64,000 nucleotides of DNA from Nitrospirota bacterium. GTDB taxonomy: Bacteria > Nitrospirota > Nitrospiria > Nitrospirales > Nitrospiraceae. Positions 1-64,000 of the stretch are shown piece after piece; the stretch's first letter is position 1, and every line of letters begins with the position of its first letter. Under the pieces are notes generated by a model. It worked only from the letters and a program-made list of their open reading frames with translations, did not search any database and was not told the origin of the DNA. Location of the stretch: the NCBI GenBank assembly GCA_040757595.1, contig JBFLWP010000011.1, positions 1-64,000 of the forward strand, read 5' to 3'. A program made the translations under genes and the position numbers.

Positions 1-1871
1 TGTTCCCCCCCGAATGGGTCCCCACCGCCCCCTACCTGGCCCTCCCCAGCCTGACCGCGGTCCTGCGTCAGCAGGGTCACGAGGTCGTTCAAAAGGACGT
101 CAACATCGAGATGTACGACCTCTTCTTCAGCGACTCGTTTCTCGTGTGGGTGAAAGCCCGCATGGGCATGCAGCTTCGGGATCTGGAGGCCAAGGAGAAG
201 TGCGGCTGGCTGACGGAGCAGGAAGCGGGGCAGAAGGCCCTCCTGACGGCCAAGCTCGCGGAGGACCTGTTCGACCTGATCGAACGGGCCGAGTCCGCCA
301 AGCGCATCGTGCGCAGCGAGGACTTCTACGACGCCGACAAGCTGGACTGGGCGCTGAACACCTTCCGGCTGGTCATGCAGTATATCTCGGCCGCCTACTA
401 TCCGGCCTCGCTGGTCTTCTACCCGATGGAGAGCAACCTCGGCTACCGGCCCGGCGTCTCGCGCGAAGTCCTCGCCTGTCTGGACGACGACCAGGTCAAC
501 GTCTACCGGGACGTGTGCCGCCAGCTCGTGCTCCCCTCGGTCGGCAAGGAAAGGCCCGACGTGGTCGGGGTGTCCATCGGCACCCAGATGCAGCTCCTGG
601 CCGGCCTGACCTTCTGCAAGATGATCAAGGAAGCCTTCCCCGACGTCCACGTCACGGTGGGCGGGAACGTCATCACGCGGCTGCAGGAGGAGCTGCCCAG
701 GCACGGACGCTTCTTCACGGAGGTCTTCGACTCCGCGATCATGTACGAGGGAGAGCACGCCCTGCTCTGGCTCCTGGAAGCCCTGGCCGGGGAGCGGGCG
801 ATCGAGACGGTCCCCAACCTGATGTACCGGGACGGGGCCAGGGTCCACGTCAACAAGGAGATTTACACGGAGAAGATGACGGCGCTGCCGCTGCCGGACT
901 TCGAGGGCATGCCGCTGGACCGCTACTTCGTGCCGGTGCGGATCCTCCCGTACCTGGCGACCAGGGGGTGCTACTGGGGCCGGTGCACCTTCTGCGACCA
1001 CGGACAGGGCTACTTCGACCAGTACCGTGGCCTGCCGGCCCACGAGGTGGTCAAACAGGTCAAGGCCCTGAAGGAGCAGTACGGGGCGACGCACTTTCTC
1101 TTCGCGGACGAGTCCTACCCGCCGGCCCTCTTCAAGAAGGTGACGCAACTGCTGGTCGAGCAGGAGGTCGGCGTCAAGTGGACGACGCTGATCCGGTTCG
1201 AGGAGTCGCTGCACGAGCAGGACCTCGTTCTGGCCGCCAAGGCCGGCTGCTGCACGCTCTACTACGGGATGGAGTCGGCCAACGAGCGGGTGTTGGAATT
1301 GATGGACAAGCACGTGAAGAAGTCCGTCATCGCGCGCAACCTGCAGGACGCCGCGAAGGCCGGCATCTGGAACCACGTGATGGCTTTCTACGGATTTCCG
1401 GGCGAGACGCGGGCGGAGGCTGAGGAGACCAGGCAGTTCGTCCTGGACAACCGGCCGCACATCCATTCGGTCGAGCTGTTCTACTTCGTGGCCTACCGGC
1501 ATACGCCGATGGTGCGGAACCCGGAGAAGTTCGGGATCACGATCCACAAGCAGGAGGAGTACGACCTGCCGCTGGACTACTACTACACGCTCAACGAGCC
1601 GGTGGGGCTGACCTGTCTGGAGGCGATGCAGCTCTGCGAGGAGTTTTACCAGCGCGACTTCGAGCCCTGGGCCGTCCGCGTGAACGCGCGCGAGCACGTG
1701 TTTCTCTACATCTCCAAGTTCGGCACGAACCAGTTGCCGCAGATCTATGCCAAGCGGAAGGCCGCTGCGGAGGGCGTCTCCGGCCTGGTAACCTGGCCGG
1801 TGCGGGAAGGGGAGGCGGGGAAGGAGGGGGAGCCGTCGCTGGCTCGCGTGGTCAGCCACGCGGTCTCTTGA
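1..1871 (+). CDS. B12-binding-domain radical SAM protein, 5' end outside window
   Basis: The reading frame is open from the first bases of the window (FPPEWVPTAPYLALPSLTAV is readable before the first ATG at 111), so the true start lies upstream. The N-terminal half looks like a cobalamin-binding Rossmann domain (VVGVSIGTQMQLLAG near 546-610). The radical SAM cluster is GCYWGRCTFC (about 967-1000), a CX4CX2C spacing seen in some B12-dependent radical SAM proteins. By family it would bind a 4Fe-4S cluster, SAM and probably a cobinamide cofactor; the substrate cannot be told. A strong terminator follows the stop codon. The family call is firm, the reaction unknown. Confidence 0.85.
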   Translation, partial: FPPEWVPTAPYLALPSLTAVLRQQGHEVVQKDVNIEMYDLFFSDSFLVWVKARMGMQLRDLEAKEKCGWLTEQEAGQKALLTAKLAEDLFDLIERAESAKRIVRSEDFYDADKLDWALNTFRLVMQYISAAYYPASLVFYPMESNLGYRPGVSREVLACLDDDQVNVYRDVCRQLVLPSVGKERPDVVGVSIGTQMQLLAGLTFCKMIKEAFPDVHVTVGGNVITRLQEELPRHGRFFTEVFDSAIMYEGEHALLWLLEALAGERAIETVPNLMYRDGARVHVNKEIYTEKMTALPLPDFEGMPLDRYFVPVRILPYLATRGCYWGRCTFCDHGQGYFDQYRGLPAHEVVKQVKALKEQYGATHFLFADESYPPALFKKVTQLLVEQEVGVKWTTLIRFEESLHEQDLVLAAKAGCCTLYYGMESANERVLELMDKHVKKSVIARNLQDAAKAGIWNHVMAFYGFPGETRAEAEETRQFVLDNRPHIHSVELFYFVAYRHTPMVRNPEKFGITIHKQEEYDLPLDYYYTLNEPVGLTCLEAMQLCEEFYQRDFEPWAVRVNAREHVFLYISKFGTNQLPQIYAKRKAAAEGVSGLVTWPVREGEAGKEGEPSLARVVSHAVS

Positions 1872-1878
1872 AGAGCGG

Positions 1879-1959
1879 CAAGAGCTTATAGCGGGAGACA
1901 ATCAGTTCCTACATGGTCATATGCCATACGCTATAAGCGATTAGCTCTTGGTTTTTTTT
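1879..1959 (+). terminator. Rho-independent terminator after the first radical SAM gene
   Basis: CAAGAGC and CTTATAGCG on the left (1879-1893) pair with CGCTATAAG (1929-1937) and GCTCTTG (1944-1950), followed by eight Ts at 1952-1959. The right arm also encodes the C-terminus of the convergent J-like gene. Confidence 0.8.
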
Positions 1960-2194
1960 CAAGCCAGGCGGCCAGCAGGTCATGGGCGGCGCGGATCTCC
2001 CTGGTCATGGCTTCGCCCTTCTTGTACATCTCCATGTACTTCCGCGGGTTGTTGGTGAGGTTGGCATAGCGGGGCGGATGCCAGGTCGCCAGCAGTTCCC
2101 GGCACGTCCGCTCCAACTGCTCGCGGGTCAAGGGCTCCGTCAGCCCCAACGTCTTGAGGGCCCGTTCGATGTCTTCCGGCTCGGGGGTCGTCAT
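1931..2194 (-). CDS. Small J-domain-like protein lacking the HPD motif
   Basis: An 87-residue protein. Its spacing matches a DnaJ J-domain: a helix with LGLTEPLTREQLERTCREL, then a loop, then a helix with REIRAAHDLLAAWL. The loop reads WHPPRY, so the HPD tripeptide needed to stimulate DnaK is HPP. By family knowledge it should not act as a normal co-chaperone; it may be a scaffold or a type IV J-like protein. ATG at 2194 is preferred over an upstream TTG at 2218. It is divergent from the second radical SAM gene and convergent with the first. Expression is inferred from the intact frame and domain resemblance. Confidence 0.65.
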   Translation of the reverse strand: MTTPEPEDIERALKTLGLTEPLTREQLERTCRELLATWHPPRYANLTNNPRKYMEMYKKGEAMTREIRAAHDLLAAWLEKKPRANRL

Positions 2195-2208
2195 CTTGCG
2201 GTCAATCC

Positions 2209-2238
2209 AGTCTGACAAACGGCTTCAACCCCTGTCAA
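2209..2238 (-). promoter_or_regulatory. Possible sigma70-type promoter for the J-like gene
   Basis: On the minus strand TTGACA (2233-2238) is followed after 18 nt by CAGACT (2209-2214). The -35 box is perfect, the -10 box is poor. Confidence 0.3.
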
Positions 2239-2248
2239 TGCGCCTTCC

Positions 2249-3487
2249 ATGACCAGGACGTTGCCCATCCTCCAGCCTGCCAAGATCTTCACGGAGCGGG
2301 ACTACCGGCAGGTGCTGATCCGGGAGATGGACGCGGGCAAGATTCCGCTCAGCCTGGGGAAGAGCTGTCCGGTCCAGTGCGAGTTCTGCTACGAGACCGA
2401 CCATTCCTACCGGGAGACCCTGGAGCCGCCCAAGACGACCGACGAGGACTGGGCCTTCATCCTCGACTACATCAACAAGAAGCCGACGGATCCGCTGCAG
2501 TTCTGGTGTCTGGGCGGGAACGAGTACATGGAGTGGACCGACCTGTTCCTCCACCCCAAGGCGATGGAGTGGGTCGAGGATTTCCTCACGTACACGGACA
2601 AGAGCATCCAGTTCTTCACGGTCGGGTTCGTCCACGTGCCCAAGATCCACCAGTTGGCGGCCCGGTATCCGGGCCGGATCAACTTCGAGCTGTCGGTCAT
2701 CACGCTGAGCGACTATCGCCAGCGGCTGATGCCGCACGCGCCCTCCGTCAAGCACCTGCTGAAGGTGCTGGACGGTCCCGCGGTCTCTTCGGCCAACTTC
2801 TACAGCTTCGATGCCCACACGATGTCCAAGGACGCGGTCACGATCTCCGGGGTCAACCGCAAGTGCGTGCTCTGGATGGGCTGCCTGACGCCGGTCCGCG
2901 GCATCAAGCCGGACACGGCCGATCTGATGCGGCAGGGGCGGAAGCACCTGCCGGACGAGGCGCGGCGGGCCTACGACGCCGGGCTCCCGAACATGACCAC
3001 GATCCACACGGAGGCGCCCATCACGGCCTTCCTGAACCGCAAGCGGATCGTGAGCCTCTTCGACTCGCTGGAGCTGGAGAAGAAGGACACGGTCGTCACG
3101 GCCGGGAGCGTCCACAAGATCCTGACCCTCTACCGGAAGAACCGGGCGCGGTTCCTCTACGTGCCGAACGCCACGCTCGGCGGGGATTCCGACTGCACCG
3201 TGCTCCTGACCTTCGACGACATCGCCCGGCGGCTGTCCGGCCAGAAGGTCGTGCACGTGCCCAAGTGCGTCATGCAGTCGGGCCGGGGGCCGCTCACCGA
3301 CATCGCAGGCGTGACGGTCGAGGAGTTCATCCGCAAGACCGGCGTCACGGTGAAGGTCCTCCACAAGATCAATACCAACTTCGCGAACCGCCAGCTTTAC
3401 CGGAACGGTTTCCTCAAGAATTACGTCGAGGACTACCTGACGCACCCGCTGACCCAATCCTACGAAGCCCTCCCGCTGCCGGCCTGA
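2249..3487 (+). CDS. Radical SAM protein with DUF512-like C-terminal domain
   Basis: 412 residues. The cluster motif CPVQCEFC (CX3CX2C) lies near residue 40, earlier than in most radical SAM enzymes. The C-terminal third resembles DUF512: VPNATLGGDSDCTVLLTFDD near residues 304-323, then a VVHVPKCVM strand and LTDIAGVTVEEF. A radical SAM core plus DUF512-type tail occurs in poorly characterised proteins; no substrate can be assigned. Additional Cys residues (CVLWMGC near 205-211) could bind a second metal centre. It begins just downstream of the divergent J-like gene and is followed by a promoter and a PhzF-type gene. Confidence 0.7.
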   Translation: MTRTLPILQPAKIFTERDYRQVLIREMDAGKIPLSLGKSCPVQCEFCYETDHSYRETLEPPKTTDEDWAFILDYINKKPTDPLQFWCLGGNEYMEWTDLFLHPKAMEWVEDFLTYTDKSIQFFTVGFVHVPKIHQLAARYPGRINFELSVITLSDYRQRLMPHAPSVKHLLKVLDGPAVSSANFYSFDAHTMSKDAVTISGVNRKCVLWMGCLTPVRGIKPDTADLMRQGRKHLPDEARRAYDAGLPNMTTIHTEAPITAFLNRKRIVSLFDSLELEKKDTVVTAGSVHKILTLYRKNRARFLYVPNATLGGDSDCTVLLTFDDIARRLSGQKVVHVPKCVMQSGRGPLTDIAGVTVEEFIRKTGVTVKVLHKINTNFANRQLYRNGFLKNYVEDYLTHPLTQSYEALPLPA

Positions 3488-3495
3488 TCGTCGCG

Positions 3496-3524
3496 TTGAC
3501 AAAGGGCCGTGCCTGACCTAGAGT
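3496..3524 (+). promoter_or_regulatory. Sigma70-type promoter close to the phzF-like start codon
   Basis: TTGACA (3496-3501), 17-nt spacer, TAGAGT (3519-3524). The ATG is at 3537, only 12 nt past the -10 box, which leaves room for a leader of about 5 nt and no Shine-Dalgarno sequence. Confidence 0.6.
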
Positions 3525-3536
3525 AGCCCACCGCCT

Positions 3537-4469
3537 ATGGGCTCCGAACGACGCACCCTCCGCTTCTACCAAGCCGACGTCTTCACCGACCTGCCCTTCA
3601 GCGGCAATCCGGTCGCGGTCGTGCCGGACGCGAGCGGCCTCGCTGACCTGGAGCTCCAGCGCATCGCGCGCGAGATGAACCTGTCCGAGACGGTCTTCGT
3701 GCTGGCCCCGACCGATCCGGCCGCGGCGGCCAAGATCCGGATCTTCACGCCGACCCGCGAGATCCCCTTCGCCGGCCATCCGGTGCTCGGCACCTTTTTC
3801 GTGCTCGGCAAGATCGGGCGTCTGACGTGCCGGGAGCCGGTGACCCGGCTCATGTACGAGTGCAACATCGGGGTGTTCCCGGTCGAGCTGCACGCGGGGG
3901 ACGGGGAGATCCTGCGGGTCGTTATGACCCAGCCCAAGCCGCAGTTCCTGGGCTCGGTCGAGCCAGTGAAGGACCTGTTCGAGGTCGCCAACGCGCTGGG
4001 CCTGTCCAAGAAAGTCATCACCGGCACCAAGCTGCCGGTGGAGGTGGTCTCCACGGGCCTGCCGGTGATGATCGTGCCGATCCGGACCCTCACCGCGGTC
4101 CGGTCCATCGAGCCGGACTTCGCCGCGATCAACGAGATCTGCGCCCGCTACGGGGCCAACGGCATCATGGTCTTCACGACGGTGACGGTGGAGGAGCCGT
4201 CCACGGTGCACACCAGGATGTTCGCCTCACCGATCGGGGTCACGGAAGATCCGGCCACCGGCAGCGCCAGCGGGGCCCTGGGCGCCTACCTGGTTCACAA
4301 CGGGGTGGTGGAAGTGGGACCGACGACCGAGATCATCGCCGAGCAGGGGTACGAGCTGGAGCGGCCTTCGCGTATCCTGATCCAGGTCCGGTCGGACGAC
4401 GACGCGATCCAGGAAGTGAAGGTCGGTGGCCAGGCGGTGATGGTCATCGAAGGGGCGGTGACGTTCTAA
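3537..4469 (+). CDS. PhzF-family isomerase/epimerase
   Basis: 310 residues, the usual length. FYQADVFTDLPFSGNPVAVV at residues 9-28 and IFTPTREIPFAGHPVLGT near 70 are PhzF hallmarks; the conserved catalytic Glu of the family is in NLSETVF near residue 50. TEDPATGSASGALGAYLV near residue 237 is the second-lobe counterpart. The family folds as two diaminopimelate-epimerase-like lobes and catalyses isomerisations, the best known in phenazine synthesis. No other phenazine genes are nearby, so the substrate here is unknown. No Shine-Dalgarno sequence precedes the ATG; see the promoter immediately upstream. Confidence 0.85.
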   Translation: MGSERRTLRFYQADVFTDLPFSGNPVAVVPDASGLADLELQRIAREMNLSETVFVLAPTDPAAAAKIRIFTPTREIPFAGHPVLGTFFVLGKIGRLTCREPVTRLMYECNIGVFPVELHAGDGEILRVVMTQPKPQFLGSVEPVKDLFEVANALGLSKKVITGTKLPVEVVSTGLPVMIVPIRTLTAVRSIEPDFAAINEICARYGANGIMVFTTVTVEEPSTVHTRMFASPIGVTEDPATGSASGALGAYLVHNGVVEVGPTTEIIAEQGYELERPSRILIQVRSDDDAIQEVKVGGQAVMVIEGAVTF

Positions 4470-4473
4470 CACA

Positions 4474-4539
4474 GCGCAGGCGCGAGGTTCGGGGCGCGAG
4501 GCGAGAGGCGGTGTCGTCGACGAAGCGACGCGAGGAGCG
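4474..4539. repeat. Text-like low-complexity intergenic repeat (GCGCGAGG words)
   Basis: Near-tandem words GGCGCGAGGTT, GGGGCGCGAGGCGAGAGGCG fill 4479-4510, followed by the perfect palindrome TCGTCGACGA. It belongs to the same word family as the repeats at 6022, 7052, 33260, 51692 and 61488, but no complementary right arm is obvious here. Confidence 0.5.
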
Positions 4540-5571
4540 ATGAAAGCGGTCGTCTTCCACGAGCACGGGGGGCCGGAGCAGCTCCGGTACGAGGAAGTGG
4601 CCGATCCCCGGATCGCCCCGCGGGAGGTCCTGGTGCGGGTCAAAGCCTGCGCCCTGAACCACCTGGACATCTGGATCAGGCAGGGGATTCCGGCCTATCA
4701 GATTCCGCTCCCGCACATCTCCGGCTGCGACGTGGCCGGCGTCGTGGCGCAGGTCGGCGCGGAGGTGCCGGGGCTCTCGGTCGGCGACCGGGTGTTCGTC
4801 TCGCCGGGGCTGAGCTGCTGGCGCTGCGAATGGTGTCTGGCCGGCCGCGACAACCAGTGCCCGTCGTTCACGGTGCTGGGGGCGCAGGTGGACGGGGGCT
4901 ATGCCGAGCTCGTCAAGGTCCCTGGCGTGAACGTGCTCCCGATCCCGGGAGATCTGCCCTTCGAGCAGGCCGCCGCCTTTCCGCTCGTCTCGGTGACGGC
5001 CTGGCACATGCTCTTCACCCTGGCCGGGCTGCGGCCCGGCGAGACCGTCCTGGTCATGGGCGCGGGCAGCGGGGTCGGCAGCATCGCGGTCCAGATGGCC
5101 CGGCTGGCCGGGGCCCGCGTGATCACCACGGTCGGCAAGGAGGAGAAAATCGCCAAGGCGAGGGCAATCGGGGCGGACGAGGTCATCGTCCACTCGCGGG
5201 AGAACGTGGCCAAGCGGGTCAAGGCCGTCACGGATGGCCGGGGCGTCGAGGTAGTGCTCGAGCACATCGGGCCGGCAGTCTGGGACCAGTGCCTCGCCTC
5301 CCTCGCCAGGGGAGGGCGGCTGGTCACCTGCGGGGCCACCACCGGAGGCGAGGTCAAGCTGGACTTGCGCCACGTCTTCTCCCGACAGCTGACGATCGAG
5401 GGCTCCTACATGGGGACCAGGGCGGAGCTGTTGAAGGCGGCGGCGCTGGTCGGGCGAGGGCAGCTCAAGCCGGTCGTGGACCGGACGTTTCCCTTGCGCG
5501 AGGCCCGGGCCGCGCAGGAGCATCTGTTGAGCCGGAACTTTTTCGGGAAGGTCGTCCTGACCGCACCGTAG
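4540..5571 (+). CDS. Zinc-type medium-chain alcohol dehydrogenase / quinone-oxidoreductase-like protein
   Basis: 343 residues of the MDR superfamily. The N-terminal catalytic domain has CALNHLDIWIRQG near residue 36 and a structural-zinc loop CWRCEWCLAGRDNQC near 93-107, with all four cysteines. The Rossmann domain carries VLVMGAGSGVGSIAVQMA near residue 170. The usual catalytic-zinc Cys of classical ADHs is not in the normal position (ALNHLD instead of CGSD), as in the alcohol dehydrogenase/NADPH:quinone reductase-like subgroup. The expected reaction is NAD(P)-dependent alcohol/aldehyde or enone reduction; substrate unknown. It lies 36 bp before a CBS gene. Confidence 0.8.
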   Translation: MKAVVFHEHGGPEQLRYEEVADPRIAPREVLVRVKACALNHLDIWIRQGIPAYQIPLPHISGCDVAGVVAQVGAEVPGLSVGDRVFVSPGLSCWRCEWCLAGRDNQCPSFTVLGAQVDGGYAELVKVPGVNVLPIPGDLPFEQAAAFPLVSVTAWHMLFTLAGLRPGETVLVMGAGSGVGSIAVQMARLAGARVITTVGKEEKIAKARAIGADEVIVHSRENVAKRVKAVTDGRGVEVVLEHIGPAVWDQCLASLARGGRLVTCGATTGGEVKLDLRHVFSRQLTIEGSYMGTRAELLKAAALVGRGQLKPVVDRTFPLREARAAQEHLLSRNFFGKVVLTAP

Positions 5572-5606
5572 CATAAGGACGAAGGATCAATCCAAGGGAG
5601 GAAGCA

Positions 5607-6008
5607 GTGTCTACGATCAATCAGATGATGCAGAGGAAGCTGAAGCAGATCGCCCATACCGCCTCCATTCGCGAGGCCGCCATGCGCATGTCGAGCGAGC
5701 GGGTCGGCTCGCTGATGGTCGAACGGAAGGGGCAGCTCGTCGGCATCGTGACGGACACCGACATCGTGCGGAAAGCCGCCGCGGCCGGGAAGAGCCTCGA
5801 CAAGGAGACGGTCGAGAGCATCATGAGCAGCCCGATCGCGACGATCGAAGGGAATCGCTCCGTTCAGGACGCCCACGACATGATGGGGGATCTGGGGATC
5901 CGGCATCTGGGGGTGACCGAGAAGGGGAACCTGGTCGGGCTCGTGTCCGTCCGGGATCTGCTGGTCTACTTCAAGCGGGTATCAGAACCGAAGATCGCCC
6001 AAGATTGA
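5607..6008 (+). CDS. Two-CBS-domain protein
   Basis: 133 residues, almost entirely two CBS motifs: SLMVERKGQLVGIVTDTDIV near residues 33-52 and HLGVTEKGNLVGLVSVRDLL near 99-118. CBS pairs bind adenosyl nucleotides and sense energy state. There is no catalytic domain, so it probably acts in trans. The start is GTG at 5607 with a good GGGAGG Shine-Dalgarno sequence 6-7 nt upstream. It is paralogous to the CBS protein at 32865 inside the heme block (shared LTDTD/VTDTD and SVRDL segments). Confidence 0.85.
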   Translation: MSTINQMMQRKLKQIAHTASIREAAMRMSSERVGSLMVERKGQLVGIVTDTDIVRKAAAAGKSLDKETVESIMSSPIATIEGNRSVQDAHDMMGDLGIRHLGVTEKGNLVGLVSVRDLLVYFKRVSEPKIAQD

Positions 6009-6021
6009 GTTGAGGACGGCT

Positions 6022-6107
6022 CGGGGCTAGAGGCAAGGGGCTAGGGGTTGCAGAAACCTGCAACGGAGTACGGGCCTCTCGCCACTTGCCTCGTGCCGCT
6101 TGCCCGG
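6022..6107. repeat. Imperfect inverted repeat of GGGGCTAGAGGC words between convergent genes
   Basis: The left arm (6022-6046) is two copies of GGGGCTAG-like words; the right arm (6072-6106) is CCTCTCGCC/CTTGCC words that read as their imperfect complement. Inside sits a perfect hairpin GTTGCAG-AAAC-CTGCAAC (6047-6064). It lies between the CBS gene and the convergent moaB stop and may serve as a two-way terminator. Confidence 0.65.
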
Positions 6108-6683
6108 TTATTTCGTGATCTCCCGGACGATGTGGCCGAGCTCGGGCAGGATCAGCTTTTCCATGGCCAGTCGGACGGCCCCTTCGGAGCCGGGGGTGGA
6201 GAAGACGATCCGGCCCCGGTACAGGCCGGCGGTCGCGCGGGTCATGATCGCCGGGGAGCCGATGTCCTCGTAGGTCAGGTGGCGGAAGACCTCGCCGAAT
6301 CCGTCCAGCCGCTTCTCCAGCAGGGCGTCCACCGCTTCGAACGTGGAGTCCCGGCGGGAGATGCCGGTCCCCCCGTTGATGATGATCGCCTGCACCGCGT
6401 CGTTCCTGACGCCCGCCTCGATCGTGGCCCGGATCTGCACCGGCTCGTCCTTCACGAGGTGGTAAGCCGCCACCGAGTGGCCGTGTTTCTCCAGCAGCGT
6501 GCGGATCAGCTTGCCGCTCGTGTCCGTGTCCGGCGTGCGGGTGTCGCTGCAGGTGATGACCATGCAGCCGATCCGGAGGGGCGCCTGGGCCTTGTGTTCC
6601 TGGTGCGAATGGAGGGACCGGGCCGCGCGCCTCGCGGGCCCGGTCCCGTGCTTGGGTTTTCTGGCTGCTTGTGCGCGGGCCAT
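6108..6683 (-). CDS. moaB: Molybdenum cofactor biosynthesis protein B (MoaB/Mog family)
   Basis: 191 residues; the core from about residue 36 (LRIGCMVITCSDTRTPDTD) to the end is a MoaB/MogA fold. The molybdopterin-binding signature IIINGGTGISRRDSTFEAV lies near residues 98-116. The family adenylates molybdopterin or is a MoaB variant of that enzyme; which one cannot be told from sequence. The first 35 residues (basic, HSHQEHK) are an extension or reflect an upstream start. It sits 19 nt behind the ferredoxin gene on the same strand, so co-transcription is likely. Confidence 0.88.
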   Translation of the reverse strand: MARAQAARKPKHGTGPARRAARSLHSHQEHKAQAPLRIGCMVITCSDTRTPDTDTSGKLIRTLLEKHGHSVAAYHLVKDEPVQIRATIEAGVRNDAVQAIIINGGTGISRRDSTFEAVDALLEKRLDGFGEVFRHLTYEDIGSPAIMTRATAGLYRGRIVFSTPGSEGAVRLAMEKLILPELGHIVREITK

Positions 6684-6702
6684 ACCGGTTCGTGGAAGGG
6701 CG

Positions 6703-7029
6703 TCAGCCCCAGACGGAGTTGGGCTTCAGCCGCTCGACCGGCTTGCCCTTGCCGATGTGTTCGTCCAGGATTGCGGCGACGTCCGCCTCCTTGACCTGGG
6801 AATACCAGGTGGCGTCCGGATACACGACCACGGTGGGTCCCTGCTCGCAGGGCCCCAGGCAGCCGGAGGGGGTCACGAGGACTTCGCCCGGCTGATAGCC
6901 GCGTTCCATGATACCCATGTTGAAGGCCATAAGGACGCCGGGCGACCCGGCCGCGCCGCAGGAGGGCTTGGGGTGGCCGGGCGGACGGGAGTTGGTGCAG
7001 ACGATGATGTGATATTTCGGCTTGGGCAT
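6703..7029 (-). CDS. Thioredoxin-like [2Fe-2S] ferredoxin
   Basis: 108 residues. Cluster ligands are visible as CTNSRPPGHPKPSC near residues 10-23 and SGCLGPCEQGP near 57-67, the four-Cys pattern of thioredoxin-like 2Fe-2S ferredoxins related to NuoE and Shethna-type proteins. ATG at 7029 is chosen because AAAGGAGC lies just upstream; a TTG at 7044 would swallow that site. It probably donates electrons in the cytoplasm. It lies directly upstream of moaB on the same strand, which suggests co-transcription but not a shared function. Confidence 0.88.
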   Translation of the reverse strand: MPKPKYHIIVCTNSRPPGHPKPSCGAAGSPGVLMAFNMGIMERGYQPGEVLVTPSGCLGPCEQGPTVVVYPDATWYSQVKEADVAAILDEHIGKGKPVERLKPNSVWG

Positions 7030-7051
7030 CGAAGCTCCTTTCAATTCCGGT

Positions 7052-7119
7052 TCGGGGCTAGAGGCGAAGGGCTAGGGGGCAAGGGAAACGGAGATTCCTC
7101 TCGCCTCGCGCCTCGCACC
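7052..7119. repeat. Imperfect inverted repeat of GGGGCTAGAGGC / CCTCTCGCC words
   Basis: Left arm 7052-7087 has TCGGGGCTAGAGGCGAAG followed by GGCTAGGGGGCAAGGGAA; right arm 7095-7119 is TTCCTCTCGCC then TCGCGCCTCGCACC. The two arms pair imperfectly around a short loop. The left arm is nearly the same wording as at 6022, one kilobase away. Confidence 0.65.
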
Positions 7120-7131
7120 TGTGCGAAGCGT

Positions 7132-7575
7132 TCACTTCGGCAGATACGACCGCCACTTCTCGATCCACTCGTCCGGCAATTTCCAATGTCTGGCGCCCTT
7201 GATGACCCAGTCCAGGTAATGTTCCTTGGGTTTGAACTTTCCGATCGGGATCGCCGCGTGGGTCGTGACCAGCAGCTTCTCTCCTTCGTCCGTCACCACC
7301 GTCACCGGCACGTGGCGGAAGGCCCCTTCCGGCACCTCCCCTTCGAACTCGTCCAGGAGCTTCAGGTCCTCCTCCGTGATCTCGAGGACGATGCCCCAGA
7401 CCTGTTCGCCGGGCGTCGGGGTGATGCTGGCCAGGCCGCCCCGCCACTGGGACGACCAGCGGCAAAAATGGATCGCGTGGTCGGGCAGGTAGGCCTTGCA
7501 GACGAACTGATGCTCCGGGGCCCGCCGCTTCAACTGGGTCGGGTTCAAATTGTCGGCGTACACGAAAAACTTCAT
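7132..7575 (-). CDS. Gamma-glutamylcyclotransferase-like (GGCT fold) protein
   Basis: 147 residues. The fold signature is present: an N-terminal MKFFVYADNLN strand replacing the usual YGSN loop, GGLASITPTPGEQVWGIV near residues 46-63 and LKLLDEFEG near 72-80 with the conserved acidic residue. By family it would cyclise gamma-glutamyl amines or similar compounds, but many GGCT-like proteins are uncharacterised, and the altered YADN loop makes substrate transfer uncertain. It is transcribed away from the DUF4124 gene. Confidence 0.75.
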   Translation of the reverse strand: MKFFVYADNLNPTQLKRRAPEHQFVCKAYLPDHAIHFCRWSSQWRGGLASITPTPGEQVWGIVLEITEEDLKLLDEFEGEVPEGAFRHVPVTVVTDEGEKLLVTTHAAIPIGKFKPKEHYLDWVIKGARHWKLPDEWIEKWRSYLPK

Positions 7576-7620
7576 GGGATGTCCTGTTCAGAACCCTGCG
7601 GGATTGCGAAGGGCGGGCTA

Positions 7621-7651
7621 GTTGTACCACAGCGGCTTCCGGTATTGTCAA
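7621..7651 (-). promoter_or_regulatory. Candidate promoter for the GGCT-like gene
   Basis: On the minus strand TTGACA (7646-7651) and TACAAC (7621-7626) are 19 nt apart, followed by a leader of about 40 nt. It is divergent from the promoter at 7671. Confidence 0.45.
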
Positions 7652-7670
7652 GGTTGGTCCGGGCGTTCCG

Positions 7671-7700
7671 TTGACTTTCATTTCGGGCAGAGATTAAGCT
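7671..7700 (+). promoter_or_regulatory. Candidate promoter 6 nt before the DUF4124 gene start
   Basis: TTGACT (7671-7676), 18-nt spacer, TAAGCT (7695-7700), then ATG at 7707. Initiation about 7 nt past the -10 box would fall on the start codon. Confidence 0.45.
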
Positions 7701-7706
7701 TTCACC

Positions 7707-8408
7707 ATGAGCGGGCGCGGGCCTGGCGTCGGCATGACCGCCTGGTTGGGGCTGGCTCTCTGGGGCTGGTATGGGGGGTTTTTGACGCCGGCGCTTGCCG
7801 CGGATTATTACAGTTGGATTGATACATCCGGCACGATCGTGCTGACCGACGACCTGACTCACCTCCCGCCGGCGACGAAGCGCAGCCAGGTCTCCGTCCA
7901 TCGTTTCCCCGACCGGCCTCCTGCTCCCGCCGAGTCCGAGGAAACTGCGGCGCAGCCGCCGGCTCCTCCTGGGGGCAAGCAGGAGACGGAGGCCCGGTCG
8001 GCTCCGGACGGTCGGGAAGCGGGGCAGGATCTGCCGAACGTGACGTTGGACCAGCCAGAGGAAGGGGCGCGGACCCAGTATGTCTGGGTTCCGCTGGCAT
8101 CGCCGGTCTACCTCACGGGACGGCCGGTCCAGGGATTCTGGTCCCGCCGCTCCGTCCAGTCTCCCGAGGAGGCGTTGCGCGCCCATCTGGTCCAGCAGCG
8201 TCAATGGAGCTTGCTGGAGATGCTGACGAAGGCCGGGCTTTTGCCGCAAGGACGCCAGGGCCGCCGTCCGCACGCGCCAATGGTCGCCGAGGCCGGCGGG
8301 GGCCAGAAACATCCTCACGTGATACCTCAGCAATCGGCTTTAACCAACTCTCGGATCGTGGCTGCCTCGCGCAGCTCGACGGGCCGTTCGATCGGGCGGC
8401 AGAGATAG
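7707..8408 (+). CDS. Exported DUF4124-type protein
   Basis: 233 residues. A signal peptide is visible (hydrophobic stretch GMTAWLGLALWGWYGGFL to about residue 27, then PALAADYY), followed by a DUF4124-like strand-turn segment YYSWIDTSGTIVLTDDLTHL near residues 34-53. The middle is Pro/Glu-rich and probably disordered, followed by a short folded-looking part (YVWVPLASPVYL and a helix LRAHLVQQRQWSLLEMLTKA). Function unknown; DUF4124 proteins are periplasmic or envelope-linked. The C-terminus is low complexity and the next gene starts 2 nt later in another frame, so one gene split by a frameshift is possible. Confidence 0.7.
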   Translation: MSGRGPGVGMTAWLGLALWGWYGGFLTPALAADYYSWIDTSGTIVLTDDLTHLPPATKRSQVSVHRFPDRPPAPAESEETAAQPPAPPGGKQETEARSAPDGREAGQDLPNVTLDQPEEGARTQYVWVPLASPVYLTGRPVQGFWSRRSVQSPEEALRAHLVQQRQWSLLEMLTKAGLLPQGRQGRRPHAPMVAEAGGGQKHPHVIPQQSALTNSRIVAASRSSTGRSIGRQR

Positions 8409-8410
8409 CC

Positions 8411-8926
8411 GTGCCGGAAGGGACTCCTCCGACCCAGGCCGTTCCGGCCGGAGCCGCTCGTCAAACCCAATCCTTCTCCTGGGCCAAGCTCATCCATTTT
8501 GGCGGGGCCGGGCTGTTGATCGCCGCAGGCCTGGCCTACTGGCTCTGGAAGCCTCCCTCGCTGAACCCGATGGCGGACCCCCAGGCAGCCGAGGCCATGG
8601 CCCTGGTGCAAACCCACCGGGCTCGGCAGGCTCCCACCCTGCGGCAGGCGGTCACGGATCGGGTCCGGGCCATGGAGCAGCGCGGGCAGGGAGTGCGGGT
8701 GGGGGAATGGCGGGTCGAGAAGCAGCAGGGCCCGAGGGGCGAGTTCTACCTGGTCACGATCAACATCCGGGAGGAGGGGGCCAAACAGTGGTTTGAGCGG
8801 GAGTACGTCTGGCAGGTGGATCTCGCCAACCGTTCGATTGTGCCCCTCTCCATGCCGGCCGAAGATCTGATGCCTCTGGGCGAGGGAGGGCCGATGTCGC
8901 GCGGGGGCACTCTCTTCGGCCCGTGA
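8411..8926 (+). CDS. Single-pass membrane protein of unknown function
   Basis: 171 residues if it starts at GTG 8411, 2 nt after the DUF4124 stop. One transmembrane helix is visible (FGGAGLLIAAGLAYWLW near residues 33-49) with a soluble C-terminal domain (EWRVEKQQGPRGEFYLVTIN, then EEGAKQWFEREYVWQVDLAN). The domain looks like a small beta fold; I do not recognise the family. The frame stays open upstream to about 8204, so either the two genes are translationally coupled or a frameshift splits one longer protein. Confidence 0.6.
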   Translation: MPEGTPPTQAVPAGAARQTQSFSWAKLIHFGGAGLLIAAGLAYWLWKPPSLNPMADPQAAEAMALVQTHRARQAPTLRQAVTDRVRAMEQRGQGVRVGEWRVEKQQGPRGEFYLVTINIREEGAKQWFEREYVWQVDLANRSIVPLSMPAEDLMPLGEGGPMSRGGTLFGP

Positions 8927-8927
8927 C

Positions 8928-9260
8928 TCAGGCCGGGCCGGTTCCCCACTCGGGCGGCAGCCAGATCCGGATGTCGTCCCCCTGCACCTCCACCCGGTGC
9001 CGCTCCACCGTGAACGCCGCGTTCTCCGGCCTCCGGCCGGTCCGCACGTTGAACTTCCACCCGTGCCAGGGGCATTTCACGACCTCTCCGTACAACTGGC
9101 CCTCGCCCAAGGGGCCGCCCGCGTGCGGGCAGCAGTTGTCCAGCGCGTAGATCGTCCCATCCACGTTGAAGAGCGCGATCATGAACCCTTCGGCTTCGAC
9201 CGAGCGGCACTGGCCCGGCTTCAACTCGCTCACGCGCGCGACGGTCACGAATTTTCCCAT
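8928..9260 (-). CDS. Rieske [2Fe-2S] ferredoxin
   Basis: 110 residues. Both Rieske ligand pairs are present: NCCPHAGGPLGEG near residues 43-55 and VKCPWHGWKF near 61-70. There is no membrane anchor, so this is a soluble Rieske ferredoxin of the nitrite-reductase-small-subunit/dioxygenase-ferredoxin type, an electron carrier. ATG at 9260 is chosen over an in-frame upstream start because the segment before it is unlike the family. No partner oxygenase or reductase is adjacent. It is convergent with the membrane-protein gene, one base apart. Confidence 0.9.
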   Translation of the reverse strand: MGKFVTVARVSELKPGQCRSVEAEGFMIALFNVDGTIYALDNCCPHAGGPLGEGQLYGEVVKCPWHGWKFNVRTGRRPENAAFTVERHRVEVQGDDIRIWLPPEWGTGPA

Positions 9261-9461
9261 CCGGAACGCTCCACTGGGCGGGTCAAGGGGCGGTAGTCTA
9301 CTTGGATCGCCGGCTGGCTTCAAGGGCGAGCGGCGGGCCCGCCCGTCCGGCCGTCGGTGGCGAACGGCTTGATTTCACGGGAAAACTGTGGCATAGGGTA
9401 ACGGCATCGGTTGTGCGAGTCTGTGGCTGATCCCATGTAGGGCCTTGATTCAGAGGAGCTT

Positions 9462-10007
9462 ATGGAACTGACGCTCTTGTTGAATGCGACCTACGAGCCG
9501 CTCCGAGTCGTCCATTGGAAGAAGGCCATCACGCTCCTGTGGCAGGGGAAGGTGGAGGTCCTCGAGGTGTACGACCGGGAGATCCAGGGCATCTCGATCT
9601 CGATCAAGCTGCCGGCGGTCATGCGGCTGCTCAAGCTGGTCAAGCTGAAGGACAGCCACCGGGCGGTGAAGTTCTCGCGGATCAACATCTTCACGCGGGA
9701 CGGCTACACCTGCCAGTACTGCAACCACCGGTTCCGGACCGAGGAGCTGACCTTCGACCACGTGACGCCGATCGCCAAGGGTGGCCGGAAGACCTGGGAG
9801 AACATCGTGACCGCCTGCTGGCGCTGCAACAACCGGAAGAGCGGGCGCACCCCGGAGGAGGCCGGCATGAGGCTGGTCCGCAGGCCCGTGAAGCCCCGAT
9901 GGAACCCGGTCATCACGATCACGATCGGCATCCGGAACGCGCCGGAGAGCTGGCGGGACTACCTGTACTGGAACATGGAGCTGGAAACGGACCTGCCGGA
10001 GAGTTGA
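9462..10007 (+). CDS. HNH endonuclease
   Basis: 181 residues. The HNH/zinc module is complete: CQYC near residues 86-89, FDHVTPIAKGG near 98-108 with the catalytic His, WENIVTACWRCN near 112-123. The N-terminus (MELTLLLNATYEPLRVVHWK) is that of a common stand-alone HNH protein family found near housekeeping genes in many phyla. Expected to nick or cleave DNA; biological role unknown. A Shine-Dalgarno AGAGGAGC lies 2-4 nt before the ATG. No restriction or phage partner is nearby. Confidence 0.88.
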   Translation: MELTLLLNATYEPLRVVHWKKAITLLWQGKVEVLEVYDREIQGISISIKLPAVMRLLKLVKLKDSHRAVKFSRINIFTRDGYTCQYCNHRFRTEELTFDHVTPIAKGGRKTWENIVTACWRCNNRKSGRTPEEAGMRLVRRPVKPRWNPVITITIGIRNAPESWRDYLYWNMELETDLPES

Positions 10008-10019
10008 GCCGGTCGGCGG

Positions 10020-10472
10020 TCAGTAGGCCTTGTCGATCACGATCTCCACTTCCCGCGACCCCACCAGCATCGGGTTCTTGGGCGACTGACCCTCCAGATC
10101 GCCGGGCTGGGGAGGGCCGGCCTTTCCGTCCCGGTCGATCCGGGCCAGCACGTCCACCATCCCCCGCAATTCCGAGCCCTCGACCATCACGTCCTGATCG
10201 GTGATCTCGAACGGGACCGGAAACTGCGGACCCTCCACGCGCTTCACCGCCAGCGGTCGCGGCACGCCCTGCGGGCGGCGTACGATGATGAACAGCACGT
10301 CCGACGGGCCGACCTTCCCGGCCAGGTCCGGAGCGATCTTCACGACCCCCGCGACCACGCCCTTGCCCGCCGACTGCTCGCACCCGTGCGCGAGACCCAT
10401 CCAGGCGGCAATCCCCGCCAGGAGGATGATGCCTCCCGCCATGCCGATGACTCTGAGCGTCTCCTGCTTCAC
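10020..10472 (-). CDS. CcmI/CycH C-terminal-domain-like membrane-anchored protein
   Basis: 150 residues. One N-terminal transmembrane helix (GMAGGIILLAGIAAWMGLAH) is followed by a domain that reads like the periplasmic C-terminal domain of the cytochrome c maturation factor CcmI/CycH: VAGVVKIAPDLAGKVGPSDV, then VLFIIVRRP, RPLAVKRV, then VMVEGS and PGDLEGQSPKNPMLVGSREV. The TPR part of CcmI is absent. By analogy it could chaperone apocytochrome or heme-handling partners at the membrane; that is inference. It is divergent from the precorrin-2 dehydrogenase gene across a symmetric element. Confidence 0.7.
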   Translation of the reverse strand: MKQETLRVIGMAGGIILLAGIAAWMGLAHGCEQSAGKGVVAGVVKIAPDLAGKVGPSDVLFIIVRRPQGVPRPLAVKRVEGPQFPVPFEITDQDVMVEGSELRGMVDVLARIDRDGKAGPPQPGDLEGQSPKNPMLVGSREVEIVIDKAY

Positions 10473-10522
10473 CGTGACTCCTTCGTCTTCGTGTTCGCCC
10501 GATCAGGGCCGATGCGCGGGGG

Positions 10523-10563
10523 ATTATACACCACTTTTTCCTGCGACGACGCTGGTGTATCAT
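10523..10563. promoter_or_regulatory. Symmetric divergent promoter/operator element
   Basis: ATTATACACCA (10523-10533) and TGGTGTATCAT (10553-10563) form an inverted repeat of 11 bp with one mismatch, arms 19 bp apart. Each arm contains a -10-like hexamer facing outward: TATAAT on the minus strand for the CcmI-like gene, TATCAT on the plus strand for the dehydrogenase. It could be back-to-back promoters, a regulator site, or both; -35 boxes are weak. Confidence 0.55.
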
Positions 10564-10656
10564 ACGCGCCGTTTAGGAACGGTCACGAGCGGCACACTGA
10601 CTGTCCGCCCGCCTATCCGAAGCGGGCGGCTGAAGCAAGCCTGGTAGGGAGGAGCC

Positions 10657-11289
10657 ATGCCTGCGAATCCCGGGTTTCAACTGTCACTCGACGTCAAGGG
10701 CCGGAGTTGCGTGGTGGTGGGCGGGGACGACGAGGCGGCCGAGAAGGTCCAGCGGCTGCTGGACGCAGGGGCCAAGGTCACGGTGGTCAGCCCGACGCTG
10801 AACGAGACGCTCAAGAAGCTCACGGCCTCGGCCAAGATTCTCCACCGCGTGCGCCGCTTCCGCGAGACGGACGCTCAGGGGGCGGTCCTGGTCGTCAACA
10901 CGCTGCGGGACGATCCGGACTTCTCCCGCTCGCTCCTGGAGCTGGCCCGGAAGGAGCGGTTCCTGCTCTGCTCGGTGGACCAGCCGGAGGCCTCGAACGC
11001 CTTCCTGCCGGCCGTGGCGCAACGCGGGCACCTGCGGATGGCGGTGAGCACGAGCGGCGTCTCGCCGGCCCTGGCCAGCCGCCTGCGGCAGAATCTGGAG
11101 CTGCTGTTCGACGAGGAGTTCCAGTCGTTCCTTGACTGGCTGGCGGCGATCCGCGACGAGACGAAGGAGGCGGAGCCGGACGCGGAGCTGCGGCGCGCGA
11201 AGCTGCGGGAGGCGGTCGAGGGGTTCAAGCTGACCGGCAAGCTCGACTATCCCCAGGCGTATTTGGAGGAGAAGCAGCGGAAGCCTTGA
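10657..11289 (+). CDS. Precorrin-2 dehydrogenase (siroheme synthase N-terminal type, Met8p-like)
   Basis: 210 residues. The NAD-binding Rossmann motif is CVVVGGDDEAAEKVQRLLDA near residues 19-38; the Met8p/CysG-type signature is CSVDQPEASNAFLPAVA near 106-122, then STSGVSPALASRLR. The family oxidises precorrin-2 to sirohydrochlorin with NAD, and some members also chelate iron. It has a good GGGAGGAG Shine-Dalgarno sequence. It is separated by 20 kb from the CobA-HemD fusion that makes its substrate. The C-terminal helices are divergent, so ferrochelatase activity is uncertain. Confidence 0.88.
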   Translation: MPANPGFQLSLDVKGRSCVVVGGDDEAAEKVQRLLDAGAKVTVVSPTLNETLKKLTASAKILHRVRRFRETDAQGAVLVVNTLRDDPDFSRSLLELARKERFLLCSVDQPEASNAFLPAVAQRGHLRMAVSTSGVSPALASRLRQNLELLFDEEFQSFLDWLAAIRDETKEAEPDAELRRAKLREAVEGFKLTGKLDYPQAYLEEKQRKP

Positions 11290-11323
11290 CGGATTGACGA
11301 TAGACCGATTGGGGGGGAGGAGA

Positions 11324-11632
11324 ATGGTTCTGTTGGAATTCAGCATGTCCCCGTTGGGGAAGGGGGAGAGCGTCGGGCGGTACGTGGCCCGCTCGCTGGA
11401 CATCATAGACAGAAGCGGCGTGGACTACCGGCTCAACCCGATGGGCACGGTCCTGGAAGGGGAGTGGGACGCCGTCTTCGGCGTGGTGCGGCAGTGCTTC
11501 GAGCGGATGAGGAAGGACTGCAACCGCATCTCCTGCACGATCAAGGTGGATTACCGCAAAGGCTACGAAGGGCGCCTCTCCGGCAAAGTCGCCAGCGTCG
11601 AGAAGAAGCTGAAGCGGAAACTCAGGACCTGA
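11324..11632 (+). CDS. MTH1187/YqgV-type thiamine-binding domain protein (UPF0045)
   Basis: 102 residues. LLEFSMSPLGKGESVGRYVA near residues 3-22, YRLNPMGTVLEGEWDAVF and the C-terminal VASVEKKLKRKL match the small ferredoxin-like UPF0045 family, some members of which bind thiamine or related ligands. ATG at 11324 is chosen because the purine-rich GGGGGGGAGGAG run directly upstream is an excellent ribosome site. It follows the precorrin-2 dehydrogenase by 34 nt and is probably co-transcribed. Confidence 0.82.
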   Translation: MVLLEFSMSPLGKGESVGRYVARSLDIIDRSGVDYRLNPMGTVLEGEWDAVFGVVRQCFERMRKDCNRISCTIKVDYRKGYEGRLSGKVASVEKKLKRKLRT

Positions 11633-11641
11633 AAGACTGCA

Positions 11642-11776
11642 AGCCCGGCCTCGCTGACGAGGGGCGAAGGTCGGGGTGGCATGGCCGTTCGCTCCCGCAC
11701 CTCCCGTCGCGACCTTTCCGGGCTTCAGCGAGCGGCAGCCTTCTGGAATTCCCGTCGCCGTGGTCAGCGACCACGG
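11642..11776. other. Structured intergenic region with several inverted repeats
   Basis: AAGCCCGG (near 11641) pairs with CCGGGCTT (near 11727), and GAAGGTCG with CGACCTTT inside. A separate perfect hairpin CCGTGGTC-AGC-GACCACGG lies at 11758-11776. No T-run follows, so an ordinary terminator is not clear. Confidence 0.4.
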
Positions 11777-11862
11777 TGCGGTGGTCAGTTCCAGTTTTCC
11801 TACTCGCCGAAGCCTCGCCCTGTGCCTGCTACGCACAAAGACAGCTGACCTGACTTGCTCGG

Positions 11863-11891
11863 TTGACTTGGTGTACAGATGTGCATATAGT
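11863..11891 (+). promoter_or_regulatory. Sigma70-type promoter of the brnTA operon
   Basis: TTGACT (11863-11868), 17-nt spacer, TATAGT (11886-11891). The spacer contains TGTACA-GA-TGTGCA, a near-symmetric element that could be the autorepression site usual for this family. The first in-frame GTG is 7 nt past the -10 box. Confidence 0.65.
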
Positions 11892-11898
11892 CAATGCC

Positions 11899-12168
11899 GT
11901 GGATGTGGAGTATGAATGGGATGACAGAAAGGCTAGGGCAAACCGTCGAAGACACGGCATTGATTTCGCGGATGCGGTGGCGGTATTCAGCGACGACCAT
12001 GCTCTGACCATTCAGGATGAGCATGCGGGCGAAGAGCGATTCATCACGATCGGTGCGGATGCCCTTGGGTGCGTGCTCCTCGTGGTCTATACCTGGCGAG
12101 GAGATCGGATTCGGGTTATTTCAGCCCGAAAAGCGACGGGGTATGAACGGGCGCAGTATGAGGGGTAG
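11899..12168 (+). CDS. brnT: BrnT-family toxin
   Basis: About 89 residues. EYEWDDRKARANRRRHGIDF then ADAVAVF near the N-terminus, AGEERFITIG in the middle and VISARKATGYERAQY at the end are the BrnT pattern, a RelE-like ribonuclease fold that inhibits translation. The GTG at 11899 or 11905 is preferred; an ATG further upstream would overlap the promoter. With TATAGT ending at 11891 the message would begin at the start codon, i.e. be leaderless. It precedes the antitoxin by 3 nt, the usual order for this type II system. Confidence 0.88.
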   Translation: MDVEYEWDDRKARANRRRHGIDFADAVAVFSDDHALTIQDEHAGEERFITIGADALGCVLLVVYTWRGDRIRVISARKATGYERAQYEG

Positions 12169-12171
12169 AGG

Positions 12172-12435
12172 ATGAGAAAACAATACGACTTCGGCCGGGG
12201 AAAGCGGGGAGCGGTGGTTCCGACCCCTCCGGGCAAGACGCGGATTACCATCAGGCTGGACGACGATGTGCTTGACTGGTTCCGCGGGCAGGTCCATGCG
12301 GCCGGCGGCGGAAATTACCAGACGCTGATCAACGTGGCGTTGCGCGAATACATCGCCCATCGGCACGAGCCGCTCGAAGACACGCTCCGGCGGGTCTTGC
12401 GGGAGGAACTGCCGAAAAAGAAGGCGGCCTCATAA
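12172..12435 (+). CDS. brnA: BrnA-family antitoxin
   Basis: 87 residues. The N-terminus MRKQYDFGRGKRGAVVPTPP is the toxin-binding BrnA segment, followed by a ribbon-helix-helix DNA-binding core (KTRITIRLDDDVLDWFRGQV near residues 22-41, then NYQTLINVALREYIAH). It neutralises BrnT and by family knowledge represses its own operon together with the toxin. The C-terminal EELPKKKAAS tail is basic. This is the only clear stress-type toxin-antitoxin pair in the window. Confidence 0.88.
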   Translation: MRKQYDFGRGKRGAVVPTPPGKTRITIRLDDDVLDWFRGQVHAAGGGNYQTLINVALREYIAHRHEPLEDTLRRVLREELPKKKAAS

Positions 12436-12713
12436 ATTAGGTGGGGCAGTACAGGACAGGCTTGCAAGCGCCTGTTCCCCGCTTCGCTTTCTCTCTTGCT
12501 CGGGTGGAAGGGATGGGCACGGAGGCGGGCGGCCTGGCGGGCGCGTGACGTCGGAAAGCCGAGAGGGTGCCGGGCGCCGCTCTGCCATTCCGATGAGGCG
12601 GCCGGCCAACAGTAAGGCGTGGAGTCGCTGAAAGAGATCAACGCATCAGGCCGGCGCCGGAGCTGCCCGCCCTTCGTCACCCGAGCAATCTTTCCGAGCG
12701 GAAAAAGAGCGGC
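12436..12713. other. Intergenic stretch between brnA and mlaD
   Basis: A hairpin GGACAGGC-TTGCAAGC-GCCTGTTCC lies just after brnA (about 12453-12478) and may end its transcript. No convincing gene is seen in the rest. Confidence 0.4.
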
Positions 12714-13691
12714 TCAGAATACGGAGAACTTGAAGTACTTGGTGGGGTTCTTCTTGACGTCGGCCACGAATTCTTCGACTTCGGTCAGCAGCTTGTCCGC
12801 CCGCTGATACAGCTCGTCCTGCGTGACGAGCTTCCCCATCGTCCCTTGGCCGTTCTCCACCTTCGCCAGCAACTGCTCCCCCTTGGTCGTCAGGTGGTCC
12901 AGCCGCTGGTAGAGGGTCGGGTCGGCCAGCTTCATCAAGGTGCCGTTCTGATTGTTCAGCCGGTCGGCGAGCAGCGTCAGCTCCTGCACGGCCTCGTTGG
13001 CCCGCGCGTACAGCTCCTTGTCCGCCATGAGCCTCCCGATCGTGCCCTGGCCCTTCTCGACCTTCTCCAGCAGCGCGACGGTCTTCTCGGAGGCCACCTC
13101 CAGGTTGCTCAGGACCCGCTTGGACTGGTCGTAGAGGGCCGGGTCCGAGAGCAGCTTGCTGGCCGTGCCCTGTCCCTGGGTGAGGCTGGCCAGGAGCCGC
13201 TGGAGCTCGTGGATCGCGGCGTTCACGTTCTCCATCGTCGCGGTGGCGCCGGCCGTGACGTTCGTGAGGTCGCTCTCCGCCTCGCCGATCAACAGGCTGC
13301 CGGGGGGCAGGGACGGTTTCGACGCGGTGCCGGGCAGGATCTCCAGGAATTTGTCGCCCAGCAGGCCCATGGGCCGGATGACGACCGAGGCGTCCTGGCG
13401 GATGTGCGGGGCCACGTCCTTCTTGACCGTGAACAGGATCTCGACCGTGGGCGCGTCCTTGGAGATCCCGATCCGGTGCACGTTCCCGATGTCCACGCCG
13501 TTCATCCGGACCGGCCCGCCGACCTTCAGCCCCTGGGTGTGAGCCACGACCGCGCGGAACGTCGTCTGCCTGGCGAAGAGCCCCATGCCTTCTTCCAGGT
13601 TCAGGATCATGGCCATCAGGACGGCCAGGGCCAGGACGATCACCAGGCCCACCTTCACCTGAGACCAATGGAGCTGGCTCTGGCGAGTCAC
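12714..13691 (-). CDS. mlaD: MlaD/MCE-domain lipid transport protein
   Basis: 325 residues. One N-terminal transmembrane helix (VKVGLVIVLALAVLMAMIL), then an MCE domain: VVAHTQGLKVGGPVRMNGVD, KKDVAPHIRQDASVVIRPMG and LGDKFLEILPG. The C-terminal half is helical with three degenerate repeats of the form (K/N)GQGT(I/M)G(R/K)L..(K/D)ELY near residues 190-320. It is the periplasmic substrate-binding ring of a Mla-type phospholipid or hydrophobic-compound transporter. GTG at 13691 overlaps the mlaF stop (GTGA), so the two are translationally coupled. The extended repeat tail is longer than in E. coli MlaD. Confidence 0.88.
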   Translation of the reverse strand: MTRQSQLHWSQVKVGLVIVLALAVLMAMILNLEEGMGLFARQTTFRAVVAHTQGLKVGGPVRMNGVDIGNVHRIGISKDAPTVEILFTVKKDVAPHIRQDASVVIRPMGLLGDKFLEILPGTASKPSLPPGSLLIGEAESDLTNVTAGATATMENVNAAIHELQRLLASLTQGQGTASKLLSDPALYDQSKRVLSNLEVASEKTVALLEKVEKGQGTIGRLMADKELYARANEAVQELTLLADRLNNQNGTLMKLADPTLYQRLDHLTTKGEQLLAKVENGQGTMGKLVTQDELYQRADKLLTEVEEFVADVKKNPTKYFKFSVF

Positions 13692-14473
13692 GGCGCATCC
13701 TCCAACGTCGGCTGCCTGTCCGCATTCGGGGCCGGCGTCCATTCCTGCGGCAGGCTGCTCGGGTCCAGGAACTCCCGGACGGCCCGCTCGTCGCTGCTCC
13801 GGAGTTGCTCGGACGTGCCGTCGAAGACCGAACGTCCCTTCTGGACCATGACGATCCGGTCCGCAACCTCGTAGGCGGTGGGGAGGTCGTGGGTGACCAC
13901 CACCTGGGTCACGCCCTTCTCCTTGAGCCGGGCGATCAGGCGGTTGACCATGCAGGTGTTGACCGGATCCAGCCCCGCGGTCGGCTCGTCGTAGAGCAGG
14001 ACCTTGGCGCCGCTGGCCAGGGCCCGGGCGATCCCGACCCGTTTGCGCATCCCGCCGCTGAGCTCGGCCGGCATCTTGTCGAGGGTGTCCTCCAGCCCCA
14101 CGAACCGGAGGCTCTCCTGCACGATCTGCTCGATCTCCTCGTCCGACAGGAGGCGCCGCTCCCAGAGACGATAGCCGACGTTTTCCCGCACGGTCAAGGA
14201 GTCGAAGAGGGCGGCGCCCTGGAAGACCATCGCCATCTCCTGCCGGACCTCGAACAGGTCCAGCTCGCTCAGGCGGGTGATGTCCCGGCCGCCCACGAGG
14301 ATGGAGCCTTTGTCCGGTCGGTAGAGGCCGAGGATCAGCCGGAGGATCGTGGTCTTGCCCGAGCCGCTGCCGCCCAGGATGACCCGGGTCTCGCCCGACT
14401 GGACGTCGAGCGAGATGTCCCGGAGAACCATCCGATCCCCCAACTGCAGCCAGACGTTTTCAAGAGCTATCAT
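13688..14473 (-). CDS. mlaF: ABC transporter ATPase, MlaF type
   Basis: 261 residues. Walker A GGSGSGKTT near residue 37, Q-loop QEMAMVFQGAALFDSL near 81, signature LSGGMRKRVGIARAL near 137-151, Walker B KVLLYDEPTAGLDP near 157-170 and the switch His in VVTHDL. LFDSLTVRENVGY is typical of MlaF/Ttg2A. It powers the MlaE permease at the inner membrane. ATG at 14473 is chosen over an upstream start. Its stop overlaps mlaD. Confidence 0.92.
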   Translation of the reverse strand: MIALENVWLQLGDRMVLRDISLDVQSGETRVILGGSGSGKTTILRLILGLYRPDKGSILVGGRDITRLSELDLFEVRQEMAMVFQGAALFDSLTVRENVGYRLWERRLLSDEEIEQIVQESLRFVGLEDTLDKMPAELSGGMRKRVGIARALASGAKVLLYDEPTAGLDPVNTCMVNRLIARLKEKGVTQVVVTHDLPTAYEVADRIVMVQKGRSVFDGTSEQLRSSDERAVREFLDPSSLPQEWTPAPNADRQPTLEDAP

Positions 14474-14487
14474 GTCAACCAACAAGT

Positions 14488-14577
14488 CAGAAGTAGGAAG
14501 TATGAAGGATGAAGTGGGAAAACTTCCGCGTTCATACTTCTGACTTCATCCTTCCTACTTCATCCTTGCCTTTAAGA
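14488..14577. repeat. AT-richer inverted repeat of GAAGTATGAAGG words between mlaE and mlaF
   Basis: Left arm has GTCAGAAGTAGGAAGTATGA then AGGATGAAGT; the right arm (14530-14575) is TTCATACTTCTGACTTCATC then CTTCCTACTTCATCC, its shuffled complement. Same architecture as the GC-rich word repeats but a different vocabulary. Confidence 0.65.
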
Positions 14578-15351
14578 GAACGCCATGAACAGCTTGGTGA
14601 TGAAGAAGTCGCTGGCCAGGATCAGGATCGAGGCCGAGACCATGGACTGGGTCGTGGAGACGCCCACCCCGACCGTGCCGCCCCTCGTGTTGAACCCGAC
14701 GTAACAGCCCACCATCGCGATGATGAAGGCGAAGAAGACGGGCTTCACCAGCCCCATCACGATGTCCCGCTGGTGCAGGGCTTCGAAGGCCCAGGTCCAG
14801 TAGAAGTAGGAATCGATGGCCAGGTAGAAGCGGGCGATCAACCAGCCGCCCAGGATCGCGATCGCGTTCGTGATGATCGTCAGGACCGGGATCATGACCA
14901 GGCAGGCCGCGAGCCTGGTCGCGGCCAGCTTCTGGATCGGGTCTGTCCCTTCGGCCCGCAGCGCGTCGATCTGTTCCGTGACCGTCATCGAAGCCAACTC
15001 GGAGGCGATGCCCGTGCCCACCCGGCCCGCGATCATCAGGGCGGCCAAGACCGGCCCCAGCTCGCGGACGACCGAGGTGCTGATCAACCGGGAGACGTAC
15101 ATCGTGGCCCCGTAGGGCTCGAGCTGGACCGCGCCCTGGAGCGCCAGCACCATGCCGGTGAAGAGGCCGGTGAGGACGACGATGAAGAGCGAGCCGGCTC
15201 CGATCCGGTCCAGTTGCAGGACGAGGTCGCGGACGTACCAGGGAGGGCGCAGGAGCCCGGAGACGGTCCTGGCGCAGAGGAAGGTGAACTCCTGGATGAC
15301 CAGGACGTAGCCGAACGTCTTCGAGAGGAGATTCACGGAACCTGTCTGCAC
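14572..15351 (-). CDS. mlaE: ABC transporter permease, MlaE type
   Basis: 259 residues with about six hydrophobic segments. RELGPVLAALMIAGRVGTGI near residues 97-116 and EQIDALRAEGTDPIQKLAAT near 127-146 are the MlaE hallmark motifs; VGCYVGFNTRGGTVGVGVST is the conserved C-terminal loop. It forms the inner-membrane channel of the Mla lipid transporter with MlaF and MlaD. The order mlaE-mlaF-mlaD is usual; no mlaB or mlaC is adjacent. GTG at 15351 is a weak start call; another GTG lies 15 nt inside. Confidence 0.9.
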   Translation of the reverse strand: MQTGSVNLLSKTFGYVLVIQEFTFLCARTVSGLLRPPWYVRDLVLQLDRIGAGSLFIVVLTGLFTGMVLALQGAVQLEPYGATMYVSRLISTSVVRELGPVLAALMIAGRVGTGIASELASMTVTEQIDALRAEGTDPIQKLAATRLAACLVMIPVLTIITNAIAILGGWLIARFYLAIDSYFYWTWAFEALHQRDIVMGLVKPVFFAFIIAMVGCYVGFNTRGGTVGVGVSTTQSMVSASILILASDFFITKLFMAFS

Positions 15352-15434
15352 GGGAGCCTCGCCGCCGAGATCCGCCTCGGCCCGCCATTATACGTCCGGA
15401 GCGCTGGGCGGACAAATTGGCGGGCGAGTGCGTC

Positions 15435-16577
15435 TCACCGGTAAACCCGCGTGACGCGGGTGCCGATCGCGCAGAGCACTTCGTAGGGGATGGTGCCGCG
15501 CCAGGCGGCCACGTCGGCGGCCGAGACCTCCGCCGTCCCCTGCCGGCCGATCAGGACGGCTTCGTCACCGGGTCGGACCGAAGGGATCTGCGTCACGTCC
15601 ACCGTGGTCATGTCCATGCAGATGCGGCCGGCGACGGGGGCGGGGGCGCCGTGGATCAGGACGTGCCCCTGCTCCGACAGGGCCCGGCTGTACCCGTCCG
15701 CGTAGCCGATCGGGAGGACGGCGATGCGCGTGGGCCGCCTGGCGACGTAAGCGCGGTTGTACCCGACGCTCTCGCCCTCGGCCAGGGAGCGGACCTGCAC
15801 GACCCGAGTGACGAGCGAGAGGACCGGCTTGAGGCTCGGCGCCCGGCCGGTAATCGTACCGGTCAGGTAGCCGTAGAGCATGATGCCGGGCCGGACGAGG
15901 TTGAACCGGGCCTCCGGGTAGCTGATGAGTCCGGCGCTGTTCGCCGCGTGGACCAGCGGAACCGACAGGCCGGCCGCAAGGAGTTGACTGAGCAGGGACC
16001 GGAAGCGGTCAATCTGGCGCCTGGTGTAAGCCGGTTCCGGACCGTCCGCGTCGGCCAGGTGGGTCATGAGCCCCTCGACCCGCAACGGGCCCTTGAAGAA
16101 AGGGGACTGGAGCAGGGCCGGCACCTGCTCCGGCTGGATGCCCAGACGGCCCATGCCCGTGTCCACCTTCACGTGGACCGGATAGGGCTCGAGTCTGGAC
16201 CGAGCTTCCTTCACCAGCGCGTCGGCGACGTCCGGACTGTACAGGACCGGCGTGAGCCGGTGGGGAAAGAGCTGCGGGAACTGATGCGGCAGCAGCGCGC
16301 CCATCACGAGGATCGTGCCCTCGATCCCGGCGTCCCGGAGCGCGGCCCCTTCCTGAACGGTCGCGACGCCGAAACGGGTGACGCCCAGTTTGGCCAGGGT
16401 TCTGGAAACGGGCACGGCCCCGTGTCCGTAGGCGTCGGCCTTGACCACGGCGAGCACGTCGCAGCCGGCCGGCAGGTACCGGCGCACCTGGCCGAGGTTG
16501 TGGGCGAGGGCGGACAGGTCAATGACGGCGCTGGTCGGAGAGTGAGGGGGCGGGGAGGGGATGTCGGGCAAGGCCAC
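15435..16577 (-). CDS. alr: Alanine racemase
   Basis: 380 residues, standard length. The PLP lysine is in VLAVVKADAYGHGAVP near residue 46 and the opposing catalytic tyrosine in GESVGYNRAY near 273; GRICMDMTTVDVTQIP near 310 is the conserved C-terminal beta-domain motif. It converts L-Ala to D-Ala for peptidoglycan in the cytoplasm. It follows frr by 8 nt on the same strand, extending the ribosomal/pyrH cluster. Confidence 0.95.
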   Translation of the reverse strand: MALPDIPSPPPHSPTSAVIDLSALAHNLGQVRRYLPAGCDVLAVVKADAYGHGAVPVSRTLAKLGVTRFGVATVQEGAALRDAGIEGTILVMGALLPHQFPQLFPHRLTPVLYSPDVADALVKEARSRLEPYPVHVKVDTGMGRLGIQPEQVPALLQSPFFKGPLRVEGLMTHLADADGPEPAYTRRQIDRFRSLLSQLLAAGLSVPLVHAANSAGLISYPEARFNLVRPGIMLYGYLTGTITGRAPSLKPVLSLVTRVVQVRSLAEGESVGYNRAYVARRPTRIAVLPIGYADGYSRALSEQGHVLIHGAPAPVAGRICMDMTTVDVTQIPSVRPGDEAVLIGRQGTAEVSAADVAAWRGTIPYEVLCAIGTRVTRVYR

Positions 16578-16585
16578 GCGGGCTC

Positions 16586-17143
16586 CTAGATTTCGAGGAT
16601 CTCCTCCTCCTTCTTCTTGAGGATCTGGTCTACGTGCTGGACGAACTGGTCGGTCAGCTTCTGGATCTCGGCCTCCGACTTCCGCAGGTCGTCTTCGGAG
16701 ATCTTATGGTCCTTGTGCATGTGCTTGAGCTCGTCGTTCGCGTCCCGGCGGGCGTTCCGGATGTGGATCTTGGTGTCTTCCCCGTGCTTCTTGCACAGCT
16801 TGATCAAGTCCTTGCGCCGCTCCTCGGTCAGGGGCGGGATGGGGAGCCGGATCAGCTTCCCGTCGTTGGACGGCGTCAGGCCGAGCCCGGAGGCCTGGAT
16901 CGCCTTCTCGATCTCCCGGATCAGGGCCGGCTCCCAGGGCTGGACCGTGATCAGCTTGGGGTCGGGCACCGACAGGTTCGCGACCTGCTTGAGCGGGGTC
17001 TGGGTCCCGTAGTAATCCACCTTGATCCCGTCCAGCAGGGCCAGCGAGGCCCGGCCGGTCCTGAGGCTCCCGAGCTCGCGCTTGAGATGCTCGATCGCGG
17101 CTTCCATCCGTTGCTGGACCTTCTGTTTTGTCGCGCCTGGCAT
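16586..17143 (-). CDS. frr: Ribosome recycling factor
   Basis: 185 residues, the family length. SLRTGRASLALLDGIKVDYY near residues 25-44, PIPPLTEERRKDLIKLCKK near 112-130 and RNARRDANDELKHMHKD near 138-154 are RRF signatures. It splits post-termination ribosomes with EF-G. It lies in the classical rpsB-tsf-pyrH-frr order. Confidence 0.97.
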   Translation of the reverse strand: MPGATKQKVQQRMEAAIEHLKRELGSLRTGRASLALLDGIKVDYYGTQTPLKQVANLSVPDPKLITVQPWEPALIREIEKAIQASGLGLTPSNDGKLIRLPIPPLTEERRKDLIKLCKKHGEDTKIHIRNARRDANDELKHMHKDHKISEDDLRKSEAEIQKLTDQFVQHVDQILKKKEEEILEI

Positions 17144-17167
17144 GGCCCGCTCCTTCCGGGTTGACCC

Positions 17168-17893
17168 TTACCGGCTCGTGGCGGTCACGAGGGTGCCGAT
17201 CCGGTCCCCGCAGACCACCCGCGACAGGTTGCCCCGCTCCTTCAGGTTGAAGACGATCAGGGGCAGGTTGTTGTCCATGCAGAGGGTGATCGCGGTCGAG
17301 TCCATGACTTTGAGGTTCTGGTTGATGATCGAGAGGAAGGGGAGCTCGGAGAACTTCTTGGCCTCGGGGTGGGTCACGGGGTCCGCTTCGTAGACCCCGT
17401 CCACCTTCGTGCCCTTCATGATCACGTCCGCGCCGATCTCCATGGCCCGGAGGACCGCGGCCGTGTCCGTGGAAAAGTAGGGGTTGCCGGTCCCGGCGGC
17501 GAAGATCACGACCCGCTTTTTCTCCAGGTGCCGGATCGCCCGGCGGCGGATGTAACCCTCCGCCAACTGCCGCATCTCGATCGCGGACTGGACGCGGGTC
17601 ATGACGCCCTTCCGCTCCAGCGCGTTCTGGAGGGCGAGGGCGTTCAGCACCGTGGCCAGCATGCCCATGTAGTCGGCGGAGGCCCGCTCCATCCCGCTGG
17701 CGGTCGCCGCGATCCCGCGGAAGATGTTGCCGCCCCCGATGACGATGGCGATTTCCACGTCCATCAGGACGACCGCGCGAACCTCGTCCGCGAGGCTCTC
17801 CAGCACCGACGGCTGGATGCCGTAGCCCTGATCGCCGGCCAGGATCTCCCCGCTGATCTTGAGGACGATCCGCCGGTACTTGGGGACGTTCAT
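17168..17893 (-). CDS. pyrH: UMP kinase
   Basis: 241 residues. [19 protein letters not shown] near residues 8-26, [11 protein letters not shown] near 50-60, [17 protein letters not shown] near 138-154 and [12 protein letters not shown] near 166-177 are diagnostic of bacterial PyrH. It phosphorylates UMP to UDP with ATP. The ATG at 17893 overlaps the tsf stop (ATGA), so I reject the longer open frame upstream. Part of the rpsB-tsf-pyrH-frr cluster. Confidence 0.96.
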
Positions 17894-18486
17894 TCGAGCC
17901 CCAATTGGTAGCGGGTGAACCGCCGGATCGAGATGTTCTCGCCGATCTTGGCGATCTTCTGCGCGAGCAGATCCTTGATCGTGAGGGTCGGGTCCTTGAT
18001 GAAGACCTGCTCGAGGAGGCAGCTCTCCTGATAGAACTTCTCGAGCTTGCCCTCCACGATCTTGCCCCAGGCCGGCTCCGGCTTGCCCATCTCCTTGGCC
18101 TGCGCGAGGTAGATCTGCTTCTCCTTCTCGACCACGCTGGCCGGGATGTCCTCCCGCTTGACGTGCGAGGGGCTGGAGGCGGCGATCTGCAGGGCGACGT
18201 CCTTGACGAAGGCCTGGAACTCCTCGTTCCTGGCCACGAAGTCGGTCTCGCAGTTGACTTCCACGAGCACCCCGATGCGGCTGCCCGGGTGGATGTAGGC
18301 GGCGACGAGTCCCTCGTTGGTCTCCCGGCCGGCCTTCTTCTGGGCGGCGGCCAGTCCCTTCTGCCGGAGGTGCTCGATGGCCTTTTCGATGTCGTTGCCC
18401 GATTCCGCCAACGCCTTCTGGCAATCCAGGATGCCGGCGCCGGTCTTTTCGCGAAGCTCCTTCACGAGGACGGTGTTGGCTGCCAT
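17890..18486 (-). CDS. tsf: Elongation factor Ts
   Basis: 198 residues, the short form of EF-Ts. The N-terminal UBA-like module [20 protein letters not shown] and the EF-Tu-binding core [20 protein letters not shown] near residues 72-91 are clear. It exchanges GDP on EF-Tu. The C-terminal coiled-coil region is shortened relative to E. coli, as in many phyla. Its stop codon overlaps pyrH. Confidence 0.96.
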
Positions 18487-18555
18487 GCTGCGTGCGTGCT
18501 CCTCTCCGTTTGGGTTCAGGTCGTGGTGGTCCGGTGATGATCCCGCCGTGGCGCC

Positions 18556-19341
18556 TCAGGACGCCGGGGCGCTCTCCGCGCCCACCGTGACCGGCTGGGG
18601 AGCACGCATCTCGGCCGCGGGGATGGCCTCGGGCTTCCCCGCCTCGTCGCGCTGGGCGCGCAGGTGGGCGCCCTCGATGCAGGCGTCGGCGACGCGGGAG
18701 GCGATGAGCTTGATCGACCGGATGGCGTCGTCGTTGCCCGGGATCGGGTAGGCGATGCCGTCGGGATCGCAGTTGGTGTCCACGATCGCGACCACCGGGA
18801 TGCTCAGCCGGTTGGCCTCCTGGACCGCGATGCGCTCCACGCGGGTGTCCAGCACGAAGACGCAGGCGGGCAGCGTGACCATGTTCTTGATGCCGCTGAG
18901 GTACTTCTCCAGCTTCTGCCGCTCCTTCTCCATCTGGCTGAGTTCCTTCTTCGTCAGCCGGTGTTGCGTGCCTTCCGCCAGCGTCGCCTCGAACTTCTTC
19001 AGCTTCTCGATGCTGCGCCGGATGGTCTGGAAGTTGGTCAGCATCCCCCCGAGCCAGCGCTTGTTGACGAAGAACATGTTGCTGCGCTTGGCCTCTTCCT
19101 CGAGGATGTCGACCGCCTGCCGTTTGGTCCCGACGAAGAGCACGGATTCTCCGGCCGCCACGGTGTCCCGAACGAAGGCGTAGGCCGTCTCGAATCGTTG
19201 CACAGTCTGCTGCAGGTCTATGATGTAAATGCCGTTCCGCTCGCCGAAAATGAACTTCTTCATCTTCGGATTCCAGCGGTTGGTCTGGTGGCCGAAGTGG
19301 ACCCCGGCCTCCAGCAGTTCCTTGATCGTGATCGCGCTCAT
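18556..19341 (-). CDS. rpsB: 30S ribosomal protein S2
   Basis: 261 residues from ATG 19341. [20 protein letters not shown] near the N-terminus, [20 protein letters not shown], and [20 protein letters not shown] near residues 194-213 are S2 signatures. An AAGGAGG-type site sits upstream. The Ala/Pro-rich C-terminal tail (about 30 residues) is a variable extension. It leads the rpsB-tsf-pyrH-frr-alr cluster. Confidence 0.96.
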
Positions 19342-19452
19342 GCCTTCACCTCCTTCCTCATGCTTGCGGAGCACCCGCCTTGGCTCACACGGTCGATCTT
19401 CGAGCGCGACGGGCGAGAGGTCTTGCTCCCCTTATTCCCAAGCTGAGCAGCG

Positions 19453-19482
19453 TGCGTACACGCCAATGCGGATTTGGGTCAA
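19453..19482 (-). promoter_or_regulatory. Candidate rpsB promoter
   Basis: On the minus strand TTGACC (19477-19482) and TACGCA (19453-19458) are 18 nt apart. The leader to rpsB would be about 105 nt, long enough for the usual S2 autoregulation, but I see no definite leader structure. Confidence 0.35.
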
Positions 19483-19501
19483 CGAGCCCCAGTTTTTCCC
19501 C

Positions 19502-19535
19502 GTTCGCCGCCCCCGGCTCGTGAGAGTCGGCGAAC
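19502..19535 (-). terminator. Hairpin after argJ
   Basis: Perfect 8-bp stem GTTCGCCG (19502-19509) and CGGCGAAC (19528-19535) with an 18-nt GC-rich loop. On the minus strand a GGGGAAAAAC tract follows rather than a T-run, so it is a weak intrinsic terminator. Confidence 0.4.
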
Positions 19536-19595
19536 CACACAAAGGGTCAGAAAACTAACACGATTCTCGGTTCATTGCAAGCCGCCAGGTCCCGC

Positions 19596-20816
19596 TCAGG
19601 AGCGGTACGAGGCGTTGATCTTGACGTACTCGTACGAGAGATCCGTCGTCCACAGGCGCGCCGTCGCGGCGCCCCGGCCGAGGTCGATCGCGATCGTGAA
19701 TTCCTTGCGCCGGATCACCCGCTCGATCCGCCGCTCCGCCGCCTGGCCGAGCCCGACCCCCTGCTTGACGATCGGGACGCCGGCGAACGCCAGGGCGATC
19801 CGGTCCGGATCGATCGGCGCGCCGGACCGGCCGACCGCGGCCATGATCCGGCCCCAGTTCGCGTCCTCCCCGAAGAGCGCCGTCTTGACCAGGCTGGAGG
19901 TGGCGACCGTCCGGGCCACCTGCTTGGCCTCCGCTTCGCGCTTGGCCCCGGTGACCAGGATCTCCACGACCTTGGTCACCCCTTCGCCGTCCCGGACCAC
20001 TTGGAGCGCGAGCGAAAGGCAGGCCTCGTCCAGCAGGCGCTGGAACTCGGCGAACCCCGGCGAGCCCTCGCGCAGCGTCCCGTTGCCGGCCAGGCCGTTG
20101 GCCAGGCAGAGGACCGTGTCGTTCGTGCTCGTGTCGCCGTCCACGGAGATGCAGTTGAAGGACCGGGCGACGGAGCGTCGCAAGGCGCGTTGCAACGCCG
20201 GCTGGGCGACGGCCGCGTCGGTCGTCAGGTACGCGAGCATCGTGGCCATGTCCGGGTGGATCATGCCGGAGCCCTTGGCCATGCCGCCGACGGTGACCGT
20301 GCGGCCGGCGATGCTGGCCTGCAGCGCGATCTCCTTGGGCTTGAGGTCTGTCGTGAGGATGGCGCGGGCCGCCGCGCTCCCGCCGCCACGGCTGAGCCGC
20401 CGCACCAGGAGCGGGACGCCCCGGCGGATGCGTGCCATCGGGAGGGGCTGGCCGATGACGCCGGTCGAACCGACGAACACGGTGCGCGGGTCCGCCTCGA
20501 TCCGCACGGCGACGAGACGCGCCATCTCCTCGGCGTCGGCCAGCCCCCTGGCGCCGGTGCAGGCGTTGGCGTTCCCGCTGTTGACGAGGATGGCGCGGCC
20601 GACCCCGCGCTTGAGGCGCAGCCGGTCCGCGATCACCGGCGCGGCCGCGACGCGGTTCGTCGTGAAGACGCCGGCGATCGGTCCCGCCTCCTGCGAGACG
20701 ATGAGGGCCAGGTCCGGGATCGGCGGCTTCTTGATGCCGGCGTGGATGCCGGCCGCCAGGAAGCCAAGCGGAGCGGTGACGCCCCCGCCGGTCTTCTTGA
20801 AGCCGGACCGGGTCAT
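19596..20816 (-). CDS. argJ: Bifunctional ornithine acetyltransferase / N-acetylglutamate synthase
   Basis: 406 residues, full length. The autocleavage/catalytic Thr is in MIHPDMATMLAYLTTDA near residue 190; AVLVNSGNANACTGARGLAD near residues 74-93 and the C-terminal RDLSYEYVKINASYRS-like end (TTDLSYEYVKINASYRS) are conserved. The protein splits itself and recycles the acetyl group from N-acetylornithine to glutamate. The downstream genome position after argC on the same strand suggests one arginine unit. Confidence 0.95.
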   Translation of the reverse strand: MTRSGFKKTGGGVTAPLGFLAAGIHAGIKKPPIPDLALIVSQEAGPIAGVFTTNRVAAAPVIADRLRLKRGVGRAILVNSGNANACTGARGLADAEEMARLVAVRIEADPRTVFVGSTGVIGQPLPMARIRRGVPLLVRRLSRGGGSAAARAILTTDLKPKEIALQASIAGRTVTVGGMAKGSGMIHPDMATMLAYLTTDAAVAQPALQRALRRSVARSFNCISVDGDTSTNDTVLCLANGLAGNGTLREGSPGFAEFQRLLDEACLSLALQVVRDGEGVTKVVEILVTGAKREAEAKQVARTVATSSLVKTALFGEDANWGRIMAAVGRSGAPIDPDRIALAFAGVPIVKQGVGLGQAAERRIERVIRRKEFTIAIDLGRGAATARLWTTDLSYEYVKINASYRS

Positions 20817-20871
20817 GCCGGGCGGGACGGGCGGAGCCTCGGATCGGCAGGCCCGAGCGTTGCGGATGGGT

Positions 20872-21972
20872 TCACGGATAGACTCCGGGGGCGGTGAGGC
20901 CGGTCTCTTCGGGAAAACCCAGCATCAGGTTCATCGCCTGGATGGCTTGGCCGGCCGCTCCCTTGACCAGGTTGTCCAGCGCGGCCACCGTAACGACCCA
21001 GTTGCTGCGGGGATCGACGAACACCGACAGGTCGCAGAAGTTCGACCCCCGCACGTGCCGCGGATTGGCCGACGCGTCACCGTCCTGCAGTCGGACGAAT
21101 CGCTCGCCCTTGTAGAAGTCCCGGTAGAGGGCCCGCAGCCGGTCCCGGTCCATGGGCTCACGCAGCCGGCTGTAGGCGGTGCTGAGAATGCCGCGGTTCA
21201 TGGGAACCAGGTGGGGCGTGAAGGCCACCCGGATCGGTGCGTGACGTTCCTTCCCGTGGGCGGATCGCCCGCGCGCAGCCTTGGCGGCGAGCCGGTTCAA
21301 CTCCTGCTCGATCTCCGGGATGTGCCGGTGCAGACCGATCTTGTAGGCTTCGAGGGCCTCGTGGGCCTCGGGAAAATGGTAGGGGAGCGAGGGGCTGCGG
21401 CCGGCGCCAGAGACGCCCGATTTCGCGTCGATGACGAGCGTGTCCGGCCGGATCAGCCCGTTGGCCGCGAGCGGGGCCAATTGGAGGACGGCGGCCGTCG
21501 GGTAGCAGCCTGGCGAGGCCACCAGCTTGGCGGTCCGGATCTCCTCCCGATGCAGCTCGGGCAGGCCGTACACGGCCTCCTTCAGCAGATCCCGGCTGGT
21601 GTGGGGGGTCTGATACCAGGTTTCATACTCGGCCGGGTCTTTCAGGCGATAGTCGGCGCTGAGGTCCACCACCAGCTTGCCTGCATTCAGGCACGCAGCG
21701 GCCGGAGCCAGAGACTTGGTGTGGGGCAGGGCGAGGAACACCAAGTCGGCTCGCGCCGCGATGGCCTCCGGGGCCAGCGCCTCGAAGGACAGGGGCAGGA
21801 CTGAGGCCAGGGACGGGAAGACGGAGGAAACCGGGCTGCCGGCGGACTTCTCCGAGGTGACCACCGTGATCGTCACGCGTGGGTGGCCGACGAGCAGGCG
21901 CAGGAGTTCCCCGCCCGTGTAGCCACTGGCCCCCGCCACCGCCACCTTGACCGGCTCCGTCCGTTTCGCCAT
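20872..21972 (-). CDS. argC: N-acetyl-gamma-glutamyl-phosphate reductase
   Basis: 366 residues. NADP-binding VKVAVAGASGYTGGELLRLL near the N-terminus, catalytic Cys in VASPGCYPTAAVLQLAPL near residue 156, and HRHIPEIEQEL near 218. It reduces N-acetylglutamyl phosphate to the semialdehyde in arginine synthesis. ATG at 21972 with GAAGG upstream is preferred over a GTG 9 nt earlier. It is 55 nt before argJ on the same strand. Confidence 0.95.
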   Translation of the reverse strand: MAKRTEPVKVAVAGASGYTGGELLRLLVGHPRVTITVVTSEKSAGSPVSSVFPSLASVLPLSFEALAPEAIAARADLVFLALPHTKSLAPAAACLNAGKLVVDLSADYRLKDPAEYETWYQTPHTSRDLLKEAVYGLPELHREEIRTAKLVASPGCYPTAAVLQLAPLAANGLIRPDTLVIDAKSGVSGAGRSPSLPYHFPEAHEALEAYKIGLHRHIPEIEQELNRLAAKAARGRSAHGKERHAPIRVAFTPHLVPMNRGILSTAYSRLREPMDRDRLRALYRDFYKGERFVRLQDGDASANPRHVRGSNFCDLSVFVDPRSNWVVTVAALDNLVKGAAGQAIQAMNLMLGFPEETGLTAPGVYP

Positions 21973-21991
21973 CCGGTTCACCTTCGGACAT

Positions 21992-22023
21992 AAAAAAGGG
22001 AAGGCCGGAGGCCTTCCCTTTTC
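21992..22023 (-). terminator. Rho-independent terminator of rpsI
   Basis: On the minus strand the perfect stem AAGGGAAGGCC/GGCCTTCCCTT with a 3-nt loop is followed by a run of six Ts (21992-21997 on plus). It separates rplM-rpsI from argC. Confidence 0.85.
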
Positions 22024-22047
22024 GCGTTCGTGGAACAGCCCCGCGCC

Positions 22048-22440
22048 TTAGCGCTTCGAATACTGGAAGCGTTTCCTCGCGCCCTTCTGTCCGTACTTCT
22101 TCCGCTCCTTCACGCGGGAGTCCCGCGTCAGGAATCCCTCCTTCTTGAGCGGCTCCCTGAGAGAGGGGGTCAGGGCCACCAGCGCCCTGGCGATGGCGTG
22201 CCGGAGCGCGCCGGCCTGGCCGGTCGCCCCGCCGCCGCAGAGCGTCGCGCTCACGTCGTACTTGCCCGCGAGGCCGGTCACGTCGAACGGGGACTGCACC
22301 AGGGTTCTCAGAGACGGCCGCGGGAAGTAGTTCTCGAAGGAACGGTCGTTGATGGTGATCTCGCCGCTGCCCGGAGAAAGCCACGCCCGGGCGATGGCGT
22401 ATTTGCGCTTGCCGGTTGCGTACTGAGTCGCGACTGCCAT
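22048..22440 (-). CDS. rpsI: 30S ribosomal protein S9
   Basis: 130 residues, standard. [20 protein letters not shown] near residues 8-27, [19 protein letters not shown] in the middle, and the invariant C-terminal [17 protein letters not shown] tail that reaches the ribosomal P site. It follows rplM in the conserved pair. Confidence 0.97.
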
Positions 22441-22465
22441 GCTGGTCTGCCTCCTTCTCTCACGC

Positions 22466-22894
22466 TCACAGGGTCAGGGGTTCCGGACGCTGGGCTTGAT
22501 GCGGGTGGTCCGATCCCGCGTAGACTTTCAGCTTTCTGGCCATCTGCTTGCCCAGCGGGGTCTTGGGCAGCATCCCCTTGATCGCCCGCTCCACCAGTTC
22601 GGTCGGCTTCTTGGCGTGGAGGTGCTCGGCGGTGACGGACTTGAGGCCGCCCGGATACCCCGTATGGTGGGTGTAGGTCTTGGTCTTGAACTTGGGGCCC
22701 GTCAGGGTGATCTTGCTGGCGTTGATCACCACGACGTGGTCGCCCGTGTCCACGTGCGGCGTGAAGATCGGCTTGTGCTTGCCGCGCAGCAGGAGCGCCA
22801 CGCGCGCAGCCAGCCGGCCCAGGGTCTTGCCGTCCGCGTCCACGAGGTACCACTTTCTGACGATGTCGGTCGGTTTCGCGAGATACGTGCTCAT
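22466..22894 (-). CDS. rplM: 50S ribosomal protein L13
   Basis: 142 residues from ATG 22894. [20 protein letters not shown] near residues 14-33, [16 protein letters not shown] near 52-67 and [19 protein letters not shown] near 106-124 are L13 signatures. I reject an upstream start 23 codons earlier because the added residues are unlike L13. It lies 34 nt behind a DUF151 gene on the same strand. Confidence 0.97.
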
Positions 22895-22928
22895 CGGTCG
22901 AATGCCTACCTTTCTCCGTTCCCGTTGA

Positions 22929-23411
22929 TCAGGCTTCGTGCTGTTCCGAGTTTTTGGCTTCAAACTTGTCCAGCCACGCGTCCAGGTTTCCCCCGCCCCG
23001 CTGCTTCAGGACTTCCCGGGTCGCGAAAATGGGGCTGCGCATCCGCAGCGCCAGCGCGATCGCGTCGCTGGGCCGGGCGTCAACGGCCCGCTCCACCCCG
23101 CGGGCGTCGAGGTACAGGGTCGCGAAGTACGTGTTGCTCTTGACGTCGGTCACGACCGCCCGGGTGACCTTGATGTTCAGATGGCCGGCAACGCTGCGCA
23201 TGAGGTCGTGGCTCATGGGCCGCTGGGGCTCGTTCCCGTCCAGAGCGAACTTGATCGCGGTGCCCTCCGCGGCTCCCACCCAGATCGGCAGAATCTCGGC
23301 GTTCTGCTCGTCCCGCAGGATGACGATCTGCGTGTCCGTGTTGGGGTCCGGCACGACGCCGTGCACTTTCAACTGGACCAGGCCGGCGTGGGCCATTTGA
23401 TCTTCACCCAT
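22929..23411 (-). CDS. Bifunctional nuclease family protein (DUF151), copy 1
   Basis: 160 residues. [20 protein letters not shown] near residues 11-30, [19 protein letters not shown] near 39-57, and the hallmark [20 protein letters not shown] near 109-128. Relatives have been described as bifunctional nucleases acting on DNA and RNA; others have no known role. It lies directly upstream of rplM. It is a diverged tandem duplicate of the next gene. Confidence 0.88.
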
Positions 23412-23577
23412 GCACTCGCTCCGCCTCGAAGTTCGCTTCGGACGATCCCCGCTCCCGTGCTCGACTCCGGAGGGCGGGGAACGTGGGGACGGGACCTGTC
23501 AACGGGAAGAGCTACAGGATTGCAGTTTCGACCCACCCTCGGTCTGCGGACCGGCCCGGCCGCCGCGGCCGGCTGCG

Positions 23578-24033
23578 TCACGCGTCATACTTGCCGAAGT
23601 CTTCCGGCTTGAGGTTCTCCAGCCACTGTCCCAGTTCTTCCGACGCCTGCTTCCGGATCACTTCCTCCTTGGCGAAGATCGGGGCGTTGGCCCGCAGCGC
23701 CAGCGCGATCGCGTCGCTGGGCCGGGAATCGATCGCGAACTCCGAATCCTCGCACATGAGGTGGATGCGCGCGTAATAGGTGTTGTCCTTCAAGTCCGTG
23801 ACCACGACGCTGATCACCTTCGCGTCCACGGTGTCGAGCAGCGCCTTCATCAGGTCGTGGGTCATCGGCCGTGGAGGCGCGACGTTCTCCAGGGCGAAGC
23901 TGATCGCGCTCGCCTCCGATTTGCCGACCCAGATCGGCAGCATGTCGTTGGTTTCTTCGTCGCGGAGCAGCACGATGAACGCGTTGTTGTAGGGGTCGAA
24001 CATCAGACCCCGTACTTTCATCTGCGTGAGCAT
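23578..24033 (-). CDS. Bifunctional nuclease family protein (DUF151), copy 2
   Basis: 151 residues from ATG 24033. QMKVRGLMFDPYNNAFIVLL near the start, DMLPIWVGKSEASAISFALE, and [20 protein letters not shown] near residues 101-120 parallel copy 1. About 166 bp of non-coding sequence separate the two copies. Retention of the [11 protein letters not shown] motif suggests both are functional. Nuclease activity is inferred from the family only. Confidence 0.88.
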   Translation of the reverse strand: MLTQMKVRGLMFDPYNNAFIVLLRDEETNDMLPIWVGKSEASAISFALENVAPPRPMTHDLMKALLDTVDAKVISVVVTDLKDNTYYARIHLMCEDSEFAIDSRPSDAIALALRANAPIFAKEEVIRKQASEELGQWLENLKPEDFGKYDA

Positions 24034-24149
24034 GGAACCCGTCTCTCGCGCCTGCCTCGCAACGGTTTTCACCAGCGTTGACGAGCCAATCTACCATTGA
24101 TCTTCGCGGGTTGTCAACGAAACCGGAGCCGCGTCCGACGCGCCGGAGC

Positions 24150-24884
24150 CTACGGAAGATTGGTGCGATCGAAGGCTTGGCCGGAGATCGCCGGAGAGGC
24201 CAGGCAGGCCAGGCGCAGCAGCGCGGCGGCGGGCACCGACGGGTCCTGCAGTCGCGCCGGCTCCTCCTCGGGGTAGGCCTCTGCGCGCATCGCGGTGCGG
24301 GTCCCGCCAGGGTTGAAGGTCATCGCGACGACTCCGAACGGCGCCAGCTCTTCGGCCAGCACCTGGGTGAGGCCTTCGACCCCGAATTTCGCGACTGCGT
24401 AGGCGCCCCAGTTCGCCCGGCCCTTCCGGCCGACCGAAGAGGAGAGCGAGATGATGCAGCCGCTCCGCTGCCGCGCCATGATCCTGGCCGCCTCCCGGCA
24501 CAGGTAGAAGGTGCCGCTGAGGTTGGTGCGGAGCACGGTCGCCCAGCCCCGGAGCGGGTAGTTGGCGACCGGCATGCGGGGCCCCAGGACGCCCGCGTTG
24601 TTGATCAGAAAATCCAGGCGACCGTGACGCCGCACCGTGAACCGGACGAGGGCCCGCGCCTGGCTGGCCGAGCCGATGTCGGCGACGCGGCCGGCCGCGT
24701 CGCCGCCGAACCGCCTGATGGCGGAGACCGTTGCGTCGAGCTCCCGTCTGGTCCTGGAGCAGAGCACCACGCGGGCGCCCTCTCTCGCAAACAGCTCGAC
24801 CGTGGCCCGTCCGATGCCGCGGCCGGCCCCGGTGACGAGCGCGACCTTGCCGGCCAGGCGGGCGCTGCCCGCCTGTCGGCTCAC
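24150..24884 (-). CDS. Short-chain dehydrogenase/reductase
   Basis: About 244 residues from GTG 24884. The cofactor motif is ALVTGAGRGIGRATVELFAR near residues 14-33, then LDFLINNAGVLGPRMPV, the catalytic Ser in IISLSSSVGRKG, and the catalytic pair YAVAKFGVEG. C-terminal VVAMTFNPGGTRTAMR is typical of 3-oxoacyl-ACP-reductase-like SDRs, but the substrate is unknown. The frame stays open far upstream across the next gene; the GTG gives a family-like length but has no strong ribosome site. Confidence 0.8.
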   Translation of the reverse strand: MSRQAGSARLAGKVALVTGAGRGIGRATVELFAREGARVVLCSRTRRELDATVSAIRRFGGDAAGRVADIGSASQARALVRFTVRRHGRLDFLINNAGVLGPRMPVANYPLRGWATVLRTNLSGTFYLCREAARIMARQRSGCIISLSSSVGRKGRANWGAYAVAKFGVEGLTQVLAEELAPFGVVAMTFNPGGTRTAMRAEAYPEEEPARLQDPSVPAAALLRLACLASPAISGQAFDRTNLP

Positions 24885-24988
24885 GGCCGGGCGAGGCCGG
24901 GACGGTCTGGCTGGCGAAGAGGTGACGGGCGGTTGGGCGGGACGGCGAGACAAGGCGAAGGCGATGATGGGGAGGACGACGCGACGGG

Positions 24989-25267
24989 TTACTGGACGGG
25001 CCTGTAGTTCTCCTGCACCTTCGTCGTGTCCACCGCTTCTCCGAGCTTCAGGAAAGACCGCATGTGCTTCTTGACCAGCTCGCGGCCGTTCTCGTCGCCC
25101 AGGTTGATCTGGTATTCGTTGATCACCATGACCCGCATATTTTCCCATTCTTTCCAGCAGGGCCTGCACACCTTGGCTTTGATCTCCGCCTCGAGCTTGC
25201 CCATGAAGATCGGGTCGGTGATGGCCTCCGCTGTCTTTCCGCACTTCACGCACTGGATTGTGGCCAT
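24989..25267 (-). CDS. Fe(2+)-trafficking protein-like (YggX family), with zinc-ribbon N-terminus
   Basis: 92 residues. MATIQCVKCGKTAEAITDPI starts with a CXXC pair; a second pair is CRPCWKEWENMRVMVINEYQ near residues 36-55. The C-terminal half (NEYQINLGDENGRELVKKHM, then RSFLKL) follows YggX/Fe-trafficking proteins, which guard iron-sulfur clusters. Here four cysteines could bind a metal, unlike E. coli YggX with one. ATG at 25267 is chosen. The following SDR starts about 100 nt later. Confidence 0.72.
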   Translation of the reverse strand: MATIQCVKCGKTAEAITDPIFMGKLEAEIKAKVCRPCWKEWENMRVMVINEYQINLGDENGRELVKKHMRSFLKLGEAVDTTKVQENYRPVQ

Positions 25268-25359
25268 TGACGGTGCCCTCCCGCTCTGATACGCATCAGG
25301 ATGAAAACTGGCGCATTGTAGCACCGGCTTTTGCAGAAAGGGAAGGGGGTTATGACCCG

Positions 25360-25388
25360 TTGACGCTCCCTGAGGATCGTGCTAGTAA
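25360..25388 (+). promoter_or_regulatory. tRNA-Leu promoter
   Basis: TTGACG (25360-25365), 17-nt spacer, TAGTAA (25383-25388), with the tRNA beginning 17 nt downstream. Confidence 0.6.
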
Positions 25389-25404
25389 GGGGGCGCGGTC
25401 GCTG

Positions 25405-25491
25405 GCCCGGATGGCGGAACTGGCAGACGCGCCAGACTCAAAATCTGGTTCTCGCAAGAGAGTGGGAGTTCGATTCTCCCTCCGGGCACCA
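25405..25491 (+). tRNA. tRNA-Leu (anticodon CAA)
   Basis: Acceptor stem GCCCGGA (25405-25411) pairs with TCCGGGC (25481-25487), followed by encoded ACCA. The anticodon stem is CCAGA/TCTGG around the 7-nt loop CTCAAAA, giving anticodon CAA (reads UUG). A long class II variable arm (TTCTCGCAAGAGAGT region) and the T-loop GTTCGATTC confirm a leucine tRNA. Confidence 0.93.
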
Positions 25492-25532
25492 ACAGGCGGT
25501 CTAACCCGGCCAGGGACCTCCGGGAAATGGTC

Positions 25533-25562
25533 TTGACAGGGTCGGGGCAATTGGCCTATAGT
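25533..25562 (+). promoter_or_regulatory. Strong sigma70-type promoter
   Basis: TTGACA (25533-25538), 18-nt spacer, TATAGT (25557-25562), about 90 nt before the exported-protein gene at 25656. Confidence 0.7.
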
Positions 25563-25655
25563 TCGGCCTGTTCACGTCGAATATCGGCACTCGTTCAGGA
25601 GCTACCACGGTTTCGTCGTTCATTATCCATACTCTCACTCACAAGGAGGCAGCAC

Positions 25656-26402
25656 ATGCGTAAGGCATTTTTGTTCGGAGCAGTGATCCTGCTTGCGGGC
25701 TCCCTCGGTGTGGCGGTGGCCCAGGAGCGTCTGCCCCAGAACTCCGGGTTCGGAACCGGCGTCGGCGAGAGCTCCAGCGTCGGCTCGCGCTCCCAGATTT
25801 GGGACAAGAACGCGCTGTTGGAGCGGCTGTCGCAGCCTGAGACGGTCTATGGCCGCGTGCTCGCCATTGACCTCCCCGGCAAGAAGCTGCACCTCGAGAC
25901 CGGCGGCAGTTCGCACGATGAAGGGCGGACGGGAACCGGTGCGCTGTCGTCGCTTACGCTCTATCTGGATTCGGAATCCAACATGGACCAGCTCCGGGTG
26001 GTCAATGCCGGCGACGACGTGACCCTCCAGGTCCGCGAGGAGACGACCCAGTCCCAGCCCTACGGGACCGGGCGGAAGCTGGTGCGTGAGATCACCGTGC
26101 TGCGCGGCAACGAGAAGCTGGCCGGCTTCGGCGGTCTCGGCCAGCGGCCGAACCCGACGACCGAGCGTGGGATCGAGACCAACTCCGGCGGGGTGACCGG
26201 CGGGACCTATGGCGCGCTCCTGCCTGGCGAAGTGAACCAGGCTCTGGGCTTCACCAGCACGATCGGCGAGGTCACCGGCGCGGCTCCTTGCTGGAACTGC
26301 GATCCGCAGCCGGGATGGGGCGACAACGGCAAGGGGAACCGGTCGGACTACGGTTCTTCCGAGAAGCCGTCCCTGGTGAAGGGAATGGGAGGGACGAAGT
26401 AA
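25656..26402 (+). CDS. Exported protein of unknown function
   Basis: 248 residues. Signal peptide MRKAFLFGAVILLAGSLGVA with a likely AQ cleavage site near residue 24. The mature part has a small beta-rich segment (PETVYGRVLAIDLPGKKLHL, SSLTLYLDSESNMDQLRVVN, then DDVTLQVREE), likely an OB-like or YXWGXW-free barrel, followed by a Gly/Asn-rich tail with a Cys pair (APCWNCDPQPG near residues 212-222). ATG at 25656 has an AAGGAGG site 8 nt upstream. Family not recognised; strong expression is suggested by the promoter and the ribosome site. Confidence 0.75.
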   Translation: MRKAFLFGAVILLAGSLGVAVAQERLPQNSGFGTGVGESSSVGSRSQIWDKNALLERLSQPETVYGRVLAIDLPGKKLHLETGGSSHDEGRTGTGALSSLTLYLDSESNMDQLRVVNAGDDVTLQVREETTQSQPYGTGRKLVREITVLRGNEKLAGFGGLGQRPNPTTERGIETNSGGVTGGTYGALLPGEVNQALGFTSTIGEVTGAAPCWNCDPQPGWGDNGKGNRSDYGSSEKPSLVKGMGGTK

Positions 26403-26491
26403 GTCCCTTCTTCAAGCCCCTCTTTACATCGATTCAGCAACGCGGTGGCGGCTTCGGCCGCCACCGTCGTTTCTGGCCCCATCCGCCTTCC

Positions 26492-26521
26492 TTGCACGCT
26501 CCCGTCTCGGTCTGTTAGAGT
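26492..26521 (+). promoter_or_regulatory. Candidate promoter 7 nt before the TusA-like gene
   Basis: TTGCAC (26492-26497), 18-nt spacer, TAGAGT (26516-26521), then 7 nt to GTG 26529. Transcription would begin on or next to the start codon. Confidence 0.45.
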
Positions 26522-26528
26522 CCTGCCC

Positions 26529-26813
26529 GTGGAAACGAAACTCAACAGGTCCGCCCCTCCCCGCGAGTCCGGGGAGCTGCAGCCGGATGCGGAATTGGAT
26601 CTGCGGGGCGTGATCTGTCCCTACAATTTCGTCAAGACGAAGCTCAGGCTGGAGACGATGGAGCCGGGGCAAATCCTGGCCGTGATCCTGGACGACGGGG
26701 ATCCGATCCGGAACGTGCCCAGGAGCGTCAGCGACGACGGTCACACCGTGCTCCGACAGGAGCCGTTCGCCAGCGCCTTCCGTGTCATGATCAGGAAACG
26801 GACCGGCGCTTGA
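26529..26813 (+). CDS. TusA-like sulfurtransferase domain protein
   Basis: 94 residues from GTG 26529. ELDLRGVICPYNFVKTKLRL near residues 24-43 has the TusA CPxP-type motif (CPYN here), followed by TMEPGQILAVILDDGDPIRN near 46-65. TusA proteins relay persulfide sulfur for tRNA thiolation or other pathways; the second Pro of CPxP is Asn here, as in some TusA-like variants. It is convergent with rsmI, overlapping by 23 nt. No Shine-Dalgarno sequence is seen. Confidence 0.78.
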   Translation: METKLNRSAPPRESGELQPDAELDLRGVICPYNFVKTKLRLETMEPGQILAVILDDGDPIRNVPRSVSDDGHTVLRQEPFASAFRVMIRKRTGA

Positions 26814-27528
26814 CCGCCCGCCTCGCCCGCCGGGCCGGCTTGGTCTTTCGAGCCGGCCGCTTCCCTTCGACGACGATCGTGACCTCACCCGTGAAGGGCC
26901 GGTCGGTCGCCTGCGCCAGCAGGTCCTGGGCCGTGCCCCGCAGGAACGTCTCGTGCGGGGTCGTCAGATCCTTCGCGAGCGCGAGCCGGCGGGGTCCGAA
27001 AAGGGCGCGGACCGCCTCGAGCGTCCCCCGCAGCCGGTCCGCAGATTCGAACAACACGAGCGTGCGAGGCTCCCCGCGGAGCGAGCGCAGCAGCCTGCGT
27101 CTGGCCGAGCGGGATTTCGGCATGGCTGCGTGGAACAGGAAGGCGTCGCAGGGGAGTCCGGAGGCGGAGAGGGCGGCCAGGAGCGCGGAGGGACCGGGGA
27201 TGGGAACCACGCGGATGCCGGCGTCGAGCGCGAGCCCGACCAGGAAGGAGCCGGGATCGGCCACCAGGGGCGTGCCCGCGTCCGAAACCAGGGCCACGCT
27301 CCGGCCCTCTCGCAGCGAAGCGATCAGGACCGGGGCCTTCGTTTCCTTGTTGAGGTTGTGATAGCTGGTGACCGACGCCTCGATACCGTACCGATCCAGC
27401 AGCAATCTGGTCTGCTGCGGATCCTCGGCGGCGATGATGGCCGCCTCCCTCAGGACCCGCAAGGCCCGGAGCGTCACGTCTTCCACGTTGCCGATGGGGG
27501 TGCTGACGAGATAAAGGGTGCCGGCCAT
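26791..27528 (-). CDS. rsmI: 16S rRNA (cytidine1402-2'-O)-methyltransferase
   Basis: 245 residues. GTLYLVSTPIGNVEDVTLRA near the N-terminus, IIAAEDPQQTRLLLDRYGIE near residues 31-50, YHNLNKE, ALVSDAGTPLVADPG near 79-93 and PIPGPSALLAALSASGLPCD near 108-127 are RsmI signatures of the tetrapyrrole-methylase fold. It uses SAM on the 30S decoding site with RsmH. The C-terminus is an unusually basic tail (KTKPARRARRAVKRRS). Confidence 0.93.
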   Translation of the reverse strand: MAGTLYLVSTPIGNVEDVTLRALRVLREAAIIAAEDPQQTRLLLDRYGIEASVTSYHNLNKETKAPVLIASLREGRSVALVSDAGTPLVADPGSFLVGLALDAGIRVVPIPGPSALLAALSASGLPCDAFLFHAAMPKSRSARRRLLRSLRGEPRTLVLFESADRLRGTLEAVRALFGPRRLALAKDLTTPHETFLRGTAQDLLAQATDRPFTGEVTIVVEGKRPARKTKPARRARRAVKRRSVS

Positions 27529-27666
27529 GCCGCAGAAAGACGTTCACCGGTGCAGAAGCCAGGTGCGGTCGGCATCCTACTGCCAAGGGCAGGGAAAGTC
27601 CAACCGGCTGGGCCTCTGAAGCCCGGGGGACGGACCGTGCGCGCCTTCGGAACCCCTTGGAATTCC

Positions 27667-27696
27667 TTGACGCCCTCGATTTCTTCTCGCTATAAT
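27667..27696 (+). promoter_or_regulatory. Promoter of the heme block
   Basis: TTGACG (27667-27672), 18-nt spacer, perfect TATAAT (27691-27696). Leader of about 45 nt to the ccsA-like gene. Confidence 0.72.
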
Positions 27697-27747
27697 TCCG
27701 CACTTCGGCGATTTTTTTCCGTTGGAAAGTTGCGAGGATAGGAGCGC

Positions 27748-28551
27748 ATGCCGGCCCTGTTCTTCCTGACCACGATCGTCCTCTACCTGGCGGGAACCGC
27801 CTTCTTCCTCGCGTACCTGTTGCGCCGGTCGGAAGCCCTGTCCAAAGTCTCGCTGGGCGTGACCGGGGTCGGGTTCGTCTCGCACACGTTCGCGCTGCTC
27901 GCGCGGATGATGGAGCGCGGGCACGTCCCGCTCTCCAGTTTCCACGAGGCCATGTCGTTCTTCTCCTGGGCGCTGGTGCTCGTTTTCCTGCTCGTCGAGT
28001 TTCGCCACCGCATCCACGTCCTGGGGTCTTTCATCCTCCCGCTCGCCTCGATTTCGCTGTTGTCCGCCGCAGCCCTGCCCCAGGAGGTCCCGACCCTGCA
28101 GCCCATGCTGAGCACGGTCTGGGTCCACGTGACGCTCAGCATGCTGGGCACGGTCGGTTTCGCGGTCGCGTTCGTGGCCGGCATCATGTACCTGATTCAG
28201 GACGGGTTGCTGAAGTCGAAGCGGTTCAACGTGCTGTACGCCAAACTGCCGCCCCTGGACTTTCTGGATCGCTTGAACCAGCAATCCATCGTGATGGGGT
28301 TCCCGCTCTTGACGCTGGGGATCATCACCGGCGCGATCTCCGCGGAGTTTGCCCGGGGATCCTACCTCAATTGGAATCCCGAGCAGCTGTGGGCGCTGGT
28401 GACCTGGGTGTTTTATTTCGTGGTGCTGCTGGGACGGCTGACGGTGGGCTGGCGTGCCAAGCGGGCCGCCTATCTGACCATCATCGGGTTCGCCGGAGTG
28501 GTCCTGACCTTCATCGGCGTGGTGCTCAAGGGCCACGGGCCGGTGGTTTGA
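27748..28551 (+). CDS. CcsA/HemX-like cytochrome c assembly membrane protein
   Basis: 267 residues with about eight transmembrane segments. The tail motif YLNWNPEQLWALVTWVFYFV near residues 208-227 corresponds to the heme-handling WWD-type loop region of CcsA/CcmC family proteins; RRSEALSKVSL and SSFHEAMSFFSWAL are also typical. It may deliver heme for cytochrome c maturation, or act as a HemX-type protein that tunes glutamyl-tRNA reductase level. Position immediately before hemA (9 nt) supports the HemX alternative. Ribosome site AGGAGCG precedes the ATG. Confidence 0.85.
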   Translation: MPALFFLTTIVLYLAGTAFFLAYLLRRSEALSKVSLGVTGVGFVSHTFALLARMMERGHVPLSSFHEAMSFFSWALVLVFLLVEFRHRIHVLGSFILPLASISLLSAAALPQEVPTLQPMLSTVWVHVTLSMLGTVGFAVAFVAGIMYLIQDGLLKSKRFNVLYAKLPPLDFLDRLNQQSIVMGFPLLTLGIITGAISAEFARGSYLNWNPEQLWALVTWVFYFVVLLGRLTVGWRAKRAAYLTIIGFAGVVLTFIGVVLKGHGPVV

Positions 28552-28560
28552 CGCCTAGTT

Positions 28561-29976
28561 ATGAACATCATCGCGGTCGGGCTCAGCCACAAGACGGCAC
28601 CGGTCGAGGTGCGCGAGATGCTGGCCGTCCCGGAGAGCCGGCTGGGTGAAGCCCTGCACCGGCTCTGCGGCTATGCCGGCATCGAAGAGGGGCTCGTGCT
28701 CTCCACCTGCAATCGGGTCGAGGTGTACGCGGTGGTGGAGGACGTCGAGACCGGGTACGCGCGCGTGCTGGAGTTCCTGGCGGACACCCACCTGTCCCTC
28801 TCCTCCGAGCAGTTGACGCCGCACCTCTACTGGCACACGGACGACCGGGCGGTCCGGCACCTGTTCCGGGTCGCGTCGAGCCTGGACTCGATGATCGTCG
28901 GGGAGCCCCAGATTCTGGGCCAGCTCAAGGACGCCTTCGAGGCCGCGCTGACCCACAAAGCCAGCGGCGTCATCCTGAACAAGCTGGTGAAGAAGGCCAT
29001 CTCGGTTGCCAAGCGGGTCCGTACCGAGACCAAGATCGCCGAGGCGGCCGTGTCGGTCAGCTACGCGGCGGTCGAACTGGCCAAGAAGATTTTCTCGAAT
29101 CTCGGCGAGAAGACCGTGCTGCTGGTGGGTGCGGGAGAGATGGCCAAGCTGGCGGCCCGGCGCCTGGTCAGTCACGGCGTCCGGCGCGTGATGATCACGA
29201 CGCGCAACCCGCACAGCGCCCTCGATCTGGCCAAGCGGTTCGACGGGGTGTCGATCCCGTTCGAGGAGTTCCGGCGGGAGATGGCGGAGGCGGACATCGT
29301 CCTCTGCTCGACCGGCGCGTCCCAGTACCTGATCCGGGCCGAGGACGTCCAGCAGGCCGTGCGCCGGCGGATGAACCGGCCGATCTTCCTGATCGACATC
29401 TCGGTGCCGCGCAACATCGAGCCGTCGGTCAAGGACATCGACAACGCCTTTCTGTTCGACATCGATGACTTGGAGCTGCACGTCGAGCAGAACCGGGAGG
29501 AACGGCGGCGGGAGGCCGGGAAGGCCGAGCGGATGATCGAGGAAGAAGTCGACGTGATGCTCCAGTGGCTCAAGTCTCTAGAGGTCACCCCGACGATCGT
29601 GGCCCTGCGCAAGCGGGCGGAGGAGATCAAGCAGGCGGAGGTCGAGAAGGCCATGGGGCGCCTGACGGGTCTGTCGCCGCAGGAGCGGACCACCGTCGAG
29701 AGCCTGGCGTCGGCTATCGTGAACAAGCTGCTGCACGGCTCGCTGGTGACCCTAAAGGCGGAAGCCCAATCCGACAACAGGGCCCTCTTCATAGAGGCGG
29801 CCAAACGGTTCTTTAATCTGGACCAGGCCCCGTCGTCCAGGGGCGCGGAGGACGTCGCGGCTTCCGATCTGTCCGTGGATTCCGGCCGGGCCGCCGATCC
29901 GGTCCCGCTGTCCGACTATTCTGCCGGCGAGTCGGAACCGGAGCAAAAAACTTCCCGCCGCGCAGGTGGACCGTGA
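28561..29976 (+). CDS. hemA: Glutamyl-tRNA reductase
   Basis: 471 residues. MNIIAVGLSHKTAPVEVREM at the start, catalytic Cys in LVLSTCNRVEVYAV at residue 50, SLDSMIVGEPQILGQLKDAF near 107-126, NADPH motif VLLVGAGEMAKLAARRLVS near 187-205, and the C-terminal dimerisation helix. It makes glutamate-1-semialdehyde, the first committed step of C5-type heme synthesis. The end (from about residue 430) is an extended acidic/low-complexity tail. It overlaps the next gene by GTGA. The GSA aminotransferase hemL is not in the window. Confidence 0.96.
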   Translation: MNIIAVGLSHKTAPVEVREMLAVPESRLGEALHRLCGYAGIEEGLVLSTCNRVEVYAVVEDVETGYARVLEFLADTHLSLSSEQLTPHLYWHTDDRAVRHLFRVASSLDSMIVGEPQILGQLKDAFEAALTHKASGVILNKLVKKAISVAKRVRTETKIAEAAVSVSYAAVELAKKIFSNLGEKTVLLVGAGEMAKLAARRLVSHGVRRVMITTRNPHSALDLAKRFDGVSIPFEEFRREMAEADIVLCSTGASQYLIRAEDVQQAVRRRMNRPIFLIDISVPRNIEPSVKDIDNAFLFDIDDLELHVEQNREERRREAGKAERMIEEEVDVMLQWLKSLEVTPTIVALRKRAEEIKQAEVEKAMGRLTGLSPQERTTVESLASAIVNKLLHGSLVTLKAEAQSDNRALFIEAAKRFFNLDQAPSSRGAEDVAASDLSVDSGRAADPVPLSDYSAGESEPEQKTSRRAGGP

Positions 29977-30275
29977 AGGGTCCGAAATATTTTACCTGTC
30001 CCAAGTGCCGGCACCGGTACCTGGGCCATGATCCGGTTCCCGACTGTCCCCAGTGCGGATACGACTACCGGGAGCAGGAGGGGTTCCGCTGGGACGTGCT
30101 GGTGTACCTGCTGGTCATCATCAGCCTGGTGAGCTTCACGTTGGTGGCCTCCTACTACCGCGGGGTGATCGGCGGGCCGCCGCGCCCGGCGGCTTCGGCG
30201 CAGGACGGCGGGGAGAAGCTGCCCGGATCGGGCCCCGCCCCGTTTCAAAGCCCCTATCACGAGCGGGGACGCTGA
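29973..30275 (+). CDS. Small zinc-ribbon single-pass membrane protein
   Basis: 100 residues from GTG 29973, overlapping the hemA stop (GTGA). A zinc ribbon YFTCPKCRHRYLGHDPVPDC then PQCGYDY near residues 6-32 (two CXXC pairs) is followed by one transmembrane helix VLVYLLVIISLVSFTLVASY and a Pro/Gly-rich tail. Not a known heme enzyme; its coupling to hemA and position 5 nt before hemC suggest a role in tetrapyrrole supply or its control. I do not recognise the family. Confidence 0.75.
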   Translation: MKGPKYFTCPKCRHRYLGHDPVPDCPQCGYDYREQEGFRWDVLVYLLVIISLVSFTLVASYYRGVIGGPPRPAASAQDGGEKLPGSGPAPFQSPYHERGR

Positions 30276-30280
30276 CAGCC

Positions 30281-31228
30281 GTGGCCGCCGTGACGACGAG
30301 ACGCTCTTCGCTGGTGATCGGCACCAGGGGCAGCCGCTTGGCCCTGTGGCAGGCGGAGTGGATCCAGGCGCAGCTCAAGACCCTGGCTCCCGACCTGGCG
30401 GTGACGTTGCGGACGATCAAGACCTCCGGAGACAATATCCTGGACGTGCCGCTGGCCAAGATCGGCGGCAAGGGGTTGTTCGTCAAGGAGATCGAGGAGG
30501 CGCTCCTGCGTGAAGAGATCGACCTGGCGGTGCACAGCATGAAGGACGTGCCGACCCAGCTCCCCGAAGGCCTCGCGATCGTGTGCGTGCCGGCTCGCGA
30601 GGACCCGCGCGACGCGCTGATCGGACGGAACGGGCTGCCGCTCGCCGGCCTGCCGGAGGGGGCGCGGGTGGGGACCAGCAGCCTGCGGCGGCAGGCGCAA
30701 CTACTGCATCACCGGCCGGATCTGACCATTCAGATGCTCCGGGGCAACCTGGACACGAGGCTGCGCAAGCTGGGGGAGGGAGAGTACGACGGCATCATCC
30801 TGGCCGCGGCCGGCCTCCGGCGCATGGGCTGGCTCGACCAGGTCACCGACTATTTGCCCTTCGACATCTGCCTCCCGGCGATCGGCCAGGGGGCCCTGGG
30901 CCTGGAGGCTCGGAGCGGCGACCCGTTCGTGGGCGAGCTGGTCGGTCGGCTGGAGCACGGACCGACCCGCACGGCCGTCACGGCCGAGCGGGCCCTGCTG
31001 GAGCGGCTGGAGGGAGGCTGCCAGGTGCCCATCGCCGCCCATGCGACGGTGGACGGTGGGACGCTGGTTCTGGACGGGCTCATTGCCAGCGTGGACGGCA
31101 AACGGGTGATCCGGGACCAGGTGCGGGGCGTGGTCTCAGAAGCCCGGAGCCTGGGACTCGGGCTGGGGGAGCGGCTGCTGGCCAGCGGGGGCGATCGAAT
31201 CTTGAACGAGATCTACGGCAGGGCGTGA
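30281..31228 (+). CDS. hemC: Hydroxymethylbilane synthase (porphobilinogen deaminase)
   Basis: 315 residues from GTG 30281. LVIGTRGSRLALWQAEWIQA near the N-terminus, HSMKDVPTQLPEGLAI near residues 86-101, LRGNLDTRLRKLGEGEYDGI, and the dipyrromethane-cofactor Cys in LLERLEGGCQVPIAAHA near residue 246. It polymerises four porphobilinogen units. It follows the zinc-ribbon gene by 5 nt and precedes the cobA-hemD fusion by 4 nt. Confidence 0.96.
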   Translation: MAAVTTRRSSLVIGTRGSRLALWQAEWIQAQLKTLAPDLAVTLRTIKTSGDNILDVPLAKIGGKGLFVKEIEEALLREEIDLAVHSMKDVPTQLPEGLAIVCVPAREDPRDALIGRNGLPLAGLPEGARVGTSSLRRQAQLLHHRPDLTIQMLRGNLDTRLRKLGEGEYDGIILAAAGLRRMGWLDQVTDYLPFDICLPAIGQGALGLEARSGDPFVGELVGRLEHGPTRTAVTAERALLERLEGGCQVPIAAHATVDGGTLVLDGLIASVDGKRVIRDQVRGVVSEARSLGLGLGERLLASGGDRILNEIYGRA

Positions 31229-31232
31229 ACGT

Positions 31233-32786
31233 ATGACGAGGGCATCGGGAAAGGTCTATCTGGTCGGCGCCGGCCCCGGCGATCCGAAACTGCTGACCCT
31301 GCGCGGGCGCGAGTGTCTCGAGCAGGCGGACGTGGTGCTCTACGACTATCTCGCAAACCCGGCGCTGCTGGACTACGCACCGGCGCAGGCGGAGCGGATC
31401 TACGTCGGCCGGCGCGGGCGTGGACGGTATCAGGATCAGCGGGACATCAACCGGCTCATGATCGAGAAGGCCGGGCAGGGGAAGGTCGTCGTCCGTCTCA
31501 AGGGTGGGGACCCGTTCGTGTTCGGGCGGGGCGGGGAGGAGGCCGAGGCCGTGGCGGCGGCGGGAGTCCCCTTCGAGGTCGTCCCCGGAGTCACGTCGGC
31601 GGTGGCGGCGCCGGCCTATGCGGGCATTCCGGTCACGCATCGGACGCTGGCCTCCACCGTCACCTTCGTGACTGGGCACGAAGACCCGGCCAAGGGAGAG
31701 GAGACGCTGGAATGGCCCAGGTTGGCCTCATCGCGGGGGACCCTGGTTTTTTTGATGGGGATGAAGAATCTGCCGGCGATCGTGGAGCGGCTTCTGGCGG
31801 AGGGACGACCGGGGGGGACGCCGGTGGCCTTGATCCGGTGGGGAACCAGAACCGGCCAGCGAACAGTCGTCGGGACCCTGCACGACATCGTCGGGAGGGC
31901 CAGGGCCGCGGCGCTGGAGCCGCCGACCGTGATCGTCGTGGGGGAGGTGGTCCGGCTCCGCGAGCAGTTGAACTGGTTCGAGACGCGGCCGCTGTTCGGC
32001 AAAAGGGTGCTGGTCACGCGGGCGAGGGAGCAGGCGGGGGAACTCTCCGACCTGCTGCGCGCCTATGGAGCGGAGCCGGTGGAATGTCCGACCATCCAGA
32101 TCGTCCCGCCGGAGGACTGGCGCGAGCTGGACCGGGCCGTCGAGGAACTGGCCGACTATCACTGGCTCGTCTTCACGAGCGTCAATGGCATCAAACCGTT
32201 CATGGACCGGCTGCACGAGCTCGGCCGGGACGCCCGTGCCCTGGCGGGGTTGAAGCTCTGCTGCATCGGTCCCCGGACGGCCCAGGAACTGGCCCGATAC
32301 GGGCTGCGGACCGATCTGGTGCCGGCGGAGTTCCAGGCCGAGGGGCTGATCCAGGCGCTCGCGGCGGCCGGGGTCGCCGGCCGGCGGGTCCTGATTCCGC
32401 GCGCGGCCGTGGCGCGCGAAATCCTGCCGGAGCAACTGAAGGCCGCCGGGGCGGAGGTGCGCGTGGTGACCGCCTATCGAACGGTCCTGCCGACGGTGGA
32501 CGTTGCGCGGGTCAAAGATCTGCTGAACCGGCAGGAGCTGCACGTGCTGACCTTCGCCAGCTCCTCGACCGTGCGCAACTTCTGCCGGTTGTTCGACGGG
32601 CGCGGGGAGATCAAAAAGCTGACGGCCCAGTCCGTGGTGGCCTGCATCGGGCCGGTCACGGCCGGGACCGCCGAGGAGGAAGGATTGACGGTCGCGGTCA
32701 CGGGGGCGGAGAGCACGATTCCCGCCCTGGTCGAGGCCGTCGTCCGGCATTGTTCCCGGCAGGGGGAGGCGGTCCGCGTCGGCTGA
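31233..32786 (+). CDS. Fused uroporphyrinogen-III C-methyltransferase / uroporphyrinogen-III synthase
   Basis: 517 residues, a CobA-HemD fusion. The N-terminal methyltransferase (about 1-245) shows [40 protein letters not shown] near residues 89-108 and [20 protein letters not shown]. The HemD part (from about 248) begins [20 protein letters not shown] and includes [18 protein letters not shown] and [12 protein letters not shown]. It closes hydroxymethylbilane to uroporphyrinogen III and methylates it to precorrin-2. The fusion is known in several phyla. The precorrin-2 dehydrogenase at 10657 would take the product. Confidence 0.94.
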
Positions 32787-32864
32787 GCGGTCGTCAGACG
32801 TATGCAGATGCGCAGGAGCGGCAAGCGACGTCATCGAACTGTTGATTGCTGAACGGAGGAGAGC

Positions 32865-33257
32865 ATGGTTCCAGTGAAATCGTTCATGGTGCCGGCGGAG
32901 AAGTTCGTGAAGGTCGATCGGGATACGGACGTGAAGAAGGCGGCCCAGATCATGCGCGACCGGGACATCGGCAGCCTGTTCGTCACGCGCAACGACGCGA
33001 TCATCGGAATCCTGACGGACACGGACATGGTCCGGCGGGCGGTGGCCGCCGGCGTGGACACGACCAAGACGACGGTGGAGCAGATCATGTCGGCGCCGAT
33101 CGTGACGATCGAGGAGAACAAGACGCTGCTGGACGCCAACGACCTGATGGCGCGCGAGCATCTGCGGCACCTGGGCGTCACGAAAGACGGAAAGCTGGTG
33201 GGGATGATCTCGGTTCGGGACTTGGTGGTCTTTTTGACGAATTTGCCCAGAAAGTAG
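32865..33257 (+). CDS. Two-CBS-domain protein inside the heme block
   Basis: 130 residues. SLFVTRNDAIIGILTDTDMV near residues 38-57 and HLGVTKDGKLVGMISVRDLV near 103-122 are the two CBS motifs. A GGAGGAGAG site precedes the ATG. As a stand-alone adenylate sensor it could couple energy state to something in this operon; that is inference from position between cobA-hemD and hemB. It is a paralog of the protein at 5607. Confidence 0.85.
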   Translation: MVPVKSFMVPAEKFVKVDRDTDVKKAAQIMRDRDIGSLFVTRNDAIIGILTDTDMVRRAVAAGVDTTKTTVEQIMSAPIVTIEENKTLLDANDLMAREHLRHLGVTKDGKLVGMISVRDLVVFLTNLPRK

Positions 33258-33259
33258 GC

Positions 33260-33320
33260 GTGGGGCGAGAGACGAGGGGCCGCTCTGACCACTGGCCTCT
33301 TGCCCCTTGCCCCGCGCCAC
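33260..33320. repeat. Inverted repeat of GGGGCGAGAG / CCTCTTGCCCC words
   Basis: GTGGGGCGAGAGACGAGGGG and CC (33260-33281) face GGCCTCTTGCCCCTTGCCCC (33294-33313) across a short loop; most positions pair, counting G-U. It sits between the CBS gene and hemB, which read in the same direction, so it may attenuate hemB or simply be a repeat. Confidence 0.65.
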
Positions 33321-33332
33321 CTGAGAGAACGC

Positions 33333-34307
33333 ATGGCCTTTCCCCGACACAGGCTCCGCCGGTTGCGGCAGAGCGAGCCCCTGAGGCGGATGGTCCGCGA
33401 GACGAAGCTCTCGCGAGCGGACCTGATCTACCCGCTCTTCGTCGCCGAAGGGCGGGACCGGCGGCAGGAGATCGGCTCCATGCCGGGCCAGTTCCGCCTG
33501 TCCACGGACCTCCTGGTCAAGGAGGCGGCGGAGGTCAAGCTGCTGGGCATCCCGGCCGTGATCCTGTTCGGCGTCCCGGACCGGAAGGACGAGCGGGGAA
33601 CCGCGGCCTACGATCCCGACGGGGTGGTCCAGCGGGCGGTGCGGGCTTTGAAAGACCAGGTGCCGGGGCTCGTGGTCGTCACGGACGTCTGCATCGACGA
33701 GTACACGACGCACGGCCACTGCGGCCTCGTGCAGGACGGCAAGATTCTCAACGACGCGACACTCGACTGTCTGCGGGCCATGGCGTGCACCCATGCGGAG
33801 GCGGGAGCCGACATGGTCGCCCCGTCCGACATGATGGACGGGCGGGTGGGGGCCATCCGCGACGAGCTGGACCAGGCCGGGTTCACCGACCTGCCGATCA
33901 TGGCCTATTCCGCCAAGTTCGCGTCCTGTTTCTACGCGCCGTTCCGGGAAGCGGCCGACTCGAGCCCGAAGTTCGGGGATCGCCAGTCCTATCAAATGGA
34001 CCCGGCCAATCTGCGGGAGGCGCTGCGCGAGATCGAGCTGGACGTGGAGGAGGGGGCGGACATCGTCATGGTCAAGCCGGCCCTGCCGTTCCTCGACGTC
34101 ATCGCGGCGGCCCGGGCCCGCACGACCTGCCCGATCGCGGCCTATCAGGTCAGCGGCGAGTACAGCATGATCAAGGCGGCCGCCCGCGCCGGGTGGCTGG
34201 ACGAGGGCCGGGCGATGATGGAATCCCTGCTGTCGATCAAGCGGGCGGGGGCGGATCTGATCCTGACCTATTTCGCGAAAGAGGCGGCCCGGCTCCTCGA
34301 TGAGTAG
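33333..34307 (+). CDS. hemB: Delta-aminolevulinic acid dehydratase (porphobilinogen synthase)
   Basis: 324 residues from ATG 33333. Active-site lysines are in [18 protein letters not shown] near residue 193-196 and [13 protein letters not shown] near 248. The metal loop reads [19 protein letters not shown] near residues 115-133: two of the three zinc-type cysteines are kept and the middle one is Asp, so metal use (Zn, Mg or mixed) is open. Residues before this ATG would be encoded by the word repeat, so I prefer the internal start. It condenses two ALA to porphobilinogen. Confidence 0.95.
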
Positions 34308-34310
34308 CGC

Positions 34311-35258
34311 ATGAAGGTCACTCGCGGGCTCGCCGACCACAAGCGGGTTCCCTATCCGGTCCTGACCATCGGCAATTTCGACGGGCAGCATCGCGGGCAC
34401 CGGGCGCTGCTCGAGGCCGTCGTGCGCACGGCCGCAGCGGCCGGCGGAACCCCGATGGCCCTCACGTTCGATCCGCATCCGGTCAGGGTGCTCGCCCCGG
34501 CCGTCGAACTCCGTCTCCTGACCACGGTGGAGGAGAAGCTGGCCCGGTTCCAAGAAGCCGGGATCGAAGAGGTGCTGTTCCTCGAGTTCACACAGGAACT
34601 GGCCGCCCTGGAACCGGACGAATTCGTCTCGCAAGTGCTCAAAGACGGAATCGGCGTGCGGGAGCTGTTCGTCGGGGAGCATTTCGCTTTCGGGCGCGGC
34701 CGGGTCGGACGGGCGGCCGACCTCGTCCGCCTCGGGGAACGGAACGGCTTCCGCGTCCACGCGGTGCCGCCCTTCCGGATCGACGGCGAAGTGGTGAGCT
34801 CGACCCGCATCCGCACGCTGATCCAGACCGGGGAGGTGCGGGCGGCCGCGGCACGCCTCGGGCGGTTCTACGAGCTGGAGGGGACGGTCGTAGAGGGAGC
34901 GCGACGGGGACAGAAGATGGGGTGGCCGACGGCCAACCTCCGGCTCCCGCCGGGCCGGGTGATTCCGGCCGACGGCGTCTATGCGACCGTGACGGTGTGG
35001 AACAGGCAGACCTTCGACTCGGTGTCTTATATCGGCACGAGGCCGACGTTCGGCGCAGGCGAGCGGCTGTTGGAAGCCTATCTGCTTGATCAACGGGTGG
35101 ACCTGTACGGGCAGGGCATCCGCGTGCAGTTCGTCGAGCGTTTGCGTGGCGACCAGACCTTCCAAAACGCGGACGAGCTGTCGGCCCGGGTCGACCTCGA
35201 CGTGGCCTTGGCCCGGGAGGCGCTGGGGGCCAGAGCCCGCTTGACGGCGGAAGGGTGA
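34311..35258 (+). CDS. ribF: Bifunctional riboflavin kinase / FAD synthetase
   Basis: 315 residues. The N-terminal FAD synthetase has LTIGNFDGQHRGHRALLEAV near residues 16-35 and the SSTRIRTLIQTGEV motif near 162-175. The C-terminal kinase starts near 184 (LEGTVVEGARRGQKMGWPTA, PADGVYATVTVW, SYIGTRPTFG). It makes FMN then FAD. It begins 3 nt after the hemB stop. Confidence 0.95.
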   Translation: MKVTRGLADHKRVPYPVLTIGNFDGQHRGHRALLEAVVRTAAAAGGTPMALTFDPHPVRVLAPAVELRLLTTVEEKLARFQEAGIEEVLFLEFTQELAALEPDEFVSQVLKDGIGVRELFVGEHFAFGRGRVGRAADLVRLGERNGFRVHAVPPFRIDGEVVSSTRIRTLIQTGEVRAAAARLGRFYELEGTVVEGARRGQKMGWPTANLRLPPGRVIPADGVYATVTVWNRQTFDSVSYIGTRPTFGAGERLLEAYLLDQRVDLYGQGIRVQFVERLRGDQTFQNADELSARVDLDVALAREALGARARLTAEG

Positions 35259-35267
35259 GAGAACCTT

Positions 35268-36734
35268 GTGAGCAGCTCCGTGGGCATGAAAACCGGTCTA
35301 GCCTCCTTGGAGCGTCGCGTGGCCGAGACGATCCGGACGAAGCGCCTGTTCGAGCCGGGCGCCCGGCTCCTCGTCGCCGTCTCCGGCGGCCCCGATTCGG
35401 TCGCGCTCCTGTCCATCCTGGTGAGCCTGGCTGAGTTCTGGGATCTCCGGCTCCAGGCCATCCACGTCAACCACGGCCTGCGGGGCGCGGAATCCGAGGA
35501 AGACGCTCGATTCGTCCAAACCCAGTGCGAGCGACTGAAGGTCCCCGTCCTCTGCGAGCGGATTCTGCTGAACCGGGCGAAGCGCCGTTCCCTTCAAGAA
35601 CTGGCACGCGAAGCCCGATACGGAGCCATGGAACGGGCGGCAAGGGACTTGGCCGTCGATCGGATCGTCCTGGGGCACACGGCCGATGACCAGGCGGAGA
35701 CCGTGCTGCTCTGGATGATCCGCGGCGCCGGCACCACGGGGCTGGCCGGAATTCCTCCGGTGCGGGACGGGCTATTCGTGCGTCCGCTCCTGGACGTCAC
35801 CCGCGCCGAGATTCTCGCGTATCTTGGGGAACAAGGACTGGCCTTCAGGACCGACAGCAGCAACTTCAAGCCGGTCTATCTGCGGAACCGAGTCCGCCAT
35901 GAACTGTTGCCGGTCCTGAAGCGGTTGAATCCGGCCATCGTCGAGGTCCTCACGAGGCAGGCCGAGATCCTGCGGGAGGAGGATCTCTGTCTGGAGCGGT
36001 GGGCGGCCGATTCTTCCAGACAGGTGAGCCGGCGAGAGGGCGCGGGGGTCACCCTCGATCGATCTTCCCTCCTCTCCTTGCCAGTGGCGCTGCAGCGTCG
36101 GATCGTGCGGGCCGTCATGCGCGAGGTCGGCGGAGCCAGGCGGGGGCCGAGCTTTTCTTCCGTCTCGGCGGTGCTCGATCGGATTGCGGCGGGACGATCC
36201 GGGAACCGCCTCATCCTGTCCGGGGTTCACGTCACGCGCGTCCATGACCGGATCCGGTTCGAACCGGCCGCACGCGAGGCGGAAACAATCCGGATTTCGG
36301 GGAAACCCGACGGGGGCGTGGTGCTGTCCCTGCCAGTCCCTTCCAGCCTTTGCTGGCCCCCGACCGGCCAGCGGGTCGCGGCATTCCTGCGGGATGCGGG
36401 AGAGCCGGAGCCGGGCGGAACAGGGGCCGGACCGGGGAGCAGAGCGCTGCTCGACGCGGATCGGCTCTCCCTGCCGCTGACGGTCAGATCGTGGATTCAT
36501 GGCGACGCGTTTTGTCCTTCAGGGATGGGAGGAAAGAAGAAAAAGCTTCAGGATTACTTTACGGATATGAAGCTGTCCCGCCGCGACCGGGCGACGGTGC
36601 CCCTGATCACGGCGCCGGAGGGCATCCTGTGGGTGGGCGGCTACCGGGCGGATCACCGATTCCGCCTCACGCCCGGCACGAAGCGGGTGCTGGTTCTGGA
36701 GCTGGGGGGCTCATCAGGGGGAAGGAGCGAGTGA
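35268..36734 (+). CDS. tilS: tRNA(Ile)-lysidine synthase
   Basis: 488 residues. The ATP-pyrophosphatase P-loop is LLVAVSGGPDSVALLSILV near residue 39; HVNHGLRGAESEEDARFV near 64-81 and LGHTADDQAETVLLWMIRGA near 134-153 are TilS signatures, and the C-terminal substrate-binding domain ends with KKKKLQDYFTDMKLSRRDRA. It changes C34 of tRNA-Ile(CAU) to lysidine. GTG at 35268 is used; an ATG 18 nt later is also possible. Confidence 0.94.
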   Translation: MSSSVGMKTGLASLERRVAETIRTKRLFEPGARLLVAVSGGPDSVALLSILVSLAEFWDLRLQAIHVNHGLRGAESEEDARFVQTQCERLKVPVLCERILLNRAKRRSLQELAREARYGAMERAARDLAVDRIVLGHTADDQAETVLLWMIRGAGTTGLAGIPPVRDGLFVRPLLDVTRAEILAYLGEQGLAFRTDSSNFKPVYLRNRVRHELLPVLKRLNPAIVEVLTRQAEILREEDLCLERWAADSSRQVSRREGAGVTLDRSSLLSLPVALQRRIVRAVMREVGGARRGPSFSSVSAVLDRIAAGRSGNRLILSGVHVTRVHDRIRFEPAAREAETIRISGKPDGGVVLSLPVPSSLCWPPTGQRVAAFLRDAGEPEPGGTGAGPGSRALLDADRLSLPLTVRSWIHGDAFCPSGMGGKKKKLQDYFTDMKLSRRDRATVPLITAPEGILWVGGYRADHRFRLTPGTKRVLVLELGGSSGGRSE

Positions 36735-36736
36735 CG

Positions 36737-37282
36737 ATGGAGCGAATCTTCGGACGTCCGATCGTGACCCAGGAGGAGATGCGCGCGCGCATCAAGGAGC
36801 TCGGCCGGCAGATCACCGCCGACTATGCGGACAGGGACCTGATCCTGGTGGGGGTTCTCAAAGGGGCCTTCGCCTTCTATGCGGACCTGGCCCGGGCGAT
36901 CCGGGTCCCGCTGCGGGTGGACTTTCTCGTGGTCACCAGCTACGCCGGGACGAAGCCGACGGGCAAGGTCAAGATGGTGACCGACCTGACGGAGGACATC
37001 GCGGGGAGGGATGTCCTGTTGGTGGAGGACATCGTGGATTCGGGCCTGACGGTCCAGTACCTGGTGAAGACCCTGTCCAAACGAAAGCCCAAGTCGATCA
37101 AGGTCTGCGCCCTCCTGAGCAAGCCGGCGCGGCGGCAGGTGGACGTGAAGGTGGACTATGTCGGGTTCCAGATCCCCAACAAGTACGTCGTCGGGTACGG
37201 GCTCGACTATCAACAGAAATACCGCAACCTCCCGTATTTGGCCGTGCTGGACACGGTGGACGACGAGGGACAGGGGTTCTGA
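36737..37282 (+). CDS. hpt: Hypoxanthine phosphoribosyltransferase
   Basis: 181 residues from ATG 36737, 2 nt after the tilS stop. The PRPP loop is DVLLVEDIVDSGLTVQYL near residue 92-109; LVGVLKGAFAFYADLARAI near 37-55 and VVGYGLDYQQKYRNLPYLAV near 152-171 complete the family pattern. It salvages hypoxanthine/guanine. tilS-hpt-ftsH is a widely conserved order. Confidence 0.95.
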   Translation: MERIFGRPIVTQEEMRARIKELGRQITADYADRDLILVGVLKGAFAFYADLARAIRVPLRVDFLVVTSYAGTKPTGKVKMVTDLTEDIAGRDVLLVEDIVDSGLTVQYLVKTLSKRKPKSIKVCALLSKPARRQVDVKVDYVGFQIPNKYVVGYGLDYQQKYRNLPYLAVLDTVDDEGQGF

Positions 37283-37288
37283 ACTTTA

Positions 37289-37318
37289 TTGTCAGGCTCT
37301 CGATGTCTGTGTTAGAAT
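37289..37318 (+). promoter_or_regulatory. ftsH promoter
   Basis: TTGTCA (37289-37294), 18-nt spacer, TAGAAT (37313-37318), 53 nt before the ftsH ATG. Confidence 0.6.
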
Positions 37319-37370
37319 TCAGCGGCTTATTCGATTTTCCCGACTTGGCGGGCGCTGAGGAGGCGTGCGG

Positions 37371-39185
<1,815 letters not shown>

Positions 39186-39273
39186 CCGGCGGCTCTGCGC
39201 GTGAGCCGGCGCCGACCAGAGAGCCCGTCTCGCGCGGTCCGGCCGGTGCCGGCCTCCACGGTCGGCGGTCGTC

Positions 39274-40164
39274 ATGAGTGAGTCCACGATCTCTCCTTCC
39301 GCTTCCGGCCCTCGGTTCCGTGCCAGAGGGCGGTTCCTTCCGCTTGAATCCCCCCTGATCATGGGAATTCTGAACGTGACGCCGGACTCGTTCTCCGACG
39401 GGGGCCTGTACCAGGACCCAGCCGCGGCGGTCGAGCGGGCCTGCGCCATGGTCGAGGAGGGGGCCGACCTAGTCGACATCGGAGCCGAGTCCTCCAGGCC
39501 AGGATCCGATCCGATCGGGGAAGACGAAGAGATCCGTCGTCTCCTCCCGGTCGTCAGGGAGGTCTGTCGCCGGATTTCGGTGCCGGTCTCGATCGATACG
39601 ACCAAATCCCGCGTGGCCCAACTGGCGCTCGACGCGGGGGTGTCCATCATCAACGACATCAGCGCGCTCCGGTTCGATCCTCGGATGGGGCCGGTCGTGG
39701 CCGAGTCGGGAGCGGGGCTCGTGCTCATGCACATGCAGGGGACGCCCAAAACGATGCAGCGGGCGCCGGAGTATGCGGATGTGGTTGGAGAGGTCCGCAC
39801 GTTCCTCCTCGATCGAACGAAGGCTGCTCAGCAGGCCGGCGTCGAGCCGGAGCAAATCCTGCTTGACCCGGGAATCGGATTTGGCAAAAATCGGGAGCAC
39901 AATCTCGCGCTGTTGGCGAGACTCGACGACCTCGTGTCCGTCGGTCGCCCGATTCTCGTCGGAGTTTCCCGCAAGGCTTTCATCGGGCAGGTGCTGAACC
40001 GTCCGATCGAAGAGCGACTGATGGGGACGGCGGCGGCGGCGGCGGTGGCAATCGTGCGCGGAGCGAAAGTCGTGCGAGTGCACGACGTCCGGCAGATGCG
40101 GGACGTGGTCACGATGGTGGAGGCCATACGAGCCGTCAGCCACCAGCTTCCGGCGCTCAACTGA
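39274..40164 (+). CDS. folP: Dihydropteroate synthase
   Basis: 296 residues. IMGILNVTPDSFSDGGLYQD near residues 29-48, GADLVDIGAESSRPGSDPIG near 64-83, SIDTTKSRVAQLALDAG and DPGIGFGKNREHNLALLARL near 200-219. It joins DHPP and p-aminobenzoate in folate synthesis. The first 25 residues are a low-complexity extension, so the real start may be internal. ftsH-folP-glmM is a common order. Confidence 0.95.
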   Translation: MSESTISPSASGPRFRARGRFLPLESPLIMGILNVTPDSFSDGGLYQDPAAAVERACAMVEEGADLVDIGAESSRPGSDPIGEDEEIRRLLPVVREVCRRISVPVSIDTTKSRVAQLALDAGVSIINDISALRFDPRMGPVVAESGAGLVLMHMQGTPKTMQRAPEYADVVGEVRTFLLDRTKAAQQAGVEPEQILLDPGIGFGKNREHNLALLARLDDLVSVGRPILVGVSRKAFIGQVLNRPIEERLMGTAAAAAVAIVRGAKVVRVHDVRQMRDVVTMVEAIRAVSHQLPALN

Positions 40165-40204
40165 ACGCCGGCGGTTGGATCCTGATTGATGCGCAAGGAG
40201 AACG

Positions 40205-41554
40205 ATGAGGAATCTGTTCGGCACTGACGGGGTCCGCGGCGTCGCCAATCTCGAACCCATGACCAGCGAGACCGCGATGAAGTTGGGTCGGGCGGCGGCC
40301 TATCTCTTCAAGCGGCGCTCGGGCCGGCACCAGATCGTGATCGGCAAGGACACGCGGCTCTCCGGGTACATGCTGGAGTCGGCGCTCACGTCCGGCATCT
40401 GCTCGATGGGCGTGGACGTGCTGCTGGTCGGGCCGATGCCGACCCCCGCGATCGCGTTTCTGACCAGAAGCCTCCGAGCCGACGCCGGGGTCGTGATCTC
40501 CGCCTCCCACAATCCCTATCAGGACAACGGCATCAAGTTCTTTTCGAGCGACGGGTTCAAGTTGCCGGACGAGTTGGAAGTCCGGATGGAGCAGTTGATC
40601 ACCTCCGGCGAGATCGAGCACCTGCGTCCGACGGCGGACGAGATCGGCAAGGCTTACCGGATCGACGATGCGGAGGGACGGTACATCGAGTTCGTCAAGC
40701 GGTCCCTGCCCCGGGACATGGATTTCCAGGGCCTCAAGGTCGTGATCGATTGCGCGAACGGGGCCGCGTACAAAGTTTCGCCCAAGGTGTTCCGGGAACT
40801 GGGCGCGACCGTGTGGGTGATCGGGGACGGGCCGGACGGGACCAACATCAACGCCGACTGCGGCGCCGTGCATCCTGAACGTCTGCAACAGTCGGTGCGG
40901 GACCATCAGACCGACCTTGGCATCGCTCACGACGGTGATGCGGACCGGGCGGTTTTCGTGTGCGAGCAGGGCCGGGTCGTGGACGGCGACCACGCGATGG
41001 CCATGCTGGCCCTGGACCTGCACGCAAGGGGTCTCCTCAAGCGCGCCACCGTGGTCGGCACGGTCATGAGCAATTTCGGCCTTGAACTGGCCCTCGGAAA
41101 GGCGGGGATCAGGCTCGTGCGCACGGCGGTCGGCGACCGGTATTTGCTGGAGCGGATGGTGGCGGAGGGCTACAACTTCGGAGGCGAGCAGTCGGGGCAC
41201 CTGATCTTCCTGGACCACAATACGACGGGGGACGGGCTGATCACGGGCCTGCAGATCCTGGCCTTGATGAAGCGCACCGGCCGATCCCTGTCGGACCTGG
41301 CTCGCTGCATGAGCGCCGTGCCTCAGGTCCTCCTCAACGTGCGGGTCAGGGAGAAGCCGGACCTTGCCGGCCTGCCAGACCTGCAGCAGGCGATTCGGGA
41401 GGGCGAGTCCAGGCTGAACGGCGCCGGGCGCGTCCTCGTCCGGTACTCGGGCACCGAGCCGTTGCTGCGGATCATGGTCGAAGGAGAGGAAGAGGGGTTG
41501 ATCCGTTCGGTCGCCGACGACCTGGCTGCCGCCGTCCAGAAGCGGCTCGGCTGA
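40205..41554 (+). CDS. glmM: Phosphoglucosamine mutase
   Basis: 449 residues. [20 protein letters not shown] at the N-terminus, phosphoserine loop [18 protein letters not shown] near residue 100, metal loop [12 protein letters not shown] near 240-251, sugar loop [10 protein letters not shown] near 328, phosphate loop [15 protein letters not shown] near 415. It interconverts glucosamine-6-P and glucosamine-1-P for cell-wall and EPS sugars. A clear AGGAG precedes the ATG. Confidence 0.96.
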
Positions 41555-41565
41555 ACTCCGGTTCG

Positions 41566-44121
41566 ATGTTCCTCCCCTCAATCGCGGCTTTTCTCGTCGG
41601 GCTGGTTCTCGGCGCCTTCCTTCCGTACCTTCCGCTCCTGATCCTCAGTCTGGCCATCCTCGCGTCGGGCGCCTCGACGATCCTCGAACGGGTCGGGCGC
41701 CTCACGGTCCGCCTGGGCGTCCTTCTCTGCGCCAGCCTGGCCGCCGGAGTCCTGTACTGGACGGTCTTTGCCTGGGCGACGGCCGGTTCTCCTCTCGCGG
41801 AGGTGGCCGGGCCTGACCCGGTGCTGGTCGTCGGTCAGGTGGTTGAGCCGGTCCGGTACGCGCCGGACCGCGCCATCGTGGTCCTGGACGTGCGCGGGCT
41901 GCGGAAGGCTGGCCAAGGGGAGGCTGCCGGCGGGGGGCAGCAGGCTCGGGGGCGGGTCCGTTTGACCTGGCGGGAGCCGGACCTGACGCTGAAGCCGGGA
42001 GATTCGGTCTCGTTCACGACCCGCCTTCGTCCGCCGTCCGGCACGGTGAATCCGGGCGGCTTTGACTACGGGGCGTACCTGCGGCGGCAGGGCGTCGACG
42101 CGGTCGCGTTTCTCGCCGGTCCGGGCCAGATCGTGCGACGGCCCGAAGATCCTGCCTCGCTCAGATGGGGGCTCTGGCGGACGAGCGAGGGGTGGAGGGC
42201 GCAAATCCGCCGGGCCGCCATCGCAACGCTCCAGGGGCCGGCCCTCGGCATCTATCTGGGGATCATCGTCGGAGACTCGGGATACCTGACCCAGACGGTG
42301 CGCGATGCCTTCATGGCCACGGGCACCGTTCACATCCTCTCGATCTCCGGATCTCACCTGGGATTGATCGCGTTTCTGTCCTTCTGGATCGTCAAGGGTG
42401 CGTGCCGGTTGCTCCCTGCCTCGTGGTTTCTGGCCTTGACCCGCCGGGTGACGCCGACCAGGTTGGCCGCTGCGCTCACGGCCCTGCCGGTCTCGTTTTA
42501 CACGCTCTTGGCCGGGGCGGAGGTCGCCACGGTCCGCTCCCTGATCATGATTCTGCTGTTCCTGCTCGCTGTCTGGCTCGGCCGCGAAGAGCAACTCGTC
42601 CTGACCCTGGCCTTTGCCGCGCTGATCATCCTGCTCCACGATCCTCGCGCGCTCTTCGACATCTCCTTCCAATTGTCCTACTGCTCCGTGCTCGCCCTGG
42701 CGCTCGTGTTGCGCTGGCGGGTGCGGCGGGACGAGGCCCCGGCTGCCGACTCCTCGGGGACCAGCCGCATGGCCAGGTGGCTGCGCGGATATGGCTGGAT
42801 CACCGGCGGGGTGACGCTGGCTACGGCGCCGCTCGTGGCCTACCATTTTAATCAGGTTGCCTGGCTGGGGCTGGTGGCCAACCTGATCGTGGTGCCGCTG
42901 GCCGGGTTCCTGCTCGTTCCGCTGGGGTTGGGCTCCGCCGTGTGGATCCTGTTGTCGGGGCGGGAGTCGTTGGCGGCCGGATGGCTCAACCAGACGTGCC
43001 TGGATCTCCTCTCCCAGGTCGTCACTTGGATCGCGCGCGTGCCCGGCGCCGAATGGCACGTGGCCTCGCCGGCGATCCCGGCCGTGGCGGCCTTCTACGT
43101 GATGCTGGCTTTGGCTTTGCGAACGGCCGGCAGCCAGACGATCCGGGGGATCAGCACGCTGGGCCTGACTCTGTTGCTCGGTTGGTGGATTTGGTCGCCG
43201 CGCCCTGCGTCGGACGGCGACACGGTACGGGTGGCCTTTTTGGACGTCGGACAAGGGGACGCCTGCGTCCTGGAACTGCCCGACGGTCGGGTGATCCTGA
43301 TCGACGGAGGCGCCGTCCACGAGACGCTGGACATGGGACGGGCTGTGGTCGCGCCATACTTGTGGGACCGCGGGATCAGGTCGCTGGACGCCGTCATCGG
43401 CACGCACCCGCAGCTCGACCATGTGGGAGGCCTCGCCGGGGTCTTGCGTAGCTTCCGGGTGAGCCGGTTCTGGAGCAACGGGGTCCAGCGGAACGAGCCG
43501 TTTTACCGGCGGCTGATGGAAGCGCTCCGCGATCGCGGAGTGTCCGAGCGGGTGGCGGAATCGGGACAGGAGTTCCTCGATGAAGGGCCCTGCCGGATTC
43601 TGGCACTGAACCCGCCGCCACGTTCCGGCGGGAACCTGGTCGTGGAGAGCGGCTCGGCGCTCAACAACCTTTCGATCGTGACGAGACTGGACTGCGGTCC
43701 TCACTCGTTTCTGTTTACCGCCGACGTGGAGGCGGAGGCGCTGGCTCGCTTGCTGGCCCGCCGGGATTCCAGTCGGGCCAGGGTCCTCAAAGTTCCGCAT
43801 CACGGGGCCCGAAGCTCCCTGGACGAGCAGTGGATCGAACGGTCTGGAGCGGAGGTCGCAATCGTCTCGGTCGGAAGCCGCAACCCCTACGGACATCCTG
43901 CCCCAGAGGTGTTGACGGCGTATGAAAAACGGGGCATCCGGATGTATCGGACCGATCGAGATGGAGCGGTGACGGTCGTGGCGAGGCTTTCCTCCTCCCC
44001 GTTTGAGGTTCGTCGGGCCAGAGAGCTGGTTCCCCGGCCAGTACCGGTCAACCGCTCGATGTGGATCGCCGAACGTGAGAATCTGCGCCGGTTCTGGGAG
44101 CAATGGCGGGGAACTATCTGA
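41566..44121 (+). CDS. comEC: DNA internalization competence protein ComEC/Rec2
   Basis: 851 residues. N-terminal membrane segments and DUF4131-type OB domain, a competence domain with many helices (residues about 220-540, beginning ALGIYLGIIVGDSGYLTQTV), and a C-terminal metallo-beta-lactamase domain with VAFLDVGQGDACVLELPDGR near residues 555-574 and GTHPQLDHVGGLAGVLRS near 612-629. It forms the inner-membrane DNA uptake channel with a possible strand-degrading domain. Other com genes are not in the window. Confidence 0.93.
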   Translation: MFLPSIAAFLVGLVLGAFLPYLPLLILSLAILASGASTILERVGRLTVRLGVLLCASLAAGVLYWTVFAWATAGSPLAEVAGPDPVLVVGQVVEPVRYAPDRAIVVLDVRGLRKAGQGEAAGGGQQARGRVRLTWREPDLTLKPGDSVSFTTRLRPPSGTVNPGGFDYGAYLRRQGVDAVAFLAGPGQIVRRPEDPASLRWGLWRTSEGWRAQIRRAAIATLQGPALGIYLGIIVGDSGYLTQTVRDAFMATGTVHILSISGSHLGLIAFLSFWIVKGACRLLPASWFLALTRRVTPTRLAAALTALPVSFYTLLAGAEVATVRSLIMILLFLLAVWLGREEQLVLTLAFAALIILLHDPRALFDISFQLSYCSVLALALVLRWRVRRDEAPAADSSGTSRMARWLRGYGWITGGVTLATAPLVAYHFNQVAWLGLVANLIVVPLAGFLLVPLGLGSAVWILLSGRESLAAGWLNQTCLDLLSQVVTWIARVPGAEWHVASPAIPAVAAFYVMLALALRTAGSQTIRGISTLGLTLLLGWWIWSPRPASDGDTVRVAFLDVGQGDACVLELPDGRVILIDGGAVHETLDMGRAVVAPYLWDRGIRSLDAVIGTHPQLDHVGGLAGVLRSFRVSRFWSNGVQRNEPFYRRLMEALRDRGVSERVAESGQEFLDEGPCRILALNPPPRSGGNLVVESGSALNNLSIVTRLDCGPHSFLFTADVEAEALARLLARRDSSRARVLKVPHHGARSSLDEQWIERSGAEVAIVSVGSRNPYGHPAPEVLTAYEKRGIRMYRTDRDGAVTVVARLSSSPFEVRRARELVPRPVPVNRSMWIAERENLRRFWEQWRGTI

Positions 44122-44146
44122 CTAGACAGGAGGTTGACGGCGAGGC

Positions 44147-44175
44147 TTGACATCCCTTGGATTCTCTCCCAGAAT
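44147..44175 (+). promoter_or_regulatory. Promoter of the first small membrane protein gene
   Basis: TTGACA (44147-44152), 17-nt spacer, CAGAAT (44170-44175). Leader of about 12 nt with GGAG before the ATG at 44193. Confidence 0.5.
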
Positions 44176-44192
44176 GGCCCCGGAGAAAGCCC

Positions 44193-44540
44193 ATGCCCAT
44201 GCCAAGGCGGCCAAGGGTCTCCGGCTCGATTCGCAGTAATTGGAAGTTCGCGCTTGGGCTCGTTGGGCTCTGCGCGGCCGTCGCGTTGGGGACCGCGATC
44301 GCGACTCAGGGGTTGGAGACGCTGACCAAGCGTTTCTCCCTGGCTGTCAAGGCGATGGGGAATCCGTCCGCGCTGAGCGCGGAGGAAAAGGCCGAAGTCA
44401 AAAAGATGATTAAGGACAAGCGTTCAGCCAAAGAGCTGTACGACAAAATGTCTCCTGCGGAGCGCGAGCGGGCCAAGCAACAGTTTGACAATCTGAGCGA
44501 GGAGCAGAAGAAACAGTACCGCGAGATGTTTGGCAAATAA
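44193..44540 (+). CDS. Small membrane protein, paralog A
   Basis: 115 residues from ATG 44193 (CGGAGAAA 7 nt upstream). One transmembrane helix (NWKFALGLVGLCAAVALGTA), then a charged helical region (LSAEEKAEVKKMIKDKRSAK, ELYDKMSPAERERAKQQF) and the C-terminal end LSEEQKKQYREMFGK. It is clearly homologous to the protein at 45234, with near-identical membrane segment and C-terminus. Family not recognised. The soluble part looks like a coiled or three-helix adaptor; topology is probably N-in with a cytoplasmic or periplasmic helical tail. Confidence 0.7.
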   Translation: MPMPRRPRVSGSIRSNWKFALGLVGLCAAVALGTAIATQGLETLTKRFSLAVKAMGNPSALSAEEKAEVKKMIKDKRSAKELYDKMSPAERERAKQQFDNLSEEQKKQYREMFGK

Positions 44541-44894
44541 GAGATCTCCCGTACATCTTCACCGGCTGCTCTTGGTTTTCCCGCCTCCTTCCCAGCACAT
44601 TTCGATGGCCTTGCCGGCGTGGGTGCCCCCGCCGTACCGCCGCGCTTGAAATTCGCGTTAGAAGTGTGGCGGCGGTTCTGAACGCGCAATTCTCGGCCGC
44701 CGATTGCCTTCAAAAAGATCCCTCCAACGACAGACGCCATCAATTGCTTCGGGGATGGCTCCCGAAAAGATGCGACCTTTGAGCAAGCGGGGGCATGACA
44801 ATTCCGCATGCTTTTGGAGGGATTTTTGTTTGACGTTCCAGCAGGTTGCGTGTATGGTAAGGGTAATCCTTGCAATCGTGTGAGGTATTACCAC
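44541..44894. other. Intergenic stretch between small membrane protein genes
   Basis: AT-richer than its surroundings. It contains the promoter at 44830 and otherwise no gene or strong repeat that I can support. Confidence 0.45.
44830..44858 (+). promoter_or_regulatory. Candidate promoter of the middle small membrane protein
   Basis: TTGACG (44830-44835), 17-nt spacer, TATGGT (44853-44858), about 37 nt before the proposed GTG start. Confidence 0.45.
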
Positions 44895-45176
44895 GTGATC
44901 CCCTCGAATGCCAAACTGCTCCTGCGACACCCCCTCCCGAGGAGAACCCGCCCCCGGACTCTCTTTGAGAAATTACGTCACTGGAAACGAAAGAATCTCC
45001 GAATTATTTTCCTCGCCTTGTGCCTTTCCACCGTCGTAGCCGTCGGAATCCATTTTGCCAGTATTGTGGGGCGAATATACAGTGGGCTGCTGATTCTTCA
45101 GGCCCGGTATTATGTGCCCAAAGATCACGAGCGCCAGCGCTACAATCTGGAGAAGATTTTACGCCAGGGGCAGTAA
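44895..45176 (+). CDS. Small basic membrane protein between the two paralogs
   Basis: 93 residues if it starts at GTG 44895 (GAGG 9 nt upstream); GTG 44880 is an alternative. A basic N-terminus (RHPLPRRTRPRTLFEKLRHW, then KRKN) precedes one transmembrane helix (LRIIFLALCLSTVVAVGIHF), then a short tail YYVPKDHERQRYNLEKILRQ. The base composition is less GC-rich than in neighbouring genes. It is unlike the flanking paralogs. No family recognised; coding status rests on the membrane segment and open frame. Confidence 0.5.
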   Translation: MIPSNAKLLLRHPLPRRTRPRTLFEKLRHWKRKNLRIIFLALCLSTVVAVGIHFASIVGRIYSGLLILQARYYVPKDHERQRYNLEKILRQGQ

Positions 45177-45233
45177 ATGGGTGCTTTGGCTGCGAGTGCC
45201 AGACCGAAGAACAGTTCTCGCAGGAGCCGTACG

Positions 45234-45575
45234 ATGAGGCGGCACAACAGCTTTTCCAGGGTCGCGAAAGACAACTGGAAGTTCGCCCTTGGGCTCGTCG
45301 GGCTCTGCGCCGTGGTTGGTTTGGGTGTGTCAGTGGCCACGGGAGGGCTTGAGGGAGTCGTCAAGCGCGCCACCCTGGCACTCAGGGCGGTTGAGAATCC
45401 GAACCAGTTGTCGGCTGCCGAAAAGGCCGAAGTCAAGAAGATGGTCAAGGATAGACGCTCTGCAAAGGAAATGTACGACAAGTTGTCTCCCGAGGAAAAG
45501 GAGCGGGCCAAGAACACCTTCAACGCGCTCAGCGAGGAGCAGAAGAAGCAATATCGGGACATGTTTGGCAGATAG
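45234..45575 (+). CDS. Small membrane protein, paralog B
   Basis: 113 residues from ATG 45234 (CAGGAG 7 nt upstream). Transmembrane helix NWKFALGLVGLCAVVGLGVS, then LSAAEKAEVKKMVKDRRSAK, EMYDKLSPEEKERAK and the end LSEEQKKQYRDMFGR. The stop is 1.0 kb from the stop of paralog A, and identity is highest in the membrane segment and last 40 residues, so they are a local duplication around the middle gene. Function unknown. Confidence 0.7.
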   Translation: MRRHNSFSRVAKDNWKFALGLVGLCAVVGLGVSVATGGLEGVVKRATLALRAVENPNQLSAAEKAEVKKMVKDRRSAKEMYDKLSPEEKERAKNTFNALSEEQKKQYRDMFGR

Positions 45576-46089
45576 CGGGCACCCCAAGGGGCGCTTTCCT
45601 ACCAGCGGCTAGATGGTGTCCGTTTTTCTTCTTCCTTCACGCCTTCCGGTTTTCCCCGTCCTGACCGGAGTTGACCCTTTACCTGAATCGAGAGTCTTTC
45701 GCAGGCGGGCTATCCACAACCGCCTGCGGAGCGAGGAGCCACCGAAACCGGATATCCTAGCCCAACGCCCGCAGAACAGCGGTCCGACCACACCCAACAC
45801 GACGGGATCAGCAGCAGCGCCTTCAGAGCCCTCGGGCGGGATCAAGGGCTTGCCCACCAGCCCGGTTGAGCATCCGAGTGAAAATCTGCTCTCGCATCCT
45901 GGGCCGCTGCTTGCCAGAACGACGAGAAGATGATACGAACGTGCCCCAACGGCCCCCATGGGGCAGGCGAGAATCCCGCACCGGGCCGGGTCAGATCGCT
46001 ATGCCTGACGTGATGCATTCTCAAGTTTCCGGTGTCTTCTGCGGCCGGGCCTCTGTCTGTCGTTGCGGCGGCGGCACGGGTGAGGGCCT
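45576..46089. other. Intergenic region before the EPS locus
   Basis: A short hairpin GCACCCC-AA-GGGGCGC (45579-45594) with TTTCC after it may end the small-protein transcript. A perfect 9-bp hairpin CGCAGGCGG/CCGCCTGCG (45700-45728) has the loop GCTATCCACAA, which contains a DnaA-box-like CTATCCACA. No gene is convincing; the open frames here are short and Pro/Arg-rich. Confidence 0.45.
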
Positions 46090-47949
46090 GTGAGCAGACC
46101 GGTTCGCCCGGCGATCTTCTGCCTGCTCGGCATCCTGCTTCTCGGTCCGCACGACGGCTTGGCCCAGACGAAAGGGGCGGAGGCACCTAAGAAGAAGCCC
46201 TCGGCCCAGGCCAAGAAACTGCCTCCTTCGGCCTTGCTTGAGCGGGCGCGCGGATTCGAGTCCCAGCAACGGTACGATCAGGCCGTCGCCGCGTACCGCG
46301 ACTATCTGGTCGTCCGTCCCCAGGACGACGAAGCCCGGACATCGCTGGCGGCCATCCTCACTCAACAAGGAAAACTCGACCAGGCCGCCACGGAGTACGA
46401 GACCGTCCTCTCCCGACATCCCGACTTGATTCCGCCGGCCCTGGCCCTGGCGGCGATCAGGATGCAGCAGCAGAAATTCGCGGCAGCGCAGCGGGCGTAC
46501 GAGCAGGTCCTGCGCCTCGATCCGGCGAATGGGGGAGCACGGCGGGGGCTGGCGGACGCCCTGCGCGCCAGCGGCCGGTCCGCTGAAGCCCTTCTGCACT
46601 ACGAACTCGTGTACCAGGCCACCAACGACCCGGTGATCGCGGATATCATCCGGCAGATCAACGACGAGCTGAAGCAGGCCTTGGGCCCAACTACCAGCCC
46701 CCAGCTCACTCCCGAACAAATCCTGGAGAAGGCGCATGCGGCCGAAGCGGCCCAACAGTATGCGGAAGCCGCGACCGCCTATCGTGAGTATCTGTTCGAA
46801 CGGCCGAACGACGACACGGCCCGTCAGGCTTTCGCGCAAATCCTCGCCTCGGAAGGCTTCTTCACGGAGGCGGTCAAGAACTATGAACGGCTTCTGGCCA
46901 ACCATCCCAACGATGTCGAGTTGCTCCTCGCCTTGGCCAGGCTCTCCATGTGGCAGAAGAAGGCGGGCGCGGCCCGCAGCTATTACGAAGAGGTGCTCCG
47001 TGTCGACCCCCGCAACCTAGAGGCCAAACGCGTGCTGGCGGAGGTCGCCTATTGGGCCCGGGAATACGGGGAGGCGCTGAGCTATTACGACGACATCTAT
47101 GCGGCCACCAGGGACCCGGAGATCGAGAGGCGGATCCGGGAGATCCGCCGGGAATTGCTCCCCTCGCCCCAGGCGATGATCGGGCCCTCCGAACGGGCCC
47201 TCCAGCTCCCGTTTCGCAACTATGTCAAGCTCGGATACAGTCATTACGCCTACACCAATGGAGTGCCGGATGAAAAAAGCGGCCAGTTGGAGCTCGCTCA
47301 CGCCTTCGGAGACCAGACTGCGGTCATCCGCACGGAGCTCATCAACCGCTTCCACCGCGAGGATCTGCTCACGTCTGCCAGTTTCTACAGTCCGCTCTGG
47401 AAGCGCGCCTGGGGCGCCTTCGACGGGTCGTTCGCCGCGAACCCCGCCTTTGTCTCGAATTTTTCCGTCGGCGGACAGTTCTCGCAGGGGCTGGGGCTCT
47501 TCCACGAGTCCCTCTCGTTTCTGGAGACCGGGATCGGCTACCGGCACATGACCTACAGCTACAAGTCCGCGAACACTCCGAATCTCTCCACACCCGCGAT
47601 CGAGGTCGACGTCCTGACCCCGAACGTCACCCTGTACCTGCCCTTCGACTTGTGGCTGACCGAGAAGCTCACCTACGTTCCGCAGACGGGCGCCGCGACC
47701 TTGACCTCCCAGTTGACCTGGAGGCCGGGCGAGCGCGTGCAGGTCTACGCCTCCGGCGCGTTCGGCACCTCCGGCGAGCGGCTCGTCGCCTTCCAGGATT
47801 TCACTCGGGCGGAGACCCGGAGCTACCAGGGGGGCGTTATCTTTCCCATCTGGGGGCAGGTTTCAGGGGAGTTCAACGGCTTCTACGAGGACCGTGGATT
47901 CCTCTACATTCGGCGCGGCGGGTTCTTCAATCTGATTTGGCATTACTAG
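46090..47949 (+). CDS. TPR protein with C-terminal YaiO-like outer-membrane beta-barrel
   Basis: 619 residues from GTG 46090. Signal peptide (VRPAIFCLLGILLLGPHDGL, AQ cleavage), then at least seven TPR-type helices pairs (about residues 50-330, e.g. GFESQQRYDQAVAAYRDYLV and AAEAAQQYAEAATAYREYLF) and from about residue 375 a beta-strand region (NYVKLGYSHYAYTNG ... GGFFNLIWHY ending in Tyr) like YaiO/PelB-type barrels. By analogy it is an outer-membrane scaffold or channel for polysaccharide export. It opens the EPS locus. Confidence 0.82.
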   Translation: MSRPVRPAIFCLLGILLLGPHDGLAQTKGAEAPKKKPSAQAKKLPPSALLERARGFESQQRYDQAVAAYRDYLVVRPQDDEARTSLAAILTQQGKLDQAATEYETVLSRHPDLIPPALALAAIRMQQQKFAAAQRAYEQVLRLDPANGGARRGLADALRASGRSAEALLHYELVYQATNDPVIADIIRQINDELKQALGPTTSPQLTPEQILEKAHAAEAAQQYAEAATAYREYLFERPNDDTARQAFAQILASEGFFTEAVKNYERLLANHPNDVELLLALARLSMWQKKAGAARSYYEEVLRVDPRNLEAKRVLAEVAYWAREYGEALSYYDDIYAATRDPEIERRIREIRRELLPSPQAMIGPSERALQLPFRNYVKLGYSHYAYTNGVPDEKSGQLELAHAFGDQTAVIRTELINRFHREDLLTSASFYSPLWKRAWGAFDGSFAANPAFVSNFSVGGQFSQGLGLFHESLSFLETGIGYRHMTYSYKSANTPNLSTPAIEVDVLTPNVTLYLPFDLWLTEKLTYVPQTGAATLTSQLTWRPGERVQVYASGAFGTSGERLVAFQDFTRAETRSYQGGVIFPIWGQVSGEFNGFYEDRGFLYIRRGGFFNLIWHY

Positions 47950-48295
47950 CCAGGTGGCTGAAAACCCCTTTTGCCGCCGGAGAGACAGCGGATGCGGGAG
48001 ACCGTGGAGAGGGGATCAAGCAATCCACAGGATGTTCAAAAAGGATGCCAATGTTGTTACAGCATGCAAGGCGGGTGTAGGCGTTTCTCCGCCGGCCTGT
48101 TCGCCTCTAAGCGCCATCACGACCCTCTCGCCGTGCGGGCGTTTTCGGCTGGCCGACTGTCCCAATATCCTGGTCCCGCCTCAGGTTCGGTGAGCGCGTT
48201 AAACCGAACCGATCGCTTGAAGTGGTTGACAAATCATGACTTTGACGGCACAATGTGCCACAATTCGGCTCAGGCTATCCACAACGGGCACAGAC
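47950..48295. other. Intergenic region upstream of the ATPase gene
   Basis: Holds the promoter at 48226 and a second copy of the 13-mer GGCTATCCACAAC (48273-48285). The stretch ACAGGATGTTCAAAAAGGAT near 48028 looks like a short repeat remnant but I see only one copy here. No gene supported. Confidence 0.4.
48226..48254 (+). promoter_or_regulatory. Promoter of the ExeA-like ATPase gene
   Basis: TTGACA (48226-48231), 17-nt spacer, CACAAT (48249-48254). Leader of about 35 nt to GTG 48296. Confidence 0.5.
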
Positions 48296-49123
48296 GTGCA
48301 TTACGAATCGTACTGGGGTCTGAAGCTTTCACCCTTTGAGAACGTTCCGGACCCAAAGTTTTATTTTCCTTCCCCGAAGCATGAGGAGGGGCTGCACCGG
48401 CTTCTCTACGGGGTCGAAGCCCGGAAGGGTGCCATTCTGCTGACCGGCGAGATCGGTTGCGGAAAGACCACACTCAGCCGCCAATTCATTCAGCACCTTG
48501 CGCAAGAACGGTATGACACGGCGTTGATCGCCAATCCCTCCATTGATGCGCAGGAGTTTCTCGGCGAGGTCCTGTATCAGCTTGGAATGGCCTCCAATGG
48601 CTCCAAGCTGGACCGGCTGCACCGGCTGAACGAGCACCTGCTCGACAATTTGAGGCAAGGGAAGGACACCATCATCATCGTGGATGAGGCCCAGGCGATC
48701 ACCGACGACACGGTCTTTGAAGAACTCCGCCTGCTCCTGAATTTTCAGCTGAATGACCGGTTTCTTCTCACCCTGATTCTCCTCGGCCAGCCTGAGTTGA
48801 ACGAGCGGCTCAATGCCCTTCCGCAGTTTGCCCAACGCGTGGCCATTCGTTTTCACCTGCCGGCATTCGATCTTCAGGAGACCACGCGATACATTGAGTT
48901 CCGACTCAAAACTGCCGGCGCCGACGCCCGGCCCATATTTTCCTCTGAGGCCGTTGACTTGATCTTCAAGCACTCCGGAGGCATTCCTCGGAACATCAAC
49001 ACCCTGTCGGATCTTTCTCTTCTCACCGGCTGTCTTGAGCGCAAAGCCCAAATCGATGTCACCATCGTCACCCGCGTCGTGGCGGATTTCCGGATAGGAG
49101 ACCGGAGTGGTACGGCTCACTGA
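48296..49123 (+). CDS. ExeA/XrtA-associated-type AAA ATPase
   Basis: 275 residues from GTG 48296; VHYESYWGLKLSPFENVPDP is the classical start of this family. Walker A LTGEIGCGKTTLSRQFI near residue 50, Walker B TIIIVDEAQAI near 126, LLLNFQLNDRFLLTLILLGQ (sensor) near 147-166, and arginine-bearing HSGGIPRNINTLSDLSLL near 228-245. Such ATPases lie in EPS/exosortase loci and secretion operons. It overlaps the HD-GYP gene by 17 nt. No exosortase gene is seen in the window. Confidence 0.88.
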   Translation: MHYESYWGLKLSPFENVPDPKFYFPSPKHEEGLHRLLYGVEARKGAILLTGEIGCGKTTLSRQFIQHLAQERYDTALIANPSIDAQEFLGEVLYQLGMASNGSKLDRLHRLNEHLLDNLRQGKDTIIIVDEAQAITDDTVFEELRLLLNFQLNDRFLLTLILLGQPELNERLNALPQFAQRVAIRFHLPAFDLQETTRYIEFRLKTAGADARPIFSSEAVDLIFKHSGGIPRNINTLSDLSLLTGCLERKAQIDVTIVTRVVADFRIGDRSGTAH

Positions 49124-50327
49124 TCTGATCAGAGGAACCAAGAGCCCTCCCGAGGAGGAGTCAGCGGAAAAGAAGGCCGCCGAAGAAGCGGCTCCCTCCA
49201 AACCCGCCCCTCCGCCGGAGCCGGAAGCTCCACCCGCGATCCAGCTCAAGGCACTCAGGGAGCAGGTCTTACGGGAAGCGGCTGAGGCCCCTCCGCCGCC
49301 GCCACCGCCTCCTCCGGCTGAAGTGCGGAGCGTGGAGTCCCGAACGGCCGCCTGGGCCTTGCCGCAATCAGCCGCGCCAGCACCGGCGCCGGTCGGGACG
49401 GTCTCCTACGAAAGGTCCGTTCCGCCCTCGAAGCCCGAGCCAGCGCCGGGAGTTGATTGGTATGCTCAAGCCGAATCGGTGCTTGAGGCGATCGCCAGGG
49501 CAGTTCGCCAAGGCCGGCCGTTTTCCCTCAGTGACCTCTCGCAAATCGCCAGCGGCCTGGTGACTTCCCTGGCGCAGGACGACCGCCTCCTGGTTCGGGC
49601 GATCTCCCACCAGAGCGGTTCCTCGCTGATCGGGAACATGGTGCATGTCGCGATCTACGCGGTCAAAATCGGCATGGGGATGGCGTATCGCCCGGACGAA
49701 TTGGTCAGGTTGGCGCTGGCCGCGCTGGTGCACGACCTCGGCATGTTCCGTCTGCCCGCGCCCTTGCTGGAGCAACAGGGGCGGTGGTCGCCGGAGCAGA
49801 TCGCGATCATGCAGCGGCATTCACTGCTCGGCGAAGAGCTGTTGAGACAGATGGCGCCGGACCAGCCGTGGCTGGCCGAGGTGGTCGGCCAGGAGCACGA
49901 GCGGGTCAACGGCACAGGCTATCCCCGGAGGCTCCAGGGTCATCAGATCCACGAGTTTGCGTTGGTGATCGGATTGGCGGACATCCTGGACGCCATGCTG
50001 CGATCCAGAGCCAACCGCCAAGCGTTGCTTCCGTACGAGGCGGTTCGGCTCCTCCTTTCCCGGGAAAAAGCCGGATTCCCAACCAAGATCTTTAAGAGCC
50101 TGCTCCAGCAGTTTTCCCTGTTCCCGGTGGGAACGTGGGTCAAATTGACGTCCGGGGAGATCGGCGAAGTCATCCGTTCGAATCCCCGGTTTCCGTTGCG
50201 GCCGGCTGTCCGGGTCATGGTGGACCAGAGCGGTCAGCGGCTGCGTGAGCCGCGTGAGCTCGATTTGAGCAGCTCGCCGCTTGTGCACGTGGCGGAGATC
50301 GTTGATCGGGTGCAAATGGCCTTCTGA
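49107..50327 (+). CDS. HD-GYP-domain protein with Pro-rich N-terminal region
   Basis: 406 residues from GTG 49107. An acidic, Pro/Ala-rich disordered N-terminus (about residues 10-110, including a run of nine prolines) is followed by an HD-GYP-like domain: His in NMVHVAIYAVKIGMG near residue 180, HDLGMFRL near 209, and HERVNGTGYPRRLQGHQIHE near 264. A C-terminal beta domain follows (VGTWVKLTSGEIGEVIRSNP). HD-GYP proteins degrade c-di-GMP or act as its effectors. Direct coupling to the ATPase suggests c-di-GMP-linked control of EPS export; catalysis is not proven. Confidence 0.82.
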   Translation: MVRLTDLIRGTKSPPEEESAEKKAAEEAAPSKPAPPPEPEAPPAIQLKALREQVLREAAEAPPPPPPPPPAEVRSVESRTAAWALPQSAAPAPAPVGTVSYERSVPPSKPEPAPGVDWYAQAESVLEAIARAVRQGRPFSLSDLSQIASGLVTSLAQDDRLLVRAISHQSGSSLIGNMVHVAIYAVKIGMGMAYRPDELVRLALAALVHDLGMFRLPAPLLEQQGRWSPEQIAIMQRHSLLGEELLRQMAPDQPWLAEVVGQEHERVNGTGYPRRLQGHQIHEFALVIGLADILDAMLRSRANRQALLPYEAVRLLLSREKAGFPTKIFKSLLQQFSLFPVGTWVKLTSGEIGEVIRSNPRFPLRPAVRVMVDQSGQRLREPRELDLSSSPLVHVAEIVDRVQMAF

Positions 50328-50581
50328 CCTCCGATTCTGGGAGGGCGAGATCAGACCACAAGCCGTTTCCAGAAGGTTCTTGTTGTGTTGAGAACCGCAG
50401 GAGACCATAGCTTTTCACCTCCTTCCTGGACAATCAGCACGGATTTCTCTCCTCGCCGGTCGGCTGGAGCCGGGGCCGATGCCGACCGCTTCGACAGCCG
50501 AATAGGTCATCCAAGACAGAGGCGCGGAGGACAGGGGATTCGCGTGCGTGTCACGGAACGTTCGAGGTTCTCCTAGGAAAC

Positions 50582-51721
50582 ATGCTTCGACCCCAGACAC
50601 GAGGCTCTCACCGAGGTTTGCGCCGCTCCCTCGTGCGCGTGCTGCTGGCACTCGGGGCGGGTCTGTGGGGCGGGTGTTCGTCGCTGGCCATCACCCCGAA
50701 CAGCCCTCCCGGAGAAGCCCCTCCCGTTTATGAGCTGTCTCCGAGCAATCTCCCGGGAGGGTTGCCGGTTGCCGCGATGCCAAAGACCAGACGGACGGTG
50801 GATCCCAACGACCTGATCGACGCCGGCGATACCTTGGAGGTGATCGTCCGGCGCGGGGCGGGAGAAGAGAAGTACGCCGCGACCGTGCGATCCAACGGCA
50901 CGATCACGGTGGCGTTCACGGACGTGGATGTGAAGGGGCTCACCGAGGCCGAGTCGGAGGCCCGCTTGAACGAGAAACTGGCCGCCGTCATTCGCAACCC
51001 ACGAGTCCAGGTGAGGATCGCGCAGAAGGGGATCACGAGGCCGAAGTTCTTCTACATTCTTGGCGAGGTAAAAAACCCGGGCAAGCTTCCTCTCGATCGA
51101 AACATGACGCTTCTGCAGGCGATCTCGGCCGGCGGTGGACACTCGGAGGTCGCGGATATGAGGAAAGTCGTCACGATCTCCCGTCGCGGCGAGGTGCCGG
51201 TCGTGCGCGTGGCGAACCTCCAGACCGTGCTGGTTTCAGGAGATCTGACCGCCGATATTCCGCTCGAGGACAATGACATCGTGTTTGTCCCGCGAAGCGC
51301 CATCGGCGACTGGAGCGTGTATTACAACAAGGCGCTCCTGCCGGTCTTGAACAGCTTGCTCACCGCGACCAACATCGTGTTCATCAACAAGGTGATGCAG
51401 GACCTGTTCGCCCAAACGACTGGGCCCGGGGTCGCCGTCGGAACCACCTGCTGGGTTGCACGTGTCCTGTACGGGGAACAGGCCTGGCAGACGAACCTGT
51501 TACGCTGGTACATCTGGGGACCGTTTGCCGAGCACTGGTATGGCCGGCTGTTCGGCGATCTCTATATGCGGTACGGACGGGAGGTGGCGGACTTCCTCAA
51601 GCGGCATCCGGGCGCTAAAATGTTAGTCAAACCGTTGTTCGATCGTCTGCTGCAAGAGGCGGTGGAAGCCGTGGGCCAGAAGCAAGCGTCACGCCTCGCG
51701 CCTCGCGCCTCGCGGTCTTGA
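50582..51721 (+). CDS. OPX-type polysaccharide export lipoprotein with Cys-containing C-terminal extension
   Basis: 379 residues. Signal peptide and lipobox LLALGAGLWGGC with the Cys at residue 32. A polysaccharide-export (Wza-like) domain, PNDLIDAGDTLEVIVRRGAG near residues 77-96, then an SLBB domain FFYILGEVKNPGKLPLDRNM near 157-176 and LEDNDIVFVP. After about residue 240 comes an extension absent from Wza: a hydrophobic helix, then TCWVARVLYGEQAWQTNLLR with Cys 290, and GDLYMRYGREVADFLKRHPG. The last residues (SRLAPRASRS) are encoded by a word repeat. It forms the outer-membrane exit of the EPS exporter with the autokinase. Confidence 0.85.
   Translation: MLRPQTRGSHRGLRRSLVRVLLALGAGLWGGCSSLAITPNSPPGEAPPVYELSPSNLPGGLPVAAMPKTRRTVDPNDLIDAGDTLEVIVRRGAGEEKYAATVRSNGTITVAFTDVDVKGLTEAESEARLNEKLAAVIRNPRVQVRIAQKGITRPKFFYILGEVKNPGKLPLDRNMTLLQAISAGGGHSEVADMRKVVTISRRGEVPVVRVANLQTVLVSGDLTADIPLEDNDIVFVPRSAIGDWSVYYNKALLPVLNSLLTATNIVFINKVMQDLFAQTTGPGVAVGTTCWVARVLYGEQAWQTNLLRWYIWGPFAEHWYGRLFGDLYMRYGREVADFLKRHPGAKMLVKPLFDRLLQEAVEAVGQKQASRLAPRASRS
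51692..51720. repeat. CTCGCGCCTCGCGCCTCGCG word repeat inside the opx gene end
   Basis: Three near-tandem copies of CGCCTCG form the last codons and run to the start of the next gene, 1 nt away. Same vocabulary as the right arm at 7095-7119. It seems to have extended the reading frame. Confidence 0.55.
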
Positions 51722-51722
51722 T

Positions 51723-53861
51723 ATGGCCCAATACGATTTGAATCTTGTCGATTTCTGGCTGGTCGTCCGGCGACGGAAGGCGATCATCCTCTTCACGGTC
51801 GTGCTCGTGGCCGTCTTTACGGTGGTCATGCCCTACATGGTCGGGCCCCCGCCGATCTACAAGACATCCTCTCGCGTCAAGTACGAGCGATCCACGACCA
51901 CGGCCGGCCTGTTGCAGGAGTCCGTGTCGGTTGGGGAAGGCAGCGATATCGGGACAGAGGCGGAGGTCATTCGCAGCTTTCCCGTGATGGAGCGTGTCGC
52001 GAAAGGGCTGGATCTCATAGACAAGGAGCTCGATTCCAAGGAGGTCCGCCAAAATCCGGAGTTTTTGGACATTATCTATGGGATTCAGGGGCACATCGAA
52101 GCCTCTCAGGAGGGCAGCACCAACATCCTGAAGATCACCGCCACGGCTTCCGACCCCAAGCTGGCCGAGCGGTACGCCAATCTGACGGCTGAAGCCTATC
52201 GCGAGGAGAACATCTACAACCGGAACCGGCAGGTGATCGAGGCCCGCCGTTTCGTCGAGAGCCAGCTCAAGACCCTCGAGGCCAGTCTCCATGAGTCCGA
52301 GCAGAAGCTCCGGGAGTTCAAGGAGCAGGAGGGCCAGGTCTTCGTGACAGAGGAGGCGAAGCAGGCCCTCGAGCAGCACCAGAAGCTGGAAGCGGAGCAG
52401 GAGCAACTGCTCCGAGTCAAGAAAGAGGTGGAGACCCAGCTTGCGCAGTTGAAAAAGGGAGGGCCCATCGAGACGGCCACCAACCGGGTCTATTCGGACG
52501 AGGTCGAGGCCCTCATCAGCACGCTCAACAAGCGGATGGTGGACCTGACGCAGGAGCGCGACAACCTGCTGATCAACTACACGCCGCAGCACGCGCTGGT
52601 GCGGGAGCTGGACCGCCGGATCCTCAACGTGAAGAACGAGATGATCCGGGAGCTGGAATCCAAGCTCCGCACGATCACGGAGCGGGAACAGGCGATCCGC
52701 GATTCCATCGGCCGATACAAGGAACGGTACCTGAACCTGCCGCAGGCCGCGATCCTGTTGTCCCGGCTGGAGCGGGATGTCATGGTCAACAGCAACCTGT
52801 ACGCGGCCCTCAAGGCGAAGCATCAAGAGTTCCTGATCCGCGGGGCCGAGCAGATCGAGGAGGTGACGATCATCGAGCCGGCGGTTTCCTCGGTCAAGCC
52901 TACCAACGCCCCCAACCTGCCGCTGAACGCGTTTCTCGGCGTGCTGATGGGCACGATGGTCGGCCTCGTGGCCGCCTTCCTGAAGGAATCCTTCGATACC
53001 TCGATCGGGACGATCGAGGAGGTCGAATCTTACCTCAAGGTACCGGTCCTCGGCGTGATCCCGCGTGTGGACCGGAAAGAGATCGAACAGGAGATACAAG
53101 CCGCGTTCAAGGAGAAGTTGGACCGGGAAACGCTGGATCTTTACTGCCACCTGGTCGCCCTGTTCGACCCGCAATCTCCCCTGGCCGAGGGCTACCGGTC
53201 GTTGCGCACGAACATCCAGTTCGCCGGCGGCCTGGAGGGCAGCAAGGTCCTGGCCTTCGTCAGCGCGGGGGCTCAAGAAGGCAAGTCTACCAGCGCGGTC
53301 AACCTGGCCATCGCGCTGGCCCAGGACGGCAAGCGCGTGCTGCTGGTGGATGGCGATCTCCGGAAGCCGACGATCCACGAGCGCCTCGGGCTGGAACAGT
53401 CTCCGGGATTGAGCGAGGTCCTGCTCGGGACCGTGTCCTATCACGAGGCCATCCGGACCGTGACCGACCTCATGCTGGGCAAGCTCGGGGTGGATCAGGT
53501 GATCAACGCCCCGGGCATTGACAACCTGAACATCCTGCCCTCGGGCAAGAGACCGGACAACCCCGCGGAGTTCATGAATTCCCCCCGTTTGAGCGAGCTC
53601 ATCCAGCAGGCGAGGAGCGAGTACGACATCACCATTTTCGACTGCCCGCCGATCTTGCCGGTGACCGACGGGGTGACGCTCGGATCGAAAGTGGACGGGG
53701 TCGTGATGGTCTACCAGGTCGGCCGGGTCGGGCGCAACGCGTTGCGACGAGCGAAGGCCCTCTTGGAGAACGCCAAGGCTACGCTCATCGGCATCGTCTT
53801 GAGCAACGTCAGCGCGGAGCTGACGCCCGACTACGAGATGTACCGCTACAGCTACCGGTAG
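51723..53861 (+). CDS. Wzc-like polysaccharide co-polymerase / tyrosine autokinase
   Basis: 712 residues. N-terminal Wzz-type domain with two transmembrane helices (KAIILFTVVLVAVFTVVMPY near residue 20 and NAFLGVLMGTMVGLVAAFL near 402-420) flanking long coiled coils. C-terminal BY-kinase: Walker A SAGAQEGKSTSAVNLAIALA near 514, Walker A' VLLVDGDLRKPTIHERLGLE near 540, Walker B DITIFDCPPILPVTDG near 636. The end ELTPDYEMYRYSYR holds four tyrosines that fit the autophosphorylation cluster. It controls chain length and export with the OPX protein. Start 2 nt after the opx stop. Confidence 0.93.
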   Translation: MAQYDLNLVDFWLVVRRRKAIILFTVVLVAVFTVVMPYMVGPPPIYKTSSRVKYERSTTTAGLLQESVSVGEGSDIGTEAEVIRSFPVMERVAKGLDLIDKELDSKEVRQNPEFLDIIYGIQGHIEASQEGSTNILKITATASDPKLAERYANLTAEAYREENIYNRNRQVIEARRFVESQLKTLEASLHESEQKLREFKEQEGQVFVTEEAKQALEQHQKLEAEQEQLLRVKKEVETQLAQLKKGGPIETATNRVYSDEVEALISTLNKRMVDLTQERDNLLINYTPQHALVRELDRRILNVKNEMIRELESKLRTITEREQAIRDSIGRYKERYLNLPQAAILLSRLERDVMVNSNLYAALKAKHQEFLIRGAEQIEEVTIIEPAVSSVKPTNAPNLPLNAFLGVLMGTMVGLVAAFLKESFDTSIGTIEEVESYLKVPVLGVIPRVDRKEIEQEIQAAFKEKLDRETLDLYCHLVALFDPQSPLAEGYRSLRTNIQFAGGLEGSKVLAFVSAGAQEGKSTSAVNLAIALAQDGKRVLLVDGDLRKPTIHERLGLEQSPGLSEVLLGTVSYHEAIRTVTDLMLGKLGVDQVINAPGIDNLNILPSGKRPDNPAEFMNSPRLSELIQQARSEYDITIFDCPPILPVTDGVTLGSKVDGVVMVYQVGRVGRNALRRAKALLENAKATLIGIVLSNVSAELTPDYEMYRYSYR

Positions 53862-53891
53862 TCGGGGCCGTATCGGACCAGAGCTTTGCGT

Positions 53892-55361
53892 ATGGACACC
53901 ATTCGCATTGGATTCTTGGAAATGCTGTTGCTCCTTCTCCTGGCCGTGGGGCTCGGCGTCGCCATTACCACCGGCAAGTCCGTGATGCTGCTCGGGATGG
54001 TCATAGGAGCGGCGATCCTGATCGCGGCCTTCCTCTCCACGCCCCTCGGTCTCTACCTGCTCGTCTATTCCATGCTCCTCGGTCCCGAGTTCATCTTCGG
54101 CGGCGAATTGGCCGGTGCGGCGGTCGGCGGGAAGAAGGCGGGCACCGTCGGGCACGGGATGACCCTGCGCATGGACGACTTCCTGCTCGTGATCGTCGGC
54201 CTGATCTGGCTCGTCAAGGCGGCCATCCACAAAGAGGAAGCCCCGTTCAAGCACACGAGACTCAACGGGCCGATCTTCCTCTACGTGGCGGTCTGCGGCG
54301 TGGCCACGGCGATCGGCGTCCTGGTGGGGCGGGTCCGACCCCTGCCGGGCTTCTTCTTCAACCTGAAATACTTCGAATACTTTTTCCTCTATTTCATGGT
54401 GGTCAACGTCGTCAACTCCTGGAAGATGACGAGGGGGCTGGTCAACGCGAGCCTGATCACCTGCTTCTTCGTCTGCCTGTTTGCGCTGGCCCAGGTGCCC
54501 ACCGGCGAGCGGGCCTCGGCTCCCTTCGAGGGGGAGGAGGGGGAGCCCAACACCCTGGGCGGCTATCTGGTCTTCATCATGGCGATCGTGACGGGTCTCC
54601 TGTTGACTCCCGAAGCGGTGAAGAAACGGTGGCCGTACGTGACACTGCTGGTCTTTGGACTGTTCGCGTTGCTGGCTACCCTGTCCCGCTCGTCCTATCT
54701 GGCCGCGATCGTCGTCCTGCTCGTGCTCGTCTTCAAGACCAGCTACAAGCGGCCGCTGCTCTTTTCCCTCGTCCTTCTCATCATCGCCGCCTCACCTTGG
54801 TGGATCCCCGATGTGGTGAAGGAGCGGGTCTTTTTCACCTTTACCCAGTCGCCCAAGGAAGTCGGGCAGGTCAGGATCGGGGGCGTGCGCGTTGACACTT
54901 CGACCTCCGACCGTCTGCGGTCCTGGCAGCAGACGATGAACAACGTCATGGAATCGCCTCTGTTTGGAGCAGGGGTGACCGGCTCTCGATACTTCATGGA
55001 CGCCATGCTCCCGCGCATCCTCACCGAGACGGGGATTTTCGGCTTCGTGGCCTTCAATCTGGTCTTGTGGAACGTCTTCCGGGTCGGGTGGACGAGCTAC
55101 CAAGGATCGAAGAACCCGTACATGCGTGGAGTGGCGTTCGGGTTCCTCCTGGGATTGCTCGGGCTCATGGTCCATTCGCTCGGCTCGAACACCTTCATCA
55201 TCGTCCGGATCATGGAGCCGTTCTGGTTGTTTGCGGGGCTCATTATGAAGGCGCAGATGCTTGAAGAGACCCAGCCCGAGGAGGTCGAGGAGCGGGAGGC
55301 ACTCACCCATGAGGCGCCGGGGCTCAGGGTGGGCTTGGGAATGGGGCGAAGCCTGCGCTGA
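53892..55361 (+). CDS. O-antigen ligase/polymerase-like (Wzy) membrane protein
   Basis: 489 residues with about ten transmembrane segments and a long periplasmic loop region around residues 280-370. ALLATLSRSSYLAAIVVLLV near residues 259-278 and FGAGVTGSRYFMDAMLPRIL near 357-376 are typical of the O-antigen ligase family (conserved Arg before the TM segment and the loop His/Arg-type region). It polymerises or ligates lipid-linked EPS repeats in the periplasm; ligase versus polymerase cannot be told. ATG at 53892 is preferred to TTG 53886. Confidence 0.82.
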   Translation: MDTIRIGFLEMLLLLLLAVGLGVAITTGKSVMLLGMVIGAAILIAAFLSTPLGLYLLVYSMLLGPEFIFGGELAGAAVGGKKAGTVGHGMTLRMDDFLLVIVGLIWLVKAAIHKEEAPFKHTRLNGPIFLYVAVCGVATAIGVLVGRVRPLPGFFFNLKYFEYFFLYFMVVNVVNSWKMTRGLVNASLITCFFVCLFALAQVPTGERASAPFEGEEGEPNTLGGYLVFIMAIVTGLLLTPEAVKKRWPYVTLLVFGLFALLATLSRSSYLAAIVVLLVLVFKTSYKRPLLFSLVLLIIAASPWWIPDVVKERVFFTFTQSPKEVGQVRIGGVRVDTSTSDRLRSWQQTMNNVMESPLFGAGVTGSRYFMDAMLPRILTETGIFGFVAFNLVLWNVFRVGWTSYQGSKNPYMRGVAFGFLLGLLGLMVHSLGSNTFIIVRIMEPFWLFAGLIMKAQMLEETQPEEVEEREALTHEAPGLRVGLGMGRSLR

Positions 55362-55520
55362 CTCGGACGCTCTGGTTGCGCCCATCGTCGTTGACGCATT
55401 GCACCGCAAGGGCTCTCGCCTGACAGGCATGCTGCCGATTCCGGACGAATATTGGTTCTTCCTTCCCGGACCAATCCAGCCCGGCGAGAGTCGTCCTCCC
55501 ACACCATCCCCGTCGCCCGC

Positions 55521-56327
55521 GTGAATCTGCGGCGAACCGATCGAGTAGATGTGACGGGTGATCGTTCAGAGGGAGCGTCCTCTGAGGGATACGACCGGGC
55601 CCGGTACAACCCCTCGCTGCGGAAGATCTGGCCCTGGCCGACGGCTCTGCTCGAGCGGGCGGCTGGTTGGATTCGCGGGTTGCCGGGACAGGTCTGGCTC
55701 GACGCAGCCTGCGGAGAGGGGCACCTGGGAGCTTTGCTGGGGGGGGAGAGGACTCTCATCGGGCTGGACCTGGACCCCATTCGGCTCAGGAGAGCGCAGC
55801 CCAGATCCTACCGGCTGCTCCTGCAAGGGTCCGTCTCGTCCATTCCGGTGCGGGATGAGGCAGTGGCCGGCATCGCCAGCGTCGAGACGCTCGAGCACGT
55901 GGCGGACCTGGATCGGGCGATCCGGGAGTTCGCCCGCTGCCTCGGCCCCAACGGCCACGTGGTCGTGACGGTTCCTTCCGTCACGCTCCGGAGCTGGTGG
56001 GAGATGCGGCGGACCGGCCGCCCGGTCTATTGCGACGCGCAGGAGCACGTCCGGGAGTTTTCCTCGGTCCCCATCACCGGGTTTCCCCACAAGTTCGAGA
56101 CATGGGAGGAGTTCGAGGGCCGGTGGCGGCGCCACGGATTGGCCGTGATCCGAACGGACGGGGTGGGAATCCTCTTTCCCATGTGTCACGGGCCGCTTTC
56201 GTGGGCCGAGCGGTTGATGAACCAGTTCTATCGTGAGTCGTGGAACCGCTGGCTGGGGAGGCTCCCCTTCCTGCGACGGTTTCCTTACTACCGGATGTAC
56301 CTGTTGCAGAAGCGTGGGAGTTCCTGA
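55521..56327 (+). CDS. SAM-dependent methyltransferase (class I) in the EPS locus
   Basis: 268 residues from GTG 55521. Motif I VWLDAACGEGHLGALLGG near residue 60; LDLDPIRLRRAQ follows; motif II-type SVETLEHVADLDRAIREFAR near 117-136, then GPNGHVVVTVPS. It probably methylates a sugar or lipid-linked sugar. The start is uncertain because the frame is open upstream. Its stop overlaps the next methyltransferase (TGATG). Confidence 0.8.
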   Translation: MNLRRTDRVDVTGDRSEGASSEGYDRARYNPSLRKIWPWPTALLERAAGWIRGLPGQVWLDAACGEGHLGALLGGERTLIGLDLDPIRLRRAQPRSYRLLLQGSVSSIPVRDEAVAGIASVETLEHVADLDRAIREFARCLGPNGHVVVTVPSVTLRSWWEMRRTGRPVYCDAQEHVREFSSVPITGFPHKFETWEEFEGRWRRHGLAVIRTDGVGILFPMCHGPLSWAERLMNQFYRESWNRWLGRLPFLRRFPYYRMYLLQKRGSS

Positions 56328-56983
56328 TGCCGGCCCTCCTGCGACGGTTCTTCACGCTCTTGTTGTACGCCGCCTGGTGGCTCCCGCGACCGCGTCTGGG
56401 ATTTTTTCTGGACCGTCGCCGGTCGCCGACCCACTTGACCAGGTTTGCCATGTACCGGAGGCTGGGCGAGGTGCTGGCCCGACACCCCTGCCGGGGCCGC
56501 GTGCTCTCCGTCAGCGGGCGAGGTCCCATCATTGACATGCTCGGCGGCGAACGGTTGGAGGTCGTGCAGACCGACTATCCGGAGGTGGACATCCATGCCT
56601 TGCCTTATGCCGACGGGACGTTCGACGCCGTGGTCTCCGATCAGGTGCTGGAGCACGTGCGGGACCCGGCCGCCGCCGTGCGAGAGACGATCCGGGTCCT
56701 AGCCCCGGGCGGGCTCCTGATTCACACGAGCTGCTTTTTGAATCCCGTCCACCGGTATCCGGTGGACCTGTGGCGGTTCACGCCGGAAGCTCTGGCTGCG
56801 CTCCTGGGAGAGCATGGGGTGCTCGAATGCGGAGGGTGGGGCAACCGGTCGGCCCTCCTGCTCATGTTCATGGGGGTGGGGTGCCACCTGGTCCCGGAAC
56901 ACCCGGATCATCCGTTGCACCGGATCGCCGTGCACAACGATCCGGCATACCCGATCGTCACCTGGATCGTGGGGCGGAAGTGA
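56327..56983 (+). CDS. SAM-dependent methyltransferase-like protein 2
   Basis: 218 residues from ATG 56327, overlapping the previous stop. Motif I is degenerate (RVLSVSGRGPIIDMLGGERL near residues 47-66), but DGTFDAVVSDQVLEHVRDPA near 95-114 and RVLAPGGLLIHTSCFLNPVH near 124-143 are standard type-11 methyltransferase motifs. A hydrophobic N-terminus (FFTLLLYAAWWLP) may bind the membrane. Substrate unknown. It overlaps the flippase start by GTGA. Confidence 0.78.
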   Translation: MPALLRRFFTLLLYAAWWLPRPRLGFFLDRRRSPTHLTRFAMYRRLGEVLARHPCRGRVLSVSGRGPIIDMLGGERLEVVQTDYPEVDIHALPYADGTFDAVVSDQVLEHVRDPAAAVRETIRVLAPGGLLIHTSCFLNPVHRYPVDLWRFTPEALAALLGEHGVLECGGWGNRSALLLMFMGVGCHLVPEHPDHPLHRIAVHNDPAYPIVTWIVGRK

Positions 56984-58422
56984 GCGACGACGCCCCGTCC
57001 CGCCATCGCGTCATCACCGGCGGTCTCTGGGTCGGGGCCGGTTTCGTCGGGCAGCAGGGGATTGCGGTCCTCCGCACGCTCGTCTTGGCTCGCCTCCTGA
57101 CCCCGGAGGAGTTCGGCCTGGTCGGGGTGGTGACGCTGGCGGTGTTCGCGGGGATGATGGCCTCGGAATTCGGGGTCGAAAGCGCCGTCATCCAGCGGGC
57201 GGACCTGTCGTCGCGCTTCGTGCAGACGGCTTGGACCCTGCTGGCGGCGCGCGGGATCGGGTTGTTTCTGCTCTTGCAAGCGGCGGCCCCGTGGGTGGCG
57301 GAGGCCTTCGGACGGCCCGATGCGGAAGGTCTGCTGCGGCTCGGAGCGGTCAGCGCGCTGCTCGTCAACTGGCCGGCCGTGCCGGCGGCCCTCCTGCTCC
57401 GGGAGATGCGGTTCCGGGAGCGGGCGGTGTGGGAGGCGACCCGCGATCTTGTCGGGACCATCGCGGCCGTCGCCCTGTCCCTCTGGCGCGGAGACGCCTG
57501 GGCCCTCCTGATCGGGCTCCTCCTGGGCCAGGCGGTGGGCCTGGTCCAGATGCGATTCCTCCATGGATTCCGGCCCAGCTGGACCTGGGATCGGGAGGCG
57601 GTGGCCTTCTACTGGACGTTCGGGCGGCACCTGTACGTGGGCGGGCTCCTCACCTACGTCGTGACCAAGGGCGACGACATCACGGTGGGGAAGCTGCGGG
57701 GGATCGAAGCGCTCGGCCAGTACCAGGTCGTGTTCGGCATCGCCGAGGTGCTCACGCGCGGGCTGGCCGATGTGGTGAGCAAGGTGGTCTTCCCCGCCTA
57801 CGCCCGACTCCGGTCGGAGGGACGGCAGCTCGTGGGCGCGTTCGAGGAGGTCTGGGGCGCGATTCTGCTCCTGTTGCTGCCGATCGTCGCCCTGTCGGCC
57901 CTGTTTTACGAGTCGTTGGTCAAGATCCTGCTGGGAGCCCCGTGGCTCGCCGCGGCCCTGCCGTTCGCGCTGCTCGTCGCCGCAGAAGCGTTGCGGGCCC
58001 TGGCGTCGGTGCTCGGCGTGCTCATCCTGGCCGGGGGCAGAGTGCACTACCTGTCCAGGATCAAGGTCATCGAGACGGTCTGTTTCTGCCTCACGATCGT
58101 GCCCCTGACCGGACAGTGGGGGATGACCGGTGCGGCCCTGTGTCTGATCCTCGTCTACGGCGTGAGCTTGCTGGCCCACGGCTACGGAGCGCAACTGGTC
58201 GAGCCGGTGCTGGCTCGGGCGGGGCAGCGGTCCTGGGAGCCCTGTCTGGCCGCGGTCGTCTGGGGGGCGCTCATCTGGTGGCTGTCTGTTCGGATGGGAG
58301 TCGGAACGCCGACGGGTCTGGCCCTTTGGACCGGGGGCTGGGCAGGGTACCTCTGGCTGCGTCACAAGCCCTTGCTTATAATGTTGTGGAGCGCCGTCAA
58401 GAAACGTCCGCAGCCGGTCTGA
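56980..58422 (+). CDS. Wzx-like oligosaccharide flippase
   Basis: 480 residues, about 12-14 transmembrane helices. LARLLTPEEFGLVGVVTLAV near residues 33-52, YLYVGGLLTYVVTKGDDITV-like stretch (RHLYVGGLLTYVVTKGDDIT) near 216-235 and ALGQYQVVFGIAEVLTRGLA near 246-265 are typical of polysaccharide_synt/MurJ-superfamily flippases. It moves lipid-linked repeat units across the inner membrane. The start GTG overlaps the methyltransferase stop. Confidence 0.9.
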   Translation: MSDDAPSRHRVITGGLWVGAGFVGQQGIAVLRTLVLARLLTPEEFGLVGVVTLAVFAGMMASEFGVESAVIQRADLSSRFVQTAWTLLAARGIGLFLLLQAAAPWVAEAFGRPDAEGLLRLGAVSALLVNWPAVPAALLLREMRFRERAVWEATRDLVGTIAAVALSLWRGDAWALLIGLLLGQAVGLVQMRFLHGFRPSWTWDREAVAFYWTFGRHLYVGGLLTYVVTKGDDITVGKLRGIEALGQYQVVFGIAEVLTRGLADVVSKVVFPAYARLRSEGRQLVGAFEEVWGAILLLLLPIVALSALFYESLVKILLGAPWLAAALPFALLVAAEALRALASVLGVLILAGGRVHYLSRIKVIETVCFCLTIVPLTGQWGMTGAALCLILVYGVSLLAHGYGAQLVEPVLARAGQRSWEPCLAAVVWGALIWWLSVRMGVGTPTGLALWTGGWAGYLWLRHKPLLIMLWSAVKKRPQPV

Positions 58423-58434
58423 CGGCGGAGACGC

Positions 58435-59649
58435 ATGCGCATCGCCTATCTGGCCCTGGTCGAGATTGATGTCGCCAACGCCTGCCTGGTGCACACCCGC
58501 GAGGTCGCCGAGCAGTTGGCGGCCCTGGGCCATGAGGTGACGTTGATCCTGCCCCAGCCCCTGCGGCCTCAAACCTGGGCCGGGGTTCGGCACGTGTGGA
58601 TCAAGCGGTGGGGGTTCGATCGGCTGCGGCAACTGGCCTTTTCCCTGGCGAGCGCCTGGCGTCTCCTGCTGCTGCACCGGCGTCACCCGTTCGACCTTCT
58701 GTATCTGCGTGAGATGACCTACAGCCCGCTGCTCCCCGCGTTCGTTCGATGGCTCCGGGTGCCGCTGTTCGTCGAGGTCAATGGCTGGCTGTTGGACGAT
58801 CTCCGCCTCACCGGCGCCTCGGCGCGCGAGTTGGGCGCGGTCGAGCGGAGCCAGCGCACCCTGTTCCGGGCGGCGACCGGGGTCCTGGTGAGTACGGCCG
58901 GCAACGCGGAGAAGATCCGGACCCTCTACGGAGTCCCGGCGCAGCGTGTGACCGTGCAGGAATTGGGGACGAACCCGGAGCATTTTTCGTCTGGCGAGAA
59001 GCGGGCCGCTCGGGAGAAGCTCGGCCTGCCCGCGGAGGTGCCGGTCCTCCTGTTCGCTGGCAGCTTCCATCCCCACCATGACCTCGGAACCGTCCTGGAG
59101 GCCTTCGCCGGCCTGGCCGCAGCCGACCCTCGGCCGGTGCTGGTGCTCGTCGGTTACGGTTCCACGTGGAAGTGGTTGCGGGATCGGTGCCGGTCGCCGG
59201 GACTGGCTGGCCGGGTCGTCATGCCGGGCCCCGTGCCCTACGAGCAGATTCCACGGTATTTTCAGGCCGCGGACATCGGTCTCCTGCCGCTCACGCGGGA
59301 GAACATCCGTCAACGCAACGGGTGCGTCACCCTCAAGCTCTGGGACTACATGGCTGCGGGATTGCCGGTCGTGGCGACGGACCTGCCCGGCACGGCCAGC
59401 TACGACCTCCTCAAGGAGAAAGTCCTCGTCGTTCCTCCAGAGGACCCGCAAGCCATGGAACAGGCCTTGCGGCGACTCGTCTCGCAGGAGGAGTTGCGGG
59501 ACAGGCTGGGACGTGAAGGCCGGGACTATGTGCGGGCGCACCGGAGCTGGCGGCAGGCCGCAGAGGAGACCGTCGGTTTCATCAAGAAGCGGCTGGCGGA
59601 GGAATCGGCGGAGGACCGAAGGGAGGCGGCCCGGCCATGTGCGGGATAG
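58435..59649 (+). CDS. Glycosyltransferase family 4 protein A
   Basis: 404 residues. GT-B fold: RIAYLALVEIDVANACLVHT at the N-terminus with an EVAEQLAALGHEVTLILPQP helix-strand, GTNPEHFSSGEKRAAREKLG near 179-198, VPVLLFAGSFHPHHDLGTVL, and the donor-binding QRNGCVTLKLWDYMAAGLPV near 301-320. It adds a sugar to the EPS repeat; donor unknown. The last 13 nt overlap asnB-like gene. Confidence 0.88.
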   Translation: MRIAYLALVEIDVANACLVHTREVAEQLAALGHEVTLILPQPLRPQTWAGVRHVWIKRWGFDRLRQLAFSLASAWRLLLLHRRHPFDLLYLREMTYSPLLPAFVRWLRVPLFVEVNGWLLDDLRLTGASARELGAVERSQRTLFRAATGVLVSTAGNAEKIRTLYGVPAQRVTVQELGTNPEHFSSGEKRAAREKLGLPAEVPVLLFAGSFHPHHDLGTVLEAFAGLAAADPRPVLVLVGYGSTWKWLRDRCRSPGLAGRVVMPGPVPYEQIPRYFQAADIGLLPLTRENIRQRNGCVTLKLWDYMAAGLPVVATDLPGTASYDLLKEKVLVVPPEDPQAMEQALRRLVSQEELRDRLGREGRDYVRAHRSWRQAAEETVGFIKKRLAEESAEDRREAARPCAG

Positions 59650-61505
59650 CCGGCATCGTGGCTTCGGGACGACCGGCCGCCTCGTTGCGCGATCAGGTGG
59701 AGCGTATGGGTCGGGCCCTCTCCCATCGGGGGCCGGACGACCAGGGGTGGTATGCGGCGGACGGCGTGGCCTTGGGCCATACCAGGCTGGCCATCATTGA
59801 CCTGCAGCCGACAGGCCGACAGCCGATGGTGAACGAGGATGCGACCCTGCACCTCGTCGTCAACGGGGAGATCTACAATTACCGTCAGCTCCGAGCCGAC
59901 CTCCAAGCCCGCGGCCATCGGTTCCGCAGCAGCTCGGATTCCGAAGTCATCCTGCACCTGTACGAAGAAGAGGGGCTGGACTGCCTCACGAAGCTGGAAG
60001 GGATGTTTGCGTTCGCCCTCTGGGACGGGCCGCGCCGACGGCTCCTGCTGGCGCGGGACCGCTTCGGCATCAAGCCTCTGTACGTGGCCATGCGGGGCGA
60101 GACGGTTGCCTTCGCGTCCGAGCTCACGGCGCTGCTGCAGAGCGGGGCGGTGGCGCCGGAGATTGATCCTCACGCGCTGTACGCCTACATGGCTTTCTCC
60201 TATGTGCCCGGGCCCTCCACGGTCTTGAAGGGGGCCGAGAAGCTCCGGTCCGCGGAACTGCTGCTCTGGGAGCAGGGACGGAGCGAGCGGAGGGTCTACT
60301 GGACCCCGCGCCTCCTGGATCGGCCTCGGACCAGGACCGGCGCCCGGGAGATGCTCGCAGGTCTGCTGGACCGGGCTGTCCAGGATCACCTGGTGGCGGA
60401 CGTGCCGGTCGCCTCGTTCCTCTCCGGGGGCGTGGACTCCTCCACCGTGGTGGCCTTGGCGCAGCGTCACGGCGAGATGCAGACCTTCTGCGTGTCGTTT
60501 CCGGGAACCGGCGTGGACGAAGCGCCGATCGCCAGGCGGGTCGCCAACCATCTGGGGACGAAGCATCAGGAGGTCTCGATCCGGCTGGACCCGCTCGACC
60601 TGCTGGCCGAGGCCGTGGAGAAGATGGATGAGCCCTTCGCCGACTCCTCGGCGCTCCCGACCTTTGCGGTCTGCCAAGCGGCGCGGCAGGTCTCCAAAGT
60701 CGTGCTGTCGGGGGACGGGGGAGACGAGGTCTTCGGCGGGTACACGGGCCGGTACCGCGTGGCGGCGTTGCAGGCGGCGCTGCCGGGGCCGGGCGTCCTG
60801 GCAGGCTGGCTGAGGCTGCTCCCTCCCTGGCGGTGGGGGCGCCGGCGCTCCCTGCCGGAGATGCTGGATCTGGCCGCCTTACCGGACGAGGAACGGTACG
60901 TGCGGGAGCGGGAGATCACCTCGGCTGCGGACCGTCTTGCGCTCGTCGGGGCCGGACAGGGGACGGAAGGGGAGGGCAGATTGAGGGACGTGCCACAGGC
61001 GGCCATCAGGCAGGCCCGCACCTGGCATCCGGTCCACCGGGCTCTCTGGTTGGATCTGGCCACTTCCTTGGCGGACGACATGTTGACGAAGGTGGACCGG
61101 ATGAGCATGGCTCACGGATTGGAAGTGCGGGTACCGCTGCTGGACCATCGGGTCGTCGAGTTCGCCCTCTCGCTCCCCGCCTCGTGGCTGGTGAGCCCCT
61201 GGCCGGTGGAGGGCAAGAGGCTGTTGCGGGAGGTCGCGGGTCCGTTGCTGCCACCCGGCGTCCTGGGCCGGCCCAAACAGGGATTCGTCGTGCCGCTCAA
61301 TCGCTGGCTGCGCGAAGGCCTGCTGGCGCGGTTCGATACCGATTGCCTGGGCGCCGGGGCGGAGCTGTCTCGCTGGATGGACCGGCGGGCGGTCGCGGCC
61401 CTACGGAACCGACCCCTGGCGGAAAAGCCGCGGCAAGACCTCTATGCGCTGCTGGTTCTGGAGTGGTGGTTGCGGAGACTCAAGAGCGTGACGCGTGAGG
61501 CGTGA
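59637..61505 (+). CDS. asnB: Glutamine-hydrolysing asparagine synthase-like amidotransferase
   Basis: 622 residues. MCGIAGIVASGRPAASLRDQ with nucleophile Cys 2, HRGPDDQGWYAADGVALGHT near residues 29-48, the glutaminase loop RLAIIDL and VNGEIYNY. The synthetase has FLSGGVDSSTVVALAQRHGE near 263 and the C-terminal MSMAHGLEVRVPLLDHRVVE near 484-503. In EPS loci these AsnB-type proteins are thought to amidate sugar acids rather than make asparagine; that is family-level inference. Its 3' end lies in a word repeat. Confidence 0.9.
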   Translation: MCGIAGIVASGRPAASLRDQVERMGRALSHRGPDDQGWYAADGVALGHTRLAIIDLQPTGRQPMVNEDATLHLVVNGEIYNYRQLRADLQARGHRFRSSSDSEVILHLYEEEGLDCLTKLEGMFAFALWDGPRRRLLLARDRFGIKPLYVAMRGETVAFASELTALLQSGAVAPEIDPHALYAYMAFSYVPGPSTVLKGAEKLRSAELLLWEQGRSERRVYWTPRLLDRPRTRTGAREMLAGLLDRAVQDHLVADVPVASFLSGGVDSSTVVALAQRHGEMQTFCVSFPGTGVDEAPIARRVANHLGTKHQEVSIRLDPLDLLAEAVEKMDEPFADSSALPTFAVCQAARQVSKVVLSGDGGDEVFGGYTGRYRVAALQAALPGPGVLAGWLRLLPPWRWGRRRSLPEMLDLAALPDEERYVREREITSAADRLALVGAGQGTEGEGRLRDVPQAAIRQARTWHPVHRALWLDLATSLADDMLTKVDRMSMAHGLEVRVPLLDHRVVEFALSLPASWLVSPWPVEGKRLLREVAGPLLPPGVLGRPKQGFVVPLNRWLREGLLARFDTDCLGAGAELSRWMDRRAVAALRNRPLAEKPRQDLYALLVLEWWLRRLKSVTREA

Positions 61506-61567
61506 CGTGTGAGGCGTGGGAACAGAAGAGGTGGTGCGTTACGGGTCACGGGGCACGCGTCACGGGG
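61488..61567. repeat. Inverted repeat of GTGACGCGTGAGGC words
   Basis: Left arm 61488-61520 is GTGACGCGTGAGGCGTGACG then TGTGAGGCGTGGG; right arm 61536-61567 is GCGTTACGGGTCACGGGGCA then CGCGTCACGGGG. The two read as imperfect complements. It contains the asnB-like stop and ends 5 nt before the next ATG. Confidence 0.65.
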
Positions 61568-61572
61568 TTTTG

Positions 61573-62721
61573 ATGCGGATCGGAATTGACGCCTCCATCG
61601 TGCTGCACGGGGAGCGGGCCGGACAGCGGCATACGCGCAACCTGCTCGATGCCTTGCTTCGCCTGCATCCGCAGGACGACTGGGTGCTCCTGTACTTCGA
61701 CCGCCGGGGGACGACTCCGGGGCGCCTATCCTTTCCGCCGACCCGCTCCTGCGCCGAGCGGGTCAGCCGGCTTCCCATGCGGCTGCTGTTGACCCCCTGG
61801 CGCACGCTGGGCTACCCTTCCGTCGAACATTGGCTGGGCCGGATCGACGTGCTCTATGCGCCGGATCTGTACTTTCCGCCGGCCAGGCGGGCGCCGGTCT
61901 TGTGCACGATCCGCGGCGTGGCCTATCTGGCCATTCCGCACCTGTGTGAACCGGAGAAGGTCCGCATACTGGTCCGATCGTTCACCTATGCCCGCCGTCG
62001 CGCGCAGCATTTCCTGGCTGTCTCCGAGAGCACGCGCCGAGACCTGCTGCGGTACACGGATTTGCCGCCGGAGCGCATCCACGTGGTTACTCACGGAGTC
62101 GACCCGGCGTTCCGTCCCATGGATCGGGCCGGCTGCCGGACGTTCGTCGAGCAACGGTTCGGACTCTCGCGGCCGTTTGCGCTCTACGTGGGGGTGATCG
62201 GCCGCCACAAGAACGTCATGGGCCTGCTCGAGGCCATGACGGCCGCCGCCGCGAAGGTTCCGGGTCTGGACCTGGCCTTGGCCGGTCCGTTTGAGCCGGA
62301 GATCGATCGGGCCCGGTCGTTCGTGGCCCGCTCTGGCCTGGAGGGCCGGGTGCACTTCCTCGGATCGGTGGGGCAGGAGGACGAGGCCTTGGTCCGGTTG
62401 TACAATGCGGCTCTCGCCCTCGTGCACCCGACGTTCTATGAGGGCTGGAGCGCCACCCCGTTGGAGGCCATGGCCTGCGGGACTCCCGTGGTGGCGTCGG
62501 ACATTCCGTCGGTCAGAGAGGTGGTGGGGGGGGCAGGAGCGTTGGTGCCGCCGCACGATGTCGAGGCCTGGGCGGACCGACTGGTGCGCATCGCCGAGGA
62601 CGAGACCTGGAGGGCCGGGCTGACCGAAAAGGGCCTGAGTCACGTCCGTCAGCATACGTGGGAACGGGCCGCGCGGCGGCTGCGGCAGGTGCTGGCCTTC
62701 GTGCAGGACACGGAAACATGA
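61573..62721 (+). CDS. Glycosyltransferase family 4 protein B
   Basis: 382 residues from ATG 61573. N-terminal IGIDASIVLHGERAGQRHTR, LAVSESTRRDLLRYTDLPPE near residues 151-170, HGVDPAFRPMD, LYVGVIGRHKNVMGLLEAM and the donor site PTFYEGWSATPLEAMACGTP near 289-308 with the EX7E motif. A classical retaining GT4 (mannosyl/rhamnosyl type). An upstream in-frame start at 61516 would lie in the repeat and is rejected. It overlaps the next gene by ATGA. Confidence 0.92.
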   Translation: MRIGIDASIVLHGERAGQRHTRNLLDALLRLHPQDDWVLLYFDRRGTTPGRLSFPPTRSCAERVSRLPMRLLLTPWRTLGYPSVEHWLGRIDVLYAPDLYFPPARRAPVLCTIRGVAYLAIPHLCEPEKVRILVRSFTYARRRAQHFLAVSESTRRDLLRYTDLPPERIHVVTHGVDPAFRPMDRAGCRTFVEQRFGLSRPFALYVGVIGRHKNVMGLLEAMTAAAAKVPGLDLALAGPFEPEIDRARSFVARSGLEGRVHFLGSVGQEDEALVRLYNAALALVHPTFYEGWSATPLEAMACGTPVVASDIPSVREVVGGAGALVPPHDVEAWADRLVRIAEDETWRAGLTEKGLSHVRQHTWERAARRLRQVLAFVQDTET

Positions 62722-63434
62722 CCGGGGCTCCGTTCGACCGTTACAGCGAGACATTTTTCGAAGAGTTGCACCGCGGGGTGGACTTCGACCTGACCGCCAA
62801 GGGGTACGAGGAGTATTATTACGATTGTCTGCCGGAGGACCGTGAGGCTCCAGTCTTGGACGTCGGGTGTGGTGCGGGACATTTCCTGAAATTCCTTGAG
62901 ACGAAGGGGTACAGGCGGGCCGAAGGACTCGACCTCTCGCCCCAGCAGGTTGAGGAAGCGCGTCGGCACGTGGCCTGCCCGGTGCATGTGGGGGAGGCGG
63001 CCAAGTTTCTCGCCGAGCGTCCCGGCCATTACGCGGCCATCACGATCAACGATGTGCTCGAGCACGTCCCCAAGGACCGGGCGGTCCCGTTCCTGGCCAC
63101 GCTCCGGAACGGGCTGCGTCCCGGCGGCGTCCTCGTCGTCAACGTGCCCAGCGCCGCGGGCTTGACGACCGCCTACGTCCGCTACAACGACTTCACGCAC
63201 GAGTTGGTCTTCACGGAGCTGAGCCTGCAACAGGTCCTGCTGATGGCCGGCTTCCGATCGGTGCGGTTTGTCCCCGAGCGGTGGCCGCTCAAGTTCACGC
63301 CGCGCCACCTCGCCTATCGGCTCGTCCGCTGGGTCTGGTACCGGCTGCTCAAGCTGATCTATTTCGTCGAAATGCCCGGTGGGAGGCTCCCTTCCCACTG
63401 GCAGGTCCGTCTGGTCGCCGTGGCCGCCCCGTGA
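62718..63434 (+). CDS. SAM-dependent methyltransferase 3
   Basis: 238 residues from ATG 62718, overlapping the GT4 stop. Motif I PVLDVGCGAGHFLKFLETKG near residue 44-63, EGLDLSPQQVEEARRHV, post-motif AAITINDVLEHVPKDRAV near 112-129 and GLRPGGVLVVNVPSAAGLTT. C-terminal basic helix RLVRWVWYRLLKLIYFV may contact the membrane. Probably modifies lipid-linked saccharide. Confidence 0.87.
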   Translation: MTGAPFDRYSETFFEELHRGVDFDLTAKGYEEYYYDCLPEDREAPVLDVGCGAGHFLKFLETKGYRRAEGLDLSPQQVEEARRHVACPVHVGEAAKFLAERPGHYAAITINDVLEHVPKDRAVPFLATLRNGLRPGGVLVVNVPSAAGLTTAYVRYNDFTHELVFTELSLQQVLLMAGFRSVRFVPERWPLKFTPRHLAYRLVRWVWYRLLKLIYFVEMPGGRLPSHWQVRLVAVAAP

Positions 63435-63453
63435 GGAGAGAAAAGCCGGTGCA

Positions 63454-64000
63454 ATGATGGGGGAACGGCTCCACTTCCGGGACGTCTTCGACGCGGAGCC
63501 CTCCTCCGTGATCGGCGTCAAGGGACGGGTGACGGGACAGGAGTGCCAGGTCCCCTCGTTCGTCAGCGGGCAGCATTACGCAACCAACTTCGGCAAACAG
63601 TGGGCGCGCTTCCGGGACATTCAGCTCGATTCGGTCAACGGGACGACGGTTTCGAAACAGTACCTCGAAGAGTTGATCGGGTTTCCCGTCGAGCGGCTGG
63701 CCGGGAAGACCGTGCTGGAGATCGGGGCCGGGGCCGGTCGGTTTACCGAATATTTCGTCAGACATGCCAGACTCGTCGTGGCCATTGACCTCTCGGAGGC
63801 CATCTTTGTGAACGTCGCGCTCGGGGCCGAGAACCTGATCCCGGCCCAGGCGAACCTGCTGACGATGCCCCCGCTCAAAATCAAGTTTGACCTGGTCTAT
63901 TGCCGGGGCGTGCTCCAGCATACGCCGGACCCTCCCCAATCGATCGCGCTGCTGCACCGGTGGGTGGCGCCTGACGGCCTGGTGGCGTTCGACATCTATG
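63454..64000 (+). CDS. SAM-dependent methyltransferase 4 (cut by window end)
   Basis: Open frame from ATG 63454 (or 63457) to the end of the window, 182 residues visible. Motif I KTVLEIGAGAGRFTEYFVRH near residues 88-107, VVAIDLSEAIF, then YCRGVLQHTPDPPQSIALLH near 149-168 and RWVAPDGLVAFDIY. The N-terminus has a domain before the core (TGQECQVPSFVSGQHYATNF), common in methyltransferases of sugar clusters. No stop codon is in the window. Confidence 0.8.
   Translation, partial: MMGERLHFRDVFDAEPSSVIGVKGRVTGQECQVPSFVSGQHYATNFGKQWARFRDIQLDSVNGTTVSKQYLEELIGFPVERLAGKTVLEIGAGAGRFTEYFVRHARLVVAIDLSEAIFVNVALGAENLIPAQANLLTMPPLKIKFDLVYCRGVLQHTPDPPQSIALLHRWVAPDGLVAFDIY

Follow-up and report, generated by a model that had tools for sequence, protein, structure and literature searches.

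What do three small genes lying between comEC and a polysaccharide-export (EPS) locus encode, and what does their position say about what they do? The window, that is, the whole 64,000-nucleotide stretch of DNA analysed here, sits on a 123-kb contig of a 3.37 Mb genome, and among the relatives that we fetched, the nearest with a name are metagenome assemblies of Nitrospirota or Nitrospira. We refer to the three genes as A, M and C. These genes, the signals around them and their neighbours are as follows.

41566–44121, plus strand: ComEC (competence/DNA uptake), the upstream neighbour (Pfam Competence, DUF4131 and Lactamase_B; synteny)
44147–44175, plus strand: promoter-like site of A, TTGACA-17-CAGAAT (motif scan)
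44193–44540, plus strand: A, a 115-aa bitopic membrane protein (ORF, hydrophobicity and profile comparison)
44830–44858, plus strand: promoter-like site of M, TTGACG-17-TATGGT (motif scan)
44895–45176, plus strand: M, a 93-aa bitopic protein with a GTG start, a transmembrane (TM) segment at about 37–55 and the tail RYYVPKDHERQRY (ORF and hydrophobicity)
45177–45233, plus strand: possible N-terminal extension of C, from the in-frame ATG at 45177
45234–45575, plus strand: C, a 113-aa paralog of A (ORF and sequence comparison)
46090–47949, plus strand: TPR protein with a YaiO-type C-terminal barrel (TIGR04390, over its cut-off), the first gene on the EPS side
48236–49123, plus strand: ExeA-type AAA ATPase, the start of the conserved EPS core (TIGR03015-like, below cut-off)
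49107–55361, plus strand: the conserved EPS core, with HD-GYP-like, OPX/Wza-like, Wzc-like tyrosine autokinase and Wzy-like polymerase/ligase genes

A and C are true paralogs under purifying selection. The ORF listing confirmed their starts at 44193 and 45234, and an ungapped stretch of 100 residues shows 70% identity between the two proteins, which have the segment NWKFALGLVGLC and the C-terminal end LSEEQKKQYR(E/D)MFG in common. A preliminary description of this DNA had called them duplicated small membrane proteins on the strength of the shared TM segment and C-terminal end, which our comparison bears out. Substitution rates over the same 100 residues were dN 0.24 and dS 1.28 (0.30 versus 1.47 over all codons), and likeness at the DNA level is limited to the coding part (72% across approximately 307 bp). 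In a search of their own genome A and C matched each other with an E-value of 7.6e-44 and no third copy was found, all other matches having E-values of at least 0.008. Each protein has a basic N-terminus, one hydrophobic segment (residues 19–37 in A and 17–35 in C) and a charged C-terminal part. The C-terminal domain had been described as helical. It comprises five helices in all-helical AlphaFold models of low confidence (pLDDT 58.7 and 65.7), and 23 of 78 columns are invariant in an alignment of seven family members, in keeping with that description.

M is unrelated to A and C: hhalign gave a probability of 8.2% with an overlap of just 20 columns, so that the earlier view of a different protein between the flanking pair holds. 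The most plausible start of M is the GTG at 44895, which has GAGG approximately 10 nt upstream. Its N-terminus is strongly basic, and it has weak matches elsewhere. The middle gene had also been placed in less GC-rich DNA; M does have the lowest GC content (53%, from a 92-codon slice), yet A (58%) and C (57%) are also below the window average of 65.5%. The basic end of a bitopic protein stays in the cytoplasm (the positive-inside rule), and by this rule the C-termini of A, C and M would all be periplasmic.

Four promoter-like sites were found across the region, compared with a mean of 0.4 in shuffled sequences. One of them precedes M, which the preliminary description had credited with a promoter of its own. 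No terminator-like site was found between 44000 and 46200. The stop codon of M (TAA, 45174–45176) abuts the ATG at 45177, which is in frame with C, and M and C therefore look like an operon; if C instead starts at the ATG at 45234, which has AGGAG just upstream, the gap between them is 57 nt. Judged from the sequence, A looks monocistronic, while M and C are probably co-transcribed as one operon.

No model in Pfam, NCBIfam, PADLOC or PHROGs scored over its cut-off for A, M or C. The earlier statement that no family could be recognised thus stands for library models, but the C-terminal hairpin of A and C appears remotely DUF3106-like and M falls within a scattered TM-tail family (below). DUF3106 (PF11304) scored 16.8 bits against A and 15.1 bits against C, under its cut-off of 24.3, and matched six of the seven A/C family members at E ≤ 1 (best E 0.0099), covering model positions of approximately 33–70 out of 104 and not the full repeat array. 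When profiles were compared using hhalign, the last 38 residues of A/C aligned with the last repeats of Nitrospiraceae DUF3106 proteins (comparison against 12 DUF3106 proteins from the phylum) with a probability of 94.8% and a score of 47.4; controls were far lower (at most 15.3 when columns were shuffled 60 times, at most 35.2 when blocks of seven columns were shuffled 100 times, and 9.7 for the reversed profile). For the domain's first 40 columns the probability was only 2.0%. Unlike DUF3106 proteins, A and C carry approximately two repeat units only, have an apparent TM anchor where DUF3106 proteins have a signal-peptide-like start (judged by eye), and have no adjoining sigma factor gene. 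The curated cut-off does not place them in DUF3106, and the profile similarity suggests membrane-tethered proteins with a DUF3106-like end. Their own genome has no DUF3106 match at E ≤ 0.01.

This resemblance would also suit envelope-stress sensors or chaperones. On that view A and C, as tethered versions of DUF3106 or Spy/CpxP-like LTXXQ proteins, would bind metal or misfolded protein and act through a response of the ECF-sigma type. At one locus (L117, Pfam-confirmed) a gene for an ECF-like sigma factor is upstream of a DUF3106 gene and shares its strand, and ORFs that resemble an ECF-like sigma factor by eye are clustered with DUF3106 genes at five others (L118 and L124–L127). LTXXQ (PF07813), the Spy/CpxP family, has L-S/T-x-E-Q/E-K repeats in periplasmic helices that look similar by eye to those of A and C, but only one of the seven members matched it at all, scoring under the cut-off and not significantly (E 0.11). 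Moreover, just two repeat units are DUF3106-like, and neither the window nor the set of conserved neighbours includes a sigma or anti-sigma gene. We consider a stress-sensing role unlikely.

Other comparisons pointed to no further family. The aRib model matched all seven members (E down to 0.00061), below its cut-off and over approximately 20 residues where shown, and we judged this to be chance. The best match in a sequence search of the PDB had an E-value of 0.018, a fold search with a low-confidence model returned no match at E ≤ 0.001 and is given no weight here, and the one Rfam match (E 0.52) is below the gathering score and outside the A-M-C region. Literature searches for DUF3106, alone or with Nitrospira, returned nothing, which does not prove that nothing is in print, and the passages found in PMC1569441 do not mention proteins like A, C or M.

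To what extent do A and C occur elsewhere? A seven-member profile searched against 175 Nitrospiraceae genomes (E ≤ 0.001) matched nine, of which seven were counted as carriers: the genome of the window with its two copies, three g19 genomes, two g10 genomes with the gene in full, and one g10 genome (G075) with a 24-residue C-terminal fragment at which the contig ends inside the gene. The two matches set aside, in G017 (overlapping a true DUF3106 gene) and G103 (E 6.5e-4), are both weak and partial. Across the phylum 6 of 295 genomes matched, the sixth again being G017 with its DUF3106 overlap. In wider genome contigs a single-protein scan found no relative, and the three loci picked out by a profile scan belong to genomes that the other searches had identified. 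Within the genomes searched, the family is confined to three Nitrospiraceae genera. Pairs of g19 genes have dN 0.10 and dS 1.04–1.11, and the g10 pair 0.16 and 0.85. The A/C family is rare, lineage-restricted and under purifying selection. The preliminary description had reckoned with homologs that occur alone and widely with a known unrelated function; those found do occur alone, but are not widespread and have no known unrelated function.

The genomic settings of the family differ between the groups. The g19 genomes (G018, G030 and G038) share with the window the arrangement FolP-GlmM-ComEC-[A/C], but different genes follow; the EPS core is present in all three, away from the A/C gene, and the g19 EPS-core loci that we fetched hold no A/C or M-like genes. 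In the g10 genomes G009 and G093 the order is [A/C]-ATPase-HD-GYP-OPX-Wzc-Wzy, with the core as in the window. In all three g10 carriers the A/C gene immediately precedes the ATPase gene and shares its strand, the fragment in G075 lying before an ATPase of the same type. The window has both junctions together (ComEC-A-M-C-TPR-ATPase-core), which confirms the earlier placement of these genes between comEC and an EPS locus. Both locations, the one behind comEC and the one ahead of the ATPase, may be remnants of a single ancestral junction. The three g19 homologs each have a TTGACA-17-TATAA-type site ending approximately 6 nt before the ATG (L016, L017 and L018, by eye), and a promoter-like site so near the start codon would give an almost leaderless message.

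Several further features of the carrier loci were observed. The ATPase gene is split over two frames in G009 (L043) and has an internal TAG in G075 (L039), each either a pseudogene or an assembly error. At L019 and L020 an asparagine-synthase-like gene, 28–31% identical to the gene at 59637 in the window, adjoins the A-type gene on the opposite strand. Between the two are PqqD-like and transglutaminase-like ORFs (by eye), resembling a lasso-peptide cluster.

The gene directly follows ComEC in the window and in the three g19 genomes, as would be expected if A and C were accessory proteins for ComEC and DNA uptake. In g10, however, it is not by ComEC (contigs C3 for ComEC and C7 for the gene in G009; C86 and C44 in G093), and no A/C-profile match was found near ComEC in the other loci screened. 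We rejected a partnership with ComEC on the grounds that the g10 carriers have ComEC elsewhere, and regard such a role as highly improbable. In G012 and G014, which lack the A/C family, ComEC is approximately 280 and 820 bp from the ATPase, so that the adjacency of ComEC and EPS genes does not depend on the gene. The 821-bp gap of G014 contains no A/C-like ORF, and an HMM search at maximum sensitivity revealed no new diverged A/C genes by ComEC or the ATPase in 60 fetched loci (L035–L094). The gene is also absent from 67 of 74 ATPase-bearing genomes, and loci of this kind can therefore in general do without it.

To compare the histories of the two neighbours we used trees of the ATPase (20 of 30 fetched loci) and of ComEC (19 of 30 fetched loci), both drawn with midpoint rooting. 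The ATPases of the window's genome, the three g19 genomes and the three g10 genomes formed a clade of seven with support of 92/92, which is below 95; within this tree, from which ordinary g10 ATPases (48–51% identical) were left out, the clade corresponds exactly to the A/C carriers. The ComEC tree joined all three g10 carriers to a further two g10 genomes (100/100), well removed from the window's genome (g1) and g19. G075 has a second ATPase, 49% identical, and an export-type locus beside its comEC. As the ATPase clade coincides with the carriers while ComEC places g10 elsewhere, the gene and the EPS locus appear to have entered g10 jointly, and a simple reading is that the export locus was transferred with its A/C gene into a few g10 genomes.

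The locus in question contains OPX, a Wzc-like kinase and Wzy together, on the evidence of PF02563/SLBB_2, PF13614/GNVR, eps_fam (over its cut-off) and PF04932; this classifies the neighbourhood and not A and C themselves. The core resembles known OPX/Wzc/Wzy loci in its SLBB/Poly_export protein, Wzc-like autokinase, Wzy_C, ExeA-type ATPase and amidotransferase. A 551-aa protein encoded at 56814 has no library match. Several parts of the window between 46090 and 64000 are XrtA/PEP-CTERM-like, yet the genome lacks the exosortase: TIGR02602 (EpsH/XrtA) has no match in it at E ≤ 0.01, and the XrtA-type models scanned were below their cut-offs. We therefore rejected membership of the PEP-CTERM/exosortase (XrtA) systems. 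A, C and M match none of the models scanned.

M belongs to a scattered Nitrospiraceae TM-tail module that is either fused to CBS-domain proteins or stand-alone. Members have one TM segment followed by a Y-x-P-K/F-D tail, as M does; Y73, P75, K76 and R80 of M are invariant in an alignment of five rows, and some weaker members read YxPFD. The five-row profile gave 21 matches in 19 of 118 genomes, several of them short and weak (E 1e-4 to 1e-7 per genome), so that homology of the weakest is not certain, and their sorting was done partly by reading translations. Nine matches are the tails of proteins read as CBS-domain proteins (L013, L014, L015, L100, L102, L103, L104, L105 and L108), a set in which L100 requires a frame change and L105 is without the tail end; Pfam confirmed the CBS reading for L103 only, and L104 has no family at E ≤ 1e-6. 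Five are small genes 7–37 nt upstream of an asparagine-synthase-like amidotransferase gene in five genera (L107 and L110–L113; amidotransferase Pfam-confirmed in L107 and L112, by eye in L110, L111 and L113). Three follow an mlaA-like gene and share its strand (L101, L106 and L109; Pfam MlaA in L106). One is a second M-like protein in the window's own genome, on contig C22 (L114, 1456–1788), just upstream of another ExeA-type AAA ATPase. The others are M itself, one that stands alone (L012/L096) and one unclassified (L115). Two further arrangements were noted: a methyltransferase gene precedes the M-like-amidotransferase pair in L113 (Pfam) and in L107 and L110 (by eye), and in L104 the gene of the possible CBS-tail protein likewise follows an mlaA-like lipoprotein gene in the same orientation.

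The preliminary description had treated A, M and C as a unit, proposing a complex of the three products. Such a complex would fit the adjacency and plausible co-transcription of M and C and the bitopic form of all three proteins, but the six other genomes with the family have a single A/C copy and no M beside it (in one of the six the contig ends inside the gene), and M-like proteins also turn up at a distance from genes of the A/C family. The unit does not hold up across genomes, and a three-protein complex is improbable.

The explanation that we favour, tentatively, is that A and C are rare Nitrospiraceae accessory proteins, membrane-tethered periplasmic helpers for one clade of polysaccharide-export loci. 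It draws on the paralogy of A and C, the purifying selection on them, their distribution and co-clustering with the ATPase clade, the DUF3106 resemblance and the M-C adjacency; the topology, the co-transcription, the docking and any effect on export are inferred. The M-like genes that precede amidotransferase genes in five genera also count in its favour. The basic N-terminus of A and C would be cytoplasmic, with one TM anchor and a short helical domain reaching into the periplasm, where the C-terminal hairpin may dock on a periplasmic or inner-membrane part of the export complex. Docked in this way, the proteins would help to assemble or regulate the complex. C would be made together with M, a further one-pass anchor whose Y-x-P-K-D tail, in the periplasm, would dock elsewhere than the A/C hairpin.

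We hold this explanation no more firmly because much of the same evidence is covered if A and C are general inner-membrane envelope proteins (for example, in quality control), unrelated to ComEC or polysaccharide, whose place is an inherited junction. The g19 genes count against an export helper and for such hitchhiking: they stay by comEC, apart from the EPS core, each with a promoter-like site of its own. The comEC-EPS adjacency is also older than the presence of the A/C gene there and is found without the gene in G012 and G014, so co-occurrence may reflect shared descent of the segment. On the other hand, in g10 the gene appears to have arrived together with the EPS locus, separately from ComEC, and it has been kept by selection. 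We think hitchhiking rather unlikely, if still a serious possibility.

In a broader form of the export-helper explanation, A/C and M would be two new kinds of small bitopic accessory that tether short periplasmic tags, a DUF3106-like hairpin and a Y-x-P-K-D tail, to the export complex. The tail would then serve repeatedly as a tag for docking at the envelope, linking nucleotide sensing in the cytoplasm to the building of the envelope; this extension is doubtful. Should the export-helper explanation be wrong, the family would still be a tidy example of a rare small membrane protein travelling with a polysaccharide locus. If it is true, the known parts of Nitrospira-type polysaccharide-export loci would come to include a lineage-specific membrane-tethered accessory, the uncharacterised DUF3106 repeat would have a second setting, anchored in the membrane, and a C-terminal TM tail (Y-x-P-K-D) that recurs in CBS-domain and stand-alone small proteins would be brought to light as a candidate envelope-docking element.
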